A DNA stretch of 64,000 nt, from the NCBI GenBank assembly GCA_900155405.1, contig LT700188.1, forward strand, positions 372,001 through 436,000, in the 5' to 3' direction. Source of the stretch: Negativicoccus massiliensis. GTDB taxonomy: Bacteria > Bacillota > Negativicutes > Veillonellales > Negativicoccaceae. The position numbers were made by a program, and so were the translations under genes. The stretch's first letter is position 1, and the number at the start of each line of letters is the position of its first letter. This document shows positions 1 to 64,000 of this stretch, in pieces. The notes below the pieces were generated by a model. The model searched no databases. It was not told the DNA's origin and was given only the letters and a program-made list of their open reading frames with translations.

Positions 1-1536
1 CGGCACGTCACCGAGTGTTTTGGCAACGGCAGCAACCATTTTACGTAAACACCAGTGAGTTTTACTTTGGACGGCGATTTGCACAATCCCAATCGCCTGA
101 CGGCGCAACGCAAACGGATCCTGCGAGCCGGTCGGTGCATGTCCCTGGCTGAATGTCGCGACGATATTATCCAATTTATCGGCAAGGCTCAACACTTCAC
201 CCAGCTTGGTAGAAGGCAAGATGTCGCCTGCAAATCGCGGTAAGTATTGTTCAAAGATTGCTTGCGCCGCTTCTTTCGGTTCACCGTCCAGCAGAGCGTA
301 TTCTTTACCGATTTCCCCTTGCAATTCCGTGAACTCCGTGACAAGTGCTGTCGCCAAATCGGTTTTGGCGAGATGTGTCGCACGTTGTAACAATTCTTTT
401 TCTTCCTGTGTCAGCTCATACGCTTCAGCAAACGCTTGCGTAATTTTTTGCAAGCGCTCTGTCTTATCTTGCATGGTCCCGAGATTTTCCTGATAAACGA
501 TACGTTGCAATGCATCATATCGCGCAGCCAAACTCTTTTTACGGTCCTCATTAAAGAAGAATTCTGCATCCGCCAAACGAGCGCGCAAGACTCTTTCATT
601 ACCCGCCTGTACAGTATCCAAATGTTCATCGGAGCCGTTACGTACCGTCAAAAACAGTGGTAAGAGTCGGCCTTCTCGATCACGCAACGGGAAATAGCGT
701 TGATGATCTTTCATCGGCGTAACCACTGCCGCTTCCGGCAACTCTAAATAGCGCTCTTCAAAATGACCGCAAAGCGGTGTCGGATATTCGACGAGAAACA
801 CGATTTCCGTTAACAGATCTTCGTCTTCCACCACAGTCGCACGCTGTTCTTCAGCAAGCTTTTGCAAACCTTGAGTAATCATCTGACGACGTTCGGCAGG
901 ATCGACGATAACATACTGCTCGCGCAATATCTGATCATAATCACTTGCTTGGGGAACTACGACATTTTCCTCCCCCAGAAAGCGATGCCCGCGAGTGGTA
1001 TTTCCAGAGGCCACGCCCGCGAGTGTAAATGGGATCACTTCCGCATTAAAAAGCGCCACGAGCCAGCGAATCGGACGTACAAAACGGAAGCTTTCGTTCC
1101 CCCACTTCATGCTCTTGGGAAATTGTAGCGATTGGATCAATTCCGGTAACAGGTTCGCCAAAATGATCTGCGCCGTTTGACCTTCTTTTTTGATATGCGC
1201 ATACACGTAATTATCTCTTTCGATCAGTTCAGAAGGATCGACGCCTTGACCGCGAGCAAATCCCTGCGCAGCTTTGGTCGGGTTGTGATTTTCATCAAAC
1301 GCGATGGCTACCGACGGCCCACGATTTTCTTCGACCATGTCCGGCTGACGATCTGCTAAATCCTCCACAATGAGTGCCAGACGTCGCGGCGTTCCGACCG
1401 TTTTTAACGAGGCAAACGATAAGCGAGCATCGGCAAGCATTGTTTCCGCCCGCGTACGCAATTCATCAAGAATACGCGGCATAAATTTCGCCGGAATTTC
1501 TTCCGTACCGATTTCGAACAATAAAGTATTATTCAT
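1..1536 (-). CDS. glyS: Glycyl-tRNA synthetase beta subunit, partial (3' end outside window)
   Basis: This is the beta chain of the bacterial two-subunit glycyl-tRNA synthetase, which charges tRNA-Gly in the cytoplasm as an alpha2beta2 enzyme. The frame starts at the ATG at 1536 and reads a typical GlyS N-terminus ([18 protein letters not shown]). It stays open to base 1. About 512 codons are present out of roughly 690 usual in the family, so the C-terminal tRNA-binding part is missing. Near the edge it reads the conserved family motif [20 protein letters not shown] and then [11 protein letters not shown]. Its start overlaps the end of glyQ by 8 bases, so translation is probably coupled. Identity is firm. 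Confidence 0.96.
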
Positions 1537-2416
1537 GCCGAGACGCTCCTTTCAACAACGGATATCCTAGTTCTTCACGCTGTACCAGGTAGGCATGCGC
1601 ACAGAGTCTGGCCAGTTTACGCACGCGTCCGATAAACGCAGTACGTTCACTGATACTGATAGCGCCACGCGCATCCAAAAGGTTGAAAACATGCGAACAT
1701 TTCAATACATAATCATACGCCGGCAAAACTTTACCGGCATCAATAATACGTACCGCTTCCGCTTCATATTTATTGAATAAATCAAACAAAAGGTTAATAT
1801 CTGCCAACTCAAAATTGTAGACAGACTGCTCATATTCATTTTGATGGAAAATATCGCCGTAAGTAACATCGCCGGACCAGACGATATCATACACATTTTC
1901 CTTGCCTTGGATATACATGGCAAGACGTTCCAAGCCGTAAGTAATTTCGACGGCAACCGGATTCATATCAACGCTGCCCACTTGTTGGAAATAAGTGAAC
2001 TGAGTGATTTCCATACCGTCAAGCCACACTTCCCAGCCTAATCCCCAGGCGCCTAATGTCGGCGATTCCCAATTATCCTCGACAAAGCGAATGTCGTGCT
2101 CGATTGTGCGAATACCGAGTTTTTCCAAACTTTCCAAGTACATTTCCTGGATCCGATCGGGAGACGGCTTCATAATTACCTGAAATTGGTGATGTTGATA
2201 CAGTCGATTAGGATTATCGCCATAGCGACCATCCGCCGGACGCCGTGACGGCTCAACATACGCTACGTGCCACGGTTCCGGCCCCAATGCCCGCAAAAAT
2301 GTCGCAGGATTCATCGTACCGGCACCTTTTTCCACATCGTACGGCTGCTGAATCAAACAACCTGCTTCCGACCAATAGCGTTGTAATGTCAAAATCATTT
2401 CTTGGAAGGTCATCAT
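1529..2416 (-). CDS. glyQ: Glycyl-tRNA synthetase alpha subunit
   Basis: This is the catalytic alpha chain of the heterotetrameric glycyl-tRNA synthetase, 295 residues and full length. The N-terminus reads [18 protein letters not shown] followed by [17 protein letters not shown], the signature of the family. Two ATG codons follow each other. The strong ribosome site AGAGGAGG lies only 2-3 bases before the first, so initiation at the second (2413) is as likely. The gene is first in a two-gene operon with glyS and is controlled by the T-box leader directly upstream. Nothing is unusual in the protein. Confidence 0.97.
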
Positions 2417-2641
2417 TTCCTCCTCTGCTTTGCAAATAAAAAAGTCCCTGTAACAATTGTTACAGGGACGAGTATACCCGCGGTTCCACCCTCATTGGTC
2501 ATTGACCCACTTAATGATATAGCGGCCTTTACTATCTTACGATTTCCTGCCGCAGCTCCAAAGCGCCTTCCTTTGTGTGGCAAGCTTCCACTATCCTTGC
2601 CTCGCTATCGCCAAAGTACTACTCTTTATCATCGCTTAATT
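2417..2641 (-). promoter_or_regulatory. T-box riboswitch leader of glyQS, with terminator
   Basis: The leader of glyQS carries the invariant T-box sequence, AGGGTGGAACCGCGG on the minus strand (plus 2478-2492). Just downstream is a 26-base perfect inverted repeat (2444-2469) followed on the transcript by a run of U (plus 2437-2443): an intrinsic terminator. In this family uncharged tRNA stabilises the antiterminator and lets transcription run into the synthetase genes. The gene served implies tRNA-Gly, but I could not identify the specifier loop with certainty. The 5' limit is set from the promoter. Confidence 0.93.
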
Positions 2642-2647
2642 ACTAAA

Positions 2648-2676
2648 AATATAGCAAACTCAAATTTTATTGTCAA
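2648..2676 (-). promoter_or_regulatory. Sigma-A type promoter for the glyQS T-box transcript
   Basis: On the minus strand a perfect -35 TTGACA (plus 2671-2676) is followed after exactly 17 bases by TATATT (plus 2648-2653). Transcription would begin near 2641, at the 5' end of the T-box leader. The -35 box lies inside the last codons of recO. Confidence 0.8.
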
Positions 2677-3346
2677 TGCCCTTTTGCGCAAATGTGAAAA
2701 CATTCGTAAATTGGGTAGCGATCTCCACATAATTCGTCAAATAATATAATAATGCATCCGCCGCTTCTGTTAATCCCTGCCGAGAAAAAAGTTGCGGGCC
2801 ATCCTGCCACGTAGCATGTAAAATGGCGAATAGCGTTTGGCGACCTGTATCGGAAAGCGGCAGAAATTGCTTTTCCTGCAAAACTGTCTGCGGATCATAA
2901 CCGGCAATACCTAAAAGTTGCCAGGAAGCGATTAAGGTTGCTATTGCCAAGTCTTTACGGGAAAGCGCCGTCAGGTACTGCTCCCATAAATGATATACCT
3001 GTGCATCCGCTTGTCCCGATGCGAAAAGCTCCTCAGTCATGTGTACCAGGAAATAATAAACTTGCCACATAGGATACGTCCATTGCCACGTATCCGTCAG
3101 TGCTCGTCCATCGGCTTGCAACAAACGATAGCCTTCAATATCAGCTGCTACGGTACAACGTAAAAAAGCAGCCGGTACCAAGTAGCCGATATAATTGGCC
3201 TTGCGTCTTGCTTGTGGTGCGAATATAAAAATTCTGCCCGCTTCTTTTGTCCAAAGAGTAAGTTTTTTACCGGCGGTACCGGCATCCCGTGCAGCCAACA
3301 CAAATCCTTCATAATTTTGCCAATTATTCGTGTTCGTCATCAACAT
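2660..3346 (-). CDS. recO: DNA repair protein RecO (divergent)
   Basis: RecO helps load RecA on single-stranded DNA in RecFOR recombinational repair. The 228-residue protein starts with the N-terminal OB-fold region (NYEGFVLAARDAGTAGKKLT ... FAPQARR) followed by a helical domain; length fits the family. Sequence conservation is modest, and I do not see the four-cysteine zinc motif found in some RecO proteins. The call therefore rests partly on position between the CBS-domain protein gene and glyQ, a common Firmicute order. The ATG at 3346 overlaps the preceding gene by 23 bases. A GAGGAG site 4 bases upstream fits this ATG, and a second in-frame ATG at 3340 is also possible. Confidence 0.85.
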   Translation of the reverse strand: MLMTNTNNWQNYEGFVLAARDAGTAGKKLTLWTKEAGRIFIFAPQARRKANYIGYLVPAAFLRCTVAADIEGYRLLQADGRALTDTWQWTYPMWQVYYFLVHMTEELFASGQADAQVYHLWEQYLTALSRKDLAIATLIASWQLLGIAGYDPQTVLQEKQFLPLSDTGRQTLFAILHATWQDGPQLFSRQGLTEAADALLYYLTNYVEIATQFTNVFTFAQKGIDNKI

Positions 3347-4667
3347 CAGGCTCCTCGTTGAGCACGCGAGTCACCAAAAGGCGCACAATACGGAAACCGT
3401 TAACTTTAGTGACGCAAAAATCCCAACCGTCAATAACGATATGATCACCGTTGCGCGGAATACGTTCCAATAAGGCAAATACATATCCGCCGATTGTGTC
3501 CGCTTCCACTTCCGCAAAGTCAACATCTAATAATTTTTCTACATCTTCCAAAATGACATTGCCGTCAAATTCAAAACGATCTTCATCCAGCTCGAGAATT
3601 GCAGCCAAAGATTCAGGCTCGTGTTCATCCTGAATATCGCCGACCAGTTCTTCGATAATGTCTTCCAAGCCAACCAATCCGACAGTCCCGCCAAATTCAT
3701 CTACCACCGCCGCAAGATAAATACGCCGGGTACGCATCAATTGCAAGAGATCAAAGATCGGCATAACTTCCGGAATGATGAGGATTTCACTGATAATCTG
3801 CTTTAACTGCGGCTTACCGGTAATATACAACTCCATAAAGTTTTTGACGTGGATAAGGCCGATAATATGATCTTTATCACCATCACACAAAGGATATCGT
3901 GTGTGGCGTGAAGTGCGAATCGCTTCCCGCATCGTCTCCAAACTGTCTTCATAATAAAGTACCGACATATCAGGACGCGGAATCATTACCTCACGAGCCA
4001 AACGGTCCACAAAAGTGAAGGCATTTTTGATCAGTTCGCCTTCCCGCTCATCCAATTGGCCGCTCAAATGTCCCTCGTTAAAAAGCAGGCGGATTTCCGC
4101 TTCCGTGCGCGGCATTTCCACCTCATTTGTCAGCGTCAGATCATGCGTATGCAAATACATGGTGGCTAAGCGTTCGCCCAGCCATATAATCGGGGCACAT
4201 ATTTGATGTAAAATACGCACGATTCCTGCCGTGCGTGGCAGCCATTTCAATGCATTCTGCAAGGCTACTGCTTTAGGAATCAAATCTGCGACAATCCAAA
4301 ACAACGTGACGGCAACCAAAAGCACAACCAAAGAAAGTATCCACTCACCCCAGAGCCACTGTATTGTCGGTGGTGTGAGCAGCATCCAACACTGATAAAT
4401 ACTGTAATAGTAAAGCAGTGTCACAACCAGCAAAACCCATTGAATAGTCCCTAAATACCGATTCGGTGAATCATAAAAGTTCGATATGCGTGACCATTTC
4501 GGTTCTTCCTCCTCCGCTGCAAGTTCTTGCACATATTCACGACGCAGACGGATAAAAGAATATTTTGCAATGACTAAAATAGTTGCGATCATCAAAAAAA
4601 GAACTGCCAATATCGACCAAAACGCTCCCCAAGGCGTGAGGAGATGAGCAATGAGCATATTATTCAT
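3324..4667 (-). CDS. CNNM/CBS-domain membrane protein (HlyC/CorC family transporter)
   Basis: This 447-residue protein has the layout of the CNNM/HlyC/CorC family: hydrophobic N-terminal segments (about residues 10-35, 75-95 and 105-130), a linker, a pair of CBS domains (about 205-330) and a C-terminal CorC_HlyC domain that reads FAEVEADTIGGYVFALLERI. Relatives are linked to magnesium or cobalt export and the CBS pair usually binds adenine nucleotides; the substrate here cannot be told from sequence. It overlaps era by 8 bases and recO by 23, in a tightly coupled operon. The start is at 4667 or the second ATG at 4658; neither has a strong ribosome site. Confidence 0.9.
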   Translation of the reverse strand: MNNMLIAHLLTPWGAFWSILAVLFLMIATILVIAKYSFIRLRREYVQELAAEEEEPKWSRISNFYDSPNRYLGTIQWVLLVVTLLYYYSIYQCWMLLTPPTIQWLWGEWILSLVVLLVAVTLFWIVADLIPKAVALQNALKWLPRTAGIVRILHQICAPIIWLGERLATMYLHTHDLTLTNEVEMPRTEAEIRLLFNEGHLSGQLDEREGELIKNAFTFVDRLAREVMIPRPDMSVLYYEDSLETMREAIRTSRHTRYPLCDGDKDHIIGLIHVKNFMELYITGKPQLKQIISEILIIPEVMPIFDLLQLMRTRRIYLAAVVDEFGGTVGLVGLEDIIEELVGDIQDEHEPESLAAILELDEDRFEFDGNVILEDVEKLLDVDFAEVEADTIGGYVFALLERIPRNGDHIVIDGWDFCVTKVNGFRIVRLLVTRVLNEEPDVDDEHE

Positions 4668-5550
4668 ACCCCAATTCTTTTAACATGCGGTCTTTATTAC
4701 GCCAATCCGGCGCTACTTTTACCCATAAATCCAAGTAAACCGACCCGTTCATCAATTTTTCAATATCTGCTCGGCTTTCTGCTCCGATAGCTCGCAAAAG
4801 CGCACCGTTTTTACCGATAATGATCCGTTTTTGTGAGTCGCGTTCTACATAAATAACCGCACGCACATACCATTTACCGTTTTTCCTTTGCGCGATTTCT
4901 TCCATTTCCACACCGATCGCATGAGGCACCTCATCCCGCGTCATATGCAGAATTTTTTCTCGAATCAGTTCCGCCATAATATTGCGTTCCGGTCGATCGG
5001 TAACCATATCTTCCGGATAATATTGCGGTCCCTCAGGCAAATGATCACGAAGTACATCTAACAATGTGTCGATTTGATAGCCGTCACGCGCCGAAATCGG
5101 CACGATTTCAGTAAAGTTAAATTTTTGCCGATAGCTGTCAATTAAAGGCAATAATTTTTCCGGCGTAATCTGATCAATTTTATTAATCGCTAAATACACA
5201 GGAATCGTAAGAGTTTGTAACCGATCTAAAATATACTGCGTCCCCGGTCCGAAGCGCTCGTCAGCCGCCACCATAAAGAGAACCGCATCCACCTCATTCA
5301 GTGCATCCAATGCCTCTTTACGCATTTTTTCACCCAATTTATGACGCGGTTTATGAATACCCGGCGTATCGACAAATACCATTTGAAAATCGGGTTGGGT
5401 ATAAACTCCCATAATTTTATCGCGCGTAGTCTGCGCTTTATCCGAAACGATAGAAATTTTTTGCTGCAAAATACGGTTGAGCAAAGTGGATTTCCCAACA
5501 TTTGGCCGTCCGATTAAAGCGATAAATCCGGAGCGAAATGCATCATTCAT
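4660..5550 (-). CDS. era: GTPase Era
   Basis: Era is an essential GTPase that binds the 3' end of 16S rRNA and helps mature the 30S subunit. The 296-residue protein shows G1 GRPNVGKST at residues 14-22, the switch region DKAQTTRDKIMG, G3 DTPG, G4 NKID, and a C-terminal KH domain with IIIGKNGALLRAIG. Length is normal. Its start shares an ATGA overlap with cdd, and it lies next to cdd and ybeY as in many Firmicutes. ybeY and era act in the same ribosome maturation process. Confidence 0.98.
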   Translation of the reverse strand: MNDAFRSGFIALIGRPNVGKSTLLNRILQQKISIVSDKAQTTRDKIMGVYTQPDFQMVFVDTPGIHKPRHKLGEKMRKEALDALNEVDAVLFMVAADERFGPGTQYILDRLQTLTIPVYLAINKIDQITPEKLLPLIDSYRQKFNFTEIVPISARDGYQIDTLLDVLRDHLPEGPQYYPEDMVTDRPERNIMAELIREKILHMTRDEVPHAIGVEMEEIAQRKNGKWYVRAVIYVERDSQKRIIIGKNGALLRAIGAESRADIEKLMNGSVYLDLWVKVAPDWRNKDRMLKELGYE

Positions 5551-5936
5551 TCCAACTGATCCTTTCCGAAAGCATACGGTAACAAATCTCCTAAAGTAAA
5601 CTCTTTAAACGCCTGTGATGTTCCCGTGATGAGGCGTGGAATGCCAAATTCCGCCATGACCTGTCGGCAGGCCCCGCACGGCATTAGATCCTGCTTTCGC
5701 GGACTAAAAAGCGCCAGCGTAACGAATGTCCGCTCGCCCTGCGAAACGGCAGCCATAATCGCATTACGCTCGGCGCATTGCGTCAATCCGTAAGAACTGT
5801 TTTCGACATTACAGCCGGTAAAAACCATACCGGTTTTCGTCAGTAGTGCAGCGCCGACGGGGAAGCGCGAGTACGGCGCATAAGCGTTTTCCGCCGCCTC
5901 CTTTGCCGCCTGTAAAAGGTCCTGATCACACGTCAT
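5547..5936 (-). CDS. cdd: Cytidine deaminase
   Basis: The enzyme converts cytidine and deoxycytidine to uridine and deoxyuridine in pyrimidine salvage. The 129-residue protein is of the short homotetrameric class. It carries NVENSSYG, then CAERNAI (zinc cysteine and catalytic glutamate) and PCGACRQ with the other two zinc cysteines. I chose the ATG at 5936, preceded by GGGAGG, rather than the longer open frame to 6026, which would run back over ybeY and adds nothing conserved. It overlaps ybeY by 11 bases and era by 4. Confidence 0.97.
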   Translation of the reverse strand: MTCDQDLLQAAKEAAENAYAPYSRFPVGAALLTKTGMVFTGCNVENSSYGLTQCAERNAIMAAVSQGERTFVTLALFSPRKQDLMPCGACRQVMAEFGIPRLITGTSQAFKEFTLGDLLPYAFGKDQLE

Positions 5937-6402
5937 GAATATCCTCCCGTGTAATACCGAGCGCATGCAAAACTTCCTCTTCTGCGGCCCGCATTTCTTT
6001 TTTATCTTCCGGTTCCTCGTGGTCATAACCCATAATGTGCATCAGACCGTGAACCGCCAAGTACGCCAATTCTCTGGTTTCGCTGTGCCCATATTCCTGC
6101 GCCTGTGATAAAACCCGATCGACGGAAATGACGATGTCTCCCAATAACATTTCTTCGTCATATGAATCTTCTTCTCCTTCGTTCAAGGCAAACGAAAGCA
6201 CGTCGGTGGGACGATCAATGCTTCGATATTCGCGATTTAACATCTGCAGATATTCATCATCACCCAAGGTCACACCGAGCTCCGCTTCCGGTGGGATCTC
6301 CTGACATTCGGCGCCCTTACTCAATGTGGTTTCGATAATCTTCGACCATTCCGAATATTTTTGTGCCAATTCTTCGCTTAAAAAATCAATGATGACTTTC
6401 AA
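5926..6402 (-). CDS. ybeY: Endoribonuclease YbeY (rRNA maturation factor)
   Basis: YbeY is a zinc-dependent single-strand RNase involved in 16S rRNA 3' processing and ribosome quality control. The 158-residue protein contains the diagnostic H-x3-H-x5-H zinc site in HGLMHIMGYDHE, near residues 118-130, and the upstream RPTDVLSF motif. Initiation is at a TTG directly after the phoH stop codon, with a GGGGGAT site about 10 bases upstream. Placement between phoH and cdd/era is the usual one. Confidence 0.96.
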   Translation of the reverse strand: MKVIIDFLSEELAQKYSEWSKIIETTLSKGAECQEIPPEAELGVTLGDDEYLQMLNREYRSIDRPTDVLSFALNEGEEDSYDEEMLLGDIVISVDRVLSQAQEYGHSETRELAYLAVHGLMHIMGYDHEEPEDKKEMRAAEEEVLHALGITREDIHDV

Positions 6403-7254
6403 TTATTTGACATCCCCCTGTTTGGCATACGCATCAATAATTCGTGCCACCAAATCGTTACGAACGACATCGGCGGCAGTAAAATCCACACGCGCAATCC
6501 CGCGCAAATCTTCGACGATTGACACTGCCTGCTCCAAACCGCTCTTTTGTCGAGACGGTAAATCGATCTGCGTCACGTCACCGTTAATGACCATTTTGGA
6601 ATGATTGCCCAAACGCGTTAAAAACATTTTCATTTGTTCCGGTGTCGTATTTTGCGCCTCATCTAAGATTACAAAGCAATCTTCCAGCGTACGACCGCGC
6701 ATGTATGCCAAGGGAGCCACCTCAATCGCTCCTTTGGTTTGCAACTGCATATATACATCTCCGCCGAATAAATCCCCCAAGGCATCATATAGAGGACGCA
6801 GATAGGGATCCACTTTTTCATTCATGTCCCCCGGCAAAAAGCCGAGACTTTCACCCGCTTCTACTGCCGGACGCGTTAAAATGATTCGATTTACATTATG
6901 GTTGCGAAAATAAAATACCGCTAAGGCAACGGCAAGATAGGTTTTGCCGGTACCAGCCGGACCGATGCCGAATGTAATCGTATTGTTGCGAATGGCATCC
7001 ACATACGCTTTTTGCCCGGCCGTACGCGGACGAATAATTTTACCGCCGCGTGTCACCATTACAGTATCATCATGCAAGTCGCGCAGTTTATGCTCTTCCC
7101 CCTGATCAATCATCTGTAACACCACTTCCAATTGCCTTTCCGAAATGGTATTTCCCGATGACAACGTAGTCAAAACATCTTCGATAACGCGTTGTGCGGA
7201 TGCCAGCGACTCCGGCTCACCGATTAGCCGGATAATGCCGCCGCGATCTACCAA
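6403..7254 (-). CDS. phoH: PhoH-like ATPase (true start probably upstream)
   Basis: PhoH/YbeZ is a P-loop ATPase tied to RNA metabolism and functionally linked to YbeY. The protein has Walker A GPAGTGKT, the motif ILTRPAVEAGE, Walker B FVILDEAQN and the GDVTQIDLP motif. The coordinates use the TTG at 7254, the only standard start codon in frame. Upstream of it the frame stays open to a stop at 7368-7366 and reads EKQLLVARNAWILPKIAAHY, which matches the conserved N-terminal region of PhoH. The natural start must therefore lie farther up. A well-placed ATG at 7369 is in another frame, and an ATT at 7359 is the best in-frame candidate. See findings. Confidence 0.95.
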   Translation of the reverse strand: MVDRGGIIRLIGEPESLASAQRVIEDVLTTLSSGNTISERQLEVVLQMIDQGEEHKLRDLHDDTVMVTRGGKIIRPRTAGQKAYVDAIRNNTITFGIGPAGTGKTYLAVALAVFYFRNHNVNRIILTRPAVEAGESLGFLPGDMNEKVDPYLRPLYDALGDLFGGDVYMQLQTKGAIEVAPLAYMRGRTLEDCFVILDEAQNTTPEQMKMFLTRLGNHSKMVINGDVTQIDLPSRQKSGLEQAVSIVEDLRGIARVDFTAADVVRNDLVARIIDAYAKQGDVK

Positions 7255-7421
7255 CTGCGCATCGTAATGTGCCGCAATTTTGGGTAAAATCCACGCGTTT
7301 CTTGCGACCAGAAGCTGTTTCTCATGGTCTGCTGTCAGAGTATATGCCGTAGAGCGAATAGGATATCATTCCTTTCCTGTCTGAATGATTACGAATTATG
7401 ATGACATTCTTATCTTTATTT

Positions 7422-7450
7422 ATTATATATTAGTCCTTCGACAGCGTCCA
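7422..7450 (-). promoter_or_regulatory. Probable phoH operon promoter
   Basis: On the minus strand TGGACG (plus 7445-7450), a 17-base spacer and a perfect TATAAT (plus 7422-7427) lie about 50 bases before the phoH ribosome site. It would drive phoH, ybeY, cdd, era and the genes beyond. It is divergent from the nadE promoter. Confidence 0.65.
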
Positions 7451-7461
7451 GCATTGCGCCT

Positions 7462-7489
7462 TTGACGATCAACAATGGTTGGGTATAAT
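7462..7489 (+). promoter_or_regulatory. Probable nadE promoter with very short leader
   Basis: TTGACG (7462-7467) is separated by 16 bases from a perfect TATAAT (7484-7489). Transcription would start close to 7496, so the message would begin with the AGGAGG ribosome site itself, 10 or so bases before the ATG at 7506. Confidence 0.55.
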
Positions 7490-7505
7490 AAAGCAGGAGG
7501 AAATT

Positions 7506-9098
7506 ATGAATATTGTCGCTTGTACCTTGCCTTTGCAAACCGGAAGAATCGATAACAATCTGCAATGGTTTCAATCGCATCATGATGAAATTATGTCACG
7601 GGAGCCTGATCTGATTGTAATGGCGCAAAATAGCCTCACAGGATTTGTCTCGGACACCTTATTGCGTGACACGGATTTTCAATCGAAACTTGACGCGGCA
7701 CTTTGCGAGCTTGCCACATTTTTTTCGGTGCCCTTAATCGGTAGTCAGGATCAATGGAGACACGGTCAACGCAAACACCGGCCGTTGTATTTTGAAAATG
7801 GCAAGGCAACAGAACTCGGCTCCGCAACCCTCTCGTGCGAACGCCAAACGGTGTATATTCGTGCTGATGAAAACGATCCGTTTCCAAATACCTTACCGGT
7901 GATCGATCTTTTTAGCCGACCTGCAACGCTATCCGCGCCTGCGTATCATAACAGCATACGTATGGATGCATTGACGGTTGCGGATTGCGGCGGATATTTC
8001 GAACCTCATACAGGCTTTTTACATTGCGGCGAAACATGTCACGGCGGCTGGCAGCAAGGAATCTATACGGTTACTTTGACGGCGAACGGTTGGCGCACGA
8101 GTGCACCGGCCACATGTGCATGGAAACAAATGGATCTCCTGCGCTGGCAGTTGCAAACCATTTTACAGACGCTCTCTTTGCGTGATGTGGTCATCGGCCT
8201 TTCCGGCGGCATTGACTCCACGGTCAACGCCCTACTCTACCAAAGCGTCGTGGGAAAAGACCATATATTGGGCGTTACTATGCCTTCCTCCTATACGTCT
8301 TCTATGACCCGCTCGATCGCGGAGCAGCTTGCCAAAAACGCCGGCATTCCGTTGCTTACCGTACCGATTAAAGAATCGGTTGACACGACACGCACACAAC
8401 TGCAAACAATTACAAAAGCGGCAGGTGTTTCGCTTTCACTCGACGGCTTGCCATATGAAAATTTGCAAGCGCGCGATCGCACTTCCCGTGTATTAGCTAC
8501 GATTGCTTCCGCTCGCGGGGCCATCTTCACATGCAATGCCAATAAAACGGAAACCACCGTCGGTTACGGCACAATGTACGGTGATATAGCCGGTGCGTTA
8601 GCGGCTACCGCCGACCTTTGGAAACATGAAGTATATGAATTGGCCAAAGATTTGAATGACTTTATGGGCGGCGGTATCATTCCGCGAGAAGTCTTTACGG
8701 TCCCCCCGAGTGCAGAGCTTTCTTCTGCGCAGGATGTTACAAAAGGATTTGGCGATCCGCTGATTTATCCTTACCACGACTATCTTTTTGCCAGTTGGGT
8801 GCAAGATACGCCGCTTTCGCTTGCGGAAATCCTTGAACGCTACGAAAAAGGCACATTAACAGAACGTCTGGGCGCCACTGTAGAGGTTGAAACGCTTTTT
8901 GCTGACGCGGATGCATTCGTCGCCGACTTGGAGCGTTGGTGGTCACTCTACCGCGGTTTAAGTATTGCCAAACGTGCGCAGGCACCGCCGATCCTTGCCG
9001 CCGGTCCGTATCCATTCGGAAAGTATCGTGAAGTTCAAGGAGAACCGCGATATTCTGACCGGTATCTGGCAAAACGAAAAAAACTTTTGAAAAAATAA
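7506..9098 (+). CDS. nadE: NAD(+) synthetase with degenerate N-terminal amidase domain
   Basis: The C-terminal half is an NH3/glutamine-dependent NAD synthetase, which amidates deamido-NAD with ATP. It shows the PP-loop SGGIDST near residue 240, then NANKTETTVGYGTMYGD and FTVPPSAEL. The N-terminal ~220 residues have the position and size of the nitrilase-type glutaminase domain of the long enzymes. But I cannot find its Glu-Lys-Cys triad: the usual PEL-x-LTGY box reads AQNSLTGF, and no NCSPF-like cysteine box is visible. At 530 residues its length is near normal. The ATG at 7506 has AGGAGG upstream; a longer TTG start at 7479 would fall inside the promoter. It may depend on free ammonia (inference). 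Confidence 0.93.
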   Translation: MNIVACTLPLQTGRIDNNLQWFQSHHDEIMSREPDLIVMAQNSLTGFVSDTLLRDTDFQSKLDAALCELATFFSVPLIGSQDQWRHGQRKHRPLYFENGKATELGSATLSCERQTVYIRADENDPFPNTLPVIDLFSRPATLSAPAYHNSIRMDALTVADCGGYFEPHTGFLHCGETCHGGWQQGIYTVTLTANGWRTSAPATCAWKQMDLLRWQLQTILQTLSLRDVVIGLSGGIDSTVNALLYQSVVGKDHILGVTMPSSYTSSMTRSIAEQLAKNAGIPLLTVPIKESVDTTRTQLQTITKAAGVSLSLDGLPYENLQARDRTSRVLATIASARGAIFTCNANKTETTVGYGTMYGDIAGALAATADLWKHEVYELAKDLNDFMGGGIIPREVFTVPPSAELSSAQDVTKGFGDPLIYPYHDYLFASWVQDTPLSLAEILERYEKGTLTERLGATVEVETLFADADAFVADLERWWSLYRGLSIAKRAQAPPILAAGPYPFGKYREVQGEPRYSDRYLAKRKKLLKK

Positions 9099-9120
9099 AA
9101 AGAGCCGGTCGGCTCTTTTT
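9097..9120. terminator. Bidirectional terminator between nadE and sufU
   Basis: An 11-base-pair stem (AAAAAGAGCCG / CGGCTCTTTTT) with a 2-base gap lies between the convergent nadE and sufU genes. It has A and T runs on both sides, so it can end transcription from either direction. Confidence 0.9.
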
Positions 9121-9555
9121 TTATGCTTCGATTTTTTTCATTGCTTCATCCAAGGTATGCCAAGCAAGTACCGCACATTTTACACGCGCCGGTAACTGCG
9201 AGACATTTTCCAACACAATCGCCTCTTCCAGCGACTCCCGCTCTTCTTCATTCAACTCTTCCCGCTGGATCATGCGAATGAACCGCTCAATGCATGCCTT
9301 TGCTTCCTCAACCGACTTACCGCGCACCACATCGCAAAGCATGGAGGCAGATGCCTGACTGATCGCGCACCCCTGGCCCTCATACGCAATATCTTCGACC
9401 ATTCCGTCGGTAATGATCGCGTTCATAGTTAAGTCATCGCCGCAGTTCGGATTATGACCATGCTCCGTTATCGTTGCGTCTGTTAACGGTCGATGATTGC
9501 GCGGGTCCTGATTATGTTCCAGAATTAGGTCTGTGTACAATTGCTGGAGATTCAT
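9121..9555 (-). CDS. sufU: Fe-S cluster assembly scaffold/sulfur acceptor SufU
   Basis: SufU is the zinc-dependent sulfur acceptor partner of the cysteine desulfurase SufS in Gram-positive SUF systems. The 144-residue protein holds three conserved cysteines in the expected contexts: NPNCGDD, GQGCAIS and VKCAVLAWHTL. The insertion ARVKC typical of SufU over IscU is present. It is the last gene of sufCBDSU and ends at the bidirectional terminator. A dozen bases separate it from sufS. Confidence 0.95.
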   Translation of the reverse strand: MNLQQLYTDLILEHNQDPRNHRPLTDATITEHGHNPNCGDDLTMNAIITDGMVEDIAYEGQGCAISQASASMLCDVVRGKSVEEAKACIERFIRMIQREELNEEERESLEEAIVLENVSQLPARVKCAVLAWHTLDEAMKKIEA

Positions 9556-9567
9556 AGTTCCTTCTTC

Positions 9568-10794
9568 CTATTTAAATCCCATTTGTCTACGCACCAATGG
9601 CAATACATCTAAGAATCGTGCCACTTCCGCTTCCGTATTATAAATATAAAAGCTTGCTCGATTCGTCGCCGGTGCATGCAAATAAGCACCTAACGGCTGC
9701 GCGCAATGATGCCCTGAACGAACCGCGATCCCGTAATGATCCAAAATCGTCGCCACATCATGCGGATGCACACCATCAACTAAAAATGTAATTACGCCGT
9801 GCTTTTCTGCAGGATTTGTCGTGCCGATAATCTTTACAAACGGCATCTCGGAAAGACCCGTAAGAGCCATTTTCGTCAACTTTTTCTCATGCGCAACAAT
9901 CGCATCCCAACCGATCGCTTCCAAATACTTTATGGCCGCGGCCAAAGATACCGCACCTTCCACATTTTGTGTGCCGGCTTCAAATTTAAAGGGCAAAGTA
10001 TTGAATGTGGTGGTCTGCTCCTGCACGTATTCAATCATATCGCCGCCCAAATTAAATGGTTCCATATCATCAAGCAGCGCTTGTTTTCCGTATAATACAC
10101 CGATCCCCTGCGAAGCAAGCATCTTGTGGCCGGAAAATACATAGAAATCACAATCCAGAGCCTGCACATCGACTGCAAAATGAGGTGCCGCCTGTGCCCC
10201 GTCTAAAACCACAACCGCTCCGACGGCATGCGCGCGCTGAATCATCTCCTGCACTGGCACATGCATGCCCAACACATTACTGGCATGACCGAACGCAACA
10301 ATTTTTGTCGTTTTATCAATTTTTGCAAAGTCGGAGGGATCAAAATGTCCGTCTTCCGTTAAATAAATATATTCCAGTGTCGCTCCGGTCACACGTGCAA
10401 CTCGCTGCCATGTAACCAAGTTGGCATGGTGTTCGGCAATCGTGATGACGATTTTATCGCCATCCTTGAGATGTGTCTCACCATAACTGCGGGCGATGAG
10501 ATTTAGGCTTTCTGTCGCATTACGCGTAAAAATAATCTCATCCGAACTCGCTGCATTGATGAAGCGAGCCACCACTTCCCGTGCCTCATCATACGCAAGG
10601 GATGCGGTTTGCGCTAAATGATGCGCCCCGCGATGCGGATTACCATGCCGCGAGAATACATACTCCTCTACCGCCTCTATAACTTGTCGAGGACGTTGAG
10701 TTGTCGCCGCATTATCAAAATAAATCAGCGGCTCCTCTCCCACTTTTGTTTGTAAAATAGGAAAATCCTTGCGTATCTTATCCAGATCCATCAT
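9568..10794 (-). CDS. sufS: Cysteine desulfurase SufS
   Basis: SufS is a PLP enzyme that takes sulfur from cysteine and passes it to SufU for Fe-S cluster building on SufBCD. The 408-residue protein shows YFDNAATTQRP near the N-terminus, the PLP lysine in FSGHKMLASQGIGVLYG, and the active-site cysteine in VRSGHHCAQPL, the type II (SufS) form. Its start overlaps the end of sufD by 4 bases; a second ATG at 10791 follows immediately. Confidence 0.97.
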   Translation of the reverse strand: MMDLDKIRKDFPILQTKVGEEPLIYFDNAATTQRPRQVIEAVEEYVFSRHGNPHRGAHHLAQTASLAYDEAREVVARFINAASSDEIIFTRNATESLNLIARSYGETHLKDGDKIVITIAEHHANLVTWQRVARVTGATLEYIYLTEDGHFDPSDFAKIDKTTKIVAFGHASNVLGMHVPVQEMIQRAHAVGAVVVLDGAQAAPHFAVDVQALDCDFYVFSGHKMLASQGIGVLYGKQALLDDMEPFNLGGDMIEYVQEQTTTFNTLPFKFEAGTQNVEGAVSLAAAIKYLEAIGWDAIVAHEKKLTKMALTGLSEMPFVKIIGTTNPAEKHGVITFLVDGVHPHDVATILDHYGIAVRSGHHCAQPLGAYLHAPATNRASFYIYNTEAEVARFLDVLPLVRRQMGFK

Positions 10795-11867
10795 ATCGCT
10801 TCCATTTTTTGCTCTACTGCGGCAAGCACCATTTCACGCAAGTCATCGTCAATGATTTTGTCAATGACAGGACGCAGCATCGCTTCTACCACTAAACGCT
10901 TCGCATCTTCCTGTGAAAAGCCTCGGCTCATCAAGTAGTATAACCTTTCCTTATCCATTTGCCCGGCACTGGAGGCATGATTTCCCTGCACGTCGTCTTC
11001 CGTGCATAAAAGCAAAGGTAAAGAAATATTTTTCGCCTGCGGGCTCAAAAGCACGACATAATCTTCCTCGTTGCCAATCGATCCCGAAGCTCCATGCTTG
11101 AAATCAATACAGCCGCGGAAAACTTTTTTGGCCGCGCCTCGTAAAGCGCCGTATGTCGCTAAATGGGATTCGGTTTTCTTCCCGAAATGGTTACGATCAT
11201 AATACAGGTCAAGATGCTGCTTTTCGTTGGCTACATAAACGCCCTCTTCAGAAAGTGTTGATGCCTCACCTAATAAATCCGCATCACTGTGATAGATAAT
11301 GCGCTGCGCACCGAATTCGGCACTGATAAATGTAGCTTGCGATGCCGTGTTGAGCCGAGTGTAACGATGCTCAATCGCAGTCGTCAGCGGCACGCCTGTA
11401 TGAACTTTAGTAATTTTTAATGCGGCATTGTCTCCGACAGAACTTAAAATGGCATAGTTCAATCGTCCGTCATTTTCGCTTTCATTGTCAATGACAATCT
11501 CCAACGCTAATTTGGCGTTCGCCCGTACATCGATGACAACTGCACCCAACCAGTGATTTTGTGTTTCCGTAAAGGTGAGATGCAAGCGCAGTTCCTGCTT
11601 GGTGCCTTCCGGTACGACAACTTTGAATTGCTGCGCTGCGTCACTCATCGTTTCCGCAAACGTTTCGGGATCCGCACCGCGAAATTGCGGCCGTAAAAAC
11701 GCAAGAGATGCCGTCGTTATCCCTGTAACGCATTCGACTTGTTCCGGCTGCGACCACACTGCCGTAAGTTGTGAGGCGTCTGCATGATCCGCCACATCCA
11801 ATTCCGTGTAATTGGCTTTTGTCCAGCGATAGGTTGTCATCGGCAGTAAGTTAAATTGTTTTTTCAT
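10791..11867 (-). CDS. sufD: Fe-S cluster assembly protein SufD
   Basis: SufD pairs with SufB in the SufBC2D scaffold complex. The 358-residue protein has a poorly conserved N-terminal half and a beta-helix core region. The C-terminal region is typical (FKHGASGSIGNEEDYVVLLS, then YYLMSRGFSQEDAKRLVVEA). It shares the LYYLMSRG motif with SufB but lacks the long SufB-specific middle section. The start is an ATG with a GGAGG site 6 bases upstream. It lies 8 bases after sufB. Confidence 0.93.
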   Translation of the reverse strand: MKKQFNLLPMTTYRWTKANYTELDVADHADASQLTAVWSQPEQVECVTGITTASLAFLRPQFRGADPETFAETMSDAAQQFKVVVPEGTKQELRLHLTFTETQNHWLGAVVIDVRANAKLALEIVIDNESENDGRLNYAILSSVGDNAALKITKVHTGVPLTTAIEHRYTRLNTASQATFISAEFGAQRIIYHSDADLLGEASTLSEEGVYVANEKQHLDLYYDRNHFGKKTESHLATYGALRGAAKKVFRGCIDFKHGASGSIGNEEDYVVLLSPQAKNISLPLLLCTEDDVQGNHASSAGQMDKERLYYLMSRGFSQEDAKRLVVEAMLRPVIDKIIDDDLREMVLAAVEQKMEAI

Positions 11868-11875
11868 TTTTCCTC

Positions 11876-13294
11876 CTACCCGATGGAACCTTCGAATTCC
11901 AAACGTATCAAATTGTTCATTTCCACCGCATATTCCAACGGCAATTCTTTAGAAATGGGTTCGGCGAATCCGCGTACCAACATTGCTTTCGCTTCACTCT
12001 CCGAAAGGCCCCGACTCATCAGATAATAGATGGCTTCATCGCTGATGCGCCCAATCTTAGCCTCATGCCCCAAATCGACGTCATCATTTTCAATAGAAAT
12101 ATCCGGTACCGTGTCGGAACGCGATTGATCATCCAGCATTAACGACTCACAGCTGACAGTAGATTTGGCACCTTTAGCATTCGGTCCGATCCGCAAAAGG
12201 CCGCGATAAATCGCTGCACCGCCACTCTTAGATATCGACTTGCTGTTGATATTGGACGTTGTATTTTTACCTAAATGAACGACTTTCGAGCCCGTGTCCA
12301 ATGTCTGTCCTTCACCCGCAAATGTAATACCGGTAAATTCGCAGACGGAGTTGTCGCCTTTTAAAATCGTCATCGGATACAGCATGGAAACATGCGAACC
12401 AAACGAGCCGCTGACCCATTCCATGCGTGCGTCCTTACCGATCAACGCACGTTTTGTATTGAGGTTGTACATATTCTTCGACCAGTTCTCAATCGTCGAA
12501 TAGCGTAACTCAGCACCGTCAGCGACAAATAATTCGACACACCCGGCATGCAAATTCGCCACATTGTATCGGGGTGCTGAACAGCCCTCAATAAAATGGC
12601 ACTTCGCCCCCGGTTCCAAAATAATCAGCGTATGTTCAAACTGCCCTGCTCCCGGCGCATTCAAGCGGAAGTAACTCTGTAAGGGAATCTTGACATCAAC
12701 TCCCGCCGGCACAAAGACATAGGATCCACCTGACCATACTGCGCCATGCAAAGCGGCAAATTTGTGATCGTTCGGCGGCACCAGCGTCATAAAGTGACGG
12801 CGCACGATATCTTCATGTTCCTTGAGTGCCGTCTCAAAATCCGTATAAATAACGCCCTGCTTCACCAGATCTTCCTGGATATTGTGGTACACCACCTCAG
12901 AGTCATATTGCGCCCCAACACCGGCAAGCGAAGTTTGCTCCGCACGCGGAATACCCAAACGATCAAACGTTTCTTTGATATCCTGCGGCACGTCATCCCA
13001 ACTTGCTTTCATATCAGTACGGGGACGCACATAGGTCACAATTTCTTCCATGTTTAAGCCGGAAATATCCGGCGCCCACGGAGGTACATCCATCTGCTGA
13101 TAAATCGCAAGTGAACGCAGACGAAAATCAAGCATCCACTGCGGCTCATCTTTTTTGGCAGAAATTTCACGTACGATGTCCGGCGTTAATCCCGAATCCG
13201 TCTTATAATCATACGAAAAACTGTCGCGTACGTCGTAAACGCCGCGTTCCATGTCGGCAACATATGTTTTTTTGCGTTTTTCTTCAGCCATCAT
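11876..13294 (-). CDS. sufB: Fe-S cluster assembly protein SufB
   Basis: SufB is the main scaffold on which the Fe-S cluster is formed. The 472-residue protein contains the SufB hallmarks GSYVFVPAGVDVKIPLQSYF, the EGCSAPRY cysteine site, and SCESLMLDDQSRSDT. I chose the ATG at 13294 (or the next one at 13291), 2 bases after the sufC stop; the longer frame to 13354 only re-reads sufC. A weak AGGTGA precedes it, fitting translational coupling with sufC. Confidence 0.97.
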   Translation of the reverse strand: MMAEEKRKKTYVADMERGVYDVRDSFSYDYKTDSGLTPDIVREISAKKDEPQWMLDFRLRSLAIYQQMDVPPWAPDISGLNMEEIVTYVRPRTDMKASWDDVPQDIKETFDRLGIPRAEQTSLAGVGAQYDSEVVYHNIQEDLVKQGVIYTDFETALKEHEDIVRRHFMTLVPPNDHKFAALHGAVWSGGSYVFVPAGVDVKIPLQSYFRLNAPGAGQFEHTLIILEPGAKCHFIEGCSAPRYNVANLHAGCVELFVADGAELRYSTIENWSKNMYNLNTKRALIGKDARMEWVSGSFGSHVSMLYPMTILKGDNSVCEFTGITFAGEGQTLDTGSKVVHLGKNTTSNINSKSISKSGGAAIYRGLLRIGPNAKGAKSTVSCESLMLDDQSRSDTVPDISIENDDVDLGHEAKIGRISDEAIYYLMSRGLSESEAKAMLVRGFAEPISKELPLEYAVEMNNLIRLEFEGSIG

Positions 13295-13295
13295 G

Positions 13296-14036
13296 TCACC
13301 TGTTTCGCAAATGATCAAACCCCTGCGCTTCAATCGTATCGATGAGAGACGCATCGCCTTCGGTTACGAAATTTCCGTTCATCATTACATGTACTTTATC
13401 GGGGCTGATGTATTTTAACAATTGATTGTGATGTGTGATGATGATAAATGCGTGTTCAGGGCTATGGTAGTCGGCAATTGCCTGGGAGACAATACGGACA
13501 GCATCCACATCGAGTCCCGAGTCTGTTTCATCTAAAATAGCCAATTTCGGTTCCAGCATCTTCATCTGTAAGATTTCACTTTTCTTGCGTTCTCCGCCTG
13601 AAAATCCGTCATTTACGTAACGATCGGCATAGGCAATATCCATATCCAGGGAACGCATTTCCTGGTGGAGCTTGCGCTTGAACGGAAATAATCGTTGCGG
13701 TTCACCGGAGACCGTTACTTTTGCCGTACGCAAAAAATTTTCTACCGTAATTCCGGGTACCGCAAGCGGCGACTGGAAAGAAAGAAAAATTCCCGCTTTA
13801 GCGCGTTCATCTACGCTATAGTCAGTGATATCTTTTCCTTCAAAATAAATTTTCCCTTGGGTAACTGTATAGGCGGGATTTCCCATAATGGCGTGCATTA
13901 AAGTCGATTTTCCGGCCCCGTTGGTTCCCATCACAACATGCACTTCACCGTGCTCAATAATGAGATTGACACCATGCAAAAGTTCTTTATCTTCGACCGC
14001 TACATGCAGGTCTTCAATACGTAGTAATTCAGACAT
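13296..14036 (-). CDS. sufC: Fe-S cluster assembly ATPase SufC
   Basis: SufC is the ABC-type ATPase that powers the SufBC2D scaffold. The 246-residue protein has Walker A GTNGAGKSTLMHAIMG, signature FSGGERKKSEILQM and Walker B AILDETDSGLDVD, with the -SGGE-KK- form typical of SufC. It is the first gene of the operon, with AGGAGG 6 bases before the ATG. The gene order C-B-D-S-U differs from Bacillus, where sufB comes last. Confidence 0.97.
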   Translation of the reverse strand: MSELLRIEDLHVAVEDKELLHGVNLIIEHGEVHVVMGTNGAGKSTLMHAIMGNPAYTVTQGKIYFEGKDITDYSVDERAKAGIFLSFQSPLAVPGITVENFLRTAKVTVSGEPQRLFPFKRKLHQEMRSLDMDIAYADRYVNDGFSGGERKKSEILQMKMLEPKLAILDETDSGLDVDAVRIVSQAIADYHSPEHAFIIITHHNQLLKYISPDKVHVMMNGNFVTEGDASLIDTIEAQGFDHLRNR

Positions 14037-14142
14037 AAATCCTCCTTGGAGTCGTGCCTTACTATATATAAATTTTTCAATATTCTATATTTTAAGAGTA
14101 ACGTATTTATGTAGCAAAGTCAATAAATCGGCTCTTCATGAA

Positions 14143-14168
14143 AAAACACCAATCGCGATTGGTGTTTT
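14143..14168. terminator. Terminator after lysA
   Basis: A perfect 26-base palindrome (AAAACACCAATCG and its complement) with flanking A and T runs overlaps the lysA stop codon. It separates the lysine genes from the suf operon. Confidence 0.85.
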
Positions 14169-15423
14169 AGCGTGGTAAATCGGGGTAGTCCAGTGTAGCG
14201 AAATAGTCGCGTAATGTTTCCGGTCGGCGAATTTGTTGCACTTGCCCATTTGATTTCAGCAACAATTCACGAGCGCGTAACTTGCCGTTGTAATTGAACC
14301 CCATCGCATACCCGTGTGCGCCGGTATCATGAAGGATAAGAACATCTCCCATCACGATTTCCGGAAGTGGTCGCTGAACCGCGAACTTATCGTTATTCTC
14401 GCATAACGATCCGACCACATCATAGATATGATCGCATGGCACGTCATCCTTACCGAGAACGGTGAGATGATGGTATGCACCGTACATTCCCGGACGCATC
14501 AGATCCGCCATCGAGGTATCTACTCCGATATAATTTCGATATGTATGTTTATAGTGGATAGCACTGGTGACAAGCCAACCGTACGGGCCGGTAATAGCAC
14601 GACCACATTCCAAAGCTAATGCAACATCCTGCAAGCCGCAAGGTGCTAATATTTCTCCATACAGTTTCCGGACACGATTACCATAATCCTGATAGTCAAG
14701 AGGTGTTTCGTTCGGCCGATAAGCGATACCGATACCGCCGCCTAAGTCGATAAAGTCAATTTGGATTCCTTCCGCATGACAAATTTCTGCCGCAAGGGTA
14801 AACATTATTTTCGCGGTCTGCGCCAACTCCTCAATGTCGAGAGTATTGGACACAATCATCGTATGCAGACCGATCCATTGAATATTTTGTTTTTTAGCCC
14901 ATCGCACAGCAGCAAAAATCTGCTCTTTGGTCATTCCGTACTTAGCTTCTTCCGGATGACCGATAATATCATTTCCGTAACCGATTGCGCCGGGATTGTA
15001 TCGAAAACAAATTTTTTCCGGTAACCATTCTCGCTCTTCCAAATCCGGCAAGTGAGAAATATCATCGACATTAATAATGGTATTATCCTGATACGCTCGT
15101 TCGTATTCTGCCGGCGCGGTATTGTTGGAAGAAAAAATAATTTCGTCGTCCCGAAAGCCCACCGCATGTGCAAGCACCAGTTCAGGGAGTGAGCTGCAAT
15201 CGGCGCCGCAACCTTCTTCACGCAATATTTCCATCAAGTACGGATTAGGATTTGCCTTCACCGCGTAATATTCCCGGAAATGAGGATGCCAGGAAAAAGC
15301 CGCTTGCAGCTGACGCACATTTTCCCGTATACCTTTTTCATCATAAAGATGAAAAGGCGTACCGTACTCTTGTACAAGTTCACGCAACGCCGCTTCACTG
15401 AGCGGAATCGATTTCTTCATCAT
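14167..15423 (-). CDS. lysA: Diaminopimelate decarboxylase
   Basis: The enzyme makes L-lysine from meso-diaminopimelate. It is a fold-III PLP enzyme of 418 residues with the PLP lysine in YYAVKANPNP, the glycine-rich IDLGGGIG phosphate site, ECGRAITGPYG, and the active-site cysteine in GSLCENNDKFA. That last motif is CENND rather than the usual CES-x-D, a variant I associate with an anaerobe-type LysA subgroup. The DAP-decarboxylase role is supported by the directly upstream aspartokinase gene, with an ATGA overlap. Confidence 0.92.
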   Translation of the reverse strand: MMKKSIPLSEAALRELVQEYGTPFHLYDEKGIRENVRQLQAAFSWHPHFREYYAVKANPNPYLMEILREEGCGADCSSLPELVLAHAVGFRDDEIIFSSNNTAPAEYERAYQDNTIINVDDISHLPDLEEREWLPEKICFRYNPGAIGYGNDIIGHPEEAKYGMTKEQIFAAVRWAKKQNIQWIGLHTMIVSNTLDIEELAQTAKIMFTLAAEICHAEGIQIDFIDLGGGIGIAYRPNETPLDYQDYGNRVRKLYGEILAPCGLQDVALALECGRAITGPYGWLVTSAIHYKHTYRNYIGVDTSMADLMRPGMYGAYHHLTVLGKDDVPCDHIYDVVGSLCENNDKFAVQRPLPEIVMGDVLILHDTGAHGYAMGFNYNGKLRARELLLKSNGQVQQIRRPETLRDYFATLDYPDLPR

Positions 15424-16655
15424 TGCGCTGCGTCAGTGCTTTCCAAGAATCGGGCATGAATCAAGGCAACCGCCTTTTCGACATCCCGCTCGTCTATCAG
15501 GCAGGAAATGCTGATTTCCGAAGTGCTGATAATTTGAATATTGATATTCCCGTCTGCAAATGCGCCGAACATATCCGCTGCAACCCCGGGCGTACCAAGC
15601 ATACCCGCGCCGACAACCGACACTTTTGCTACATCAGTAGCATACAAAATGTCACTAATGCCATGGTCATGCTTAAACTCTTCAAGAACTTCCTGTGCCT
15701 GCGGGAAATCACTTTCTGCAATCGTAAAAACAATATCCGTTTTGGAATCATCCGATTCACGAATACTCTGTACAATCATGTCCACATCAATATTGGCTTT
15801 GGCCAGGTAGCTGAAAATCATATGCGCCACACCCGGCCGATTGGCTACGCCCATAACTGTCACTTTAGCTACATTGGTATCGTGTGCTACGCCACGAATA
15901 GCGGCTTGCTTTCCTTCCATCTTGTACTCCTCCTGAATCATCGTTCCTTCTGTTTCCGTAAATGTTGAACGTACATGAATCGGTACACGATAACGGCTTC
16001 CCATCTCTACTGCTCGCGGTTGCATAACACCAGCACCAAGTCGTGCCATCTCAAGCATCTCACCATACGTAATTTCCAGCATCTTGAAAGCCTGTGGAAC
16101 CACACGCGGATCGGCCGTATAAACGCCATCCACATCTGTAAAAATTTCGCAAACATCCGCCTGCAGTGCGCCGGCTAAAGCAACTGCCGTGGTATCACTG
16201 CCGCCACGCCCCAATGTCACCATATCACCGTTATCAGCAAGACCTTGGAAGCCGGCAACAATCACGATATTGCCTTCGTTGAGAGCCGTGAAAACACGCT
16301 CCGGATTAATGTCCAAGATGCGTCCTTTACCATAAGACCGACTGGTTTGAATACCGGCCTGTTGTCCCGTAAAAGAAATCGCAGGCTGTCCCAGCTCCAT
16401 AAATGTCATCGCAAGCAAAGCGATCGAAACCTGTTCGCCGGTGGTAAGCAGCATATCCAGCTCGCGGCCATATGCTTTATGCGTACATTGTTTCGCCAAG
16501 GCCATTAAATCGTCTGTCGAATCCCCCATTGCCGAGACGACAACGACGATTCTGTCTGTCGGTTGTTTCGCCGCCAAAATGCGCTCTGCAATGTGACGGA
16601 TTTTTTCTGGCGTTGCTACGGAAGAACCGCCAAACTTTTTGACCTGTAACGTCAT
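15420..16655 (-). CDS. lysC: Aspartate kinase
   Basis: Aspartokinase phosphorylates aspartate, the first step to lysine, threonine, methionine and diaminopimelate. The 411-residue protein opens with VKKFGGSSVATPEKI, has the kinase motifs TTGEQVSIALLAM and GRGGSDTTAVALAGAL, and ends in two ACT domains (from about residue 265). This is the usual lysine-feedback type. AGGAGG lies 7 bases before the ATG. It forms an operon with lysA; together they supply the DAP for the peptidoglycan predicted by MurE. Confidence 0.97.
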   Translation of the reverse strand: MTLQVKKFGGSSVATPEKIRHIAERILAAKQPTDRIVVVVSAMGDSTDDLMALAKQCTHKAYGRELDMLLTTGEQVSIALLAMTFMELGQPAISFTGQQAGIQTSRSYGKGRILDINPERVFTALNEGNIVIVAGFQGLADNGDMVTLGRGGSDTTAVALAGALQADVCEIFTDVDGVYTADPRVVPQAFKMLEITYGEMLEMARLGAGVMQPRAVEMGSRYRVPIHVRSTFTETEGTMIQEEYKMEGKQAAIRGVAHDTNVAKVTVMGVANRPGVAHMIFSYLAKANIDVDMIVQSIRESDDSKTDIVFTIAESDFPQAQEVLEEFKHDHGISDILYATDVAKVSVVGAGMLGTPGVAADMFGAFADGNINIQIISTSEISISCLIDERDVEKAVALIHARFLESTDAAQ

Positions 16656-16694
16656 ATTTTGCCTCCTAAAATATTTAAAAAATACTTATTTAAC

Positions 16695-16723
16695 ATGGTA
16701 ACATTAACACCCGCTTGTGTAAA
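16695..16723 (-). promoter_or_regulatory. Possible lysC-lysA promoter
   Basis: On the minus strand TTTACA (plus 16718-16723), a 17-base spacer and TACCAT (plus 16695-16700) lie about 40 bases before lysC. The -10 is only a 4/6 match. I see no lysine riboswitch in the short leader. Confidence 0.45.
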
Positions 16724-16736
16724 GAACTTGCCATAT

Positions 16737-16766
16737 AAAAAAGAGCGGTTTAAACCGCTCTTTTTT
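16737..16766. terminator. Terminator after cobO
   Basis: A perfect 30-base palindrome (AAAAAAGAGCGGTTT and its complement) lies 23 bases after the cobO stop. It ends the first cobalamin cluster before the lysC promoter. Confidence 0.88.
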
Positions 16767-16789
16767 ATATGGATCTACGTAACTATTTT

Positions 16790-17329
16790 TTAAAATTCAA
16801 TGCCCCGACGTGCGCGAATGCCCTTCTCAAATGCATGCTTGATCGGTTTCATCTCAGTTACTGTATCAGCGACATCAATAACTTCCGGCCGTGCATTGCG
16901 TCCCGTCAAAACGATATTCAATCGTTCCGGACGATTTTTTATCAAATCGACAACATCTTCCACCCGTAACAGGCCAAAATCCACTGCGTAATTAACTTCA
17001 TCCAAAACAATCAGGTCCCATTGATCCGACATCACTTCGTTTTTGACTGTCTCCCACGCAGCACGTGCTTTTTCCTGATGCTGTTGAAACTCTTTCTGGC
17101 CGCCGTCTTTTTTATTGTGACGTACGAAACCGTTTCCTAAAGGATAAATTTTCACATCCGGCGACAATCGCTCCAATGCACTGAGTTCACCGTATTTCCA
17201 AGCGCCTTTGATAAATTGCAATATCAGCACCTTTTGGCCGTTTCCCACCGCTCGCAAAGCAAGTCCCAATGCGGCGGTAGTTTTGCCTTTACCGTTGCCG
17301 GTATTTACCAATACTAAGCCTTTATCCAT
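16790..17329 (-). CDS. cobO: Cob(I)alamin/cobyrinate adenosyltransferase
   Basis: CobO/BtuR transfers the adenosyl group of ATP to the reduced corrinoid cobalt. The 179-residue protein starts with the P-loop NTGNGKGKTTAALGLALRA and ends in the characteristic KHAFEKGIRARRGIEF. I use the ATG at 17329, preceded by GGGGAG; upstream codons only overlap cbiA. It overlaps cbiA by 8 bases and is the last gene of cobalamin cluster 1. Confidence 0.97.
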   Translation of the reverse strand: MDKGLVLVNTGNGKGKTTAALGLALRAVGNGQKVLILQFIKGAWKYGELSALERLSPDVKIYPLGNGFVRHNKKDGGQKEFQQHQEKARAAWETVKNEVMSDQWDLIVLDEVNYAVDFGLLRVEDVVDLIKNRPERLNIVLTGRNARPEVIDVADTVTEMKPIKHAFEKGIRARRGIEF

Positions 17330-18710
17330 TTGATCTCCCCTGCCGATAGTCATGACAAACAGTCAAGAAGCGTCGCGCCGCTTCCGGAGAGCCATCCCAC
17401 GCCAAATGCAAGTACGATGCCAATACATTTTGGGAAACATACCCTTCCTTATGCGGTGTACTATTGCGACTACCGATCAATTCGTATGCCCATGGATATG
17501 TTTCGTCAGTCTCCGGAAGTAACGTTGAAAAGTGAAACTCATGCCCGCGTAGAGTCGCTCCTTTTGTTGCGATAATGCTGTCCTGTTGCGCGGTCGCCGT
17601 CACATAACCGACACGCTGTAACTTCTTTTCCATTTGCGTAGTTGCAGGCACGATGCCCGTCAGCGGGTATCGTGTGCCGGCAAAATCCGTTACGCTTTTG
17701 CAAAGGTACATCAAGCCCCCGCATTCCGCATAAATCGGCATACCATCGTCAACCGCTTGCTTCATTTCCGTAAGCATCTCCCGGTTTTGACTCAATGCAT
17801 CTAAAAACATTTCCGGGAAGCCGCCGCCCAAAATGATTCCGTCGACATTCGGCGGCAATCCGTTGTCATCTAACGGGCTGAAATAAACTAATTCGGCCCC
17901 CAACTGCTCCAAATATTGCAAGCTGGTCGGATAATAAAAGGAAAATGCCGCGTCATGCGCTACGGCAATTCTTACCTTTATCGGTTCGTCAAGCTCCTGT
18001 CGCGATGCGATACTAAGCTCCGGTGCTTGTTCGGCCGCGGCGCGCAAGCGATCCAAATCAATGGATTCCTGCATGACCTTCGCCATCTGTTGAATCACGG
18101 CAGTCGGATCGGTTTCCGTTACCGGCGTCAATCCCAAGTGCCGTTCCGGCGTTTGGAGCAAATCATTACGATGAATAATACCTAAGACCGAAATCCCCAG
18201 CTGTTCAATGCTTTCCCGAACCATTTCGGCATGTTTCGGTGAGCCGACACGATTAACGATTACGCCTGCCAACCGAACATCCGGGTCATAATTTTTATAC
18301 CCAAGCGCAATAGCACCGGCACTTTGTCCCATCGACTGCACATTAATAACCAGTATGACCGGCGCCTGCAAGCGTTTCGCGATAGCGGCTGTACTGCTGA
18401 TACCGGCAGAGCCCCCATCGTATAGACCCATGACTCCTTCAATGATCGAAAGTTCTGCGCCCTCACTTAACCGCGTAAAATTTTCCGCCAGTTTTTCCTC
18501 CGGTACCAACCAAGTATCAAGATTATATGAATCCCGCCCGGACGCCAGCGCATGAAAGCCGGGGTCAATGTAATCCGGCCCTACTTTAAATGGCTGAACA
18601 GCATGTCCGGACTGCGTCAATGCCGCGAGTAGTCCCGTTACGATCGTAGTTTTCCCTACGCCGCTATTCGTCCCGGCTATCACCAATCGTGGTCGGCGAA
18701 AGGTTGCCAT
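17322..18710 (-). CDS. cbiA: Cobyrinate a,c-diamide synthase
   Basis: CbiA amidates the a and c side chains of cobyrinate with glutamine and ATP. The 462-residue protein has an N-terminal dethiobiotin-synthetase-like P-loop domain (AGTNSGVGKTTIVTGLL). Its C-terminal class I glutaminase domain has the catalytic cysteine in YAECGGLMYL and the histidine in RGHEFHFS. Its start overlaps the cbiL stop (TAATG). It follows the ring-contraction enzymes encoded in cluster 2 and precedes adenosylation by CobO. Confidence 0.97.
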   Translation of the reverse strand: MATFRRPRLVIAGTNSGVGKTTIVTGLLAALTQSGHAVQPFKVGPDYIDPGFHALASGRDSYNLDTWLVPEEKLAENFTRLSEGAELSIIEGVMGLYDGGSAGISSTAAIAKRLQAPVILVINVQSMGQSAGAIALGYKNYDPDVRLAGVIVNRVGSPKHAEMVRESIEQLGISVLGIIHRNDLLQTPERHLGLTPVTETDPTAVIQQMAKVMQESIDLDRLRAAAEQAPELSIASRQELDEPIKVRIAVAHDAAFSFYYPTSLQYLEQLGAELVYFSPLDDNGLPPNVDGIILGGGFPEMFLDALSQNREMLTEMKQAVDDGMPIYAECGGLMYLCKSVTDFAGTRYPLTGIVPATTQMEKKLQRVGYVTATAQQDSIIATKGATLRGHEFHFSTLLPETDETYPWAYELIGSRNSTPHKEGYVSQNVLASYLHLAWDGSPEAARRFLTVCHDYRQGRSNG

Positions 18711-19429
18711 TAGTGACTCCGTTTCGCTAAAATCGTCGATAAATAGTTCAGCTTCGCATCTTCCGGCAAGGCACGCAAATCACGATATACGACCTCATCC
18801 GGCAGACCCGCACGCGAAATCATAATCGCATCATCGATCAAATTGTATTTTTCCATCAGCTTTTTAATTATCGGCCAAGTTTTATAAACTTTCATAATAA
18901 CCAAACTGTCGCTGACCGCAATGACACGTTCCAATTTTTCTGCATCCGCAGTACCGGGTAAAATGGTAATAACGTCTTCCTGATCGCCGACTGTCCGTCC
19001 GATACGAGAAGCAATCGCCAAAAAAGCAGGGATGCCCGGAATAGTTTCGATGGGATATTCCGTTTTTTTTAGTGCTCTAAAAATGTACATGTATGTACTG
19101 TACAACATGGGATCACCGAGCGTTAAAAATGCTATATCTTTACCTTCGGCCAACAATCCGGAAATAATTTTACGATTTTCCTCCCAGGCTCGCTCCTGAA
19201 CTGTCATGTCGGGAACCATCGGAAAAACGATAGGGATAACTTCTGTTGATTCTTTGATAAAAGGCTTGGCAATTTGGTAAGCAACCGAATCGGTTTTCTT
19301 TTCCGTTTTCGGAACGATAATCACGTCGACGTGCTCCAGTGTCCGTACCGCTTTGACTGTTAAAAATTCTGAATCGCCGGGTCCTACACCAATTCCATAT
19401 AATGTTCCTGTTCCCATACTAATCCCCAT
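18710..19429 (-). CDS. cbiL: Precorrin-2/cobalt-factor II C20-methyltransferase
   Basis: CbiL (CobI) methylates C20 of the cobalt-bound factor II using SAM. The 239-residue tetrapyrrole methylase shows GTLYGIGVGPGDSEFLTVKA, the FLTLGDPMLYSTYMYI motif and the ETIPGIPAFLAIASR motif that mark the C20 enzyme. Two starts are possible, 19429 and the in-frame ATG at 19417. The second gives the usual N-terminus but neither has a strong ribosome site. It lies 5 bases after cbiK, its substrate-supplying partner. Confidence 0.95.
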   Translation of the reverse strand: MGISMGTGTLYGIGVGPGDSEFLTVKAVRTLEHVDVIIVPKTEKKTDSVAYQIAKPFIKESTEVIPIVFPMVPDMTVQERAWEENRKIISGLLAEGKDIAFLTLGDPMLYSTYMYIFRALKKTEYPIETIPGIPAFLAIASRIGRTVGDQEDVITILPGTADAEKLERVIAVSDSLVIMKVYKTWPIIKKLMEKYNLIDDAIMISRAGLPDEVVYRDLRALPEDAKLNYLSTILAKRSH

Positions 19430-19434
19430 CCATT

Positions 19435-20289
19435 TTAAACAATAGAAGGAATCGCCGGTCGCCCATGTGAGCGACCTCGATACCGTTCACCGATAGCATC
19501 ATCCAAGTGCTGCATATATAGCTTGAGTATATCTTCAATTTGTCCCAAAGACTGCCAATCTTCTTCAACAATAAAACCGTATTCTGCCAACTTTTGAACA
19601 ACACTTTCTTCTTTACTGAATATATCCACACTTACGTGTTCACCCGCATGGAAAAAGAGGGGTTTAACATGAATCTTACGAATTCCCGCAAAACGCATTT
19701 GCTTTGCCGCTTCACGCCATTCGGGAAATCCCTCCAGCGTCCCTATCCAGACATTATCGTAGCCCAAATGATTCGCCTTGAGTTGCAACGCTGAATACAC
19801 CGCCTGCGCAGGATGATTCGTCCCATGCGCTAATAGCAAAAGACCTTCCTGTGGTGCGGAGGGAATTGTATCCTTTAAACTCTCCAAAAGCAATTGATAG
19901 TCATCCGGCCGTTCGTCCCCCTGACCGATAAAATACAATAAGGGTCGACCGATCACCAAACGTCTAAAAACAAGGTCTGCTTTCCATTTGTACACCAGTT
20001 GCATTACTTTCGAGTATTCCGCCCCCGGGATAATGTGCAAGGGTTGATACGCTACCTCACGATATCCTTCCGACGCCAAGTGGTAAAACATGGCACGCTC
20101 GCTGTAAAACTTTTCCCCTTCTTGTTTCGAGATTCGGTCGATGACAATCCGACTGGTAAAGGCGATGTAGACGTCCCAATCCGGATATGCTTTTTGAGTC
20201 AAGTGCTGCATATGTTTCAATGTGCGCTTACGTTCTTCTGTTAGCGTAGTACCAAAGCTCGTCAGCACAATTGCTTTGTCATTCATCAT
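19435..20289 (-). CDS. cbiK: Sirohydrochlorin cobaltochelatase CbiK (cytoplasmic, divergent)
   Basis: CbiK inserts cobalt into sirohydrochlorin without ATP, the first committed step of the anaerobic B12 route. The 284-residue protein has no signal peptide. It shows AIVLTSFGTT, the metal-site region HIIPGAEY, and the catalytic histidine in LLAHGTNHPA. The second histidine region reads FFHAGEHVSVDIFSKEE instead of the usual AGDHA-x-NDM-x-GDEEDS, which the exported paralogue at 28042 keeps. The metal or partner may therefore differ, but its position as first gene of cbiK-cbiL-cbiA-cobO supports cobalt chelation for B12. GGAGG precedes the ATG pair. Confidence 0.9.
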   Translation of the reverse strand: MMNDKAIVLTSFGTTLTEERKRTLKHMQHLTQKAYPDWDVYIAFTSRIVIDRISKQEGEKFYSERAMFYHLASEGYREVAYQPLHIIPGAEYSKVMQLVYKWKADLVFRRLVIGRPLLYFIGQGDERPDDYQLLLESLKDTIPSAPQEGLLLLAHGTNHPAQAVYSALQLKANHLGYDNVWIGTLEGFPEWREAAKQMRFAGIRKIHVKPLFFHAGEHVSVDIFSKEESVVQKLAEYGFIVEEDWQSLGQIEDILKLYMQHLDDAIGERYRGRSHGRPAIPSIV

Positions 20290-20346
20290 GTCCCTCCAAA
20301 ATCTTCTACCCTGTCATTTATTTCCATTATGTTATTTCATTAGTTA

Positions 20347-20380
20347 CTTTCCGAGCCGGCAACTCTGCCGGCTCGGAAAG
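20347..20380. repeat. 15-bp inverted repeat in the cbiK leader
   Basis: CTTTCCGAGCCGGCA and its perfect complement flank a 4-base loop. There is no T-run on either side, so it is not a standard terminator. It lies inside the predicted cbiK leader, between the promoter at 20455-20483 and the start codon, and is probably part of a folded 5' untranslated region. The rest of the ~160-base leader has no motif I can name; I do not see an intact cobalamin riboswitch. Confidence 0.7.
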
Positions 20381-20454
20381 TGCACCATAATTCATACCGT
20401 GCTGACTTCCGGGATTAGACAGGTAGGATGGTTTTGACGCCGTGCAATGTGCAT

Positions 20455-20483
20455 ATTATCAATCCATATAATACCATTGTCAT
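20455..20483 (-). promoter_or_regulatory. Probable promoter of cbiK-cbiL-cbiA-cobO
   Basis: On the minus strand ATGACA (plus 20478-20483), a 17-base spacer and GATAAT (plus 20455-20460) match the sigma-A consensus at 5/6 in each box. The transcript would start about 160 bases before cbiK. Confidence 0.6.
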
Positions 20484-20520
20484 GCAAACGATGCGAATTG
20501 CAATTTCCAGTGTGAACACT

Positions 20521-21297
20521 CTATCTCAAACTAAAGTTTACACGCACACGAGATTGTGTTTCGACCGGTGATCCGTTAACCGTTCCGGGCGCAAAGCGCC
20601 ATTTATATACGGCATCCACAGCCGCCTGATCCAACGCTGCATTCCCTGATGATTCGGCTACCCATGCGCTCGTTACAGATCCTTGCGCACCGATTACCAA
20701 ACCCACACCGACGGCACCTTCAACATTGGCCCGACGAGCGGATTCCGGATACTTCGGGTCGGGAGCGGAAAGTATGGATGGGCTTGTAGGCGGAGCAGTA
20801 TTTGAGCCCACGCCGGAGCCCGCACCTGATCCGCTCCCCGAACCGATACCGGATCCGTTTCCGGAACCGATACCACTACCCGTACCGCTACCTATGCCCG
20901 ATCCGTGACCGGTTCCCTGCCCTGTGCCGGAACCGGATTGTGAGCGTCGAACACGGTGCTTTCGCGTCGGTTTTGCCGGTGACTGCTCCGGCATCGTGGA
21001 ATAGGCATCATGAATTGGCGCTTCTACGCTTTCATCAATACTTTCTTCTGTGCTTTCCCAATCACTATATGCATCTGAATCATCCGGAAATGTCGACGCG
21101 TCCTGTGCGGCAATATCGGAACCGCCGCCACCGCCGCCACCCGGATCATAAATCTCGACTACCACGGGATCGAGAGATACGTGCTCCGGTGTTGGTGCAA
21201 AGTGAATCGCAACTCCGAATAAAGCAAAAACAATAGCATGCGCCAGAAGAGATCCTGTTATAGGCTTGCCCCAGCCCTCATTTTCGCCATAATACAT
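20521..21297 (-). CDS. tonB: TonB-like energy transducer
   Basis: TonB transmits the proton-motive force from ExbB-ExbD in the inner membrane to outer-membrane receptors. The 258-residue protein has one N-terminal membrane anchor (about residues 12-32), a Gly-rich patch, an acidic stretch, and a low-complexity Gly-Ser/Gly-Thr spacer at about residues 125-170. Usually this spacer is Pro-Lys or Pro-Glu rich. A normal TonB_C domain follows (PKYPESARRANVEGAVGVGL ... YKWRFAPG). The ATG at 21297 is preceded by GAGGT; the longer frame to 21342 overlaps exbD. It is last in exbB-exbD-tonB. No TonB-dependent receptor is encoded in the window. Confidence 0.93.
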   Translation of the reverse strand: MYYGENEGWGKPITGSLLAHAIVFALFGVAIHFAPTPEHVSLDPVVVEIYDPGGGGGGGSDIAAQDASTFPDDSDAYSDWESTEESIDESVEAPIHDAYSTMPEQSPAKPTRKHRVRRSQSGSGTGQGTGHGSGIGSGTGSGIGSGNGSGIGSGSGSGAGSGVGSNTAPPTSPSILSAPDPKYPESARRANVEGAVGVGLVIGAQGSVTSAWVAESSGNAALDQAAVDAVYKWRFAPGTVNGSPVETQSRVRVNFSLR

Positions 21298-21304
21298 AAC
21301 AACC

Positions 21305-21736
21305 TCAAGGTTGCGGCGCAGCCGGCGCCGGTTTCGCCCCATCGGTAGCGATACCGATGCGCGAAATGCCTGACAGCTTTACCTGATCCAAAACATACAT
21401 AAAGTTATTGTATTGTGACTCCGCATCCGCGCGCACCAAAATCGCCAGTTGTGGATTTCTGGCTTTTTCTACTTCAATACGTCGCCGCAAGTCCTCTGCA
21501 TGTATTGGTTCCTGTTCAAAGTAAATCGTACCGTCTTTTTTTACACTGATCGGCACGGTAGTTTCCATACTCACTTTAGCGGATTGTGTCTTGGGCAAGG
21601 ATAAATCCACTGATTTTTGAACAACCATGGTAAGCATACTCATCATAAAAAATACAAGCAAGAAAAAGATGATATCAATCATCGGGATAATCATCAGCTT
21701 CGGCTGCTTGCTTACCCGCATTTCTCTAAGCTTCAT
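21305..21736 (-). CDS. exbD: ExbD/TolR family biopolymer transport protein
   Basis: ExbD is the small stator subunit of the TonB motor. The 143-residue protein has a short cytoplasmic start, one membrane helix with the proton-channel aspartate in IIPMIDIIFFLLVFFMM, and a periplasmic domain ending in an Ala-Pro tail. I chose the ATG at 21736 with GGTGAG upstream; the track-like longer start only repeats exbB sequence. It overlaps exbB by 11 bases and is followed 7 bases later by tonB. Confidence 0.95.
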   Translation of the reverse strand: MKLREMRVSKQPKLMIIPMIDIIFFLLVFFMMSMLTMVVQKSVDLSLPKTQSAKVSMETTVPISVKKDGTIYFEQEPIHAEDLRRRIEVEKARNPQLAILVRADAESQYNNFMYVLDQVKLSGISRIGIATDGAKPAPAAPQP

Positions 21737-22343
21737 TCGGCTCACCGTCCACATGGGCCAGGTAAACAGATGCTAAACGTTCCATATCCGAAACAAGATT
21801 ATCCAAACGATGTGCCAAATACGTATGCACAACCAGTGCCAAGATAGCTACTAGCAAGCCGGTTGCCGTTGCTACCAGTGCTTCCCCGACACCGGCAGTA
21901 ATAGCAAAAGGTTGTCCTTCAGAAACGGATAAAATACTGAATGAACTGATCATCCCGGTCACCGTGCCCAATAATCCCAATAACGGAGACATTGTAACGA
22001 TGACATCCAAATAATTTAAATAATTGCGCAATAAAGATGCACCATGGGCTGCGCTGCCTTCGACAATGGCCGTTTGGCTGGCACCGGTATGAAGATGCCC
22101 TACTGCGTCACGAATCGTCATTGCCGGAAATCCGCCATCGTCATCCAAGAGCTGTTTCAAACCGCTGATATCGTTTTGATGCAACAGAGCCGGAATTTCT
22201 CCGACTAATTTTGGAATATCCGATTCTGCTTTTTGGTAATAACGAAATCGTTCAATCCCGATTGCGATGACTAAAATCGAACACAGTAACAAAGGATACA
22301 TTACCAGGCCGCCTGCATTAAATAAATGAAGTGCTTCACTCAT
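21726..22343 (-). CDS. exbB: MotA/TolQ/ExbB family proton channel
   Basis: ExbB forms the pentameric proton channel with ExbD. The 205-residue protein has three membrane segments (about residues 10-30, 115-140 and 155-180) and the family motifs SPLLGLLGTVTGMI and GVGEALVATATGLLVAI. It is the first gene of the TonB operon. AAGGAGAAAAGT precedes the ATG, and the leader contains an inverted repeat that may be an operator. Confidence 0.95.
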   Translation of the reverse strand: MSEALHLFNAGGLVMYPLLLCSILVIAIGIERFRYYQKAESDIPKLVGEIPALLHQNDISGLKQLLDDDGGFPAMTIRDAVGHLHTGASQTAIVEGSAAHGASLLRNYLNYLDVIVTMSPLLGLLGTVTGMISSFSILSVSEGQPFAITAGVGEALVATATGLLVAILALVVHTYLAHRLDNLVSDMERLASVYLAHVDGEPNEA

Positions 22344-22359
22344 ACTTTTCTCCTTCCTC

Positions 22360-22379
22360 TTCTCATTTTATGATGAGAA
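22360..22379. promoter_or_regulatory. Inverted repeat in the exbB leader, possible operator
   Basis: TTCTCAT and ATGAGAA form a perfect 7-base inverted repeat around a 6-base centre, 17-36 bases before the exbB start. It does not match the Fur 19-base consensus. A repressor site is possible but unproven. Confidence 0.4.
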
Positions 22380-22414
22380 TTTTCAAAACATAAAACCATG
22401 AAGTTTATAATAAA

Positions 22415-22594
22415 TCACAATATCAAAATACCATAGTTAACGATTGATGTAAATGCCTCCCCATCATTTTCTTGCAATGAACCTAGACGATTGCGAATTT
22501 CGTGCAAGTCTTGCGTGGACTATCCTTCATCTTTAAAACTCCGTTCGTATGAATAAGATGCTCCTTGCCGCATAACGGGCCGCCACAAACTTTT
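22415..22594 (-). pseudogene. Possible remnant of a small decayed gene
   Basis: The 329 bases between exbB and the chelatase D gene hold no intact gene. On the minus strand a 60-codon stretch with one TAG (plus 22520-22522) reads a coding-like tail, DLHEIRNRLGSLQENDGEAF followed by TSIVNYG, ending at a TGA at 22415. In another frame just upstream an ATG at about 22616 opens a 26-codon frame. A frameshift plus a nonsense change in a small gene would give this picture. I do not recognise the family, and chance is possible. Confidence 0.3.
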
Positions 22595-22632
22595 TTACAG
22601 TCCCTTGAATCATCCTGTAAATAAAAATGCGG

Positions 22633-22664
22633 AAAAGCAACATCCAAACAACTGTGTTGCTTTT
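22633..22664 (-). terminator. Terminator after the chelatase D gene
   Basis: AAAAGCAACA and TGTTGCTTTT form a 10-bp stem with a 12-base loop, 9 bases after the stop codon. It separates the chelatase operon from exbB-exbD-tonB, so the two are likely separate transcripts. Confidence 0.65.
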
Positions 22665-22672
22665 TCACATTC

Positions 22673-24577
22673 TTAATGTTGGTAGTGATCTTGGACAATG
22701 CGCAATACTTTTTCATCCGATAAATCTTTGACGTGATAATAGGTCGCCCCCATGGAAGAGGCCAATTTCTTAGCGATCCCCATGCTGATGAAATCTGTTT
22801 CGGTATCGATCACCACCATAGCTGCTCCGGTACTACGCAACTTTTCGCCCAGTTCGATCGCCTCATCTACCGGGTTACCGCCCGAAAGCGAAGAGGTCGC
22901 ACGACCGTCAGTCACTAAGAGAAATACCGGTCGTACTTCCGGATCCTGAAATTTCAATTGCGCAAGCACGGCAAGTGACATTTCAAGCGCAGCCGCCAAC
23001 GGGGTTTTACCGCCCGTAGGTAATTCCTTCAAAGCTTTTTGTGCCAAATCAATACTACGCGTCACGGGCAATAAAAGTTCCGCCGTATTGCGTCGAAATG
23101 TTATCAGACCTATGCGATCACGCTTTTGATAGGCTTCTTGTAAAAGGCCGTAAATGGCTCCTTTTACCGCTCCCATGCGATGCCTTGCTCCCATCGATCC
23201 CGATGCATCCACACAAAACAAAAAAACGGTTCCGGTGCGTTTTTCGCGCACCTTCTGACGTAAGTCATCCTTTTCGAGAGCAATGGCCAAGCCGTGTTTT
23301 TCTCGTTGCTTTTGGTACGGCGCGGCAGCACGAATGGTCGCATCTAACGCAAGGTCGGTCACCTCATGGGCCATCGGCACGGCACGAATGTATCGTCCCT
23401 GTTTTAAATCTGTCTTCGTTCGCTGCCGTTTCCCCGAACCTTTACGCTTAAAGCGATCCACATTCATAGTGACTTGCAGCTGTAACGCCGAAAACGCTTT
23501 ATTGATATCTTCCCAAGTTTCCGGCGGCAGCGGCATTTGTGGATTCGGCGGCGTATCGGCTTCCTGGGAGTCGTCATCATTTGTATCAAAGTCGTTATCT
23601 TCCGGTAGATTGGATGGAGGCGGCGATAATTCTTGTGCATCATTCTGCGGCGGTAGATCCGCAGAATCCTCAGGTTGATCCGGCGGTGGCGGTGGTTGTT
23701 GCTCCGGCTGTTCCTGCGGTGCATGTTCGGGTTGATGCATACGATGAGGCAACACAAAATACGCTGCGCGTTCCATGTCATCGGGAATCAGGAAATTGCG
23801 GCCGGCAAGAGCCGCTACCGCTTTCGTCGCTTCCAGTAAAATGATATCCCCGCGATGCCCCGCAAGCCACGCATTTTCACTATATACCGCCGCCAACTGC
23901 AGCATGGGCGCCGGCACCTCCATTTGCGGAATGATGGCTTGTGCTGTTATTACTTTCTTGCGCAATTTTTCGGTTTCTTCTGCATAGCGTTTCACAAAGG
24001 CTATGCGATCTTTTTCGTACGCTAAAACACGACGAACAATCTCCTGTCGTTTGGCAGGGTCGGTTTCCGCCTGTGCATTGACAAACATCCCGAATCGATC
24101 CAAAAGCGAATCGCTCAATGTTCCTTCTTCGGGGTTCATCGTGCCGATCAGCATAAAGTCGGTCGGGTGCGAATAGGAAAGTCCTTCGCGTTCGATTTTA
24201 TTTTCATGCGTTTCATGAACCTGCAGAATCGCCGCCAAAAGGTCTCGCCGCAGAAGATTGATTTCATCGATGTATAAAATTTGTTGATCCGCTTTGGCAA
24301 GCAAGCCGGGTAAAAATATGCGTTTACCATCAGCCAACGTTTTTTCCAAGTCAATATGACCGAAGACGCGGTCTTCCGTTGCGGAAAGTGGTAATTCTAC
24401 CAAAGTCTGCTCAGTTAATGCCATCGCGGAGCGCAGCAGTGTGCTTTTCGCTGTCGCCTTGGTTCCGGAAATCAGCAGGCCTCCGATCTTCGGATTGACT
24501 AAAGCCAGGAGAATGGCTTCTTTTACATCATCCTGGCCGACCACGGCAACAAACGGATAGATATAAGGATAGCTCAT
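22673..24577 (-). CDS. Magnesium/cobalt chelatase D-type subunit (AAA+ plus VWA)
   Basis: This 634-residue protein has the layout of BchD/ChlD. The N-terminal AAA+ domain (about 1-300) has [13 protein letters not shown] in place of a classic Walker A and keeps [10 protein letters not shown] Pro/Gln/Asp-rich linker follows (about 305-380). The C-terminal von Willebrand A domain has an intact MIDAS motif, [13 protein letters not shown]. In chelatases the I and D subunits form an ATP-driven ring that works on a large H or CobN subunit holding the tetrapyrrole. No such subunit is encoded in this window. The start overlaps the I-type gene by 4 bases. Confidence 0.93.
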
Positions 24578-25605
24578 GACGCTTGGCCGTTTAAAACCTG
24601 ATCAATCACGGTAAAGTCGATGCCGGTTTCTTCAAACGGTTTACGGCGCATACGGTGCGGCAAAACAAGTTCCGCCGCTGCCTTCAAATCTGCCAACGTC
24701 ACTTCGCTGCGGCCATCAAAAGCGGCGATCGTCATTGCTGTTTTGAGCATTGTAATATCGGCTCGATGACCATCGACGTCCAACGCCACGGAAAGTTCTG
24801 CCGTTTTAGCCAACGCCTCATCGGGAACTTGAACAGTAGGCAAGAGCACACGGGCGCGATGAATCTTTTTCTCCAATTGCTTTTGTTCTTCCGCGTATTC
24901 TTCCGCAAATTTTTCCGGATCCGCTTCATACGCCAGGCGACGTTTAATAACTTCTACACGTTGCTGCGCATCGTGTTCGCCAACAACTTCAACAGAAAGC
25001 CCGAAGCGATCCAATAGTTGCGGACGAATATCACCTTCTTCGGGGTTCATCGTACCGATTAAGACAAATTTAGCCGGGTGCGACATGGAAACGCCTTCGC
25101 GTTCTACGGTATTAACCCCCATTGCCGCGGCATCCAACAATACGTCAACAACATGATCATCCAGCAGATTGATTTCATCCACATATAAAATATTTCGATT
25201 CGCCTCTGCCAAAATGCCCGGCTCAAATTTCTTTTTGCCTTGCGAAATAGCATGTTCTAAATCCAATGTGCCCACTACACGATCTTCCGTCGCATTGACC
25301 GGCAATTCAACTACTTTCATGCGTGTTTCATAGGTGGCAAGAGTTTCGCCCGCAGCCTGCCGTTCCATACAGTCACTGCAGAAAAGCCCCGGTTCTTCCG
25401 GATCACAACGGAACTCGCAATCTTTTACCGCATCAATCGGCGGCAAAACATCGGCTAATGCACGAACTGCAGTAGATTTTGCCGTACCCTTTTCTCCTTT
25501 AATAAGAACCCCACCGATCGCGGGGTTAATGGCATTTAAAAGCAACGCCTTTTTCATGCGTTCCTGGCCTACAATAGCAGTAAATGGGTAGTTTTGACGT
25601 TTCAT
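24574..25605 (-). CDS. Magnesium/cobalt chelatase I-type AAA+ ATPase
   Basis: This is a BchI/ChlI-like AAA+ ATPase of 343 residues. It shows [20 protein letters not shown], Walker [16 protein letters not shown], a four-cysteine insertion ([17 protein letters not shown]) and Walker [14 protein letters not shown]. The cysteine insertion is common in I-subunits of the CobN-associated type. I use the ATG at 25605, with AAAGGAG 8 bases before it and an ATGA overlap with the radical SAM gene. The open frame to 25746 only re-reads that gene. The D-type partner follows with a 4-base overlap, so the three are one operon. Confidence 0.94.
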
Positions 25606-26696
25606 ACGACAACTCCTTTGTGAATAATATCTTTCTGCTCTCGATGAATAAATATTTTCTTTAATACACATTCTGCTTCCTGCGCTTGTTTGCTTTTGAC
25701 CCAGCGAGCATAACACCCGCCGCCGCAAACTTTCAAGTAATCGCATTCACGACATTGCTCGAGCATCTCTTCGAGACGTTCATGAACGGTTTGCAGGCGT
25801 TCGGTCTGAATTTCTTCCTTATAAGAGCCCAAGCGAAACTCCGGCTGGCCGGACAAGGAGGCACAGGCATAACAGTCACCACTCGGATCCACATATAGTG
25901 CACGATTGGTAAGGGCATAACAATGACCGAACGGAGCCAATTTCCCCTCTATTAACAAGCGAATTCGTTCGCTATGAGAAAAGGTAATTTTTTTACCTGT
26001 CTTTCGATAAAACCAATCCGCTTTCTGAAACACTTTGGCCAAAGCCGTCTGCATTTCGCTGCCGGTAACGGTATCGGATACGCTCGCGCGGCCTTGCGGC
26101 CGTAAAATATCAAAACCGATGCGAAATACATTCCCGGCATAATAGGCCATGGGGATTAACGAATCCAAATACCGGATATTATGTCGACCCACCACGCAGG
26201 TAATACCTACGCCCAGGCCGGCATCACGCAAAATGGATAACCCGCGCATGATATGGTGTGCTGTACCTGTACCGTCAGGATAAGTTCTAGCCGCATTATT
26301 ACGTGTCACGTCCCCATCCAAGCTCACGCCGATACCGATTTTGTGCTTCGCAAAATATTCCGCGATAGCAGGCGTGATCAAACTGGCATTTGTCTGTATC
26401 TGCCACTTGACATGGTAATTTTTTTCGGCAGCATACTCGACTGCGTAGCACAATCGGTCAAAAGCCAACAAGGGCTCTCCTCCGGTTAATTGTACAGTCA
26501 CCGCTTTTCCGTTAGCCGCGGCCATATCCAACGCCCATCGAATGGCGGCATGAGGCAGTTTAACAAGTGCTTGATTCGCCGCATAGCAGTAACAGCATTT
26601 AAAATTGCAGGCTCCGGTTAACGCCAGAATTAAAAACTCCGGAGACAAATAACACCACTTCCCCTGTTCCTTTCGCACGGAGGTCCTCATGCGCAT
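25602..26696 (-). CDS. Radical SAM/SPASM domain protein (function unknown)
   Basis: The 364-residue protein carries the radical SAM cluster motif CNFKCCYC (C-x3-C-x2-C, about residues 34-41), the [11 protein letters not shown] motif, and a SPASM-type C-terminal cysteine set: [15 protein letters not shown] and then [23 protein letters not shown] proteins often modify peptides or proteins, and some act in heme d1-type pathways; the substrate here is unknown. It heads the operon with the chelatase I and D genes. The ATG at 26696 lacks a good ribosome site. In frame upstream, beyond a single TGA, lies another 28-codon open stretch ending in a cysteine-rich motif, so the true N-terminus is uncertain (see findings). 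Confidence 0.88.
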
Positions 26697-26717
26697 CGTA
26701 TACGTGCCACATTGCGT

Positions 26718-26804
26718 TCAGTGGCGACATTGCGTAGGAAGAACCAATAAAGTCTTCAAAAGCAGACCTTTACTCCGCAATAATTGTTTGAACTTCATTA
26801 TCAT
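26718..26804 (-). other. 28-codon open frame ending in TGA, in frame with the radical SAM gene
   Basis: On the minus strand an ATG at 26804 opens a 28-codon frame that ends at a TGA (plus 26718-26720), 7 codons before the annotated radical SAM start and in the same frame. It reads MKFKQLLRSKGLLLKTLL and then VLPTQCRH; after the TGA the frame continues TQCGTYT into the annotated protein. A cysteine at the TGA would complete a CxxCxxC motif. This could be the true N-terminus broken by a nonsense change, a selenocysteine codon, or an upstream leader peptide. No strong ribosome site or SECIS hairpin is evident. Confidence 0.45.
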
Positions 26805-26981
26805 AATACACTCTTTTTGCTCTCAACAAAATACATTTTAGCAAATCACTATTCTTGGTCGGCAATACATCATAATAAAACACCGTACATTTCTGCATTT
26901 ATCGGATCTCTCCGGCTATTCCCGAGAAGCTAATTCGGTTACTCTAAATATTTGTACCGCATATTCCGTCAGGCTGTCCGG

Positions 26982-27203
26982 TTACACATCAATCACCGCA
27001 AATCGCCCGGCAGTCACTGCATGAATATCGTTTACAAAAACAAACGCTGCTATAATACCTCGGCTCCGACCAAGTAGCGACAATCCCGGATCTGAAACAG
27101 GTTTATGAATTCACTCATTCCAACACTACGCCGGTCAATGATACCGTGTCGGCTCCCAAAACAGCTGCGCAAATATGTAATAGTCGAACATACCAGCACT
27201 ACT
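26982..27203. other. Intergenic stretch with coding-like fragments, no intact gene
   Basis: The 722 bases between 26697 and 27418 hold no complete gene. Two fragments look coding. On the minus strand, about 27105-26982 reads VSDPGLSLLGRSRG and then AAFVFVNDIHAVTAGRFAVI before a TAA. On the plus strand, 27056-27203 reads GSDQVATIPDLKQVYEFTHS before a TGA. They overlap, so at most one can be real. I assign no family. The rest, 26805-26981 and 27250-27418, is AT-rich with nothing I can name. Confidence 0.3.
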
Positions 27204-27218
27204 GACTGTTCCTGCGCA

Positions 27219-27248
27219 AAAAGCTCTCTGCCACTGCAGAGAGCTTTT
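27219..27248. terminator. Bidirectional terminator-like hairpin
   Basis: AAAAGCTCTCTGC and its perfect complement enclose a 4-base loop, giving T-runs on both strands. It stands 170 bases after the DnaA-N-like gene (minus) and 16 bases after the plus-strand fragment that ends at 27203. Either could be what it terminates. Confidence 0.75.
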
Positions 27249-27418
27249 ATATTTCATGACAGCCTTATTACTTTCCTCCAAAGCAAACTATCTTGGAAGA
27301 AGAGTTTCGTTTCGACAAATACATGTTTATAGGAACCGGCAACGCTCCTCAAACAAGCTCAACGGCTATGCAATGATTTTTATTTAAAAAATGAGTGCAT
27401 ATGTAAATGCGGCAGCAA

Positions 27419-27742
27419 TCAGGCCTGACTGACTACTCGAATTTGTTGGGTGCCAAAAGCATCGGCAATATCTTTACGAAACTTTCCTTCCAACATTGTC
27501 CGATTTATTTCCCGACGAGTAATCAGAAGTAATCTTTCCCCGTCATAGTTAATACGCAACAATGAATCAATGTATGTTTCGAAATCTTTCTTTTCCATTT
27601 TCGCTTGCAATTCTTCTAAGGCTTTTGCAATCGGTCCCTCCTGATACTCGGCGCGCTCCGTTACAGGTACAAAATGCACTTCATAAAGAGAGTCTGAATA
27701 CCCTTTATCCGTAGTAGAATGTCGTTCTAAATCAATCGCCAT
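27419..27742 (-). CDS. Stand-alone DnaA domain I-like protein
   Basis: This 107-residue protein resembles the N-terminal domain I of DnaA and nothing else. From about residue 38 it reads ALEELQAKMEKKDFETYIDS, then GERLLLITRREI, LEGKFRKDIADAFG and IRVV. This follows the DnaA pattern AL-x-x-I-x-x-L-x-KPSFETW ... LESRY-x-x-LI ... IKFV. The ATPase and DNA-binding domains are absent. Domain I of DnaA binds itself, the helicase and regulators, so a free copy could modulate initiation; that is inference. The start is the ATG at 27742, with AAGGAGG 7 bases upstream. The open frame to 27913 is AT-rich and not protein-like. Confidence 0.75.
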   Translation of the reverse strand: MAIDLERHSTTDKGYSDSLYEVHFVPVTERAEYQEGPIAKALEELQAKMEKKDFETYIDSLLRINYDGERLLLITRREINRTMLEGKFRKDIADAFGTQQIRVVSQA

Positions 27743-27884
27743 ATTTTTCCTCCTTATGCTTATGCCTATGCGCGCATTATACCATATATTTATTTTAATA
27801 AAGAGACCTTGTCGATAAAACAATTCAATGTAAAGTGTTTTTGAGAACATATGTTTATATCCATTGTATAATTTTCTAAAAGTG

Positions 27885-27913
27885 TTGACAACTATTTTTA
27901 GAGAGATTATCAT
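27885..27913 (+). promoter_or_regulatory. Promoter of the exported cbiK-like gene
   Basis: A perfect TTGACA (27885-27890), a 17-base spacer and TATCAT (27908-27913) form a strong sigma-A promoter. Transcription would start near 27920, giving a leader of about 120 bases that contains the hairpin/pseudoknot element. Confidence 0.8.
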
Positions 27914-27943
27914 GATGTTAACTAAAGATTATGCGGTGCACTC

Positions 27944-27998
27944 AAAACTGGTGAGCGGGGAACATCAGTTTTTGTAGGAGGTGAAGGTGCCTCCCCGT
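27944..27998 (+). promoter_or_regulatory. Candidate structured RNA leader (hairpin plus pseudoknot)
   Basis: In the leader, AAAACTGGTG (27944-27953) pairs with CATCAGTTTT (27963-27972): ten base pairs with one G-U. Its 9-base loop contains GCGGGGA (27955-27961), which can pair with TCCCCGT (27992-27998): seven base pairs with one G-U, forming an H-type pseudoknot. A competing hairpin, GGAGG (27977-27981) with CCTCC (27990-27994), uses the same downstream strand. Mutually exclusive pairings of this kind are typical of riboswitches. The ribosome site of the gene (28027-28034) lies about 30 bases beyond. I do not recognise a known class. Confidence 0.5.
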
Positions 27999-28041
27999 GA
28001 AAATTTTATTTTTAATTATCAACAACAAGGGAGCTATTAAA

Positions 28042-29085
28042 ATGAACAAACAATGGAAACGTTTTATGGCGGCTACATTTTGTGCTGCGATCCTGACAGG
28101 ATTTGGCAGTTTCGGCGTAAACGCAGCATATGAATTGAGCGATGAAGTAAAACGGCCGACCCCCGCCTTGCTGACTGCTACTGAAATCGGAGTTAAAGTA
28201 CGCGAAAACACAATCATGCAGCAGATGCAAAATAAAGATGCGATTTTAATTACCAGCTTCGGTACTACTTTTAAAGATACTCGCGCCAAAACAATTGACG
28301 CCGTAGTAAATAAAATCAAACAAGCCTTTCCGCACAAAGAAGTTCGTGTCGCATTCACGAGCCATATCATTATTGACCGCATCATGAAACATGAAGGTAT
28401 TCAGTATTACACCCCTGAACAAGCCTTTGATAATTTGAAAAAAGACGGCTACAATCGTATTGCTATCGTTCCTTTCAATATCATTCCGGGAATCGAATAT
28501 GACTACAGTGTAGAAGCAGCTAATCTCCAGCAGAAAAACTTCAAAAAACTCTCTGTAGCAACACCGATTATGTACTATATGGGTCAGGAAGAACAGCCGG
28601 ATCAAATCAATGATTTTATAAATGCTCTTAAATATCAATTACCGCACCATATGCAGAAAGATGAAGCTGTACTTTTGATGGCACACGGAACTCCGCATCC
28701 GGGTAATGCGTTCTACGCCGTTATTCAGGACCGCTTTGAAATGATGGATATGAACAACGTTTACGTTTATTCTGTAGAAGGCCGTCCTAACCTCGATGAC
28801 GTAATTCCGCATCTCCACGCCAATAAAATTCAAAAAGTGACCTTGATGCCGATCATGATGGTTGCCGGTGATCATGCCAATAATGATATGGCAGGCGACG
28901 AAGAAGATAGCCACAAAATGATCTTGCAAGGAGAAGGTTTCAAAGTAAATACTTACATTCGCGGCTTGGGCGAAAACCCGAAAATCCAGGACATGTTTGT
29001 GGAACGCGCCCGCGAAGCGGTAGAAGCATTAGACACTAAAGAAGCAAAGGTTCCCTACACGCCGATGCATTCCAAAAAACATTGA
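28042..29085 (+). CDS. Exported CbiK-type chelatase (CbiKP-like)
   Basis: This 347-residue CbiK homologue carries a clear signal peptide: a basic start, the hydrophobic core FMAATFCAAILTGFGSFG, and a VNA-A cleavage site near residue 28. The mature part has AILITSFGTTFKDTR, IIPGIEY, the catalytic histidine in LLMAHGTPHPG, and the canonical second site MMVAGDHANNDMAGDEEDS. Periplasmic CbiK proteins are known in Desulfovibrio, where a role in metal or heme handling outside the cytoplasm was proposed. The ATG has AAGGGAGC upstream; a GTG at 27997 would lie inside the leader structure. The next gene on this strand is a BtuF-like lipoprotein. Confidence 0.92.
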   Translation: MNKQWKRFMAATFCAAILTGFGSFGVNAAYELSDEVKRPTPALLTATEIGVKVRENTIMQQMQNKDAILITSFGTTFKDTRAKTIDAVVNKIKQAFPHKEVRVAFTSHIIIDRIMKHEGIQYYTPEQAFDNLKKDGYNRIAIVPFNIIPGIEYDYSVEAANLQQKNFKKLSVATPIMYYMGQEEQPDQINDFINALKYQLPHHMQKDEAVLLMAHGTPHPGNAFYAVIQDRFEMMDMNNVYVYSVEGRPNLDDVIPHLHANKIQKVTLMPIMMVAGDHANNDMAGDEEDSHKMILQGEGFKVNTYIRGLGENPKIQDMFVERAREAVEALDTKEAKVPYTPMHSKKH

Positions 29086-29088
29086 GTA

Positions 29089-29097
29089 TGATATAAT
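29089..29097 (+). promoter_or_regulatory. Possible extended -10 promoter for the btuF-like gene
   Basis: TGATATAAT is a perfect extended -10 (TG-N-TATAAT) just after the chelatase stop codon, with no clear -35. It overlaps the left edge of the hairpin at 29098. Confidence 0.4.
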
Positions 29098-29125
29098 AAA
29101 TGCGCCCTCATTGTAGGGCGCATTT
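29098..29125 (+). terminator. Terminator between the exported chelatase and btuF-like genes
   Basis: AAATGCGCCC and GGGCGCATTT form a 10-bp stem with an 8-base loop, followed by ATTATT. It could partly or fully end the chelatase transcript before the lipoprotein gene. Confidence 0.7.
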
Positions 29126-29141
29126 ATTATTGGAGGTAAAT

Positions 29142-30077
29142 ATGAAATCACTGGTTAAAGTTTTTGCCTTATTCTGTTGCTTATTACTTTGTATCGGCTG
29201 TAAATCCACATCGACAGATGCCACACAAAACGGTACGCAGACCTATCAGTTTAAGGATCAATCCATTACTCTGCAAGAGCATCCCAAACGAGTTATTACT
29301 CTTTCCGATTCTTTATTAAATATGTATTATGCAGTCGGCGGCACTGTTGTTGCGAGACCGACTTCAAATAATGAATTACCGGAGGCCGCACAAAGCCTGC
29401 CTGAAATCGGTCATGTTTCCCACATCAGTTCGGAGGCCCTGATTGCCAACAAACCGGACTTGGTGCTTGGGCTTTCACAACAACACAAAAAATTGGAATC
29501 GATTCTCGAAGCTAATCACATACCCTACCTGCTTCTCAATTACGAAGGAATTGATGACAATGTTCCGCTTTTAGAATTTTTAGGAAATGTAGCGGGAAAC
29601 AAAGATAAGGCAAAATCGGTTATTAACGACTATGAAAAACGTATGCGCGAAGTAGTGGCTCTTGGTCATCAACAAAAGCCGCTGCGCGTTGCCATTCTTC
29701 GTGCCACCGGCAAAGATGTGACTGCGGAAACGCCTCTTTCTATTACCGCATCCATGACCAACAAGCTCGGCATGCAAAATGTACTTGCCGAAAAAACTCT
29801 TCCGGCAGATGCGAAAACGGTTCCTTACAGCTTGGAGGTACTTACGGCCGATAATCCCGATGTTATCTTTATTGCTACCATGGGTAAAATGGAGCAAATT
29901 ACAGCCCGTATGGCGGAAGAAATGACCAATAACCCCGCTTGGAATCAGTTGCAAGCGGTACAAGAAGGTAAGGTATTTTATTTGCCCAGCGAATTGTATC
30001 TTCTCAATCCCGGCATCAAAACCCCTGATGCAATGCGAAGCTTACTGGAAAAAGCATATCCGGAGTTGAAAAAATAA
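29142..30077 (+). CDS. Corrinoid/iron-complex ABC transporter binding lipoprotein (BtuF-like)
   Basis: The 311-residue protein is a periplasmic binding protein of the BtuF/FhuD class. It opens with a lipoprotein signal peptide ending in the lipobox LCIGC (cysteine about residue 18). The binding domain has HPKRVITLSDSLLNMYYAVG, KPDLVLGLSQQHKKL and NPDVIFIATMG. The single long linker helix between lobes fits class III binding proteins. I chose the ATG at 29142, with GGAGG 6 bases before it. The permease and ATPase that would complete the importer are convergently encoded just downstream. Substrate could be cobalamin, a precursor, heme or an iron chelate; the setting favours a corrinoid. Confidence 0.88.
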   Translation: MKSLVKVFALFCCLLLCIGCKSTSTDATQNGTQTYQFKDQSITLQEHPKRVITLSDSLLNMYYAVGGTVVARPTSNNELPEAAQSLPEIGHVSHISSEALIANKPDLVLGLSQQHKKLESILEANHIPYLLLNYEGIDDNVPLLEFLGNVAGNKDKAKSVINDYEKRMREVVALGHQQKPLRVAILRATGKDVTAETPLSITASMTNKLGMQNVLAEKTLPADAKTVPYSLEVLTADNPDVIFIATMGKMEQITARMAEEMTNNPAWNQLQAVQEGKVFYLPSELYLLNPGIKTPDAMRSLLEKAYPELKK

Positions 30078-30081
30078 TAAT

Positions 30082-30115
30082 AAAAAAGAGTGCTCATAAA
30101 TGGGCACTCTTTTTT
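30082..30115. terminator. Bidirectional terminator between convergent transporter genes
   Basis: An interrupted stem (AAAAAAGAGTGCTCA / TGGGCACTCTTTTTT) with one G-U pair and a 4-base loop has T-runs in both directions. It serves the btuF-like gene on the plus strand and the ABC ATPase gene on the minus strand. Confidence 0.9.
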
Positions 30116-30905
30116 ATTGCACTGAAAGACGAGTTAAACCGTCTACATAACAATAAGGACTTCCATCTCGATCAGCAATTTCCGCTTCCACTCCATACAC
30201 ATCTCGCATTAACTGTTCCGTCAAAACGGCTTGCGGTGCACCCCACGCATAAATTCCACCCTGTCCCAACACAAGCAGACGGTGCGAATATTTGGCGGCA
30301 TGATTGACATCATGCAATACCATGACTACCGTTACTTTATTACTACGATTGATACGTTGCAAAAGTTCCATGACTTCCAGCTGATGGCTCAAATCAAGAT
30401 AGGTAGTCGGCTCATCCAGCATAATAATCTCCGGCTCCTGTGCCAACGCCATCGCGATTCTTGCTCGCTGGCGTTCGCCACCGGATAATGACTGAATATT
30501 GCGATCTTTCAAATGCCATACACGAGTATTCTGCAACGCTTCCTGCACAATTTTTCGATCGTAATCGCTTTGCGGCTTCCACCAGGCTTGATATGGATAG
30601 CGTCCACACCCAACCCACTCTTCCACCGTCATATCGCCCGGAGGCGTAGCTGACTGCGGCAAAAAGGCGACTTTACGTGCGAGCTCAGCCGGACTGAATT
30701 CTTCCAACGCTTGTTCCGAATAGGCAACATTTCCCTGATCACGCTTCTGAATACCAAGCATTGCACGTAACAATGTAGACTTCCCGCAGCCATTCGCGCC
30801 GAGAATCGTCAAAATCTCGCCGCGTTCCACTGTGTAGCTGATATCGCGAATGACACTGTGACCGCCAAAAGAGACCGCCACATTATCGACTTTAATAATA
30901 CTCAT
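30114..30905 (-). CDS. ABC transporter ATPase, FecE/BtuD type
   Basis: This is the ATP-binding subunit of a corrinoid/siderophore importer, 263 residues. It shows Walker A LGANGCGKSTLLRAMLG, signature LSGGERQRARIAMAL, Walker B IIMLDEPTTYLDL and the switch histidine in VMVLHDVNHA. Its start overlaps the permease gene by 4 bases. It is the last gene of cobalamin cluster 2, so it is probably co-expressed with corrin synthesis genes. This argues for a corrinoid or cobalt-related substrate. Confidence 0.94.
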   Translation of the reverse strand: MSIIKVDNVAVSFGGHSVIRDISYTVERGEILTILGANGCGKSTLLRAMLGIQKRDQGNVAYSEQALEEFSPAELARKVAFLPQSATPPGDMTVEEWVGCGRYPYQAWWKPQSDYDRKIVQEALQNTRVWHLKDRNIQSLSGGERQRARIAMALAQEPEIIMLDEPTTYLDLSHQLEVMELLQRINRSNKVTVVMVLHDVNHAAKYSHRLLVLGQGGIYAWGAPQAVLTEQLMRDVYGVEAEIADRDGSPYCYVDGLTRLSVQ

Positions 30906-31921
30906 TCGCCCCTCCTCAGCAAGTATAAAAAGAAAGGCGCTCCGAGAAATGCCATAATAATCCCTACCGGTACTTCAATCGGTGCGAAGGCGACACGCCC
31001 CAACGTATCAGAAAGCACCATCACCGCGGCACCACCAAGTACCGACCCCGGCAAGAGAAAACGATGATCGCTGCCGATCAAAAGGCGCACCATATGAGGT
31101 ACTACCAAGCCGACAAAACCGATCAATCCGGAAATACTGACGGCAGCGGCGGCAAGTAAAGCGGCTACACCCGTCATAAAAAAGCGTACACGTTCGACGC
31201 GCATACCAAGCGAACGTGCGGTTTCATCACCCAGACTTAAAATATTCAGCTGTTTTGCACCCGCGAGTGCAATGAGAATTCCAAGGATCGTATACGGCAC
31301 AAGTACTTCCACCTGCGGCCAACTGCGAGCAGATAAACCGCCGACCATCCACAGCAACGCGCCTTGGACCCGATCACCGTAAAAAATCAACAACGCTGAA
31401 ATACCGCTGCCTAAAAAAGCATTGACAGCAACACCGGCTAAAATAATCCGCAACGGACGAATCCCGTTCTTCCAGGCCAACGCATAAACAAACAAGGCTG
31501 ATCCCATCGCACCTAAAAATGCAATCGGCGTGACAAGATACGTAAGATGAGGAAACAACACCAGCATAATGACACCGGCCAAACCTGCGCCACTCGATAC
31601 GCCGACAATCCCCGGATCGGCAAGTGGATTTTTCATAACGGCCTGCAAAATAGCGCCGGCTACCGCCAAGTTGGCTCCGACTAAAGCCCCGACCAAATTC
31701 CGCGGAAAACGGATATTCCAAATAATGGGACCCGATGTGCCGCTACGATCTCCTCCCAAAATTTCCAAAATGCGGGAAAGATCAATCGGTGTTGCGCCAA
31801 AAGCAAGACTGCCTATCAGCGCCGCAGCCAAGACTACGGCCAATGTTGCCAACACAATCCACCGCCACGTCAAATGTTCTCTGTGTTTAGCGGTAGCACC
31901 TGAAGCGTTTAGGTTCGTCAT
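30902..31921 (-). CDS. ABC transporter permease, FecCD/BtuC type
   Basis: The 339-residue membrane protein has about nine to ten hydrophobic segments and family motifs including IWNIRFPRNLVGALVGANLA near residue 75, GIVGVSSGAGLAG and GLIGFVGLVVPHMVRLLIGS. This is the BtuC/FecD fold, which forms the import channel with the neighbouring ATPase. It begins 5 bases after cbiC in the same operon. Confidence 0.94.
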   Translation of the reverse strand: MTNLNASGATAKHREHLTWRWIVLATLAVVLAAALIGSLAFGATPIDLSRILEILGGDRSGTSGPIIWNIRFPRNLVGALVGANLAVAGAILQAVMKNPLADPGIVGVSSGAGLAGVIMLVLFPHLTYLVTPIAFLGAMGSALFVYALAWKNGIRPLRIILAGVAVNAFLGSGISALLIFYGDRVQGALLWMVGGLSARSWPQVEVLVPYTILGILIALAGAKQLNILSLGDETARSLGMRVERVRFFMTGVAALLAAAAVSISGLIGFVGLVVPHMVRLLIGSDHRFLLPGSVLGGAAVMVLSDTLGRVAFAPIEVPVGIIMAFLGAPFFLYLLRRGE

Positions 31922-31926
31922 AAGAA

Positions 31927-32589
31927 TTATTTATTCGGTTCGATGTACAGCATTTGCGTACGCTGTACCAATAAGTACAACAAAGCATTAATGACAGAAG
32001 CAGCAATCGGGCTGCCCCCTTTGTTGCCACGAACGGTCACAAAGGGAACCGGAGCCTGCTCCACCAACGCTTCTTTCGATTCGGCGGCGCCGACAAAACC
32101 GACCGGAATACCGACAATCAGTGCCGGACGAACATTTTCTTCCGCACATAAACGCAATACTTCATATAACGCGGTCGGCGCATTGCCGATCGCAACAATA
32201 TTTCCGTCCAATCGCTTACCGTACGCGCGCATCGCCGCAATCGACCGGGTAATACCCTCCGCTTTGGCCACTTCGGCAATCTCCGGTGCGGAAACCTGGC
32301 AAAACACTTCGCCCCCCAGCTTCGCAAGCGCTTTTTTATTGATACCAGTACGAACCATTTCGACATCACAGTAAATGTCTGCACCGTTTTTCAAAGCGTT
32401 GAGGCCTGCGGTAATAGCGTTTTGACCGGTAATGACCAGCTTTGCATATTCCACATCTCCCGAAGCATGAATAGTGCGTGAGTAGACCGCAATCTCCTCT
32501 TCACTCAAATTCATCCCTTCCAAATAGGGACGAATAATTCGCATGCTTTTGTCTTCAATTTCTTTCGGCTGTTTTACGTACTCCATCAT
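31927..32589 (-). CDS. cbiC: Cobalt-precorrin-8 methylmutase
   Basis: CbiC moves a methyl group from C11 to C12, giving cobyrinate. The 220-residue protein shows SRTIHASGDVEYAKLV with the catalytic histidine, the DVEMVRTGI motif, and VIVGIPVGFVGAAESKEAL-like sequence (ALIVGIPVGFVGAAESKEAL). The start at 32589 shares ATGA with the cbiJ stop and has GGGAGG 6 bases upstream; the track-longer start at 32601 would cover that site. Confidence 0.96.
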   Translation of the reverse strand: MMEYVKQPKEIEDKSMRIIRPYLEGMNLSEEEIAVYSRTIHASGDVEYAKLVITGQNAITAGLNALKNGADIYCDVEMVRTGINKKALAKLGGEVFCQVSAPEIAEVAKAEGITRSIAAMRAYGKRLDGNIVAIGNAPTALYEVLRLCAEENVRPALIVGIPVGFVGAAESKEALVEQAPVPFVTVRGNKGGSPIAASVINALLYLLVQRTQMLYIEPNK

Positions 32590-33350
32590 AATTCCTCCCA
32601 TGCCTTAATTACTTCTTGAGGCGATGTCAAAACAGGATATTCAGACCGGTTGACGGGCCGATCAATGACCACAATGGCCGCTCCGGTCTCCATCGCGGCC
32701 GTAAGTTTGGTATCGGTACCGCCAACAAGCCCACTGTTTTTCATTACAATGACATCTGCCTTCGTGTCGATAAACATCGCTCGATTCATTGCTAATGAAA
32801 ACGGACCTTGTATAGCCACAATATACTTCGGTGTTAAACCCAAGTCTTTGCATTGTGCAACAACTTCCGGCGTAGGCAAAACCCGAGCCCATACTTCTTT
32901 ACCGGAAAGTGCTTTTGACTTCATGAAAACAGGCAATGTTTTAGAGCCGGTCGTCAGATAAATACGTTCTCCGAGCGACGCGGCAAGCTCAGCCGCTTCG
33001 TACTCATCTTTTGCATGATATAAACGGGCGTAATCAGGCAGCGGTACTTCAGGACGCTCATATCGCAAATACCGAATATTCGTGGCTTTAGCTGCCGCCT
33101 GCGCCATTTGCGAAACAATCGCCGCATACGGATGACTGGCATCTACTATGCAGTCAATTTGATATGTGACTACCAACTCTTCCATTTGGCTTTGGGTGAG
33201 TCGCCCCACCAACACCCGATCAACTCCCGGTGCAGCGAGCAATTTACCATATTGACTGATCACCGTTGCAATGACCTTTTCACCGCTGTAGCGCTTTAGT
33301 TCTGCCGCCAATTCACGTCCGTCTTGCGTACCGGCAATAACCCAAATCAT
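32586..33350 (-). CDS. cbiJ: Cobalt-precorrin-6A reductase
   Basis: CbiJ (CobK) reduces the corrin macrocycle with NAD(P)H. The 254-residue protein begins MIWVIAGTQDGRELAAEL, has the DASHPYAAIVSQMAQ motif and ends with VMKNSGLVGGTDTKLTAAM, all typical. It overlaps cbiH and cbiC by 4 bases each. Confidence 0.95.
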   Translation of the reverse strand: MIWVIAGTQDGRELAAELKRYSGEKVIATVISQYGKLLAAPGVDRVLVGRLTQSQMEELVVTYQIDCIVDASHPYAAIVSQMAQAAAKATNIRYLRYERPEVPLPDYARLYHAKDEYEAAELAASLGERIYLTTGSKTLPVFMKSKALSGKEVWARVLPTPEVVAQCKDLGLTPKYIVAIQGPFSLAMNRAMFIDTKADVIVMKNSGLVGGTDTKLTAAMETGAAIVVIDRPVNRSEYPVLTSPQEVIKAWEEL

Positions 33351-34171
33351 AATTCGTAGCCGCGCGGCGTAATCATTCGACCGTTTTTAACATATGTACG
33401 GCTATTACCGATGATAACGGTCGACTGCATGTCGACATCTTGTGCGGCCAATTCAGCTAATGTCGTAATCGTATAGGACATCCCTGCACGTCCTGCTTTG
33501 CGAACGATACCGGCCGGCGTTTGCGGATCTTTAATAGTCAATAAGATATCGCAAATTTCATCTAAATGCTTCGCGCGCCCACGACTGCGAGGATTGTACA
33601 AGACAATAACAAAATCGCCTTCCCCTGCCATACGAGCACGTTTTTTGATTAAATCCCATGGTGTTAAAAGATCGCTCAAGCTGATCACCGCATAATCGTG
33701 CATTAACGGTGCCCCTAAAATCGCACCTGCCGTATTCCCGGCGGTGAGTCCGGGAATAATTTCACACTCAGGATGTGCTTGTGCGGGAAGTTTATCTATC
33801 AATTCCAAAACAAGTCCCGCCATCCCGTACACTCCCGGGTCTCCTGAAGAAACGACAACGACACGTTTTCCCTGACTGGCAAGTTCGACTGCACGCTGGC
33901 AGCGATCGATTTCTTGCTTCATGCCGGTGCCGACCTGTTCTTTATCCGAAATCAGATCATCAATCAGCTTCATATACGTATGGTAACCAACAACGATTTC
34001 CGCATCGCGAATCGCATCATGAGCGCGCGGCGTCAATTCTGCGGCGTGTCCCGGTCCGATTCCCACCACAGCGATGTAGCCTCGGCTATTGCCACCGTCG
34101 TTCGTTGAAATTTTGTTTTCGGTAAAAGCAGCTGTGACCTTTTGGTCTTCAGAATGGCTGCTGTTTCGCAT
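33347..34171 (-). CDS. cbiH: Cobalt-factor III C17-methyltransferase
   Basis: CbiH (CobJ) methylates C17 and drives ring contraction. The methylase domain starts around residue 31 with GYIAVVGIGPGHAAELTPRA and shows VVGYHTYMKLI, VVSSGDPGVYGMAG and IIPGLTAGNTAGAILGAPLM. The first 30 residues, rich in Ser, Asn and Lys, are not conserved and are encoded entirely inside the end of cbiG. No later ATG, GTG or TTG could start the domain intact, so the ATG at 34171 is the only reasonable choice (GGAG about 10 bases upstream). The total overlap with cbiG is 139 bases. Confidence 0.94.
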   Translation of the reverse strand: MRNSSHSEDQKVTAAFTENKISTNDGGNSRGYIAVVGIGPGHAAELTPRAHDAIRDAEIVVGYHTYMKLIDDLISDKEQVGTGMKQEIDRCQRAVELASQGKRVVVVSSGDPGVYGMAGLVLELIDKLPAQAHPECEIIPGLTAGNTAGAILGAPLMHDYAVISLSDLLTPWDLIKKRARMAGEGDFVIVLYNPRSRGRAKHLDEICDILLTIKDPQTPAGIVRKAGRAGMSYTITTLAELAAQDVDMQSTVIIGNSRTYVKNGRMITPRGYEL

Positions 34172-35130
34172 ACATTTCCCACTCCAATCGTATTCTTTAC
34201 AAAAAAAGATTCCTCTAAATGATATTGTTCCGCCACTTTGAGTAATGCTTCCGGCGGATAAAATGCAATCGGCCGCCGATACTGTTCCGCCAATGCGAGC
34301 AAACCGGCTTCATGTTCTTTCACGGTTATCGAGACAATTCCTGCAAGCGCTAACGGACTGCGTCCAATTTGTGTGAATGCCTGACAAAGCGCATCAGCAA
34401 GCATCTCTTGCGGAGTATCCTTTCGACAACCCATACCGACCACCAACGTCGGCGGTCGCAAATACAGATGCGGCAACGCAAGCCTTATATCGGTCCGATC
34501 GGTGATAACGACAGCACCTACTGCCGCAGTTTGTGCAAGCTCTGCCAGCGGCTTTGCCACCACGCCGAATGACGTCAGAATATTTTTTATTTCTGCTGCC
34601 AGCGGCATTCTCTCATCAACGAAGTAGTCTACCGTTTCCCCACGAGCAATCGCTCCATTGATCGCTTTCAACGCGGAAATCGGTTCCACACGGGCTTGTA
34701 AGTGACGAGCTATCGCATCCGGCGCAACTTTTCCGTGCACATCGGTAGCGGTGGTAATCACCGGTGTAGCGCCTATTATTTCCGCCACTTCGCGCGCATA
34801 ATCGTTGGCGCCGCCCAAATGTCCGGAAAGAACCGAAATAACAAAAGTGCCCAATTCATCCACACAAAGAATCGCAGGATCTACGGTTTTGTGCTGCACA
34901 TGCGGCGCAATCGCGCGGACCGTGATCCCCAATGCCATAATGTAGATAATCAAGTCATAGCGCGTAAAAATATCCATTGTAAGTGCCATAACACGCGTAA
35001 AGTACTTCGCTTCGCCACCGCTTGCGTACTCTTTTCTTTCATAGAGATCCACATCTGCTTGCAGCGAGGCAGCTATCTTTCTGGCAAGTTCGGCGCCGGC
35101 TTGAGAAACGGATATAATCGCACATTTCAT
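34033..35130 (-). CDS. cbiG: Cobalt-precorrin-5A hydrolase
   Basis: CbiG opens the delta-lactone of cobalt-precorrin-5A and releases acetaldehyde. The 365-residue protein has the N-terminal domain (YIMALGITVRAIAPHVQHKT, SVLSGHLGGANDYAREVA), a middle section, and the C-terminal domain (VVGMGCRKDTPQEM ... IGVGNVCETAAI). The conserved domain ends near LLLPKTKFQRTTVAIAE; the last 16 residues are an unconserved tail lying over the beginning of the cbiH methylase domain. It starts in an ATGA overlap with cbiF. Confidence 0.95.
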   Translation of the reverse strand: MKCAIISVSQAGAELARKIAASLQADVDLYERKEYASGGEAKYFTRVMALTMDIFTRYDLIIYIMALGITVRAIAPHVQHKTVDPAILCVDELGTFVISVLSGHLGGANDYAREVAEIIGATPVITTATDVHGKVAPDAIARHLQARVEPISALKAINGAIARGETVDYFVDERMPLAAEIKNILTSFGVVAKPLAELAQTAAVGAVVITDRTDIRLALPHLYLRPPTLVVGMGCRKDTPQEMLADALCQAFTQIGRSPLALAGIVSITVKEHEAGLLALAEQYRRPIAFYPPEALLKVAEQYHLEESFFVKNTIGVGNVCETAAILKTKRSQLLLPKTKFQRTTVAIAEATSLWWESDRDTPQN

Positions 35131-35903
35131 GACTTCGGCACGTCCTCTTTCGCGTCACGGAACATATGGCTGAACGATCTGTCATAAAGTTTTGATAAGT
35201 GATAGTCACTTTGCAACACTCGCCCGACAACAATCATCGCCTGGCGAATAACGCCGGCCTCGCGCACCTGATCGGCAATCGTTGCTAAGGTTCCGCGCAA
35301 AATCTTTTGATCCGGCCAGGAAGCTCGAATCACTATCGCCACCGGTGTATCTTCACTATATCCGCCTTCGATAAGATGTTCAACAACGTTATCCATCATT
35401 TGTACGGAAAGAAAAATACACATCGTTGCCTGATGCTGAGCCAAGTACGATAGACGCTCCTTTTCCGGCATCGGCGTACGTCCTTCCAAACGCGTGATAA
35501 TCACTGTTTGCGATACATTGGGCAATGTATATTCCTGCTTTAATGCCGCTGCGCTAGCCAAAAATGAACTCACACCGGGAATCACTTCGTATTCAATTCC
35601 CAGAGGTTTTAATGCATCCATTTGCTCTTGAATCGCACCGTAAATGGCAGGATCTCCTGTATGCACACGCGCCACGATCTTGCCTGCCGCGCAAGCTTTT
35701 TGTGTCACATCGAGAACTTCATCCAAATTCATCTGCGCGCTGTTATAAATCGTTGCGTCTTCTTTACAGTAGGTGAGAATTTCAGGATTGACCAAAGAGC
35801 CTGCGTAGATAACAACATCCGCCTCGCTGATAAGCCGCTGACCTTTCATGGTAATCAGCTCCGGATCACCGGGGCCTGCTCCAATAAAATAAACCTGCGT
35901 CAT
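35127..35903 (-). CDS. cbiF: Cobalt-precorrin-4 C11-methyltransferase
   Basis: CbiF (CobM) methylates C11. The 258-residue tetrapyrrole methylase shows VYFIGAGPGDPELITMKGQR, VIYAGSLVNPEIL, VARVHTGDPAIYGAIQEQMD and EVIPGVSSFLASAAALKQEY, the set diagnostic of this enzyme. It overlaps cbiT and cbiG by 4 bases each. Confidence 0.97.
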   Translation of the reverse strand: MTQVYFIGAGPGDPELITMKGQRLISEADVVIYAGSLVNPEILTYCKEDATIYNSAQMNLDEVLDVTQKACAAGKIVARVHTGDPAIYGAIQEQMDALKPLGIEYEVIPGVSSFLASAAALKQEYTLPNVSQTVIITRLEGRTPMPEKERLSYLAQHQATMCIFLSVQMMDNVVEHLIEGGYSEDTPVAIVIRASWPDQKILRGTLATIADQVREAGVIRQAMIVVGRVLQSDYHLSKLYDRSFSHMFRDAKEDVPKS

Positions 35904-36487
35904 ACTTCCTCCTTCATCGGTTGCGCCTGCACAATTAAAATGGGACTGAGCGGTTGGTAAAGATGGTACGGCCCCGCCTTACGCAACCGATTAATCTGTA
36001 CTTGTATTGCATTATATTGCCACTTTTTTTCTTTGCAAATGGCAAGCAACTGCGCTGTCGTTTCCGCGGTCACCGCCGTGGCCACAACCCTCCCCCCCAC
36101 AGTCAGTAGCTCCTCCAACCGGGAAAAAATGGCCGACAATTGTCCGCCCGAGCCTCCAATAATAGCGACATCAATCGGCGGAAGATCACGCAAAGCATTC
36201 GGCGCTTTACCGTGAACCACTTCGATATTGGTGCAACCGAACTGTGCCGCATTACGGCGAATCAGTTCGATGCCCTCGGGATTTCGTTCAATCGCATAAA
36301 CTTTCCCTCTTGTTGCAGCAAGCGCCGCCTCTATGCTGATCGAACCTGTTCCCGCGCCGATATCGACGACAGTGTCTTCCGGCTGAATCCCCGCCTTGAC
36401 CATAACCAACGCGCGAATTTCCGCTTTCGTCATCGGTACATCACCGCGAATAAATTTCTCATCCGCAAGACCAAATACTGAACTCAT
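35900..36487 (-). CDS. cbiT: Cobalt-precorrin-7 C15-methyltransferase (decarboxylating)
   Basis: CbiT methylates C15 and removes the C12 carboxylate. The 195-residue protein starts MSSVFGLADEKFIRGDVPMT and has the class I SAM motif VVDIGAGTGSISIEAALA and the IIGGSGGQL motif. I chose the ATG at 36487, which overlaps the cbiE stop; upstream codons only re-read cbiE. CbiT and CbiE are separate here, whereas in many organisms they are fused as CobL. Confidence 0.95.
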   Translation of the reverse strand: MSSVFGLADEKFIRGDVPMTKAEIRALVMVKAGIQPEDTVVDIGAGTGSISIEAALAATRGKVYAIERNPEGIELIRRNAAQFGCTNIEVVHGKAPNALRDLPPIDVAIIGGSGGQLSAIFSRLEELLTVGGRVVATAVTAETTAQLLAICKEKKWQYNAIQVQINRLRKAGPYHLYQPLSPILIVQAQPMKEEV

Positions 36488-37110
36488 CCTTGTACCACCA
36501 CCACCGCTTCCGTAAAATCGGGCCATTCCGCCCCTTCTTCAAGAGTTCCTTCCTGCTTCCGTTCATCTTCATAGCTAATGCGCTCCAGCATCGCTACATG
36601 CGCTTTCTTCGGCCAGCCGATAGCCATCAATGCCCTACAAATAAAGGCCCCGGATTGCTTCCGATCTGTCAAAAACGCCACTTTTCGTCCCGGTTGATAC
36701 GCCAATTCAGCATCACTCGGTGTGCGACCATGAAAGCTCAACCAATCGGCATCCTGCCACGTTTCTGCCAAACGTGCAAATGCGACCTGCACACTGGAAA
36801 GGCCCGGTATAACCTCAATCACAACGTCCGGAAAGGTTCTCTTCAGCCAGCCTAAAAGGCTGTAGTAGCCGGGGTCACCACTGACTAAAACTGCGACGCG
36901 AAGATGTTCTGAAAGTCGTTCCAATTCGGCTTGCAAATCGCCAAGCTTTCCCGTAATTGGGATTTTCTGTTGCCATTCGGAGGCCAGGGTATCCAATGCT
37001 CGGCGACCGCCTACTACGACATCGGCAGTGGCGATCTCTTTTTGTGCAGCCGGAATCATATACTCCGGAGATCCCGGACCGATACCGACCACTACGAGTT
37101 TCGTAACCAC
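36484..37110 (-). CDS. cbiE: Cobalt-precorrin-7 C5-methyltransferase
   Basis: CbiE methylates C5. The 208-residue protein has KLVVVGIGPGSPEYMIPAAQ, VVVGGRRALDTLA, VLVSGDPGYYSLLGWLKR and EVIPGLSSVQVAFARL. Translation starts at a GTG (37110), with GGAGG 8 bases upstream, inside the last 19 bases of cbiD. Confidence 0.95.
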   Translation of the reverse strand: MVTKLVVVGIGPGSPEYMIPAAQKEIATADVVVGGRRALDTLASEWQQKIPITGKLGDLQAELERLSEHLRVAVLVSGDPGYYSLLGWLKRTFPDVVIEVIPGLSSVQVAFARLAETWQDADWLSFHGRTPSDAELAYQPGRKVAFLTDRKQSGAFICRALMAIGWPKKAHVAMLERISYEDERKQEGTLEEGAEWPDFTEAVVVVQG

Positions 37111-38201
37111 GGTTTCGCCTCCATAAATTCTTTGGCGAAACTGCTTTGCGCTAAAATTTCGCCCTGCATTGTCACAAATATCACTCCTACTTTCGCTTCT
37201 TCATGCACAAAACGTTGGGCTCGCACCTGCGCACGTTCAGCAAGTTGAGGATAAATGACCTCGAGATTGTTGGCTCGAATAATTTCTGCCGCGCCGTCAG
37301 TCGTCGAGCAGGCAAGAATTTCTTTTACCGTTGCTGCATCGGCGCCGTTCAAAGCGGCGTACGCTGCCAGTGTTTCCATGCGCCCGTCGCTCATGCGATT
37401 ATGCGTATGGAAACTCCCTGACGCTACTTTGATCAATTTCCCCAAATGACCGATCAAAATAATCTCTCGGATATCTTTATCCACGGCTTCTTCCAGCATA
37501 AAACCAATAAAATTGCTCGTTTCAACGAGATCGGTAACCGGTAAATCATAAATTTTACGAGCGGCATCATAACCAATCCGGCCGGGCGTCATAACGCACC
37601 AATGCTGATGCGCGGCACGTAAAACGGTAAATTGAGGAATTAATGACTTTTTATAGGCTTCCTCACTCATCGGCTTGACAATTCCTGACGTGCCGATAAT
37701 GGAAATGCCACCCATGACTCCCAACACCGGATTCAGTGTTTTCTTTGCCAATGCTTCACCGGCAGGTACGGAAACAGTCACTTTCCAACCGGTGCCCTCA
37801 TCCGCCAACTCTTCATAAACTCGCTTCATCATCCAGCGCGGTCCCGGATTGATCGCGGCATCTCCCACTTTTACTTGCAACCCCGGTCGCGTCACTGTTC
37901 CTACACCTACACCCGCGATAAAAGTGATTCCGGGCGTCGTTGTTACTTCAAGAGAAACGACAATCGGCGTGCCGTGCGTGACATCCATATCATCACCCGC
38001 ATCTTTGATGACAGTCGCTGAACCGATGCCCTCAACCACTTCGCTTTTCTCAATCGGCAACGTCAACGCTCGATGCTGGGGCGACTCCACTGTAACAGTT
38101 TTCGGGAATTCTCCACGCAAGGCCAATGCAGCTGCTTTTAAAGCGGCCGCCGCACTGGTGCCGGTAGTGAACCCTTCCCGCAATTTTTTCTTGGCCATCA
38201 T
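37092..38201 (-). CDS. cbiD: Cobalt-precorrin-5B C1-methyltransferase
   Basis: CbiD methylates C1 in the anaerobic pathway. The 369-residue protein shows LREGFTTGTSAAAALKAAAL near the N-terminus, DAGDDMDVTHG, GVGTVTRPGLQV and a C-terminal part with IILIGHLGKLIKVASGSFHT. I chose the ATG at 38201 (a second ATG is at 38198), 2 bases after the yajQ stop; a TTG at 38207 is less likely. No clear ribosome site is present, so it probably depends on coupling to yajQ. Confidence 0.95.
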   Translation of the reverse strand: MMAKKKLREGFTTGTSAAAALKAAALALRGEFPKTVTVESPQHRALTLPIEKSEVVEGIGSATVIKDAGDDMDVTHGTPIVVSLEVTTTPGITFIAGVGVGTVTRPGLQVKVGDAAINPGPRWMMKRVYEELADEGTGWKVTVSVPAGEALAKKTLNPVLGVMGGISIIGTSGIVKPMSEEAYKKSLIPQFTVLRAAHQHWCVMTPGRIGYDAARKIYDLPVTDLVETSNFIGFMLEEAVDKDIREIILIGHLGKLIKVASGSFHTHNRMSDGRMETLAAYAALNGADAATVKEILACSTTDGAAEIIRANNLEVIYPQLAERAQVRAQRFVHEEAKVGVIFVTMQGEILAQSSFAKEFMEAKPWLRNS

Positions 38202-38203
38202 AC

Positions 38204-38695
38204 TCAACGATAATTGACAAACTGTAAATCCACAGGGAAATCGGTTGCCTTCAATACGGCAATTACCTCTTGTAAAACGTCCTTATCTTTCCCCGTAACG
38301 CGAACCTGATCCGCCATAATTTGGGCAGCCACTTTAAGCTTCCTATCCTTGATCAGCTTGGTAACTTTCTTCGCGGTATCTTGATCCAAGCCTTGTTTTA
38401 ATTTCCACTCCTGACGAACTGTGCCGCCTGATGCCGGAACAATTTTACCTTCATCAAGATTTTTTAAGCTTACACCGCGCTTCACGAGCTTACCACGCAA
38501 TACTTCTTGCACAGCTCCTAATTTGTATTCATCATCGCTTAGCAAAGTTATCGTATCATCGGCAAATGTAAGTTCGCTTTTACTGTTACGAAAATCGTAA
38601 CGCGTGGTAATTTCTTTACGTGCTTGTTGCACTGCATTTGTTACTTCTTGCAAATCAACGGTTGAAACAACATCAAACGAATATTCTTTTGCCAT
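38204..38695 (-). CDS. yajQ: YajQ family nucleotide-binding protein
   Basis: YajQ (UPF0234) proteins are small cytoplasmic nucleotide-binding proteins; a Xanthomonas member binds cyclic di-GMP. The 163-residue protein starts AKEYSFDVVSTVDLQEVTNA and has EITTRYDFRNSKSELTF and VKLIKDRKLKVAAQIM-type sequence (TKLIKDRKLKVAAQIMADQV), both conserved. AAGGAGG precedes the ATG. It is the first gene of the transcript that carries cbiD to the ABC transporter. Its placement ahead of cbiD may be only shared transcription. Confidence 0.95.
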   Translation of the reverse strand: MAKEYSFDVVSTVDLQEVTNAVQQARKEITTRYDFRNSKSELTFADDTITLLSDDEYKLGAVQEVLRGKLVKRGVSLKNLDEGKIVPASGGTVRQEWKLKQGLDQDTAKKVTKLIKDRKLKVAAQIMADQVRVTGKDKDVLQEVIAVLKATDFPVDLQFVNYR

Positions 38696-38726
38696 TTCGT
38701 TCCTCCTTCAGACCATAGATATATTT

Positions 38727-38735
38727 ATTATAGCA
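38727..38735 (-). promoter_or_regulatory. Extended -10 promoter for yajQ and cobalamin cluster 2
   Basis: On the minus strand TGCTATAAT is a perfect extended -10 element, about 32 bases before yajQ. No good -35 is seen at 17 bases. No riboswitch fits in the ~25-base leader. Confidence 0.6.
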
Positions 38736-38772
38736 TATACGAAAGGCTTTTCCGCCGAGATTAGATGCATAA

Positions 38773-38802
38773 AAAAAGACCTCACAAATGTGAGGCCTTT
38801 TT
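38773..38802 (-). terminator. Terminator after ftsZ
   Basis: A hairpin built from AAAAAGACCTCACA and TGTGAGGCCTTTTT, with one A-C mismatch and a 2-base centre, follows the ftsZ stop codon by 6 bases. On the transcript it is followed by a T-run. It ends the dcw cluster. Confidence 0.88.
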
Positions 38803-38808
38803 AAGTGA

Positions 38809-39813
38809 TTAATGTTTTTGTAAAAAGTCCGGAACGGCAATACCGCCGCGCGCATTCGCTGCGTAGTCTTGTTTTTTCTTTACATCTTCAAAACCGGTTG
38901 CAATAACAGTAATCCGTACTTCGTCACCCATCTCCGGATTAATGGACGTACCCCAAATAATATTCGCATCCGGGTCAGCCGCATCCGAAATAATTTGCGC
39001 TGCTTCATTAATTTCGAGCAAGCCCAAATCATCACTGCCCGTAACGCTGATAATAATGCCTTTGGCGCCATCGATAGTGCGCTCCAAAAGCGGGCTCGAA
39101 ATGGCCGCTTTAGCCGCATCTACCGCACGGTTTTCACCACTGGCAGTGCCGATGCCCATTAAGGCTTCGCCTTGATCGGTCATAATCGTTTTAACATCAG
39201 CAAAGTCAAGATTAATAACGCCCGGTACAGTAATCAGGTCGGAGATCCCTTGTACACCTTGGCGCAACACATCGTCCGCCATACGGAATGCATCCTGGAT
39301 ACTGACTTTTTTATCTACGGCTTGCAACAGACGTTCATTCGGCACAATGATGATGGTATCTACTTTTTCTTTCAAATATTCAATACCGGAATTGGCATTG
39401 CGCATACGTACGGTACCTTCAAACATAAACGGTTTAGTGACTACGGCAACGGTTAATGCTCCCATTTCTTTCGCGCATTCTGCTACGATCGGTGCGCCAC
39501 CCGTACCCGTGCCGCCGCCCATACCGGCCGTTACGAAAACCATGTCGGCACCCTGCAGCGCTTTCATGATTTCTTCTTTGCTTTCTTCCGCCGCTGCTTC
39601 GCCGATTTCAGGTTTCGCGCCGGCGCCAAGACCTTTGGTCAGCTTCTCGCCTAATTGTAATTTCTTTTCCGCTTTTGACGTATCCAAAATTTGGACTTCA
39701 GTGTTGGCCGCAAGAAAATCAACACCTTGCACATTGGCCTCGATCATTCGATTTACTGCGTTGTTACCAGCGCCGCCTACACCGATCACTTTAATATTCG
39801 CCAAGTCACCCAT
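38809..39813 (-). CDS. ftsZ: Cell division protein FtsZ
   Basis: FtsZ is the tubulin-like GTPase that forms the division ring. The 334-residue protein has [20 protein letters not shown], the tubulin signature [10 protein letters not shown], and TRVRMRNAN-type GTPase residues ([20 protein letters not shown]). The globular core ends at about residue 310 ([10 protein letters not shown]). Only some 14 residues then separate it from the conserved tail peptide [10 protein letters not shown], an unusually short linker. No ftsA is encoded next to it. It lies about 90 bases after the small basic protein gene. Confidence 0.98.
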
Positions 39814-39905
39814 CCGACTTCCTCCTTCTGTTTGCCGTGTGTTTATTATTCTTTGTGTTTCACTTATTATGAATTATTTTACACTATTTAACCGGAAAAC
39901 GCTAC

Positions 39906-40259
39906 TTATCTGACGCCGGTTTTTCTTTCATTCAGCCAAATTCTCCGAATGGCCGCCGTATTATCAAAAATACGCAAACCGAAACTCAACAGTGCCACGT
40001 AATAAATATCAATGCCCAATCGACTCCCGATAAAAACAAATAGCATTGCCACTAATGCGTTAACAAAAAAACCGCTGAAAAAAATCGTGTGATCATATTT
40101 CCCTTCCATATATGAACGCAAACCGCCGAACACGCTGTCCAAACAAGCCATAATCGCTACCGAAAGGAATGGAGCATAGGAAATGGAGATCGCCCAGGGA
40201 AACCACATCCCTATCACAATTCCGAGGAACAGGCCGCACAACATTAAGGCTACTATCAT
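39906..40259 (-). CDS. sbp: Small basic protein, Sbp/DUF1290 family
   Basis: This 117-residue membrane protein matches the small basic protein found next to ftsZ in many Gram-positives. It has three to four hydrophobic segments (about residues 1-20, 25-40, 58-80 and 85-100) and the motif CLDSVFGGLRSYMEGKYD. Its function is unknown. It overlaps the DUF881 gene by 4 bases. Confidence 0.92.
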   Translation of the reverse strand: MIVALMLCGLFLGIVIGMWFPWAISISYAPFLSVAIMACLDSVFGGLRSYMEGKYDHTIFFSGFFVNALVAMLFVFIGSRLGIDIYYVALLSFGLRIFDNTAAIRRIWLNERKTGVR

Positions 40260-40939
40260 TTTGGCACCCCCGGTATTGCTTTTGCATATTCTTGCTTACT
40301 CGGTCCTGTATACGGATTGATTTGCAGATTATCACGGGGCTCAATAGACACATTGATTCCCCAATACTTCAAGGTATCGACCACTCCTCCTCGAAATTCA
40401 AGTGCGGATCGCAATAATTTCGGATCTCCAATGGCTTTGACTTGAAACGGTGTGCTAAACATTTTGCCATTTACAGTAACCGTGGGACCGGCACAACGAA
40501 TTTCACTCGTGCCGATCAAACGTTGCTCGTTTACCGCAATGGCTTCGGCGCCGGCCGCGCGTAATTCGTTGATAACTTTCAAAATATCTTCATCATGCAC
40601 GACGTAAAGATTTTGATTTTCACCCATTTTAAGCGGCTGCTTGCTGTCTTCAATCGTGATCACTACACCCGATCCTTCCACCGCAGTCAAACCGGCTCTG
40701 AATTTTAATTCATTTCTTTCCTGTGTAGCGTCCGATGTCAAGTTTTCCGCCTGCAATGCTTGCAATTCCTTCGCCAAATCCTTCTTTTCCTGTTCGACCT
40801 GCATCAGTTGCTGATACAAGTCTTCCGCACGCATATTCATTGTCGTCGCCTGCATTTCTTTGTTGCTTTTATACTGCAATGACAGCATCATCCCCAAAAT
40901 AATGCTGACCGCAAGCAACGCAGCCGTTTTTGATTTCAT
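40256..40939 (-). CDS. DUF881 family protein
   Basis: The 227-residue protein has an N-terminal membrane anchor (about residues 5-22), a coiled coil rich in Glu, Lys and Gln (about 35-65), and the DUF881 core with GSGVVITIEDSKQ, ELRAAGAEAIAVNEQRL and the C-terminal WGINVSIEPRDNLQI. DUF881 genes are linked to ftsQ and sbp in Firmicutes and Actinobacteria; the molecular role is not known. It lies 7 bases after ftsQ. Confidence 0.92.
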   Translation of the reverse strand: MKSKTAALLAVSIILGMMLSLQYKSNKEMQATTMNMRAEDLYQQLMQVEQEKKDLAKELQALQAENLTSDATQERNELKFRAGLTAVEGSGVVITIEDSKQPLKMGENQNLYVVHDEDILKVINELRAAGAEAIAVNEQRLIGTSEIRCAGPTVTVNGKMFSTPFQVKAIGDPKLLRSALEFRGGVVDTLKYWGINVSIEPRDNLQINPYTGPSKQEYAKAIPGVPK

Positions 40940-40946
40940 TGCCGCC

Positions 40947-41807
40947 TCATTTCAACTTGATATAGGGCGCGCCTACATTGGCGTCCACGTAATCGACTGC
41001 CAAGTTTCGCAATCGAATATCTTTCAACATATTTTCGGATAAAGGTGCCTGCTCAGCTGCATTTTCTACTGCGCCCAAATGAATCGGTATGTCATCACGC
41101 GTATATGCAATTAATTGTGCCGCGTCACCGATATTAATTTCCGAGATTTGTTCGCCGCCTTTACGCGAAAGATACGATAAATACCCTAGTGCTTTTCGTA
41201 AAGCATCGTCGGTAACCGTATCACCTAACAAGACATTGCCCAGTTTTTTGCCCGTAATAAAAGGAACATCCGTCTGTGTAATAGTCGGTCCTTCGGCAAT
41301 CACTAAACCGGTTTTATCAAAAACTGCAAAACCAAATTCCGTCGCAACGACGGCAATCGGACGTCGCTCTTCAATCTGAATCCGAATGGTCGCGGGAAAT
41401 TCCCGATCCACTTTAGCAGAGGCGATTCGCAAATCACCATTCAACCGACGGGAAATATCGGCCGTCGCGAGTTGTACGACGTTGATAGGACGTCCTATTC
41501 TTGCGACACGAAAAACCTCATCCCGTGAAAGCACTTGCAGCCCTTCTACTTCAACACTGCCGAATGAAATCGGTGCCAGCGCCAACAGCAACAAAAAGCC
41601 GACAATAAGTCCGACTGCCCAAGCATATGTTCCGCGTTTTTTATAAAAAGGCTTTTCATTCCGCGGTTGCGACTTTAGTCTTTTGCGCTGACGTCTGCGC
41701 GGCGATTCCGGCGGTTCTCCTACGTCATTTCGTTGTGGCGAAACAACGGATGTTTCCTCACCCCGCTGCCGGCGACGAAATGTTTCAAAATCAATATGCT
41801 GTACCAT
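40947..41807 (-). CDS. ftsQ: Cell division protein FtsQ/DivIB
   Basis: FtsQ is a bitopic divisome protein that links cytoplasmic and periplasmic parts of the machine. The 286-residue protein has a basic cytoplasmic tail, one membrane helix (about 48-68), a POTRA domain (FGSVEVEGLQVLSRDEVFRV) and the beta domain (VVATEFGFAVFDKTGLVI). It begins 4 bases after ddl. It stands in the standard position upstream of ftsZ, although ftsA is missing. Confidence 0.92.
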   Translation of the reverse strand: MVQHIDFETFRRRQRGEETSVVSPQRNDVGEPPESPRRRQRKRLKSQPRNEKPFYKKRGTYAWAVGLIVGFLLLLALAPISFGSVEVEGLQVLSRDEVFRVARIGRPINVVQLATADISRRLNGDLRIASAKVDREFPATIRIQIEERRPIAVVATEFGFAVFDKTGLVIAEGPTITQTDVPFITGKKLGNVLLGDTVTDDALRKALGYLSYLSRKGGEQISEINIGDAAQLIAYTRDDIPIHLGAVENAAEQAPLSENMLKDIRLRNLAVDYVDANVGAPYIKLK

Positions 41808-41811
41808 CGGA

Positions 41812-42753
41812 TTACAGTTTTTTGCACCCGGCGGTGCTTAAAATGGCTTCGCAAAGTGCCAAAAAGTCCATCCCGACAGCGCCAGCCGCCTTCGGCACTA
41901 AACTGGTGACCGTCATTCCGGGCACAGTATTCACTTCCAAAATAAACGGATTTCCTTTGTCATCTGTCATAAAATCGACACGCGCGACACCTTCACAGTT
42001 CATCAGCCGATACGTCTGTCGTGCCAGTTCTTGTAATTGTTCTTTTAGCCGGTCGTCAATCGGCGCCGGTACTAAATAGTCCGTCGCCCCCGCTGTATAC
42101 TTCGATGCGTAATCATATACACCCGAATGCGGTACGATTTGAATAACAGGTAGTGCTTCTCCACTGAGGACGGAAGCGGTAAATTCATCACCGGCTAAAT
42201 ATCCTTCTACGAGAATCCACGGATCATACTTAAATGCATCTTGCACTGCACGTGCAACTTCACTTGCCTCATGAATCACGCTGACTCCGATCGTGGAGCC
42301 TTGATTAGCGGCTTTAATCACGACCGGTAAAGTAAATCGTTCCAAGACATCCGCTACAATCATTTCCATTTCTTCTTCCTGACGGTAAATGGAAAAGGGC
42401 GCCGTCGGCAGGCCTGCCTGGACCAAAAGGCGTTTACTGATAACTTTATCCATTGTTAAGGCACTGGCCAAAGGTCCCGATCCGGTGTAGGGAATGCCGA
42501 GCATTTCCAAAACGTTTTGAATCGCGCCGTCTTCCCCGTACTTGCCATGTAACGCATTAAAAACGACTTGCGGTTGCACTTTTTGCACATCATTCAAAAA
42601 AGTTTGCGGATTAAATTCAAGCGTGGTTACTTTGTACCCGCCTTCTGTCAACGCTTGTGCAATCGCAGCACCTGTGCGACGAGAAACTTCCGCTTCCGTA
42701 GATGGGCCGCCCATAACTACCAAAATATTTTTAGTTTTATCCCACAGTTTCAT
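41812..42753 (-). CDS. ddl: D-alanine--D-alanine ligase
   Basis: Ddl joins two D-alanines for the peptidoglycan precursor. The 313-residue ATP-grasp enzyme has VVMGGPSTEAEVSRRTG, LHGKYGEDGAIQNVLEMLGI, PVVIKAANQGSTIGVSVI and FILEVNTVPGMT. I chose the ATG at 42753; codons up to 42795 re-read murC. It overlaps murC by 17 bases and sits where murB is found in many dcw clusters. Confidence 0.96.
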   Translation of the reverse strand: MKLWDKTKNILVVMGGPSTEAEVSRRTGAAIAQALTEGGYKVTTLEFNPQTFLNDVQKVQPQVVFNALHGKYGEDGAIQNVLEMLGIPYTGSGPLASALTMDKVISKRLLVQAGLPTAPFSIYRQEEEMEMIVADVLERFTLPVVIKAANQGSTIGVSVIHEASEVARAVQDAFKYDPWILVEGYLAGDEFTASVLSGEALPVIQIVPHSGVYDYASKYTAGATDYLVPAPIDDRLKEQLQELARQTYRLMNCEGVARVDFMTDDKGNPFILEVNTVPGMTVTSLVPKAAGAVGMDFLALCEAILSTAGCKKL

Positions 42754-44128
42754 CCTGTTGTTCCCACCTTTGTTTAACCAGGTAACTGCATTCATTGATA
42801 TTACCCGCCCCCATCATAATAATGAGATCTCCGGGCTTACGAATAGTGTCCAAGTATTCCGGAATCGTTGTTATATCATGCACGTAGCGCACTTCGTCCC
42901 CGGCTGCTTCTACCATATTCGGCAACAAAGTGCCGTCGACATTATTCCTCGGATCTTCACCCGCGGCATAAATATCCGTAAAAATTACCAGATCGGCGTC
43001 ATGGAATGCTTGCGCAAATTCGTTTCGCAATAAATCCGTACGTGAATAACGGTGTGGCTGAAATACGCAAATAACTCGCTTAACACCAATTTCTTTAGCG
43101 GCAGCAAGCGTCGCTTTAATTTCTGTCGGATGATGCGCATAGTCGGTAACCAGCCAGTAGTCAGTGCTTCGATATAATGTTTGGAAACGTCGTTTTGTAC
43201 CGGTAAAGTGTCCCAATGCCGCAATAACATCCGGTAACGATACCCCGGCAGCAAGAGCGGTGGCAATTGTTGCCAATGCATTAAGCACATTATATTTGCC
43301 CGGAACCTGCAGCGTCACCTGTCCTAAACGTTGTTGTTCTTTGACCAAGGTAAAATGCAATGATCCTTCGACATATCGCAAGTCCGTGGCAGAGTAGGTA
43401 GCCTCCGGAGAGAATCCGTAAGTAACATAAGGGCACTTGACTTGCGGTAACAACTTGCGAATGACTTTATTTTCTATACACAAAATGGCTTGACCCTGTT
43501 TTTCATCCAAAGAATGAATGAATTCCACAAAAGCAGCTTCCAGCTTTTCCATCGAGCCGTAGTAATCTAAATGATCATCTTCGATATTGGTAACTACCGC
43601 AAAGATCGGTCGAAGTTTTAAAAATGACCCGTCACTTTCATCAGCTTCGGCAATAACATGTGAACCTTTACCCGCTTTTGAGTTACCTTTTAGATAATCC
43701 ACTTCCCCGCCGATAACAATGGTCGGATCCGCACCGGCTTCTTCAAAGACCTGCCCCAGCATGGATGTGGTTGTAGTTTTACCATGGGCTCCGGCGACAG
43801 CAATGCCACAACCGTCATTTAGAATAGCTGCTAAAATATCCGATCGATGCACGACAGGGATACCCTTTTCTTTGGCCGCTACCACTTCCGGATTGTCGGG
43901 GCGAATGGCAGTGGAAACAACGACTACGTCCGCACCATCCACATGAGAAGCATCATGACCAAGATAAATTACCGCTCCATGGTCACGGAATTTTGCAAAC
44001 ACAGCATCGTCTTCCTGATCGGAGCCGGTAACCATGTAACCTCGTTGTAATAAAATGTAGGTCAGCGCACGCATTCCCACGCCGCCGATCCCTACAAAAT
44101 GAAACTTTTTATATTGATCCAAATTCAT
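42737..44128 (-). CDS. murC: UDP-N-acetylmuramate--L-alanine ligase
   Basis: MurC adds the first peptide residue, L-alanine, to UDP-MurNAc. The 463-residue Mur ligase has FVGIGGVGMRALTYILLQRG, the ATP loop GAHGKTTTTSMLGQVFEEAG, DESDGSFLKL and the EIKATLAAAKE region with YAHHPTE. Length is normal. It lies 4 bases after murG. Confidence 0.97.
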   Translation of the reverse strand: MNLDQYKKFHFVGIGGVGMRALTYILLQRGYMVTGSDQEDDAVFAKFRDHGAVIYLGHDASHVDGADVVVVSTAIRPDNPEVVAAKEKGIPVVHRSDILAAILNDGCGIAVAGAHGKTTTTSMLGQVFEEAGADPTIVIGGEVDYLKGNSKAGKGSHVIAEADESDGSFLKLRPIFAVVTNIEDDHLDYYGSMEKLEAAFVEFIHSLDEKQGQAILCIENKVIRKLLPQVKCPYVTYGFSPEATYSATDLRYVEGSLHFTLVKEQQRLGQVTLQVPGKYNVLNALATIATALAAGVSLPDVIAALGHFTGTKRRFQTLYRSTDYWLVTDYAHHPTEIKATLAAAKEIGVKRVICVFQPHRYSRTDLLRNEFAQAFHDADLVIFTDIYAAGEDPRNNVDGTLLPNMVEAAGDEVRYVHDITTIPEYLDTIRKPGDLIIMMGAGNINECSYLVKQRWEQQDETVG

Positions 44129-44132
44129 TGTT

Positions 44133-45236
44133 TTATCCCATCATTGAAAATGCTAATTTCGCGATATCTTCCGCCGCTTGCGGTTTACCTAAGGAACGAC
44201 TGGCAGACGCCATCGATTCCAAACGTGTTCGGTTTTGTCGCAACGATTCTATCGTCTCATATAACAACGCACCGGTCAAATCTTTATTTTCAATGACCAC
44301 CGCTGCACCTTTTTCCGCCAAGACCGCCGCGTTACGTCGTTGATGGTCCGCAGCTGCATACGGATATGGCACCAAAATCGACGGCCGGCCAAGTGCTGTA
44401 AGTTCAGCCAATCCCACCGCGCCGGCACGATACACCACCAAATCAGCTGCTGACAGCGCATCGGGCATCGTATGTAAATACGGATACACCCGCAAATGCT
44501 TATGCTTCTCGCCGGTTAACGTGAATTCCTGCATGAATCTTTCATACTCTTGCTCACCGGTAACATGCATCACTACTATTTCTGTATTGGTTTGGTAACG
44601 CGTGAGGACTTCCTGCATCGCTTGATTAATTACGCGTGCACCGCGACTTCCTCCGGCAGAAAGCAGCACAAATGCATCTTCGGGCAAGCCCAATTGCTTT
44701 CTGCTGACATCTCGTTGCGCGACTAAAATCTCCCGACGCACAGGATTTCCTGTCACTACAATTTTTTTAGGTTGATGAAATTGCGTTGCTGCTTCTTCAT
44801 AGCCAAGCGCAATTTTACGAACCACTTTGGATAGCAGGCGATTCGTTATACCCGGCACTACATTCTGCTCTTGAATCAGTGTCGGAACCCCGCTCAAAGC
44901 CGCAGCCAAGAGTATTGGCCCGCAAACATACCCGCCGGTACCGATCACAATATCCGGACGAAAGTCTCGCAAAATGGCTCCTGCCTTCGCTACACTTTGC
45001 AATGCCTCCCAGGCCGTTTTTCCATTTTTAGGTGTCAGTCGGCGCTCAAATCCGTGTAGACGTAAACTTATAAATGGAATATTGGCTTTGGGAACCAGCT
45101 CCGTTTCTAAGCCATTTTCACTGCCGACATATAAAAATTCTACATCGGTTACTTGGCGAATCGCATCCGCAATCGTCAATGCGGGATAAATGTGCCCACC
45201 GGTACCTCCGCCGGAAATAATTACTCGTCGCTTCAT
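44133..45236 (-). CDS. murG: UDP-GlcNAc lipid I transferase MurG
   Basis: MurG makes lipid II by adding GlcNAc to lipid I at the inner membrane face. The 367-residue GT28 protein has VIISGGGTGGHIYPALTIAD, a typical QEQNVVPGITNRLL, SAGGSRGARVIN and the donor site RAGAVGLAELTALGRPSIL-type region (AGAVGLAELTALGRPSILVP). The ATG at 45236 overlaps the murD stop (TAATG) and has GGAG upstream; codons beyond only re-read murD. ftsW, usual between murD and murG, is absent. Confidence 0.97.
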   Translation of the reverse strand: MKRRVIISGGGTGGHIYPALTIADAIRQVTDVEFLYVGSENGLETELVPKANIPFISLRLHGFERRLTPKNGKTAWEALQSVAKAGAILRDFRPDIVIGTGGYVCGPILLAAALSGVPTLIQEQNVVPGITNRLLSKVVRKIALGYEEAATQFHQPKKIVVTGNPVRREILVAQRDVSRKQLGLPEDAFVLLSAGGSRGARVINQAMQEVLTRYQTNTEIVVMHVTGEQEYERFMQEFTLTGEKHKHLRVYPYLHTMPDALSAADLVVYRAGAVGLAELTALGRPSILVPYPYAAADHQRRNAAVLAEKGAAVVIENKDLTGALLYETIESLRQNRTRLESMASASRSLGKPQAAEDIAKLAFSMMG

Positions 45237-46600
45237 TAATTCTCCAACTCCGCTACTAAGCGACAAAAGTCACGTCCACGTTCCTGATAATTATGATACT
45301 GATCATAGCTTGATGCGGCCGGCGAGAAAAGTACTACCGTCGCATTATTTTTTTGTGCCAACTTCTGCGCTTTTTTGACTGCCTGCGCTAAATCATCGGC
45401 AAGTTCAACATTGGTAATTCCTTCTTTTTGGGCCGCAGCAGAGAAACGCTCTTTACTATTCCCTAAGAAAACGCTGCCCTTGCATTTTCGGGCAACCTGC
45501 ATCAATAGCGTTAAATCCGTTCCTTTATCATAACCTCCGGCAATCCACACGATCGGTTGGCTAAAGCTTTGCAACGCTTTTATTGTGGCATCCGTGTTTG
45601 TTGCTTTGGAGTCGTTATAATAAGTAATTCCCTCCTGTGTGGCTACATTTTCTACGCGATGCGGTAAGCCCTTAAATACACGCAAAGCGCCCCGAATTAC
45701 AGAGAGTGGTACGCCTGCATGCTGCGCCATGAGGGCCGCGGTAAGAATATTTAACCAATTATACTCACCTTTCAGCAAAAGTTCATCGGCACTCAACAAT
45801 ACTTCCGGCGTTCCTTCCGGATTTAAGTACAATACATTATCTTCTACATAGGCCCCGGTTTCTACCTTCGCTGCTGTTGAAACCCAAAGAATACGGCTTT
45901 GTGCCTTCTCGGCAAATGCGCGGCAATACGAGTCCTGCGCATTTAAAATCAGCACATCGTCCATTGTCTGGTTTTCAAAAATACGTGCTTTCGCTTGTAC
46001 GTAGGAATCCATATCCCCATGACGCTCAAAATGATCCGGTGTGATATTCAAAATCGCCGCCACATGAGGACGGAAGTGATCAATCGTTTCTAATTGAAAG
46101 CTCGATACTTCGGCCACCACGATGCCATCCGAAGAAAGTTCGCTGACTTGTTCGGAAAGTGCTTTACCGATGTTCCCTCCGACCACATTTTTAAGTCCGC
46201 CGGCCGCGACCATATCCCCCAACAGCGTGGTTGTCGTCGTTTTCCCATTCGTACCGGTAATTGCATAGATCGGCGCTTGCGCGAGTTCATACGCGACTTC
46301 AATTTCAGAAACGACCGGAATACCCGCTTCCGTTGCGGCCATTGCCAAAGGAATTGTCGGTGCAATCCCCGGTGACAATATAACTTCTTTCACCCCTGCC
46401 AAAAGGCTCGATTTTTGCGTACCGAAAACACATTCAATCCCCAAGGCTGTCAATGCTGCCGTTTTTTCTGCCGACAAATCCTTAACATCCGAAAGAATTA
46501 CATTTGCACCGGCTTTAGCAAGAGCCCTCGCTGCGCCGATGCCACTGATCCCTGCGCCGATCACTAAGATTTTTGCGTTCGTATATTCCACACTTATCAC
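45236..46600 (-). CDS. murD: UDP-N-acetylmuramoylalanine--D-glutamate ligase
   Basis: MurD adds D-glutamate to UDP-MurNAc-Ala. The 454-residue protein has KILVIGAGISGIGAARALAK, the ATP loop GTNGKTTTTTLLGDMVAAGG, EVSSFQLETI and NDSKATNTDATIKAL. Initiation is at GTG 46600 or GTG 46591; the latter has a better-spaced GGTGA. It lies about 30 bases after mraY. Confidence 0.97.
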   Translation of the reverse strand: MISVEYTNAKILVIGAGISGIGAARALAKAGANVILSDVKDLSAEKTAALTALGIECVFGTQKSSLLAGVKEVILSPGIAPTIPLAMAATEAGIPVVSEIEVAYELAQAPIYAITGTNGKTTTTTLLGDMVAAGGLKNVVGGNIGKALSEQVSELSSDGIVVAEVSSFQLETIDHFRPHVAAILNITPDHFERHGDMDSYVQAKARIFENQTMDDVLILNAQDSYCRAFAEKAQSRILWVSTAAKVETGAYVEDNVLYLNPEGTPEVLLSADELLLKGEYNWLNILTAALMAQHAGVPLSVIRGALRVFKGLPHRVENVATQEGITYYNDSKATNTDATIKALQSFSQPIVWIAGGYDKGTDLTLLMQVARKCKGSVFLGNSKERFSAAAQKEGITNVELADDLAQAVKKAQKLAQKNNATVVLFSPAASSYDQYHNYQERGRDFCRLVAELEN

Positions 46601-46627
46601 CGCTTCAAATTTTTTCTCTCATTCGCT

Positions 46628-47587
46628 CTAGATCATTAAAGAAATACCGACGCCGACACAAAGTAATGCTGCCAGCCAAAATGTGTGAACCACCCTCACT
46701 TCTGACCAGCCCCCCAGTTCAAAGTGATGGTGTAAAGGACTCATACGAAACAAGCGGCGTCCTGTCGTTTTAAATGATGCCACCTGTAAAATAACCGATA
46801 CGGCCTCCATTACAAATACACCGCCAATAATCACCAAAAGCAGCTCTGTCCGAGTGACCAAAGCCAGTCCCGCAAACGCGGCGCCCAACGCCAATGACCC
46901 GGTGTCTCCCATAAATACTTTAGCGGGATGGTAGTTAAATACAAGGAAACCCAAACAAACGCCGGCCAACGCGGCGGAAAATTGCGCTAATTCCAAGTCG
47001 CGCACATCGAGGCTCAGCCAAACAAATGCAGCCGCCACGAGGGCGCTGACACCGGCGGCCAGTCCGTCCAAACCATCTGTTAAATTCACTGCATTCGTTG
47101 TTCCGACGATGACAATCATTACAAAAAGATAATAAAAGTAACCGAGTGATATATTGGTATCAATCATCGGTATATGAAGTGAGGTAGGTAATCCCAAAAA
47201 AGCTGTCAATGCATACGCAAAGATCGCCGCCAAAAAAATTTGTCCGGCCAGTTTTTGTTTCGCAGTCAGTCCCAGGTTGCGATGATGCAGCGCCTTGATA
47301 GCATCATCACTTAGACCAAGAGCAAAATGTCCCAGTACTAAAAAAAGCAACCAACCGTAAGCAGTACTCCAGTTACCGGCTAAAAGCAGTGTTGTAAGAA
47401 ATGCCAAGATCATTAAAATACCGCCCATGGTTGGTGTGCCTGCTTTTTTGCGATGGGATTGCGGCCCTTCTTCCCGCACTTCCTGGCGCGCATTTAATCG
47501 GCGCAATATCGGCAAACCGATGGCACCGAAAAGCAGCATAAACAGTGCGCCAAACACACATACCACAAAATTTGAATAAATACTCAT
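46628..47587 (-). CDS. mraY: Phospho-MurNAc-pentapeptide transferase MraY
   Basis: MraY transfers phospho-MurNAc-pentapeptide to undecaprenyl phosphate, forming lipid I. The 319-residue protein has about ten membrane helices and the family motifs KKAGTPTMGGILMI, NLTDGLDGLAAGVSALVAAA, VFMGDTGSLALG and the C-terminal SPLHHHFELGGWSE. AAAGGATGACAGT precedes the ATG. Confidence 0.98.
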   Translation of the reverse strand: MSIYSNFVVCVFGALFMLLFGAIGLPILRRLNARQEVREEGPQSHRKKAGTPTMGGILMILAFLTTLLLAGNWSTAYGWLLFLVLGHFALGLSDDAIKALHHRNLGLTAKQKLAGQIFLAAIFAYALTAFLGLPTSLHIPMIDTNISLGYFYYLFVMIVIVGTTNAVNLTDGLDGLAAGVSALVAAAFVWLSLDVRDLELAQFSAALAGVCLGFLVFNYHPAKVFMGDTGSLALGAAFAGLALVTRTELLLVIIGGVFVMEAVSVILQVASFKTTGRRLFRMSPLHHHFELGGWSEVRVVHTFWLAALLCVGVGISLMI

Positions 47588-47599
47588 ACTGTCATCCTT

Positions 47600-48967
47600 T
47601 TATGAATTACTCCATTCAGTTACCAGTGTGTCCAAACGCAGGGAGTGTGACCCCTTGATTAAAACAATATCATCTACCTGCAACAACGGTTTTAACAACG
47701 GCACTACTTCATTTGTATTTGCAACGCTGTGTACATTTACGTGACCCTGTTTTTTTACTGCCTCTCCCAGAGCGCGTGCTAGCGGGCCGACTGTAATAAG
47801 TTCTGTAATTCCTGCCGCAATCACCGCAGCGGCAAGTTCTTCATGCATAGTCACTTCATCCGGTCCCAATTCCAGCATATCACCAAGCACTGCAACGTAA
47901 CGTCCCTCACCAAATTGGGATAGGGAGGCCAGCGATGCGGCCATGGAAAGTGGATTGGCATTATACGCATCATTAATGAAGCGGACTCCGTTTCGGTCTA
48001 CGACTTCCTGACGAAGCTCTCCGGATACAGCCTCCGCAAGTGCCCGCTGAATGCGATTTGCTGGCAACCCCAAAACACGTGCGACAGCTACTGACGCTAA
48101 AGCGTTATCCACATTATGAGCGCCTAAAAGCGGTAAGGTGACAGGAAACACTTCATCAAAAATTCGACAGGTAAATTTAGTTTTGCCAAGTCCGTATTGG
48201 ATATCGAGTGCCTGCACATTTGCCTGCGACTCCATCCCGTAACTAATCACTCTTCCACGACAAACGGATGCCATGTTGCGTACCCGTTTATCATTCCAGT
48301 TTAACACAGCCGTACCATTTTCCGGAATAGATTCAATTAATTCTTGCTTAGCGGCGGCAATGGCATCCTGACTCCCAAGCCGTTCCAGATGCGCCACACC
48401 GACATTCGTAACTACACCGATCGTCGGTGCCGCAATTTCTGCCAAACGCTTAATTTCGCCACGCGCACGCATCCCCATCTCAACCACACACACTTCGTCT
48501 TCCGGTTGCAATGAAAGTAACGTCTGCGCTAAACCGATTTCATTATTATAATTTTTTTCAGTCTTATGTACTCTAAACTTTTGTGCAAGTACACTTGCGA
48601 TCAATTCTTTAGTAGTAGTTTTGCCGCTGGAACCGGTAACAGCAATGACCGGTAATGCAAAACGACGACGATGATACGCGGCAAGATCTTCCAATGCGCG
48701 GCGTGTTTGCTTGACTCGATACACAGCCACTTCTTTGGGCAACTCCACAATATCCTGATCGCAGAGCACCGCCACAGCGCCTTTCTCCACCGCTTGCTGC
48801 AGGTAATCGTGTCCATTGAAGCGCTCCCCTTTTAACGGCACAAATAAACATCCGGAAAGTTCACCTCGGGTGTCCGTACTTATATTGTCTACCGCTACAT
48901 CTTCAGGTCCTTGCAATTTTACAGCTGCCGTTGCTTGAATGATTTCTGCTTCTTTAAACGCTGCCAT
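47600..48967 (-). CDS. murF: UDP-MurNAc-tripeptide--D-alanyl-D-alanine ligase
   Basis: MurF adds D-Ala-D-Ala, completing the pentapeptide. The 455-residue protein has VDNISTDTRGELSGCLFVPL, the ATP loop GSSGKTTTKELIASVLAQKF, the NNEIGLAQTLL motif and NDAYNANPLSMAASL. GGGGAG precedes the ATG. The stop of murE lies one base upstream. Confidence 0.97.
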   Translation of the reverse strand: MAAFKEAEIIQATAAVKLQGPEDVAVDNISTDTRGELSGCLFVPLKGERFNGHDYLQQAVEKGAVAVLCDQDIVELPKEVAVYRVKQTRRALEDLAAYHRRRFALPVIAVTGSSGKTTTKELIASVLAQKFRVHKTEKNYNNEIGLAQTLLSLQPEDEVCVVEMGMRARGEIKRLAEIAAPTIGVVTNVGVAHLERLGSQDAIAAAKQELIESIPENGTAVLNWNDKRVRNMASVCRGRVISYGMESQANVQALDIQYGLGKTKFTCRIFDEVFPVTLPLLGAHNVDNALASVAVARVLGLPANRIQRALAEAVSGELRQEVVDRNGVRFINDAYNANPLSMAASLASLSQFGEGRYVAVLGDMLELGPDEVTMHEELAAAVIAAGITELITVGPLARALGEAVKKQGHVNVHSVANTNEVVPLLKPLLQVDDIVLIKGSHSLRLDTLVTEWSNS

Positions 48968-48968
48968 A

Positions 48969-50462
48969 TTATTCTCCCCGCAGTGCTTTACGCGCTACTT
49001 CACGATCATCAAAATGAATGGTACCGCTATTCAAAATTTGATATGTTTCGTGCCCTTTTCCTGCGATCAAAACGACATCCCCCGATTGTGCCTGGTCAAT
49101 AATTTTATGAATAGCGGCGGCACGATCTGTTTCGCATGCAATCGCAACTCTTGCAGAAGCGTTTTGTTGTGCGCCGGCATAGACTTCTCGGATAATTTGT
49201 TCAGGATTTTCGCTCCGTGGATTATCACTTGTAATAATAATAGAGTCCGCTAGTTTTGCGGCAACACCACCCATAATCGGACGTTTTTTTGCATCTCGAT
49301 CGCCACCGCAACCGAAGGCCAATAACACTCGCCCATCGGTGATCTCACGGGCGGTTCGCAAAATATTTTCCAAACCATCCGGCGTATGAGCATAATCAAC
49401 GATAACTGTAAAATTCTGCCCCTCATCTACCCGCTCAAAGCGTCCTGCTACAGCGATAAAACTGGCCATGCTGGCAAGTACTTGCGGCATGGCAATCCCC
49501 TCCATAAGAGCAGCACCTACCGCTGCCAAACTGTTGTACACATTAAACATACCGCTGCTTTGGATCGTAAAAGGCCATTGCGCTCCATCATAATGCAGTG
49601 TGCCCTTGGCGCCTTGTGCGGAAATGGCGACATCGCTGATATATAAGCTGGCGCCTTCATTTTGTCCATATGTGAGCAAGCGGCAATGAGAGTGCGCCAC
49701 GGGTCCCTGCATAACCTTGCAATACGAATCGTCAGCATTGATCACAGCCGCCTTCGACTCATTACCTTCATTTTCTGCCACCATCGCAAAAAGCTTTGCT
49801 TTCGCTGCGGCATAATTCTCCATTGTTTCATGAAAATCCAAATGGTCCTGCGTCAAGTTGGTGAACACCGCGGTATCATATTTGCAGCCGGCCACACGCC
49901 CCAATGCCAATGCATGGGAGGACACTTCCATTACAACATGGGTAACGCCCGCTTCACGCATGCGAAACAACGTGTTTTGCAGCAAATCGACGTCCGGAGT
50001 TGTATTATGCACCGGCTCAGATACTCCGTTGATCACAATATTTACCGTACCGATAACGCCTACACAATATCCGGCATCTTCTAAAATATGCGCGATCATA
50101 TGCGTGACCGTCGTTTTGCCATTTGTACCGGTAACGCCGATCATTCGCAATGAGCGCGCCGGGTAGTCGTAGAAAAAAGGTACCATCGCCTGCATGGCAA
50201 TCACCGTGTCGGCGACAATGATTTGTGTCAGTTCCGGAAATGCATCCAAGTAATGGTCGCAAACAATCGCAACGGCGCCGTTCGCCATAGCGCTGCTCAC
50301 AAATTTATGTCCGTCCACATGCGTACCTCGTAAGCAAATAAAAAGTCCGTTATCTTTTATTTTGCGGGAATCGGTGCTGAGGTTGGTAATTTCCTTTTCC
50401 TTATCCCCGCGGCACACACCATTCTCCAGGACCGATACTAACTCCGCGACTGTTTTCATCAT
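48969..50462 (-). CDS. murE: UDP-MurNAc-tripeptide synthetase MurE (meso-DAP type)
   Basis: MurE adds the third peptide residue. The 497-residue protein has LSTDSRKIKDNGLFICLRG, the ATP loop GTNGKTTVTHMIAHILEDAG and VEVSSHALALGRV-type sequence (VVMEVSSHALALGRVAGCKY). The DNPRSENP motif marks specificity for meso-diaminopimelate over lysine. This agrees with lysC-lysA in the window. Two adjacent ATG codons follow AAGGAGTCA. A hairpin separates it from ftsL, where ftsI is expected. Confidence 0.97.
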   Translation of the reverse strand: MMKTVAELVSVLENGVCRGDKEKEITNLSTDSRKIKDNGLFICLRGTHVDGHKFVSSAMANGAVAIVCDHYLDAFPELTQIIVADTVIAMQAMVPFFYDYPARSLRMIGVTGTNGKTTVTHMIAHILEDAGYCVGVIGTVNIVINGVSEPVHNTTPDVDLLQNTLFRMREAGVTHVVMEVSSHALALGRVAGCKYDTAVFTNLTQDHLDFHETMENYAAAKAKLFAMVAENEGNESKAAVINADDSYCKVMQGPVAHSHCRLLTYGQNEGASLYISDVAISAQGAKGTLHYDGAQWPFTIQSSGMFNVYNSLAAVGAALMEGIAMPQVLASMASFIAVAGRFERVDEGQNFTVIVDYAHTPDGLENILRTAREITDGRVLLAFGCGGDRDAKKRPIMGGVAAKLADSIIITSDNPRSENPEQIIREVYAGAQQNASARVAIACETDRAAAIHKIIDQAQSGDVVLIAGKGHETYQILNSGTIHFDDREVARKALRGE

Positions 50463-50488
50463 TGACTCCTTAGTTTATAAAATAAGAA

Positions 50489-50506
50489 AGCAGCCTTACG
50501 GCTGCT
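50489..50506 (-). terminator. Hairpin between ftsL and murE, possible weak terminator
   Basis: AGCAGCC and GGCTGCT form a 7-bp stem with a 4-base loop; on the transcript TTTCTTATTTT follows. It begins 2 bases after the ftsL stop, at the place where ftsI lies in most dcw clusters. It may reduce read-through into murE. Confidence 0.6.
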
Positions 50507-50507
50507 C

Positions 50508-50912
50508 TTAATCCCGAATTTTATCCGACGGAGTAACACTACGCGCAACCACGGTGCTTGCTTTGGCGCTGCTGTAAACAGCTTGTGTGGGAATAGTCAT
50601 ACCCAATTCCGTCTCCGCGATTCGTTGGATGCGTCCCGGCGATTTCAGTTGTCCGACTTCCAACCGCAGTACTTCATTTGTCTTTGCTAATTCTACCACA
50701 CGAGTACGTACTTGTTGAACTTCGTATTCTTTTTGTGAAATAGAAATGTTAGCGCCATAAACAACAAAAAGGGCCAGCAATACCAAAACTGCAGCAGCAA
50801 TGGCCGCCATTCGATTATTCGTAGCTCTTTCTTTTGCTTTGGGTTGCGAAACGGGCAAAGCTATACTACGTTCCGCTAACTCATACTGCCAAACCGAACT
50901 TTTCGCCAACAT
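50508..50912 (-). CDS. ftsL: Cell division protein FtsL-like
   Basis: The 134-residue protein is a small bitopic membrane protein: a cytoplasmic tail, one membrane helix (about residues 36-56) and a short coiled coil (YEVQQVRTRVVELAKTNEVL) ending in IQRIAETELGMTIP, the FtsL/DivIC pattern. Together with FtsQ it belongs to the divisome core. GAGGTGACG precedes the ATG. Identification rests on layout and position after rsmH, since sequence conservation is low in this family. Confidence 0.88.
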   Translation of the reverse strand: MLAKSSVWQYELAERSIALPVSQPKAKERATNNRMAAIAAAVLVLLALFVVYGANISISQKEYEVQQVRTRVVELAKTNEVLRLEVGQLKSPGRIQRIAETELGMTIPTQAVYSSAKASTVVARSVTPSDKIRD

Positions 50913-50927
50913 TTTTCGTCACCTCAT

Positions 50928-51857
50928 TTAAACTTTTTCTGCCACTCGCAAAATCGCACTCCGCGCTCGAGGATTATCCTCTAACTCCTGCTCAGTCGGC
51001 CGAATCGCCTTGCTGACATTCCGTAGTGTCGCCTGATGCCCACACTGACATACCGGCAATTCCGGCGGACATATACACTCTCTTGCAAGATCTCGAAACG
51101 TATGCTTGATAATCCTGTCTTCCAAAGAATGGAAACTGATAATTCCGATTTTACCGCCGGGCTTCAATGTTCTTAACGCATTACGTACGGCCATTTCTAA
51201 ATCTCTTAACTCGCCATTGACTTCGATCCGTATGGCTTGAAATGTTCGCTTTGCAGGATGCGGACCGGTACGTCGCTTGGCTGCCGGAATCGCTGCTTTG
51301 ATCACTTCCACCAATTCGCCGGTAGTCGTAAGCGGGTAATCTTCTCGTCGTGCTACAATACGTTGCGCAATACGATTGGCAAATCGCTCTTCTCCGTACT
51401 GACGAATAACTTGCGCAAGTTCTTTTGCAGAATACGTATTGACAACCATTGCCGCCGTTAACTCCTGGCGTTGATCCATGCGCATATCTAAGGGGGCGTC
51501 ATGCTGATATGAAAATCCTCGTTCTTCTGTATCCAATTGGTAAGAAGACACCCCTAAATCACAAACGATTCCATCCACACCGGTAAATCCAAGCTCATTG
51601 ACTACTTCATTGATCTCTATATAATTCCGCTGCACTAAATGAATCCGGCAGCACATTTTCTCTAATCGTTGGCGAGCCGCCTGTAAAGCTTCCTCATCCC
51701 GATCAATACCGATCAGACATCCGTCTGCGGCAAGTCGCGAAGCGATTTCATGCGAATGGCCGCCACCGCCCAGTGTCATGTCGACGTATATGCCGTGAGG
51801 GCTCTGTACGACATTATCGACGGTCTCTTTCAGTAAGACTGTTACATGATGAAACAT
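50928..51857 (-). CDS. rsmH: 16S rRNA m4C1402 methyltransferase RsmH
   Basis: RsmH (MraW) N4-methylates C1402 of 16S rRNA. The 309-residue protein starts MFHHVTVLLKETVDNV, has the SAM motif VDMTLGGGGHS, DGIVCDLGVSSYQLD and the late SFHSLEDRIIKHTFRDLA. I prefer the ATG at 51857 (AGGTGA 3-4 bases upstream); a GTG at 51863 is possible. It immediately follows mraZ. Confidence 0.97.
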   Translation of the reverse strand: MFHHVTVLLKETVDNVVQSPHGIYVDMTLGGGGHSHEIASRLAADGCLIGIDRDEEALQAARQRLEKMCCRIHLVQRNYIEINEVVNELGFTGVDGIVCDLGVSSYQLDTEERGFSYQHDAPLDMRMDQRQELTAAMVVNTYSAKELAQVIRQYGEERFANRIAQRIVARREDYPLTTTGELVEVIKAAIPAAKRRTGPHPAKRTFQAIRIEVNGELRDLEMAVRNALRTLKPGGKIGIISFHSLEDRIIKHTFRDLARECICPPELPVCQCGHQATLRNVSKAIRPTEQELEDNPRARSAILRVAEKV

Positions 51858-51863
51858 GTTCAC

Positions 51864-52304
51864 CTACAAACTGAAGTCTATCGGCAGATCAATTCCTGCC
51901 GCCACATCACTAATGGAATCTCTAGCCGCATCATCCTGTGCCGCCAGCTGAGTTTTGCTCCAAATTTCAAGCTGATTGCCGGTACCGACTACAACTGCTT
52001 CCCGCTTAATTTGTGCATAGTCTCGTAAATGCGCCGGGAGTAAAATACGTCCCTGTTTATCGCATTCCACTTCACTACTGCCGCCAATCAAAAAGCGAAT
52101 CAGCATACGCACTTCTTTGCGTGTGCTGGAAAGCTGTTGTAGTCGTTCCGCCACTTGCTCCCACCGTTCGAGCGGATAAACGGTAACGCAAGCGTCCAAG
52201 CCGCGCGTAATTACAAAACGTTCGCCCAACTCTGCGCGAAACCCGGCGGGGATAATCATCCTGCCCTTGGCATCCACCGAGTGGGAGTATTTTCCCATGA
52301 ACAC
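51864..52304 (-). CDS. mraZ: Transcriptional regulator MraZ
   Basis: MraZ is an AbrB-like DNA-binding protein that regulates the dcw cluster through direct repeats before its own gene. The 146-residue protein has two copies of the MraZ repeat: FMGKYSHSVDAKGRMIIPAG and, in the second half, VECDKQGRILLPAHLRDYA. I chose the GTG at 52304 (VFMGKYSH), which has GGTGAGG upstream and gives the family's usual N-terminus; GTG 52313 lies within the repeat region. Confidence 0.96.
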   Translation of the reverse strand: MFMGKYSHSVDAKGRMIIPAGFRAELGERFVITRGLDACVTVYPLERWEQVAERLQQLSSTRKEVRMLIRFLIGGSSEVECDKQGRILLPAHLRDYAQIKREAVVVGTGNQLEIWSKTQLAAQDDAARDSISDVAAGIDLPIDFSL

Positions 52305-52312
52305 TTGCCTCA

Positions 52313-52356
52313 CCCCTTTTCTCCACTTTTAACCACATTCTACCATAATTCCCCAC
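52313..52356 (-). promoter_or_regulatory. Five MraZ-box-like repeats with 10-base period
   Basis: On the minus strand upstream of mraZ, the tetramers GTGG, ATGG, GTGG, GTGG and GGGG occur at exact 10-base spacing (plus 53-56, 43-46, 33-36, 23-26 and 13-16 of the 52300 block). Known MraZ operators are short G-rich direct repeats with the same periodicity. The array overlaps the expected -10 region and the ribosome site, fitting autorepression. Confidence 0.75.
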
Positions 52357-52477
52357 TATATTAAATTCCGCCTCCACTCGTTCTAAAATTTACTAAGATT
52401 CTTATTTTTATAATTTTTATCCATTCTTAGTACCGTACATTTGTACTTCCACTACATTTGGTTGATATCGAGCAATA

Positions 52478-52518
52478 AAAAAGATCTTTCTTACTATTAC
52501 TAGTAGAAAGATCTTTTT
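52478..52518 (-). terminator. Terminator after the CoA-binding protein gene
   Basis: AAAAAGATCTTTCT and AGAAAGATCTTTTT form a 14-bp perfect stem with T-runs on both strands, about 35 bases after the stop codon. It isolates the dcw cluster from the gluQ operon. The rest of the region 52357-52551 is AT-rich with no other feature seen. Confidence 0.85.
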
Positions 52519-52551
52519 ATCCAATTAAATTTTAATCAAATTATAACTTAA

Positions 52552-52923
52552 TTATATTCTTACAAGCACACAATCTTGAATCACATTAATTCCTGCTTTT
52601 TTGGCTGCTTCTAAAACACGCGGCGTATCCGCGCCGGGTTGGAACCAAATAGTTTTGACTCCTTTTTCCCCGCATTCCGCTACAGCCTTTAAGCCCAATT
52701 CTTCGCCGACAACGAAATCCACCACATCAGGAACTACAGGCAAATCCAAGACGCTGTGATAGACAGGCGCGCCGTCAATTTCAGTGGCGTTCGGATGCAC
52801 AGGATAGACTTCGTAGCCATTGTTTTTCAAAACCGTATAAACTTTGTAGCCGAATTTTTCCGGTTTGGGTGTCGCGCCCACTACTGCCCACACTTTTTTC
52901 TGTAATGCTTCTTGTACCGTCAT
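52552..52923 (-). CDS. CoA-binding domain protein (YccU family)
   Basis: The 123-residue protein is a single Rossmann-like CoA-binding domain with WAVVGATPKPEKFGYKVYTV, NGYEVYPVHPNATEIDG and KTIWFQPGADTPRVLEAAKK. Such small proteins are widespread and of uncertain role. It overlaps gluQ by 4 bases and ends the three-gene M16C-gluQ transcript. Confidence 0.93.
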   Translation of the reverse strand: MTVQEALQKKVWAVVGATPKPEKFGYKVYTVLKNNGYEVYPVHPNATEIDGAPVYHSVLDLPVVPDVVDFVVGEELGLKAVAECGEKGVKTIWFQPGADTPRVLEAAKKAGINVIQDCVLVRI

Positions 52924-53894
52924 AGAACCTCCTTTAGTCGAATCTCAAGCGAATCTAACTGCCATTCTGTAAGATCAATACTCGCCAGTTCCTGCAATGT
53001 TTGCGGTTTTTTCTGCGGATTAATCCCTGCCAAGTAACCCAGATATCCTAATATATCCGTAGGGTTTTTGCCCTCATTTAACAGCCCGCGAACCGTAATA
53101 CCGTGCTGCCGCTTTGACAAGCGTATTCCTTCCCGATCGCAAAGCAATGGTATGTGCCAATACATAGGTGCTGTCAAATTAAGCGCATTCATAAAACGCA
53201 CTTGCCAGCCGGTCGACTCCGCCAGATCCACGCTGCGAACAACTTCCGTGATACGCATCATCGCATCATCTACCGCCACCGCAAATTGATAGCTGTACAC
53301 GCCATCGGCTCGCAACACGACTATATCATCGGCGCCTTCCGCCATGGTCGTAAAAATGGTTTCGCCTCGCTGTGATTGGTATGTGACAGTTTCATTGCTG
53401 CCACGGTACCTCCAGGAAGGCGGCCTTTTCGTGCGTTCAGGCGCATGCCAACGGCAATGCCCGTCATAATCCACATGATGGTCACCACGATGCGGTGCAG
53501 ACGCAATCGCTAAGCGACGAGCGCGTGAACAAGCACAAGCGTACATTCGTCCCGCTTCACGCCACTGTTCTATGATCTCATTGTAAATACCCAAACGTTC
53601 TGATTGACGATACGGTCCATACGGGCCGCCGACGTCGGGCCCTTCTTCCCATACAAAGCCCAGCGCATGCAGATCTTCGTACATTGCATCTTCGTATATT
53701 TTTTGGCAGCGCGCCCGATCCAAATCTTCGAGCCGCAAAATCCATCGGCCGTTATTTTGTTGCGCCGCACACCAGGAAATCAATGCCGTCCAAACGTTGC
53801 CTAAATGTAAGTAACCGGTCGGGCTCGGTGCATAGCGACCTCGGTAATTATTTGCCGAAGTTGATGATGTCCCTGAAAATTTCACGTTGCTCAT
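52920..53894 (-). CDS. gluQ: Glutamyl-Q tRNA(Asp) synthetase
   Basis: GluQ attaches glutamate to queuosine in tRNA-Asp. It is a shortened glutamyl-tRNA synthetase without the anticodon-binding domain, here about 324 residues. It has RYAPSPTGYLHLGNVWTAL, a zinc site (YACACSRARR ... GHCRWH) and the KMSKS-like RLSKRQHGI. The start is uncertain: ATG 53894 or GTG 53912, both inside the end of the peptidase gene (overlap 47 or 65 bases) and without a strong ribosome site. Confidence 0.93.
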   Translation of the reverse strand: MSNVKFSGTSSTSANNYRGRYAPSPTGYLHLGNVWTALISWCAAQQNNGRWILRLEDLDRARCQKIYEDAMYEDLHALGFVWEEGPDVGGPYGPYRQSERLGIYNEIIEQWREAGRMYACACSRARRLAIASAPHRGDHHVDYDGHCRWHAPERTKRPPSWRYRGSNETVTYQSQRGETIFTTMAEGADDIVVLRADGVYSYQFAVAVDDAMMRITEVVRSVDLAESTGWQVRFMNALNLTAPMYWHIPLLCDREGIRLSKRQHGITVRGLLNEGKNPTDILGYLGYLAGINPQKKPQTLQELASIDLTEWQLDSLEIRLKEVL

Positions 53895-56763
53895 TGAGTT
53901 TTGTAGCACCACCCATCACGCTGATGTGTCGTTGTGCGATGATGCTTTGCAGCAGCGGCGCTTGCGCACGAATATCACTTTGCGTGCAGTGAATAATCTC
54001 ATCCCGAATTTGCTGGCGGAATGTATCCGGCATTTTGGAAAGCATTCTGTTGAGTGCACGCTCTCCGCGCATCGGTAAAGTAAACTGCGTCTGCGTCGGT
54101 GCCAGTGCACCGATGACATACTGCCGCATCGCACGGTCCGTCGCTTCAAATCGACCGATGGCAGCCGGCATGTCCGCGTATACCTGTAATGTTTCCGCTA
54201 AATTAGGATCCCGGTACGAACAAAAAACGCTGTTGCCGTTGCTCATAATTTGCGCATGCGCGCCGTACGCTCCACCTAAAATACGTACATTCTGCCAAAG
54301 ATACTCATAGCGTAAGATATGTTCCAATACTGCCAGCGCACCGTGATATGTGTGCCCCTCACGACGGAAATTACCGCCTTGCGCGACATACTGTACCTTG
54401 CCCACACTGATAAAGCCCTCGTTACCGATATGTAAATCCAGCGCGAGAGGTGCATCCGCTGATTTTTCTTGCTCCAAATCCGCCAGCAAGCGGGAACTTT
54501 CCTGTTGCCAGGCAGTACTCTCTTCTTCGCCGCCGCAAATCAGCGCGAACGATCCCACCATGCGGAAAATACGCCGGCTCGTTTGCTGCAACGCCGTAAT
54601 AATTTCTTCCGTGCTATGCTGTGCCAACTTCTGCAAGAAAGCAAAATAAGATAACCCCGACTGATCACGTAAACGCTCCAACGGTGAAACATAGGATAAT
54701 GCACGGTTCATCATTAACGCGTTCCCCCGACGGAAAAGTTGTAAATTCCAATCGGTCTTCTTTTCATTGATCAGCTCCGTCAATCGTTTCGTGTCGGTGA
54801 ACAGAGTATGATTGATCAATTCATTGGTCAAGGTAACAAGCTGTGACGTATTGGATGTTAATGCTTTGCCTCGGACTACAAAATATGAGTAGACATCTCT
54901 GTCATCATCGTAACGGGAACCGCTTTTTAATCCGACAGTAATCCCGCCGGTATGAAAATTGATTTGCTGCGCCAACTCGGCATAGGTGTAACCCCGGGTA
55001 TCCAGTTCGCCAAGCATATCACTCAAAAGCACTGCATATAAATATTCCTGTGTCGTTAAATGCAAAAGAGGAAAGTAAAGAGTCGCATATAAAATTCCGT
55101 TGCTGTCCCCTGCCATACGGTAGACCGGAAAACCTTCAACATCCTCCTGCAGCAACGCGTCTGAATCGACCTTCTTCGGTAATTCGTCGCGTTCCAGGAG
55201 CGGTATGGTAGCAAGTTGCTCCTCACTGTCTGCCGTTTGTTGCCGCCGTTTTAATGTTGCCGTCTGCTCGATAATCCGGCGTTCTTCCTCAGGCGAAAGC
55301 GCCTCTTTAAGGGCTGCCAGTTTTTCACGTACTGCTTTCTCCCTTTCTTCCTGTAGGCCGACTTGCGGTGCCATGGTAATGACAGCTTGATGCGGGTTAC
55401 GACAAATCAGATCGCCAATAATGGTATGAAATGTTCCCGCGGTGATCTCTTCACGCAACTCTCGAATATCTTCTTCGTAACGCAATCCCTGTAACGGATC
55501 GCGATCGTACAACCAGAAATCCAATGCTCGCAAATTGTAAAACAGTCCTTTGGGGCGACCGTTAAAATCATTTTCCCGCAACGAAAACTCCAGACGATTC
55601 AGCGCCGCACTCAGAAGCTCAGACGAAAAACCTTGCGCAGCAATTTTCTGCATAAAGGCATCAAACAATTGCACCAAAGATGCTTGGTGCTCTCGTTCCG
55701 AGCCGATCGCCTCAATGTGCCAAACAGGCTGTTTCAAACTATCGATGATACTGCCGGAAACATCCGTCGCCAGCCCTTTCGAGATGATTTCCTGACGTAA
55801 CGGTGCACCGGGTATAGTCAAAAGCGCATAATTCCAAACTTCCATCGCCATCATTTGCGCCGGACTGAGAGTATCCGGCAAGACGATATCGATGGCATGT
55901 AGCGTTTTCCCCTGACGTTCTTCATCCTCCGTCACGCCGTAATAGAATGTCGCTTTCTGTCGTGCAGTGGGCGCGCTTTGCGTAGCGATTTCACTGTCGA
56001 TCTCCCGGTAATGATAGTCGTTCAAGTATTTGTCCGAAATATACGTCAACGTTTCTTCGAACGGCATATCGCCGTAGAGGAAAAAGTACGCATTGGACGG
56101 ATGATAATATTGTTGATAAAAATCCGTGAAAGCTTCAAACGTCAATTCCGGAATATGGTCGGGATCACCGCCCGATTCATATCCGTACGTAGTATCGGGG
56201 AAAAGCACCTCCATCGCTTTTTGACCCAATACATCATCCGGCGATGACAACGCGCCTTTCATTTCGTTATACACAACACCTTTATAAATCAAAGGCTGAT
56301 CCGCATCATCCAATTCATAATGCCAGCCTTCCTGCATAAGAATATACGGATCTTTACGCAGATTCGGATGGAAGACGGCATCCAAATATACATCCATCAA
56401 ATTCTGAAAATCTTTGGCGTTGCGACTGGCGACCGGATACATCGTTTTATCCGGGAATGTCATCGCATTTAAAAAGGTATTCAACGACCCTTTGACCAGT
56501 TCGACAAACGGTTCACGCAGCGGATACTTATCGGATCCGCACAGCGTCGAATGCTCCAAAATATGCGCGACACCGGTGCTGTCAGCCGGCGGCGTGCGAA
56601 ACGTCACCGAAAACACTTTATTATCATCTTCCGTAGCTAAAAACAGCAACTTTGCCTTGGTCTGATCGTGTTGCATTATATACGCTTGCGCGCTAATTTC
56701 ATTAATGTACGATACTTCTTGGACAGTAAAGCCCGCGACTTGATCGTTTTTTTCGTATTTCAC
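53848..56763 (-). CDS. M16C family zinc metallopeptidase (PreP/Cym1-like)
   Basis: This 971-residue protein belongs to the presequence-protease branch of the M16 family. The inverted zinc motif HILEH is at residues 67-71, with the distal glutamate region VVYNEMKGAL about 80 residues later. Four M16 half-domains are expected over this length. No signal peptide is present, so it should act in the cytoplasm on peptides; the substrate is unknown. Translation starts at a GTG (56763) with AAGGAGTGA upstream. Confidence 0.93.
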   Translation of the reverse strand: MKYEKNDQVAGFTVQEVSYINEISAQAYIMQHDQTKAKLLFLATEDDNKVFSVTFRTPPADSTGVAHILEHSTLCGSDKYPLREPFVELVKGSLNTFLNAMTFPDKTMYPVASRNAKDFQNLMDVYLDAVFHPNLRKDPYILMQEGWHYELDDADQPLIYKGVVYNEMKGALSSPDDVLGQKAMEVLFPDTTYGYESGGDPDHIPELTFEAFTDFYQQYYHPSNAYFFLYGDMPFEETLTYISDKYLNDYHYREIDSEIATQSAPTARQKATFYYGVTEDEERQGKTLHAIDIVLPDTLSPAQMMAMEVWNYALLTIPGAPLRQEIISKGLATDVSGSIIDSLKQPVWHIEAIGSEREHQASLVQLFDAFMQKIAAQGFSSELLSAALNRLEFSLRENDFNGRPKGLFYNLRALDFWLYDRDPLQGLRYEEDIRELREEITAGTFHTIIGDLICRNPHQAVITMAPQVGLQEEREKAVREKLAALKEALSPEEERRIIEQTATLKRRQQTADSEEQLATIPLLERDELPKKVDSDALLQEDVEGFPVYRMAGDSNGILYATLYFPLLHLTTQEYLYAVLLSDMLGELDTRGYTYAELAQQINFHTGGITVGLKSGSRYDDDRDVYSYFVVRGKALTSNTSQLVTLTNELINHTLFTDTKRLTELINEKKTDWNLQLFRRGNALMMNRALSYVSPLERLRDQSGLSYFAFLQKLAQHSTEEIITALQQTSRRIFRMVGSFALICGGEEESTAWQQESSRLLADLEQEKSADAPLALDLHIGNEGFISVGKVQYVAQGGNFRREGHTYHGALAVLEHILRYEYLWQNVRILGGAYGAHAQIMSNGNSVFCSYRDPNLAETLQVYADMPAAIGRFEATDRAMRQYVIGALAPTQTQFTLPMRGERALNRMLSKMPDTFRQQIRDEIIHCTQSDIRAQAPLLQSIIAQRHISVMGGATKLNEQREIFRDIINFGK

Positions 56764-56850
56764 AACATCACTCCTTCATTGTTCTGCTATTCTTATTGTA
56801 ACACAGCGCTTATCGGTCTTTGAGGAGATCTTAAGTGCACCTCTCAAACA

Positions 56851-56859
56851 TGGTATAAT
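56851..56859 (+). promoter_or_regulatory. Extended -10 promoter for the TRIC-like gene
   Basis: TGGTATAAT matches the extended -10 TG-N-TATAAT, about 30 bases before the start codon; the -35 (TTAAGT) is weak. It is divergent from the peptidase gene. Confidence 0.55.
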
Positions 56860-56889
56860 ATAGCCAATTCTTGATAACTGTGAGGATGT

Positions 56890-57549
56890 ATGATTGCGCT
56901 GATTTTTGATTATTTAGGAACGATTGCCTTTGCGATCTCAGGCGCATTGGTAGGCATGCAAAAACGTATGGATATCTTCGGCATTGCTATGCTTGCCTTG
57001 GCAACCGCTGTCGGTGGTGGCATGATCCGCGATACACTCGTCGGGAATACACCGCCGAGTGCCCTCCAAGACGGCAGCTACATTGCGACCTCACTGGCAG
57101 CGGTGGTAGCGCTTTTGTTTTCATCCCGAAGGTTGCGCGGCAATTACAAATACCGACGCTATTCCCTCTACCTATACAACCTTGCCGATACCTTTGGCCT
57201 GGCTTCTTTTACAGTGACCGGCGCAATGGTGGGTGTGGCGGCGGATCCCCGTTCGATTTTTCTGTTGCCGGTGACGCTTGGTCTGATTACAGCCTGCGGT
57301 GGTGGCATCATTCGAGATATCGGCGCGCTGCGCATTCCGGTGGTATTTCGTAATGAAGTCTATGCCTCCGCTTCGTTAGCCGGCGGCATCGTTTTTTGTT
57401 TGGTACGACAGATCGCCACTTTGGCTTGGGCCGGTCCGTTGGCATTTTTGACTGTCATGCTGATCCGTTTACTGGCAATCCGGTATAAATTGGAATTGCC
57501 CAGGGCCCACCGACGAGATTATTTGGGTAAAAACAAAAGGAGCAAATGA
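56890..57549 (+). CDS. TRIC-type membrane protein (UPF0126 family)
   Basis: The 219-residue protein has six to seven membrane segments in two repeats, each with a glycine motif followed by an RD pair: AVGGGMIRDTLVG and ACGGGIIRDIGALRIP. This is the UPF0126/YadS family, bacterial relatives of trimeric intracellular cation channels, usually thought to pass potassium. GTGAGGATGT precedes the ATG. The last codon overlaps the start of the DUF4127 gene. Confidence 0.92.
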   Translation: MIALIFDYLGTIAFAISGALVGMQKRMDIFGIAMLALATAVGGGMIRDTLVGNTPPSALQDGSYIATSLAAVVALLFSSRRLRGNYKYRRYSLYLYNLADTFGLASFTVTGAMVGVAADPRSIFLLPVTLGLITACGGGIIRDIGALRIPVVFRNEVYASASLAGGIVFCLVRQIATLAWAGPLAFLTVMLIRLLAIRYKLELPRAHRRDYLGKNKRSK

Positions 57550-59303
57550 TGAAACGAATATTTTGGCGTAAAGCGATCCAAACACTAATGATCGGTGTAT
57601 TTGCTTTCGGCGCCGGTCAAACGGTATGCGCGGCAACGATTTTATATGTACCGCAAGATAATCGTCCCGTCAGCTATGCCTACACTGTGGATACAGCACA
57701 GGCAGCGGGTTACACGGTGCTGACTCCGCCTGAAACGTATCTCTCCGACCAGGGCTACCAAGGCTCGCCCGATAAAATTTGGGAATGGGTCAAACAAAAC
57801 GTCAATCAGGCGGATGCGCTGGTCCTTTCTACGGACACTTTAATTTATGGCGGTTTAGTAGATTCCCGCAAGCATGATATCAATATTTTAACCTTGAAAA
57901 ATCGCCTCTCGGAGCTCGCCGCACTGCACAATGCACATCCGACGGTGCCGATCTATGCATTCGGCACAATCATGCGTTCCCCGCGAGCCAGTGACGGCAA
58001 AGTAGAACCTTCCTACTATGCCGACTACGGTCCGAAAATCTTTGAAATTGCCTACTGGCAGGACAAAGCCGATACGGAAGGCTTAACTGCGGAAGAGTCC
58101 GCTAAGCTTTTATCGCTGCGGATGTCCGTACCGCTGGAATATATGCAGGATTGGTTTGCACGACGTACAAAAAACAACCAGGTCAACGAAATGTTAATTC
58201 AGGATGCCGCCTCCGGTGTGCTCACCTATTTCTGCCTTGGTCATGACGATACGGCCGGCTTTTCGCAGTCCTCATTAGAGGCCCGTTATCTCGAAAAAAT
58301 GACGGAAAATCTATCCCCGCGTGTATATGGCTCCTTCCCCGGCGCTGACCAATTAGGTCTTTTATTAATTGCCCGCTACCATGTGGATCGTTCGCAAGCA
58401 GCGCCCAAAATTCGTGTTATATACCCGCTCGGCGGCGGCGCTGATACGATGCCGCATTATGAAAACCAAAGCATCGGCAAAACGATCGCGGATCACGTCA
58501 CTGCTGTCGGCGCTGAAATTGTTACCATGGAAAAGCCGGACCTTTTACTGGCCGTTAACACTCCCCTCAGTGATGTCACCGGCGAATCGGAGGCCTTTGC
58601 CAACCTTGCTATACCGCGCAAAAGTGCCGCTGCCTTTTTAACCCGTGTAGAAGATGCGCTTTCGCGACACATTCCGGTCAGCGTCGCCGATATCTTTTAT
58701 TCTAACGGCTCCGACAATACCCTTTTAAAAGAAATGCAAAATGCCAACTTACTCTATAAAATTTCTGCATATAACGGCTGGAATACCGCTTCGAACACGG
58801 TAGGCTACGCGGTAGCGCAAGGTATTCTTGCCGCACAAATGCCGGAAAAAGCACAGCATCGCATGCTGACAGAACAATACTTGGATAACTGGGGTTACCA
58901 GGCGAATATTCGCAAAGAAATCTATCGTGAACAGGAAAACCTGCGCACGGACAATGTCAAATACTCCGGCAAATTAAATCCGCGTCTTTCGGAAATGCTG
59001 GTGGAAAAAATCCAAGCTTTTGCCGAAGAGCACCTTGACATCAACCCTCGTACTGTAACGGCACGTTTCCCCTGGGGACGTCTTTTTGAAACGCAAATCA
59101 CGGTAGCTCCGACACCGCAGTATCCCTTAATGAGAGATATCCTTGCTGAACGGGTTCGCCAAGAAGCCGCGCGAAAGGCGGCAGAAAAAGCCGCTCAGGA
59201 GAGTGCGGCGCAAAGCCAAAATACCAAGAATAGTGACAAGCCTACCCCGGCAGCGCCAAGCGCTTCCGGTGACAAAGCCGCGTCACCTATACAAAAGCAA
59301 TAA
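57546..59303 (+). CDS. Exported DUF4127 family protein
   Basis: The 585-residue protein has a signal peptide (basic MKRIFWRKA, hydrophobic TLMIGVFAFGAG, VCA-A cleavage near residue 28) followed by the DUF4127 core: ILYVPQDNRPVSYAYTVDTA, LVLSTDTLIYGGLVDSRKH and YFCLGHDDTAGFSQSSLEAR. The last 50 residues form an Ala-, Gln- and Lys-rich low-complexity tail. DUF4127 proteins are putatively secreted, some thought to be hydrolase-like; no function is established. AAAGGAG precedes two adjacent ATG codons and the gene is coupled to the TRIC-like gene. Confidence 0.9.
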   Translation: MMKRIFWRKAIQTLMIGVFAFGAGQTVCAATILYVPQDNRPVSYAYTVDTAQAAGYTVLTPPETYLSDQGYQGSPDKIWEWVKQNVNQADALVLSTDTLIYGGLVDSRKHDINILTLKNRLSELAALHNAHPTVPIYAFGTIMRSPRASDGKVEPSYYADYGPKIFEIAYWQDKADTEGLTAEESAKLLSLRMSVPLEYMQDWFARRTKNNQVNEMLIQDAASGVLTYFCLGHDDTAGFSQSSLEARYLEKMTENLSPRVYGSFPGADQLGLLLIARYHVDRSQAAPKIRVIYPLGGGADTMPHYENQSIGKTIADHVTAVGAEIVTMEKPDLLLAVNTPLSDVTGESEAFANLAIPRKSAAAFLTRVEDALSRHIPVSVADIFYSNGSDNTLLKEMQNANLLYKISAYNGWNTASNTVGYAVAQGILAAQMPEKAQHRMLTEQYLDNWGYQANIRKEIYREQENLRTDNVKYSGKLNPRLSEMLVEKIQAFAEEHLDINPRTVTARFPWGRLFETQITVAPTPQYPLMRDILAERVRQEAARKAAEKAAQESAAQSQNTKNSDKPTPAAPSASGDKAASPIQKQ

Positions 59304-59330
59304 AAAAACGCCTCTTAAGAGGCGTTTTTT
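59303..59330. terminator. Bidirectional terminator between DUF4127 gene and folC
   Basis: AAAAAACGCCTCTT and its perfect complement form a 28-base palindrome between the convergent genes, with T-runs in both directions. It touches the stop codons of both. Confidence 0.9.
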
Positions 59331-60618
59331 AATGTAACGTTTTTTGCCGCAAATAACGGCGTGCATCACCCAAACAATAAAGCGATCCGCAAACTACAAT
59401 GATGTCTCCCGGTTGCGCGAGTTCTTTCACGCGTTCCAGTCCGGCAACTACATCTGTCGCTGTTTCGGTCGTTCCCGGTAAGTGCTCACAGATCTCCTCT
59501 GCACTGCGTGTTCGTGGCGTCGGTGCAGGCACGGCAATAACCGTATCTTCTTCACGGAATAATTCTTCCGCGATACCTTCAATATTTTTATCCTTCAAAG
59601 ATGCAAATACGAAAAAGCGTTTCTTATTCGGATACATCTCATTCAGCGTCATCGCGAGTGCCGCCGCTCCGTCAACATTATGAGCGCCATCCAAAATCAC
59701 GGGCACATCGCCCTCAATGACCTCAAAACGTCCCGGCCACTGCGCGCGGGAAATACCTTCGCGCAAATGATCTTCCGTAATTCGTGCTTCCTTTTTCATT
59801 AGCACTGTTAAAGCCATAACCGCTACTGCCGCATTGACCGTCTGGTGCATGCCGAAAAACGGCACAAAGAGCATTGCATCGGCGTTATCTTTACGTTTGA
59901 GCGTAATGATTTGGCCGCGATCAAAGGTTGTTCGTCGCTCGACCGAAAAGTCGCGATCCCACATGTATATCGGCGCATTCTTTTTATGTGCGATTTCTTT
60001 AATGACCTTCAAAGCGGTACGATGTGCGGATGTCACCAAGGGAACATTATCTTTGATAATGCCTGCCTTTTCCGCGGCAATTTCTTCCACTGTAGCTCCG
60101 AGATATTGCGTATGATCAAGCGATACATTAGTAATCACGGCAACTTCCGGAGTAATAACATTGGTCGAATCCAAGCGGCCGCCCATGCCTACTTCCACTA
60201 CGGCGTATTCCACTCCCGTCGCCTGAAACGCAAGAAACGCACAGGCGGTCAACAGCTCGAATTCGGTTGCCATTTCACCGCCTGCAGCAACATTTTTCTC
60301 TGCCACTGTGCGTACCTGACTTAAATATTTCGCAAAATCCGATGCCGAAATATCCGCTCCGTTAATGCGAATTCGCTCAGTATATTCTTCCAAGTGCGGA
60401 GAAGTAAAACGCCCGCAGGAAATACCGGCTTGCTGCAAAACACTTTCCAGCATGGCAGTAACGCTTCCTTTTCCGTTGGTACCTGCCACATGAATGCTTT
60501 TAAACGCATTTTCAGGATGACCGAGCCCTTCTAAAAGTGCTTCAATACGTTGTAAGCCGGGTTGGATGCCGAACGCTGCCGTCTCCGTCAGCCAAGCAAT
60601 CGATTCTTGATAGTTCAT
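59329..60618 (-). CDS. folC: Folylpolyglutamate/dihydrofolate synthase
   Basis: FolC adds glutamate to dihydropteroate and to folates. The 429-residue Mur-ligase relative has FKSIHVAGTNGKGSVTAMLE, GRFTSPHLEEYTERIRING, VVEVGMGGRLDSTNVI and VILDGAHNVDGAAALAMTL. Its start shares ATGA with the valS stop, a pair commonly seen in Firmicutes. Confidence 0.96.
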   Translation of the reverse strand: MNYQESIAWLTETAAFGIQPGLQRIEALLEGLGHPENAFKSIHVAGTNGKGSVTAMLESVLQQAGISCGRFTSPHLEEYTERIRINGADISASDFAKYLSQVRTVAEKNVAAGGEMATEFELLTACAFLAFQATGVEYAVVEVGMGGRLDSTNVITPEVAVITNVSLDHTQYLGATVEEIAAEKAGIIKDNVPLVTSAHRTALKVIKEIAHKKNAPIYMWDRDFSVERRTTFDRGQIITLKRKDNADAMLFVPFFGMHQTVNAAVAVMALTVLMKKEARITEDHLREGISRAQWPGRFEVIEGDVPVILDGAHNVDGAAALAMTLNEMYPNKKRFFVFASLKDKNIEGIAEELFREEDTVIAVPAPTPRTRSAEEICEHLPGTTETATDVVAGLERVKELAQPGDIIVVCGSLYCLGDARRYLRQKTLH

Positions 60619-63281
60619 GCCTTCTCCTTTGCAAGCGCAGCTAAAAACGCTCTACGCTCCATCAATGTGGCCAATTTCTCGTTGTAGTTGGCCAGTTTTT
60701 CGCGTTCTTTTTCCACAATAGCGGCGGGTGCTTTGGTTACAAACGACTCATTACCAAGCTTTTTCTCCAAACGCGCGACTTCCTGATGCAACTTATCTTC
60801 TTCCGCTTGAATCCGTATATTTTCTTTTTCAACGTCGATCACATCTGCCAGCTTAACATAAATTTCCAAACCGTCGGTAATCGCTGTCAACGCGTTTTCC
60901 GGTGCCGGCGCATCATCGGCAAGCAGGTTCACTGCACTCGTATTCGCCAATTTTTCAAAATAAAGCGGATGATCTTCTACTACCGCCGTCAAATCATCTC
61001 GTTTCACACGCAGCAACAAAGGTACTTTTTGACTCGGCGCGATATCCGCCTCCGCGCGCAAGTTACGCACGGCTTTGATGGCATCCATCAAACGATCCAT
61101 CTGTTCGGCGGCATCCGCAAAACGCAGCGCCGGATCGGGCGTCGGCCAAGGCGCTTTGGCGAGCGTCAAACCTTCATGCGGTAAATGCTGCCATATATGT
61201 TCGGTGACAAACGGCATAAACGGATGTAATAACGCCAATGCACGTGTCAAAACATAAACCAGCACGCTCTGTGCGACCGCACGGTCGGAAGTGTTATCAC
61301 CCGCATATAAACGCGGCTTGACGGCCTCTATATACCAGTCGCAGAAGATATTCCAGATAAATTCATAGACACTTGCTGCCGCTTCTCCCAATTCAAATTT
61401 TTCCAGATTCGCGGTGACGCTTTCTTCCGTCTGCGCCAGGCGTTCCAAAATCCAACGATCGGCAAGTGTTAATTCTTCAGGTGAAAAAGCATGTTGTCCT
61501 TCATAGCCTTCTAAATTCATCAATACAAATTTAGCGGCATTCCAAATTTTATTGGCAAAGTTACGGTTTGCTTCGACACGTTCCATGTAAAAGCGCATGT
61601 CATTCCCCGGGGTATTGCCCGTCATCAGAGTAAAACGCAAAGCATCCGCACCGTATTCATTGATGACTTCCAGCGGGTCAATGCCGTTACCAAGTGATTT
61701 ACTCATTTTACGGCCTTGGCTGTCGCGCACCAAACCGTGAATAAAGACGTGTTTAAACGGTGCTTCCTTCATGAACTCAAGCCCCGTAAACATCATGCGA
61801 GCGACCCAAAAGAAAATAATATCGTAGCCGGTTACCAAAGTATTGGTCGGATACCATTGCTTAAGTTCCGGCGTTTGATCCGGCCACCCCATAGTGGAAA
61901 ACGGCCACAGTGCCGAACTGAACCAGGTATCCAAAACATCGGGATCTTGTGTCACGCTGCCGCCGCAATGCGGACAGGTCGTAATATCTTCACGGGAAAC
62001 GATCGTTTCACCGCATTCGTTACAATACCAGGCCGGAATCTGATGGCCCCACCAAAGCTGACGGGAAATACACCAGTCGCGAATATTTTCAAGCCAATGC
62101 GTGTAAGTTTGCGTAAAACGCGGCGGTACAAATTCTGTCCGCTTTTCTTCTACCGCTTGTAACGCGGGTTTCGCCAACGGTTCCATTTTGACGAACCATT
62201 GCCGCGTAGCGAGCGGCTCGATGGTCGTGTGGCAGCGCGAGCAGTGGCCGACCGCATGATCGGCATCCTCGATTTTCACCAGCAGACCTTTTTCCCGTAA
62301 TGCTTCCACTACTGCTTTGCGCGCGGCATATCGTTCCATACCGTTAAAGACGCCGGCGTTTTCATTAAGCGTACCGTTCGGATTCATGATAACAATCGAT
62401 TCCAATTGATGGCGTTCCCCCATCTCAAAATCGTTCGGGTCATGCGCCGGCGTGATTTTAACCGCACCCGTACCGAATTCAGGATCGACATAGCTGTCGG
62501 CAACCACTTCAATTTCACGATCAGCCAACGGCACGATAACTTTTTTGCCGATATACTTTGCGTAGCGCTTATCTTCCGGGTGAACGGCGATACCGGTATC
62601 ACCCAACATCGTTTCCGGTCGCGTGGTGGCAATCTGAACATAGCCTTCACCGTCGACCAACGGATAATTGACGTAGTACAGCTTACCGGCTTCGTCTTCG
62701 TATTCCACTTCGATATCCGACAATGCCGTCATGCAACGCGGGCACCAGTTGGTAATTCGGAAGCCGCGGTAAATCAAGCCTTTTTCGTACAAGGAAACAA
62801 AGACTTCGCGGACGGCTTTCGAGCACCCCTCATCCAGTGTAAAGCGCTCGCGTGACCAGTCACAGGAAGCTCCCAAACGACGAATCTGCTGACCGATCCG
62901 GTCGCCGAATTTTTCTTTCCATTCCCAAACGCGTTCGACAAAAGCTTCTCGCCCTAAATCATCCCGTGTCAAACCCTCTTTGGCAAGTTCCTCTTCAACC
63001 TTGATTTGCGTCGCAATGCCGGCGTGATCTTTCCCCGGTAACCACAACGTGTTATAACCCTGCATTCGTTTAAAACGAATCAAAACGTCCTGTAATGTAT
63101 CATCCAACGCATGTCCCATATGCAATTGACCGGTGACATTCGGCGGCGGTAAAACAATACTGTACGCTTTTTCCCCGGGTTTCGGTTCTTCATGAAAAAC
63201 GCCGTTTTCTTCCCAGAACTGATACCATTTCTGCTCAATTTCAGCGGGATTATAGCTGGTTAAATTTTTATATTTCCTCAT
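60615..63281 (-). CDS. valS: Valyl-tRNA synthetase
   Basis: ValS charges tRNA-Val. The 888-residue class I enzyme has the HIGH region PPPNVTGQLHMGHALDDTL, a zinc-binding CISRQLWWGHQIPAWYC / CPHCGG section, the KMSKS loop GRKMSKSLGNGIDP, and a C-terminal coiled-coil arm. I chose the ATG at 63281, with AAAGGAGGG about 6 bases upstream; the open frame to 63530 is the T-box leader read as codons. Confidence 0.97.
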   Translation of the reverse strand: MRKYKNLTSYNPAEIEQKWYQFWEENGVFHEEPKPGEKAYSIVLPPPNVTGQLHMGHALDDTLQDVLIRFKRMQGYNTLWLPGKDHAGIATQIKVEEELAKEGLTRDDLGREAFVERVWEWKEKFGDRIGQQIRRLGASCDWSRERFTLDEGCSKAVREVFVSLYEKGLIYRGFRITNWCPRCMTALSDIEVEYEDEAGKLYYVNYPLVDGEGYVQIATTRPETMLGDTGIAVHPEDKRYAKYIGKKVIVPLADREIEVVADSYVDPEFGTGAVKITPAHDPNDFEMGERHQLESIVIMNPNGTLNENAGVFNGMERYAARKAVVEALREKGLLVKIEDADHAVGHCSRCHTTIEPLATRQWFVKMEPLAKPALQAVEEKRTEFVPPRFTQTYTHWLENIRDWCISRQLWWGHQIPAWYCNECGETIVSREDITTCPHCGGSVTQDPDVLDTWFSSALWPFSTMGWPDQTPELKQWYPTNTLVTGYDIIFFWVARMMFTGLEFMKEAPFKHVFIHGLVRDSQGRKMSKSLGNGIDPLEVINEYGADALRFTLMTGNTPGNDMRFYMERVEANRNFANKIWNAAKFVLMNLEGYEGQHAFSPEELTLADRWILERLAQTEESVTANLEKFELGEAAASVYEFIWNIFCDWYIEAVKPRLYAGDNTSDRAVAQSVLVYVLTRALALLHPFMPFVTEHIWQHLPHEGLTLAKAPWPTPDPALRFADAAEQMDRLMDAIKAVRNLRAEADIAPSQKVPLLLRVKRDDLTAVVEDHPLYFEKLANTSAVNLLADDAPAPENALTAITDGLEIYVKLADVIDVEKENIRIQAEEDKLHQEVARLEKKLGNESFVTKAPAAIVEKEREKLANYNEKLATLMERRAFLAALAKEKA

Positions 63282-63530
63282 CCTGGACCCTCCTTTTAAA
63301 TAAAAAAATAAACTTTCGCCCACATAGGACGAAAGTTGTGCTTCCGCGGTACCACCTAAATTATCCATTGATCCCTTGAAACGCGTAACGTGCGCAACCG
63401 GACAGACCTTTCTTTCTGCCGACTCGGGGGTGACATAAAACGCAATTCGGACGATACTTGCAGCCGGTGTATCGCTCTCTGTGCCGAAGGGGCGTTTCTT
63501 CTTCCCGTCATTGTCATTAACGATTTGCAA
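63282..63530 (-). promoter_or_regulatory. T-box riboswitch leader of valS, with terminator
   Basis: The leader contains the T-box sequence AGGTGGTACCGCGG on the minus strand (plus 63344-63357). It is followed by a terminator hairpin AACTTTCG / CGAAAGTT (plus 63311-63318 and 63330-63337) with a T-run beyond (plus 63302-63310). It should sense uncharged tRNA-Val and control valS and folC. I could not fix the specifier codon by eye. Confidence 0.93.
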
Positions 63531-63532
63531 GT

Positions 63533-63561
63533 ATTGTACTAAAGCATAGCTTAATTGTCAA
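63533..63561 (-). promoter_or_regulatory. Sigma-A promoter of the valS T-box transcript
   Basis: On the minus strand a perfect TTGACA (plus 63556-63561), a 17-base spacer and TACAAT (plus 63533-63538) start the transcript near 63526. Confidence 0.8.
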
Positions 63562-63563
63562 AT

Positions 63564-63597
63564 AAAATACACCTCGTCAAATGACGAGGTGTATTTT
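63564..63597 (-). terminator. Terminator after groL
   Basis: A 16-bp perfect stem (AAAATACACCTCGTCA and its complement) with a 2-base gap lies 18 bases after the groL stop codon. Flanking T-runs make it active on the minus strand and probably on both. Confidence 0.9.
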
Positions 63598-63614
63598 ATG
63601 CGAATGTGGCGAGC

Positions 63615-64000
<386 letters not shown>

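Follow-up and report, generated by a model that had tools for sequence, protein, structure and literature searches.

A putative family-specific pseudoknot in the leader of the cbiK chelatase gene of Negativicoccus massiliensis

The leader of a chelatase gene (cbiK) in Negativicoccus massiliensis probably carries a real gene-control element, a compact pseudoknot, since the knotted shape is kept in four species despite changed letters. We put a probability of about 0.6 on a lineage-specific cis-regulatory pseudoknot on the cbiK transcript that would act on translation through competing pairings. The element is real and probably functional, is of a known general kind, and would constitute a new, narrow family of leader RNAs. 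Control of translation, its direction, and a corrinoid, heme or cobalt signal are what we infer beyond this. Judged from sequence, the distribution is narrow, covering four genomes of one family within the genomes searched.

Results

The leader and its gene

The stretch of DNA analyzed (64,000 nucleotides, hereafter the window) belongs to a genome of 1.36 Mb in a single contig, denoted G000. G001 is a genome of the same genus, and G002 and G003 are other genomes of the same family; these four are all the family members among the 61 genomes of the order that were searched. The leader opens with a promoter, TTGACA-17-TATCAT (27885-27913, plus strand), which matches the consensus at 11 of 12 positions and was the best of eight sites in the region scanned. 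By eye, TTGACA-17-TAT(C/T)AT precedes the cbiK leader in G001, G002, and G003 as well. The predicted transcription start lies near 27920, about 24 nt ahead of a hairpin stem (S1), in agreement with the original prediction that a strong promoter starts transcription some 25 bases before a 10-bp hairpin; each element of that prediction lies where it was placed. That prediction had also paired the hairpin loop with a segment 30 bases downstream, and we recovered this complementarity between GCGGGGA (27955-27961) and TCCCCGT (27992-27998), which comprises six strong pairs and one G.U pair.

Together, the two helices delineate an H-type pseudoknot at 27944-27997. All of its parts lie on the plus strand. 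S1 (10 bp) joins AAAACTGGTG (27944-27953) to CATCAGTTTT (27963-27972), and S2 (6 bp) joins the loop strand CGGGGA (27956-27961) to TCCCCG (27992-27997), 30 nt downstream of the loop. L1 and L2 measure 2 and 1 nt, and L3 (19 nt, 27973-27991) holds AGGAGGTGAAG-GTG, a Shine-Dalgarno-like sequence with a start-like codon. The predicted fold therefore has the two crossing helices, the short L1, and an L3 able to span S1 that define the H-type. The pseudoknot sits just past the promoter and roughly 25-45 nt ahead of the start codon.

The gene (28042-29085, plus strand) encodes a 347-aa chelatase of the CbiK family (Pfam CbiK, PF06180, E 9.5e-84), which bears out the earlier assignment to metal or tetrapyrrole metabolism. 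The protein scores 220.6 bits against NCBIfam SiroCoChCbiK, below the cut-off of 400. Its sequence relatives in the PDB are the anaerobic cobalt chelatase 1qgo, the 'putative chelatase' 2xvx, and the heme-binding FetB 9b86. By eye, the N-terminal stretch looks like a signal peptide, and the chelatase is probably exported. Its own Shine-Dalgarno sequence, AAGGGAG (28027-28033, plus strand), precedes the ATG at 28042. Downstream of cbiK lies a gene for a periplasmic binding protein (29142-30077, plus strand; PF01497) of a metal, heme or B12-type importer, whose best NCBIfam match, IsdE, falls below the cut-off of that model. Exported CbiK proteins may serve either to insert cobalt or to remove iron from heme. 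In PMC13227078, IhtB of P. gingivalis is termed a putative ferrochelatase/reverse ferrochelatase. A small divergent ORF adjoins the leader on its other side (27419-27742, minus strand); by eye, its start is probably an internal ATG near 27742, and no Pfam match was obtained when it was scanned as 27419-27913.

Conservation and compensatory change within the family

The leader seems to be under selection at the RNA level, because identity between G000 and G001 is high over the leader and eases where the pseudoknot ends. The two genomes share 108 of 115 positions over 27885-27999: 27/29 in the promoter, 28/30 in the 5' segment between the -10 element and S1 (27914-27943, plus strand), 28/30 in 27944-27973 (S1, the loop, and one extra base), and 25/26 in 27974-27999 (the remaining L3, the S2 strand, and two extra bases). 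Toward the start codon identity drops to 24/29 and then to 9/13 in the stretch from the Shine-Dalgarno sequence to the ATG. Four-fold sites of cbiK are identical in 92 of 125 cases, and above the promoter the figures are 75 of 106 aligned columns in the adjacent stretch and 62 of 85 farther up. Note that identity is also high at 27542-27700 (138/159), within the divergent ORF. The 5' segment is unrecognizable by eye in G002 and G003.

All 10 pairs of S1 are kept in G000, G001, and G002, with six of the pairs changed on both sides, a result matched by 1 of 500 pair shuffles. Over S1 and S2 together, 48 of 48 cells are paired in these three genomes, and sliding by one to three columns reduces this to 43-54%. 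G002 keeps GGGGAA, GGAGGTGAAG-RTG, and TCCC, and its S1 arms differ yet pair perfectly. Changes in S2 within the three-row alignment are one-sided (C-G to U.G and G-C to G.U). S2 pairs 6/6 in all four genomes, the first pair reading C-G, C-G, U.G, and A-U from G000 to G003, so that its only both-sided change comes from G003.

The pseudoknot of G003 was spotted by hand first and then by a descriptor loosened to one mismatch; the strict descriptor and both covariance models described below (R1 and R2) missed this leader. In G003, 12 of 13 positions of S1 are paired, a stem that its nested fold also shows, and S2 is AGGGGA/UCUCCU with 6/6 pairs. L1 has 2 nt throughout and L3 has 19, 19, 20, and 18 nt from G000 to G003, within a family-wide geometry of 10-13 positions for S1, 6 bp for S2, 2 nt for L1, 0-2 nt for L2, and 18-20 nt for L3. 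Compared with the window, L3 is identical in G001, differs by one base over GGAGGTGAAGRTG in G002, and is without the GGAGGTGAAG motif in G003; the motif is thus common to three of the four genomes. S1 is represented by three unrelated sequences among the four family leaders, and since two of the genomes are close relatives, the covariation amounts to three independent sequences. Consequently, the conservation and covariation of paired segments in orthologous leaders on which the original prediction depended is found within the family, in four genomes. As read from the alignments, the leader has one feature by which riboswitches are recognized, a structure conserved before orthologous genes with compensatory changes.

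Shuffled sequences and nested folds

None of 1000 dinucleotide shuffles of the window leader gave an equally good hairpin-loop pseudoknot. We applied a second descriptor, which seeks a hairpin of at least 8 pairs (one mismatch allowed) whose 7-11-nt loop can pair with a segment 10-30 nt further on, to 67 leaders from cbiK homologues, including 55 of the same order. It scored G000, G001, G002, and G003 at 47.75, 47.0, 45.0, and 44.5, values reached by 0, 0, 0, and 2 of 1000 of their own shuffles, respectively, and 39 of the 67 leaders gave no candidate. Among the 63 leaders from outside the family only L046 attains 44.5, with a tail that lies 98 nt from the gene. Shuffles alone are not decisive, because five leaders from outside the family (L035, L036, L041, L046, and L054) each beat all 100 of their own shuffles, the four others scoring below the family leaders. 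Furthermore, a scan of both strands of the window in 1596 segments of 160 nt revealed two other places that reach 44.5 besides the leader.

The nested fold of the window leader is no stabler than that of shuffled sequences (z = 0.00). The minimum-energy nested fold of 27914-28060 is without S1, its 5'-terminal GAUGUU being paired with AACAUC instead. The centroid fold of that segment contains both S1 and the competing GGAGG/CCTCC hairpin described below. When the four family leaders were folded in a further run, the minimum-energy structure contained S1 for G000, G002, and G003 but not for G001.

Searches for relatives

The original prediction found no resemblance to the cobalamin, NiCo, fluoride, or preQ1 classes, and the Rfam searches agree with this. 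No match at gathering scores, RF00174 included, occurs in the window. A search of the leader alone with Rfam 15 at E <= 10 returned three irrelevant matches below gathering scores (a CRISPR repeat and two snoRNA families), and at E up to 5 none lies inside the leaders of G000-G003.

A covariance model built from G000 and G001 only (R1) finds the G002 leader among eight loci (17.8 bits, E 0.00095); over whole genomes it gives no match in G002 at E <= 1. Across the 61 genomes of the order, 23 have an R1 match at E <= 1, strong in G000 and G001 and followed by G021 (E 4.0e-5), where the match spans model positions 4-36, mostly the S1 hairpin. The window's genome holds a single copy of the pseudoknot element by this model. 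A further model (R2) has matches at E <= 0.1 in 65 of 380 genomes of the class, its three seed sequences standing at E <= 5e-20 and the next best at 1.2e-5. The nine next-best loci were inspected and six of them aligned, each lacking either the GGGGAA loop or the GGAGGTGAAG motif. In L122, GGGGAA and CTCCC are present and the GGAGGTGAAG motif is absent. A strict pattern is found in 3 of the 61 genomes of the order. An exact-pattern scan of genome contigs, which may leave out the window's own genome or near relatives, yielded 10 stretches, of which only L065, from the same family, is a cbiK leader; the other nine were judged from their sequences to be chance occurrences.

Leaders of another family of the order, f2, with a GGGAA hairpin loop (L010, L017, L030, and L034) are not claimed as relatives. 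R2 found nothing in them. With the first descriptor, 38, 6, and 0 of 150 shuffles reached the scores of L010, L030, and L034, and L017 gave no candidate; with the second, 8 and 6 of 100 reached those of L010 and L030, and L017 and L034 gave none. Aligned with one another, L030, L034, and L017 have a conserved stretch distinct from the window element. Just upstream of cbiK these three share CAAGTACYTGGGAAA (on the reverse strand in L034 and L017), flanked by the hairpin arms GTACAAG/CTTGTAC in L034 and CATACAAG/CTTGTATG in L030, and these leaders are possibly another leader RNA on cbiK. In two genomes of one other family of the class, L108 and L109 are near-identical leaders upstream of the cbiK homologue, with GGAGAGGTGTCGCCTACAGGCGAAAGG and later a GCAGGAG...CTCCTGC hairpin. 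The open-access literature searched, including PMC6429828 and PMC7689651, yielded no description of the pseudoknot leader.

Cobalamin riboswitches at orthologous genes

Of the 55 leaders collected from the order, 50 were searched against Rfam, and RF00174 lies upstream of cbiK in 17 of these 50 (2/10, 15/20, and 0/20 by batch). This marks cbiK as a usual target of control by leader RNAs. RF00174 is absent from the cbiK leader in all four genomes of the family, and the cbiK of this family therefore has a leader RNA different from that of its riboswitch-controlled homologues. G002 and G003 have a cobalamin riboswitch near cbiK on the opposite strand, before a divergent gene, which is of the methylmalonyl-CoA mutase kind in G002 and looks alike in G003. 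In the window's genome the only RF00174 match at E <= 0.001 (142989-143158) lies 257 kb away. A run of genes on the minus strand, at about 30-36 kb of the window, looks from its translations like anaerobic cobalamin synthesis, and no cobalamin riboswitch at gathering score occurs in the whole 64 kb.

Competing pairings and a possible mechanism

A second hairpin (27977-27994, plus strand) competes with the pseudoknot. It pairs GGAGG (27977-27981) with CCTCC (27990-27994), has 14 of 15 helix cells paired in three genomes, and has energies of -9.5, -9.5, and -5.5 kcal/mol in G000, G001, and G002. This pairing had been proposed to hide a ribosome-site-like sequence. The pairing is possible, but the GGAGG is not the Shine-Dalgarno sequence of cbiK itself. 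We add a third partner: CTCCC (27991-27995) could also pair with the GGGAG of the cbiK Shine-Dalgarno sequence. Three purine-rich segments are thus available to the pyrimidine strand CCUCCCC (27990-27996): the S1 loop, the GGAGG of L3, and the GGGAG of the cbiK site. The energies in G000 are of like size (-10.1 for the S2 duplex, -9.5 for the second hairpin, and -8.7 kcal/mol for the tail with the Shine-Dalgarno sequence), although they exclude pseudoknot penalties and are not strictly comparable; such closeness would be what a switch needs. Pairing of the tail with the Shine-Dalgarno sequence is uneven across G000-G003 (-8.7, -5.7, -4.3, and -7.0 kcal/mol), and for this reason the output step is the weakly supported part of the scheme.

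No terminator-like site was found on the plus strand of 27700-29200; the two that were found lie on the minus strand, inside cbiK. The leader is without the terminator hairpin and U-run of a transcription attenuator, and control of translation or of stability is therefore favored. We propose that the S2 3' strand CCUCCCC, which resembles an anti-Shine-Dalgarno sequence, would pair with one partner at a time, and it is because this strand takes only one partner at once that a switch on translation is suggested. A stabilized pseudoknot would withdraw the strand from the cbiK Shine-Dalgarno sequence and yield more chelatase, the direction being a guess; alternatively, the output could be an altered use of the Shine-Dalgarno-like site in L3. 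The signal would probably be corrinoid, heme or cobalt status, a guess at the ligand made because cbiK in sister families often lies under cobalamin riboswitches.

Discussion

Comparison with known systems

The leader resembles the cobalamin riboswitch RF00174 in being a leader RNA before homologous cbiK genes (17 of the 50 members of the order). Unlike it, the pseudoknot of the window spans about 55 nt, as opposed to the 189 positions of that model, and gives no match to it. The preQ1-I, preQ1-II, preQ1-III, SAM-II, SAM-V, fluoride, and guanidine-III riboswitches are built around a compact pseudoknot in a short leader, with strand competition near the ribosome site. The compact pseudoknot in a short leader is shared with these classes. 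However, none of them appears among the matches of the leader up to E = 10, and the Shine-Dalgarno sequence of the window's cbiK lies about 30 nt outside the pseudoknot. The translational operators of rpsO (S15) and T4 gene 32 are likewise pseudoknots in mRNA leaders, where they affect ribosome loading and are bound by the gene product. A CbiK chelatase is not known to have such a role, and the one encoded here is probably exported.

Two further motifs described in PMC8632094 are comparable. The odc1 uORF element, an alpha-proteobacterial motif that makes an 11-aa peptide, also has a stem-loop and a pseudoknot within an mRNA leader that contains an upstream start, but the upstream ORF of the window is not conserved. 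The pnuC motif may likewise form a pseudoknot that involves a purine-rich ribosome site. In that motif the pairing partner is the gene's own ribosome site, whereas here the Shine-Dalgarno-like sequence of L3 and, less surely, the cbiK Shine-Dalgarno sequence would compete for one strand.

Alternative explanations

A narrower form of our preferred explanation holds that the element is a genuine riboswitch of a new class, in which the GGGGAA loop and L3 (GGAGGUGAAGRUG) bind a corrinoid, heme or porphyrin, or cobalt and set the translation of cbiK. We regard this as a serious though tentative possibility. Unpaired sequence conserved in three genomes is what a binding pocket would produce, the pseudoknot occurs in four genomes, cbiK stands behind cobalamin riboswitches in sister families, and the neighboring periplasmic protein resembles heme, iron or B12 carriers. 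However, the conserved L3 motif doubles as a near-perfect Shine-Dalgarno sequence with a start-like codon, it is missing in G003, and the element is single-copy in the window's genome. Slightly less probable is that a small riboswitch of a new class, restricted to a single family of the order, senses corrinoid, heme or cobalt through its H-type pseudoknot and has replaced the cobalamin riboswitch before the chelatase. The original prediction of a small riboswitch or metal-sensing RNA is thus partly supported, by a conserved pseudoknot with compensating changes in four related genomes. Riboswitch is a plausible label, though strictly a hypothesis.

A plain hairpin or pseudoknot at the 5' end that senses nothing and merely stabilizes the mRNA or fixes the level of translation would suit the nearness to the predicted 5' end, the strong stem, and the narrow distribution; we consider it unlikely, as it does not itself need the loop-tail pairing or an L3 motif that is near-identical in three genomes. 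Rather less likely is a translated upstream ORF, with ribosomes loading at AGGAGGTGA-GTG/ATG, gated by the pseudoknot or the second hairpin and coupled to cbiK. A GTG or ATG does follow GGAGGTGAAG directly at good spacing in three genomes, and the 17-codon frame of the window, GTG...TAA (27987-28040, plus strand), ends 1 nt short of the cbiK ATG. Nevertheless, this possible ORF is not conserved: it shares the cbiK frame in G001, has 47 codons in G002 and there overlaps cbiK by 89 nt in a different frame, and lacks its motif in G003, and its first 12 codons show, by eye, one synonymous and three non-synonymous changes between G000 and G001. The conserved upstream reading frame of leader-peptide control is thus not found in these genomes. 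Because the frames behind the GTG/ATG disagree, we do not read the L3 motif as a leader peptide; we take it to be a competitor for the strand, or possibly a ribosome standby site. Note also that gene callers may start cbiK of G001 18 codons early, as the GTG that follows GGAGGTGAAG there continues in frame into the gene. S1 could in principle act at the DNA level, as an operator dyad bound by a metal-dependent repressor past the promoter, being an inverted repeat close to the start site of a metal-related gene, but its arms vary between genomes with complementarity kept, which is the opposite of the pattern of a protein-binding site and makes this very improbable. A separate operator may lie within 27885-27943. 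We hold chance complementarity to be the least probable of all. The ordinary nested fold, the two other places in the window at the descriptor score, and the unrelated leaders that beat their own shuffles would be in keeping with it; against it, all four family leaders have the pseudoknot in a similar place with similar loop lengths, and the conservation between G000 and G001 covers just the leader stretch.

Significance for the family

If a cis-regulatory pseudoknot on the cbiK transcript is confirmed, sister families would control cbiK through unrelated leader RNAs, some with a cobalamin riboswitch and another with a pseudoknot, which would offer a natural experiment on the replacement of RNA control. 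The guess at the ligand is narrow enough for a direct test, given how many orthologues are marked by cobalamin riboswitches, and the element would then reveal the signal that governs exported CbiK proteins.
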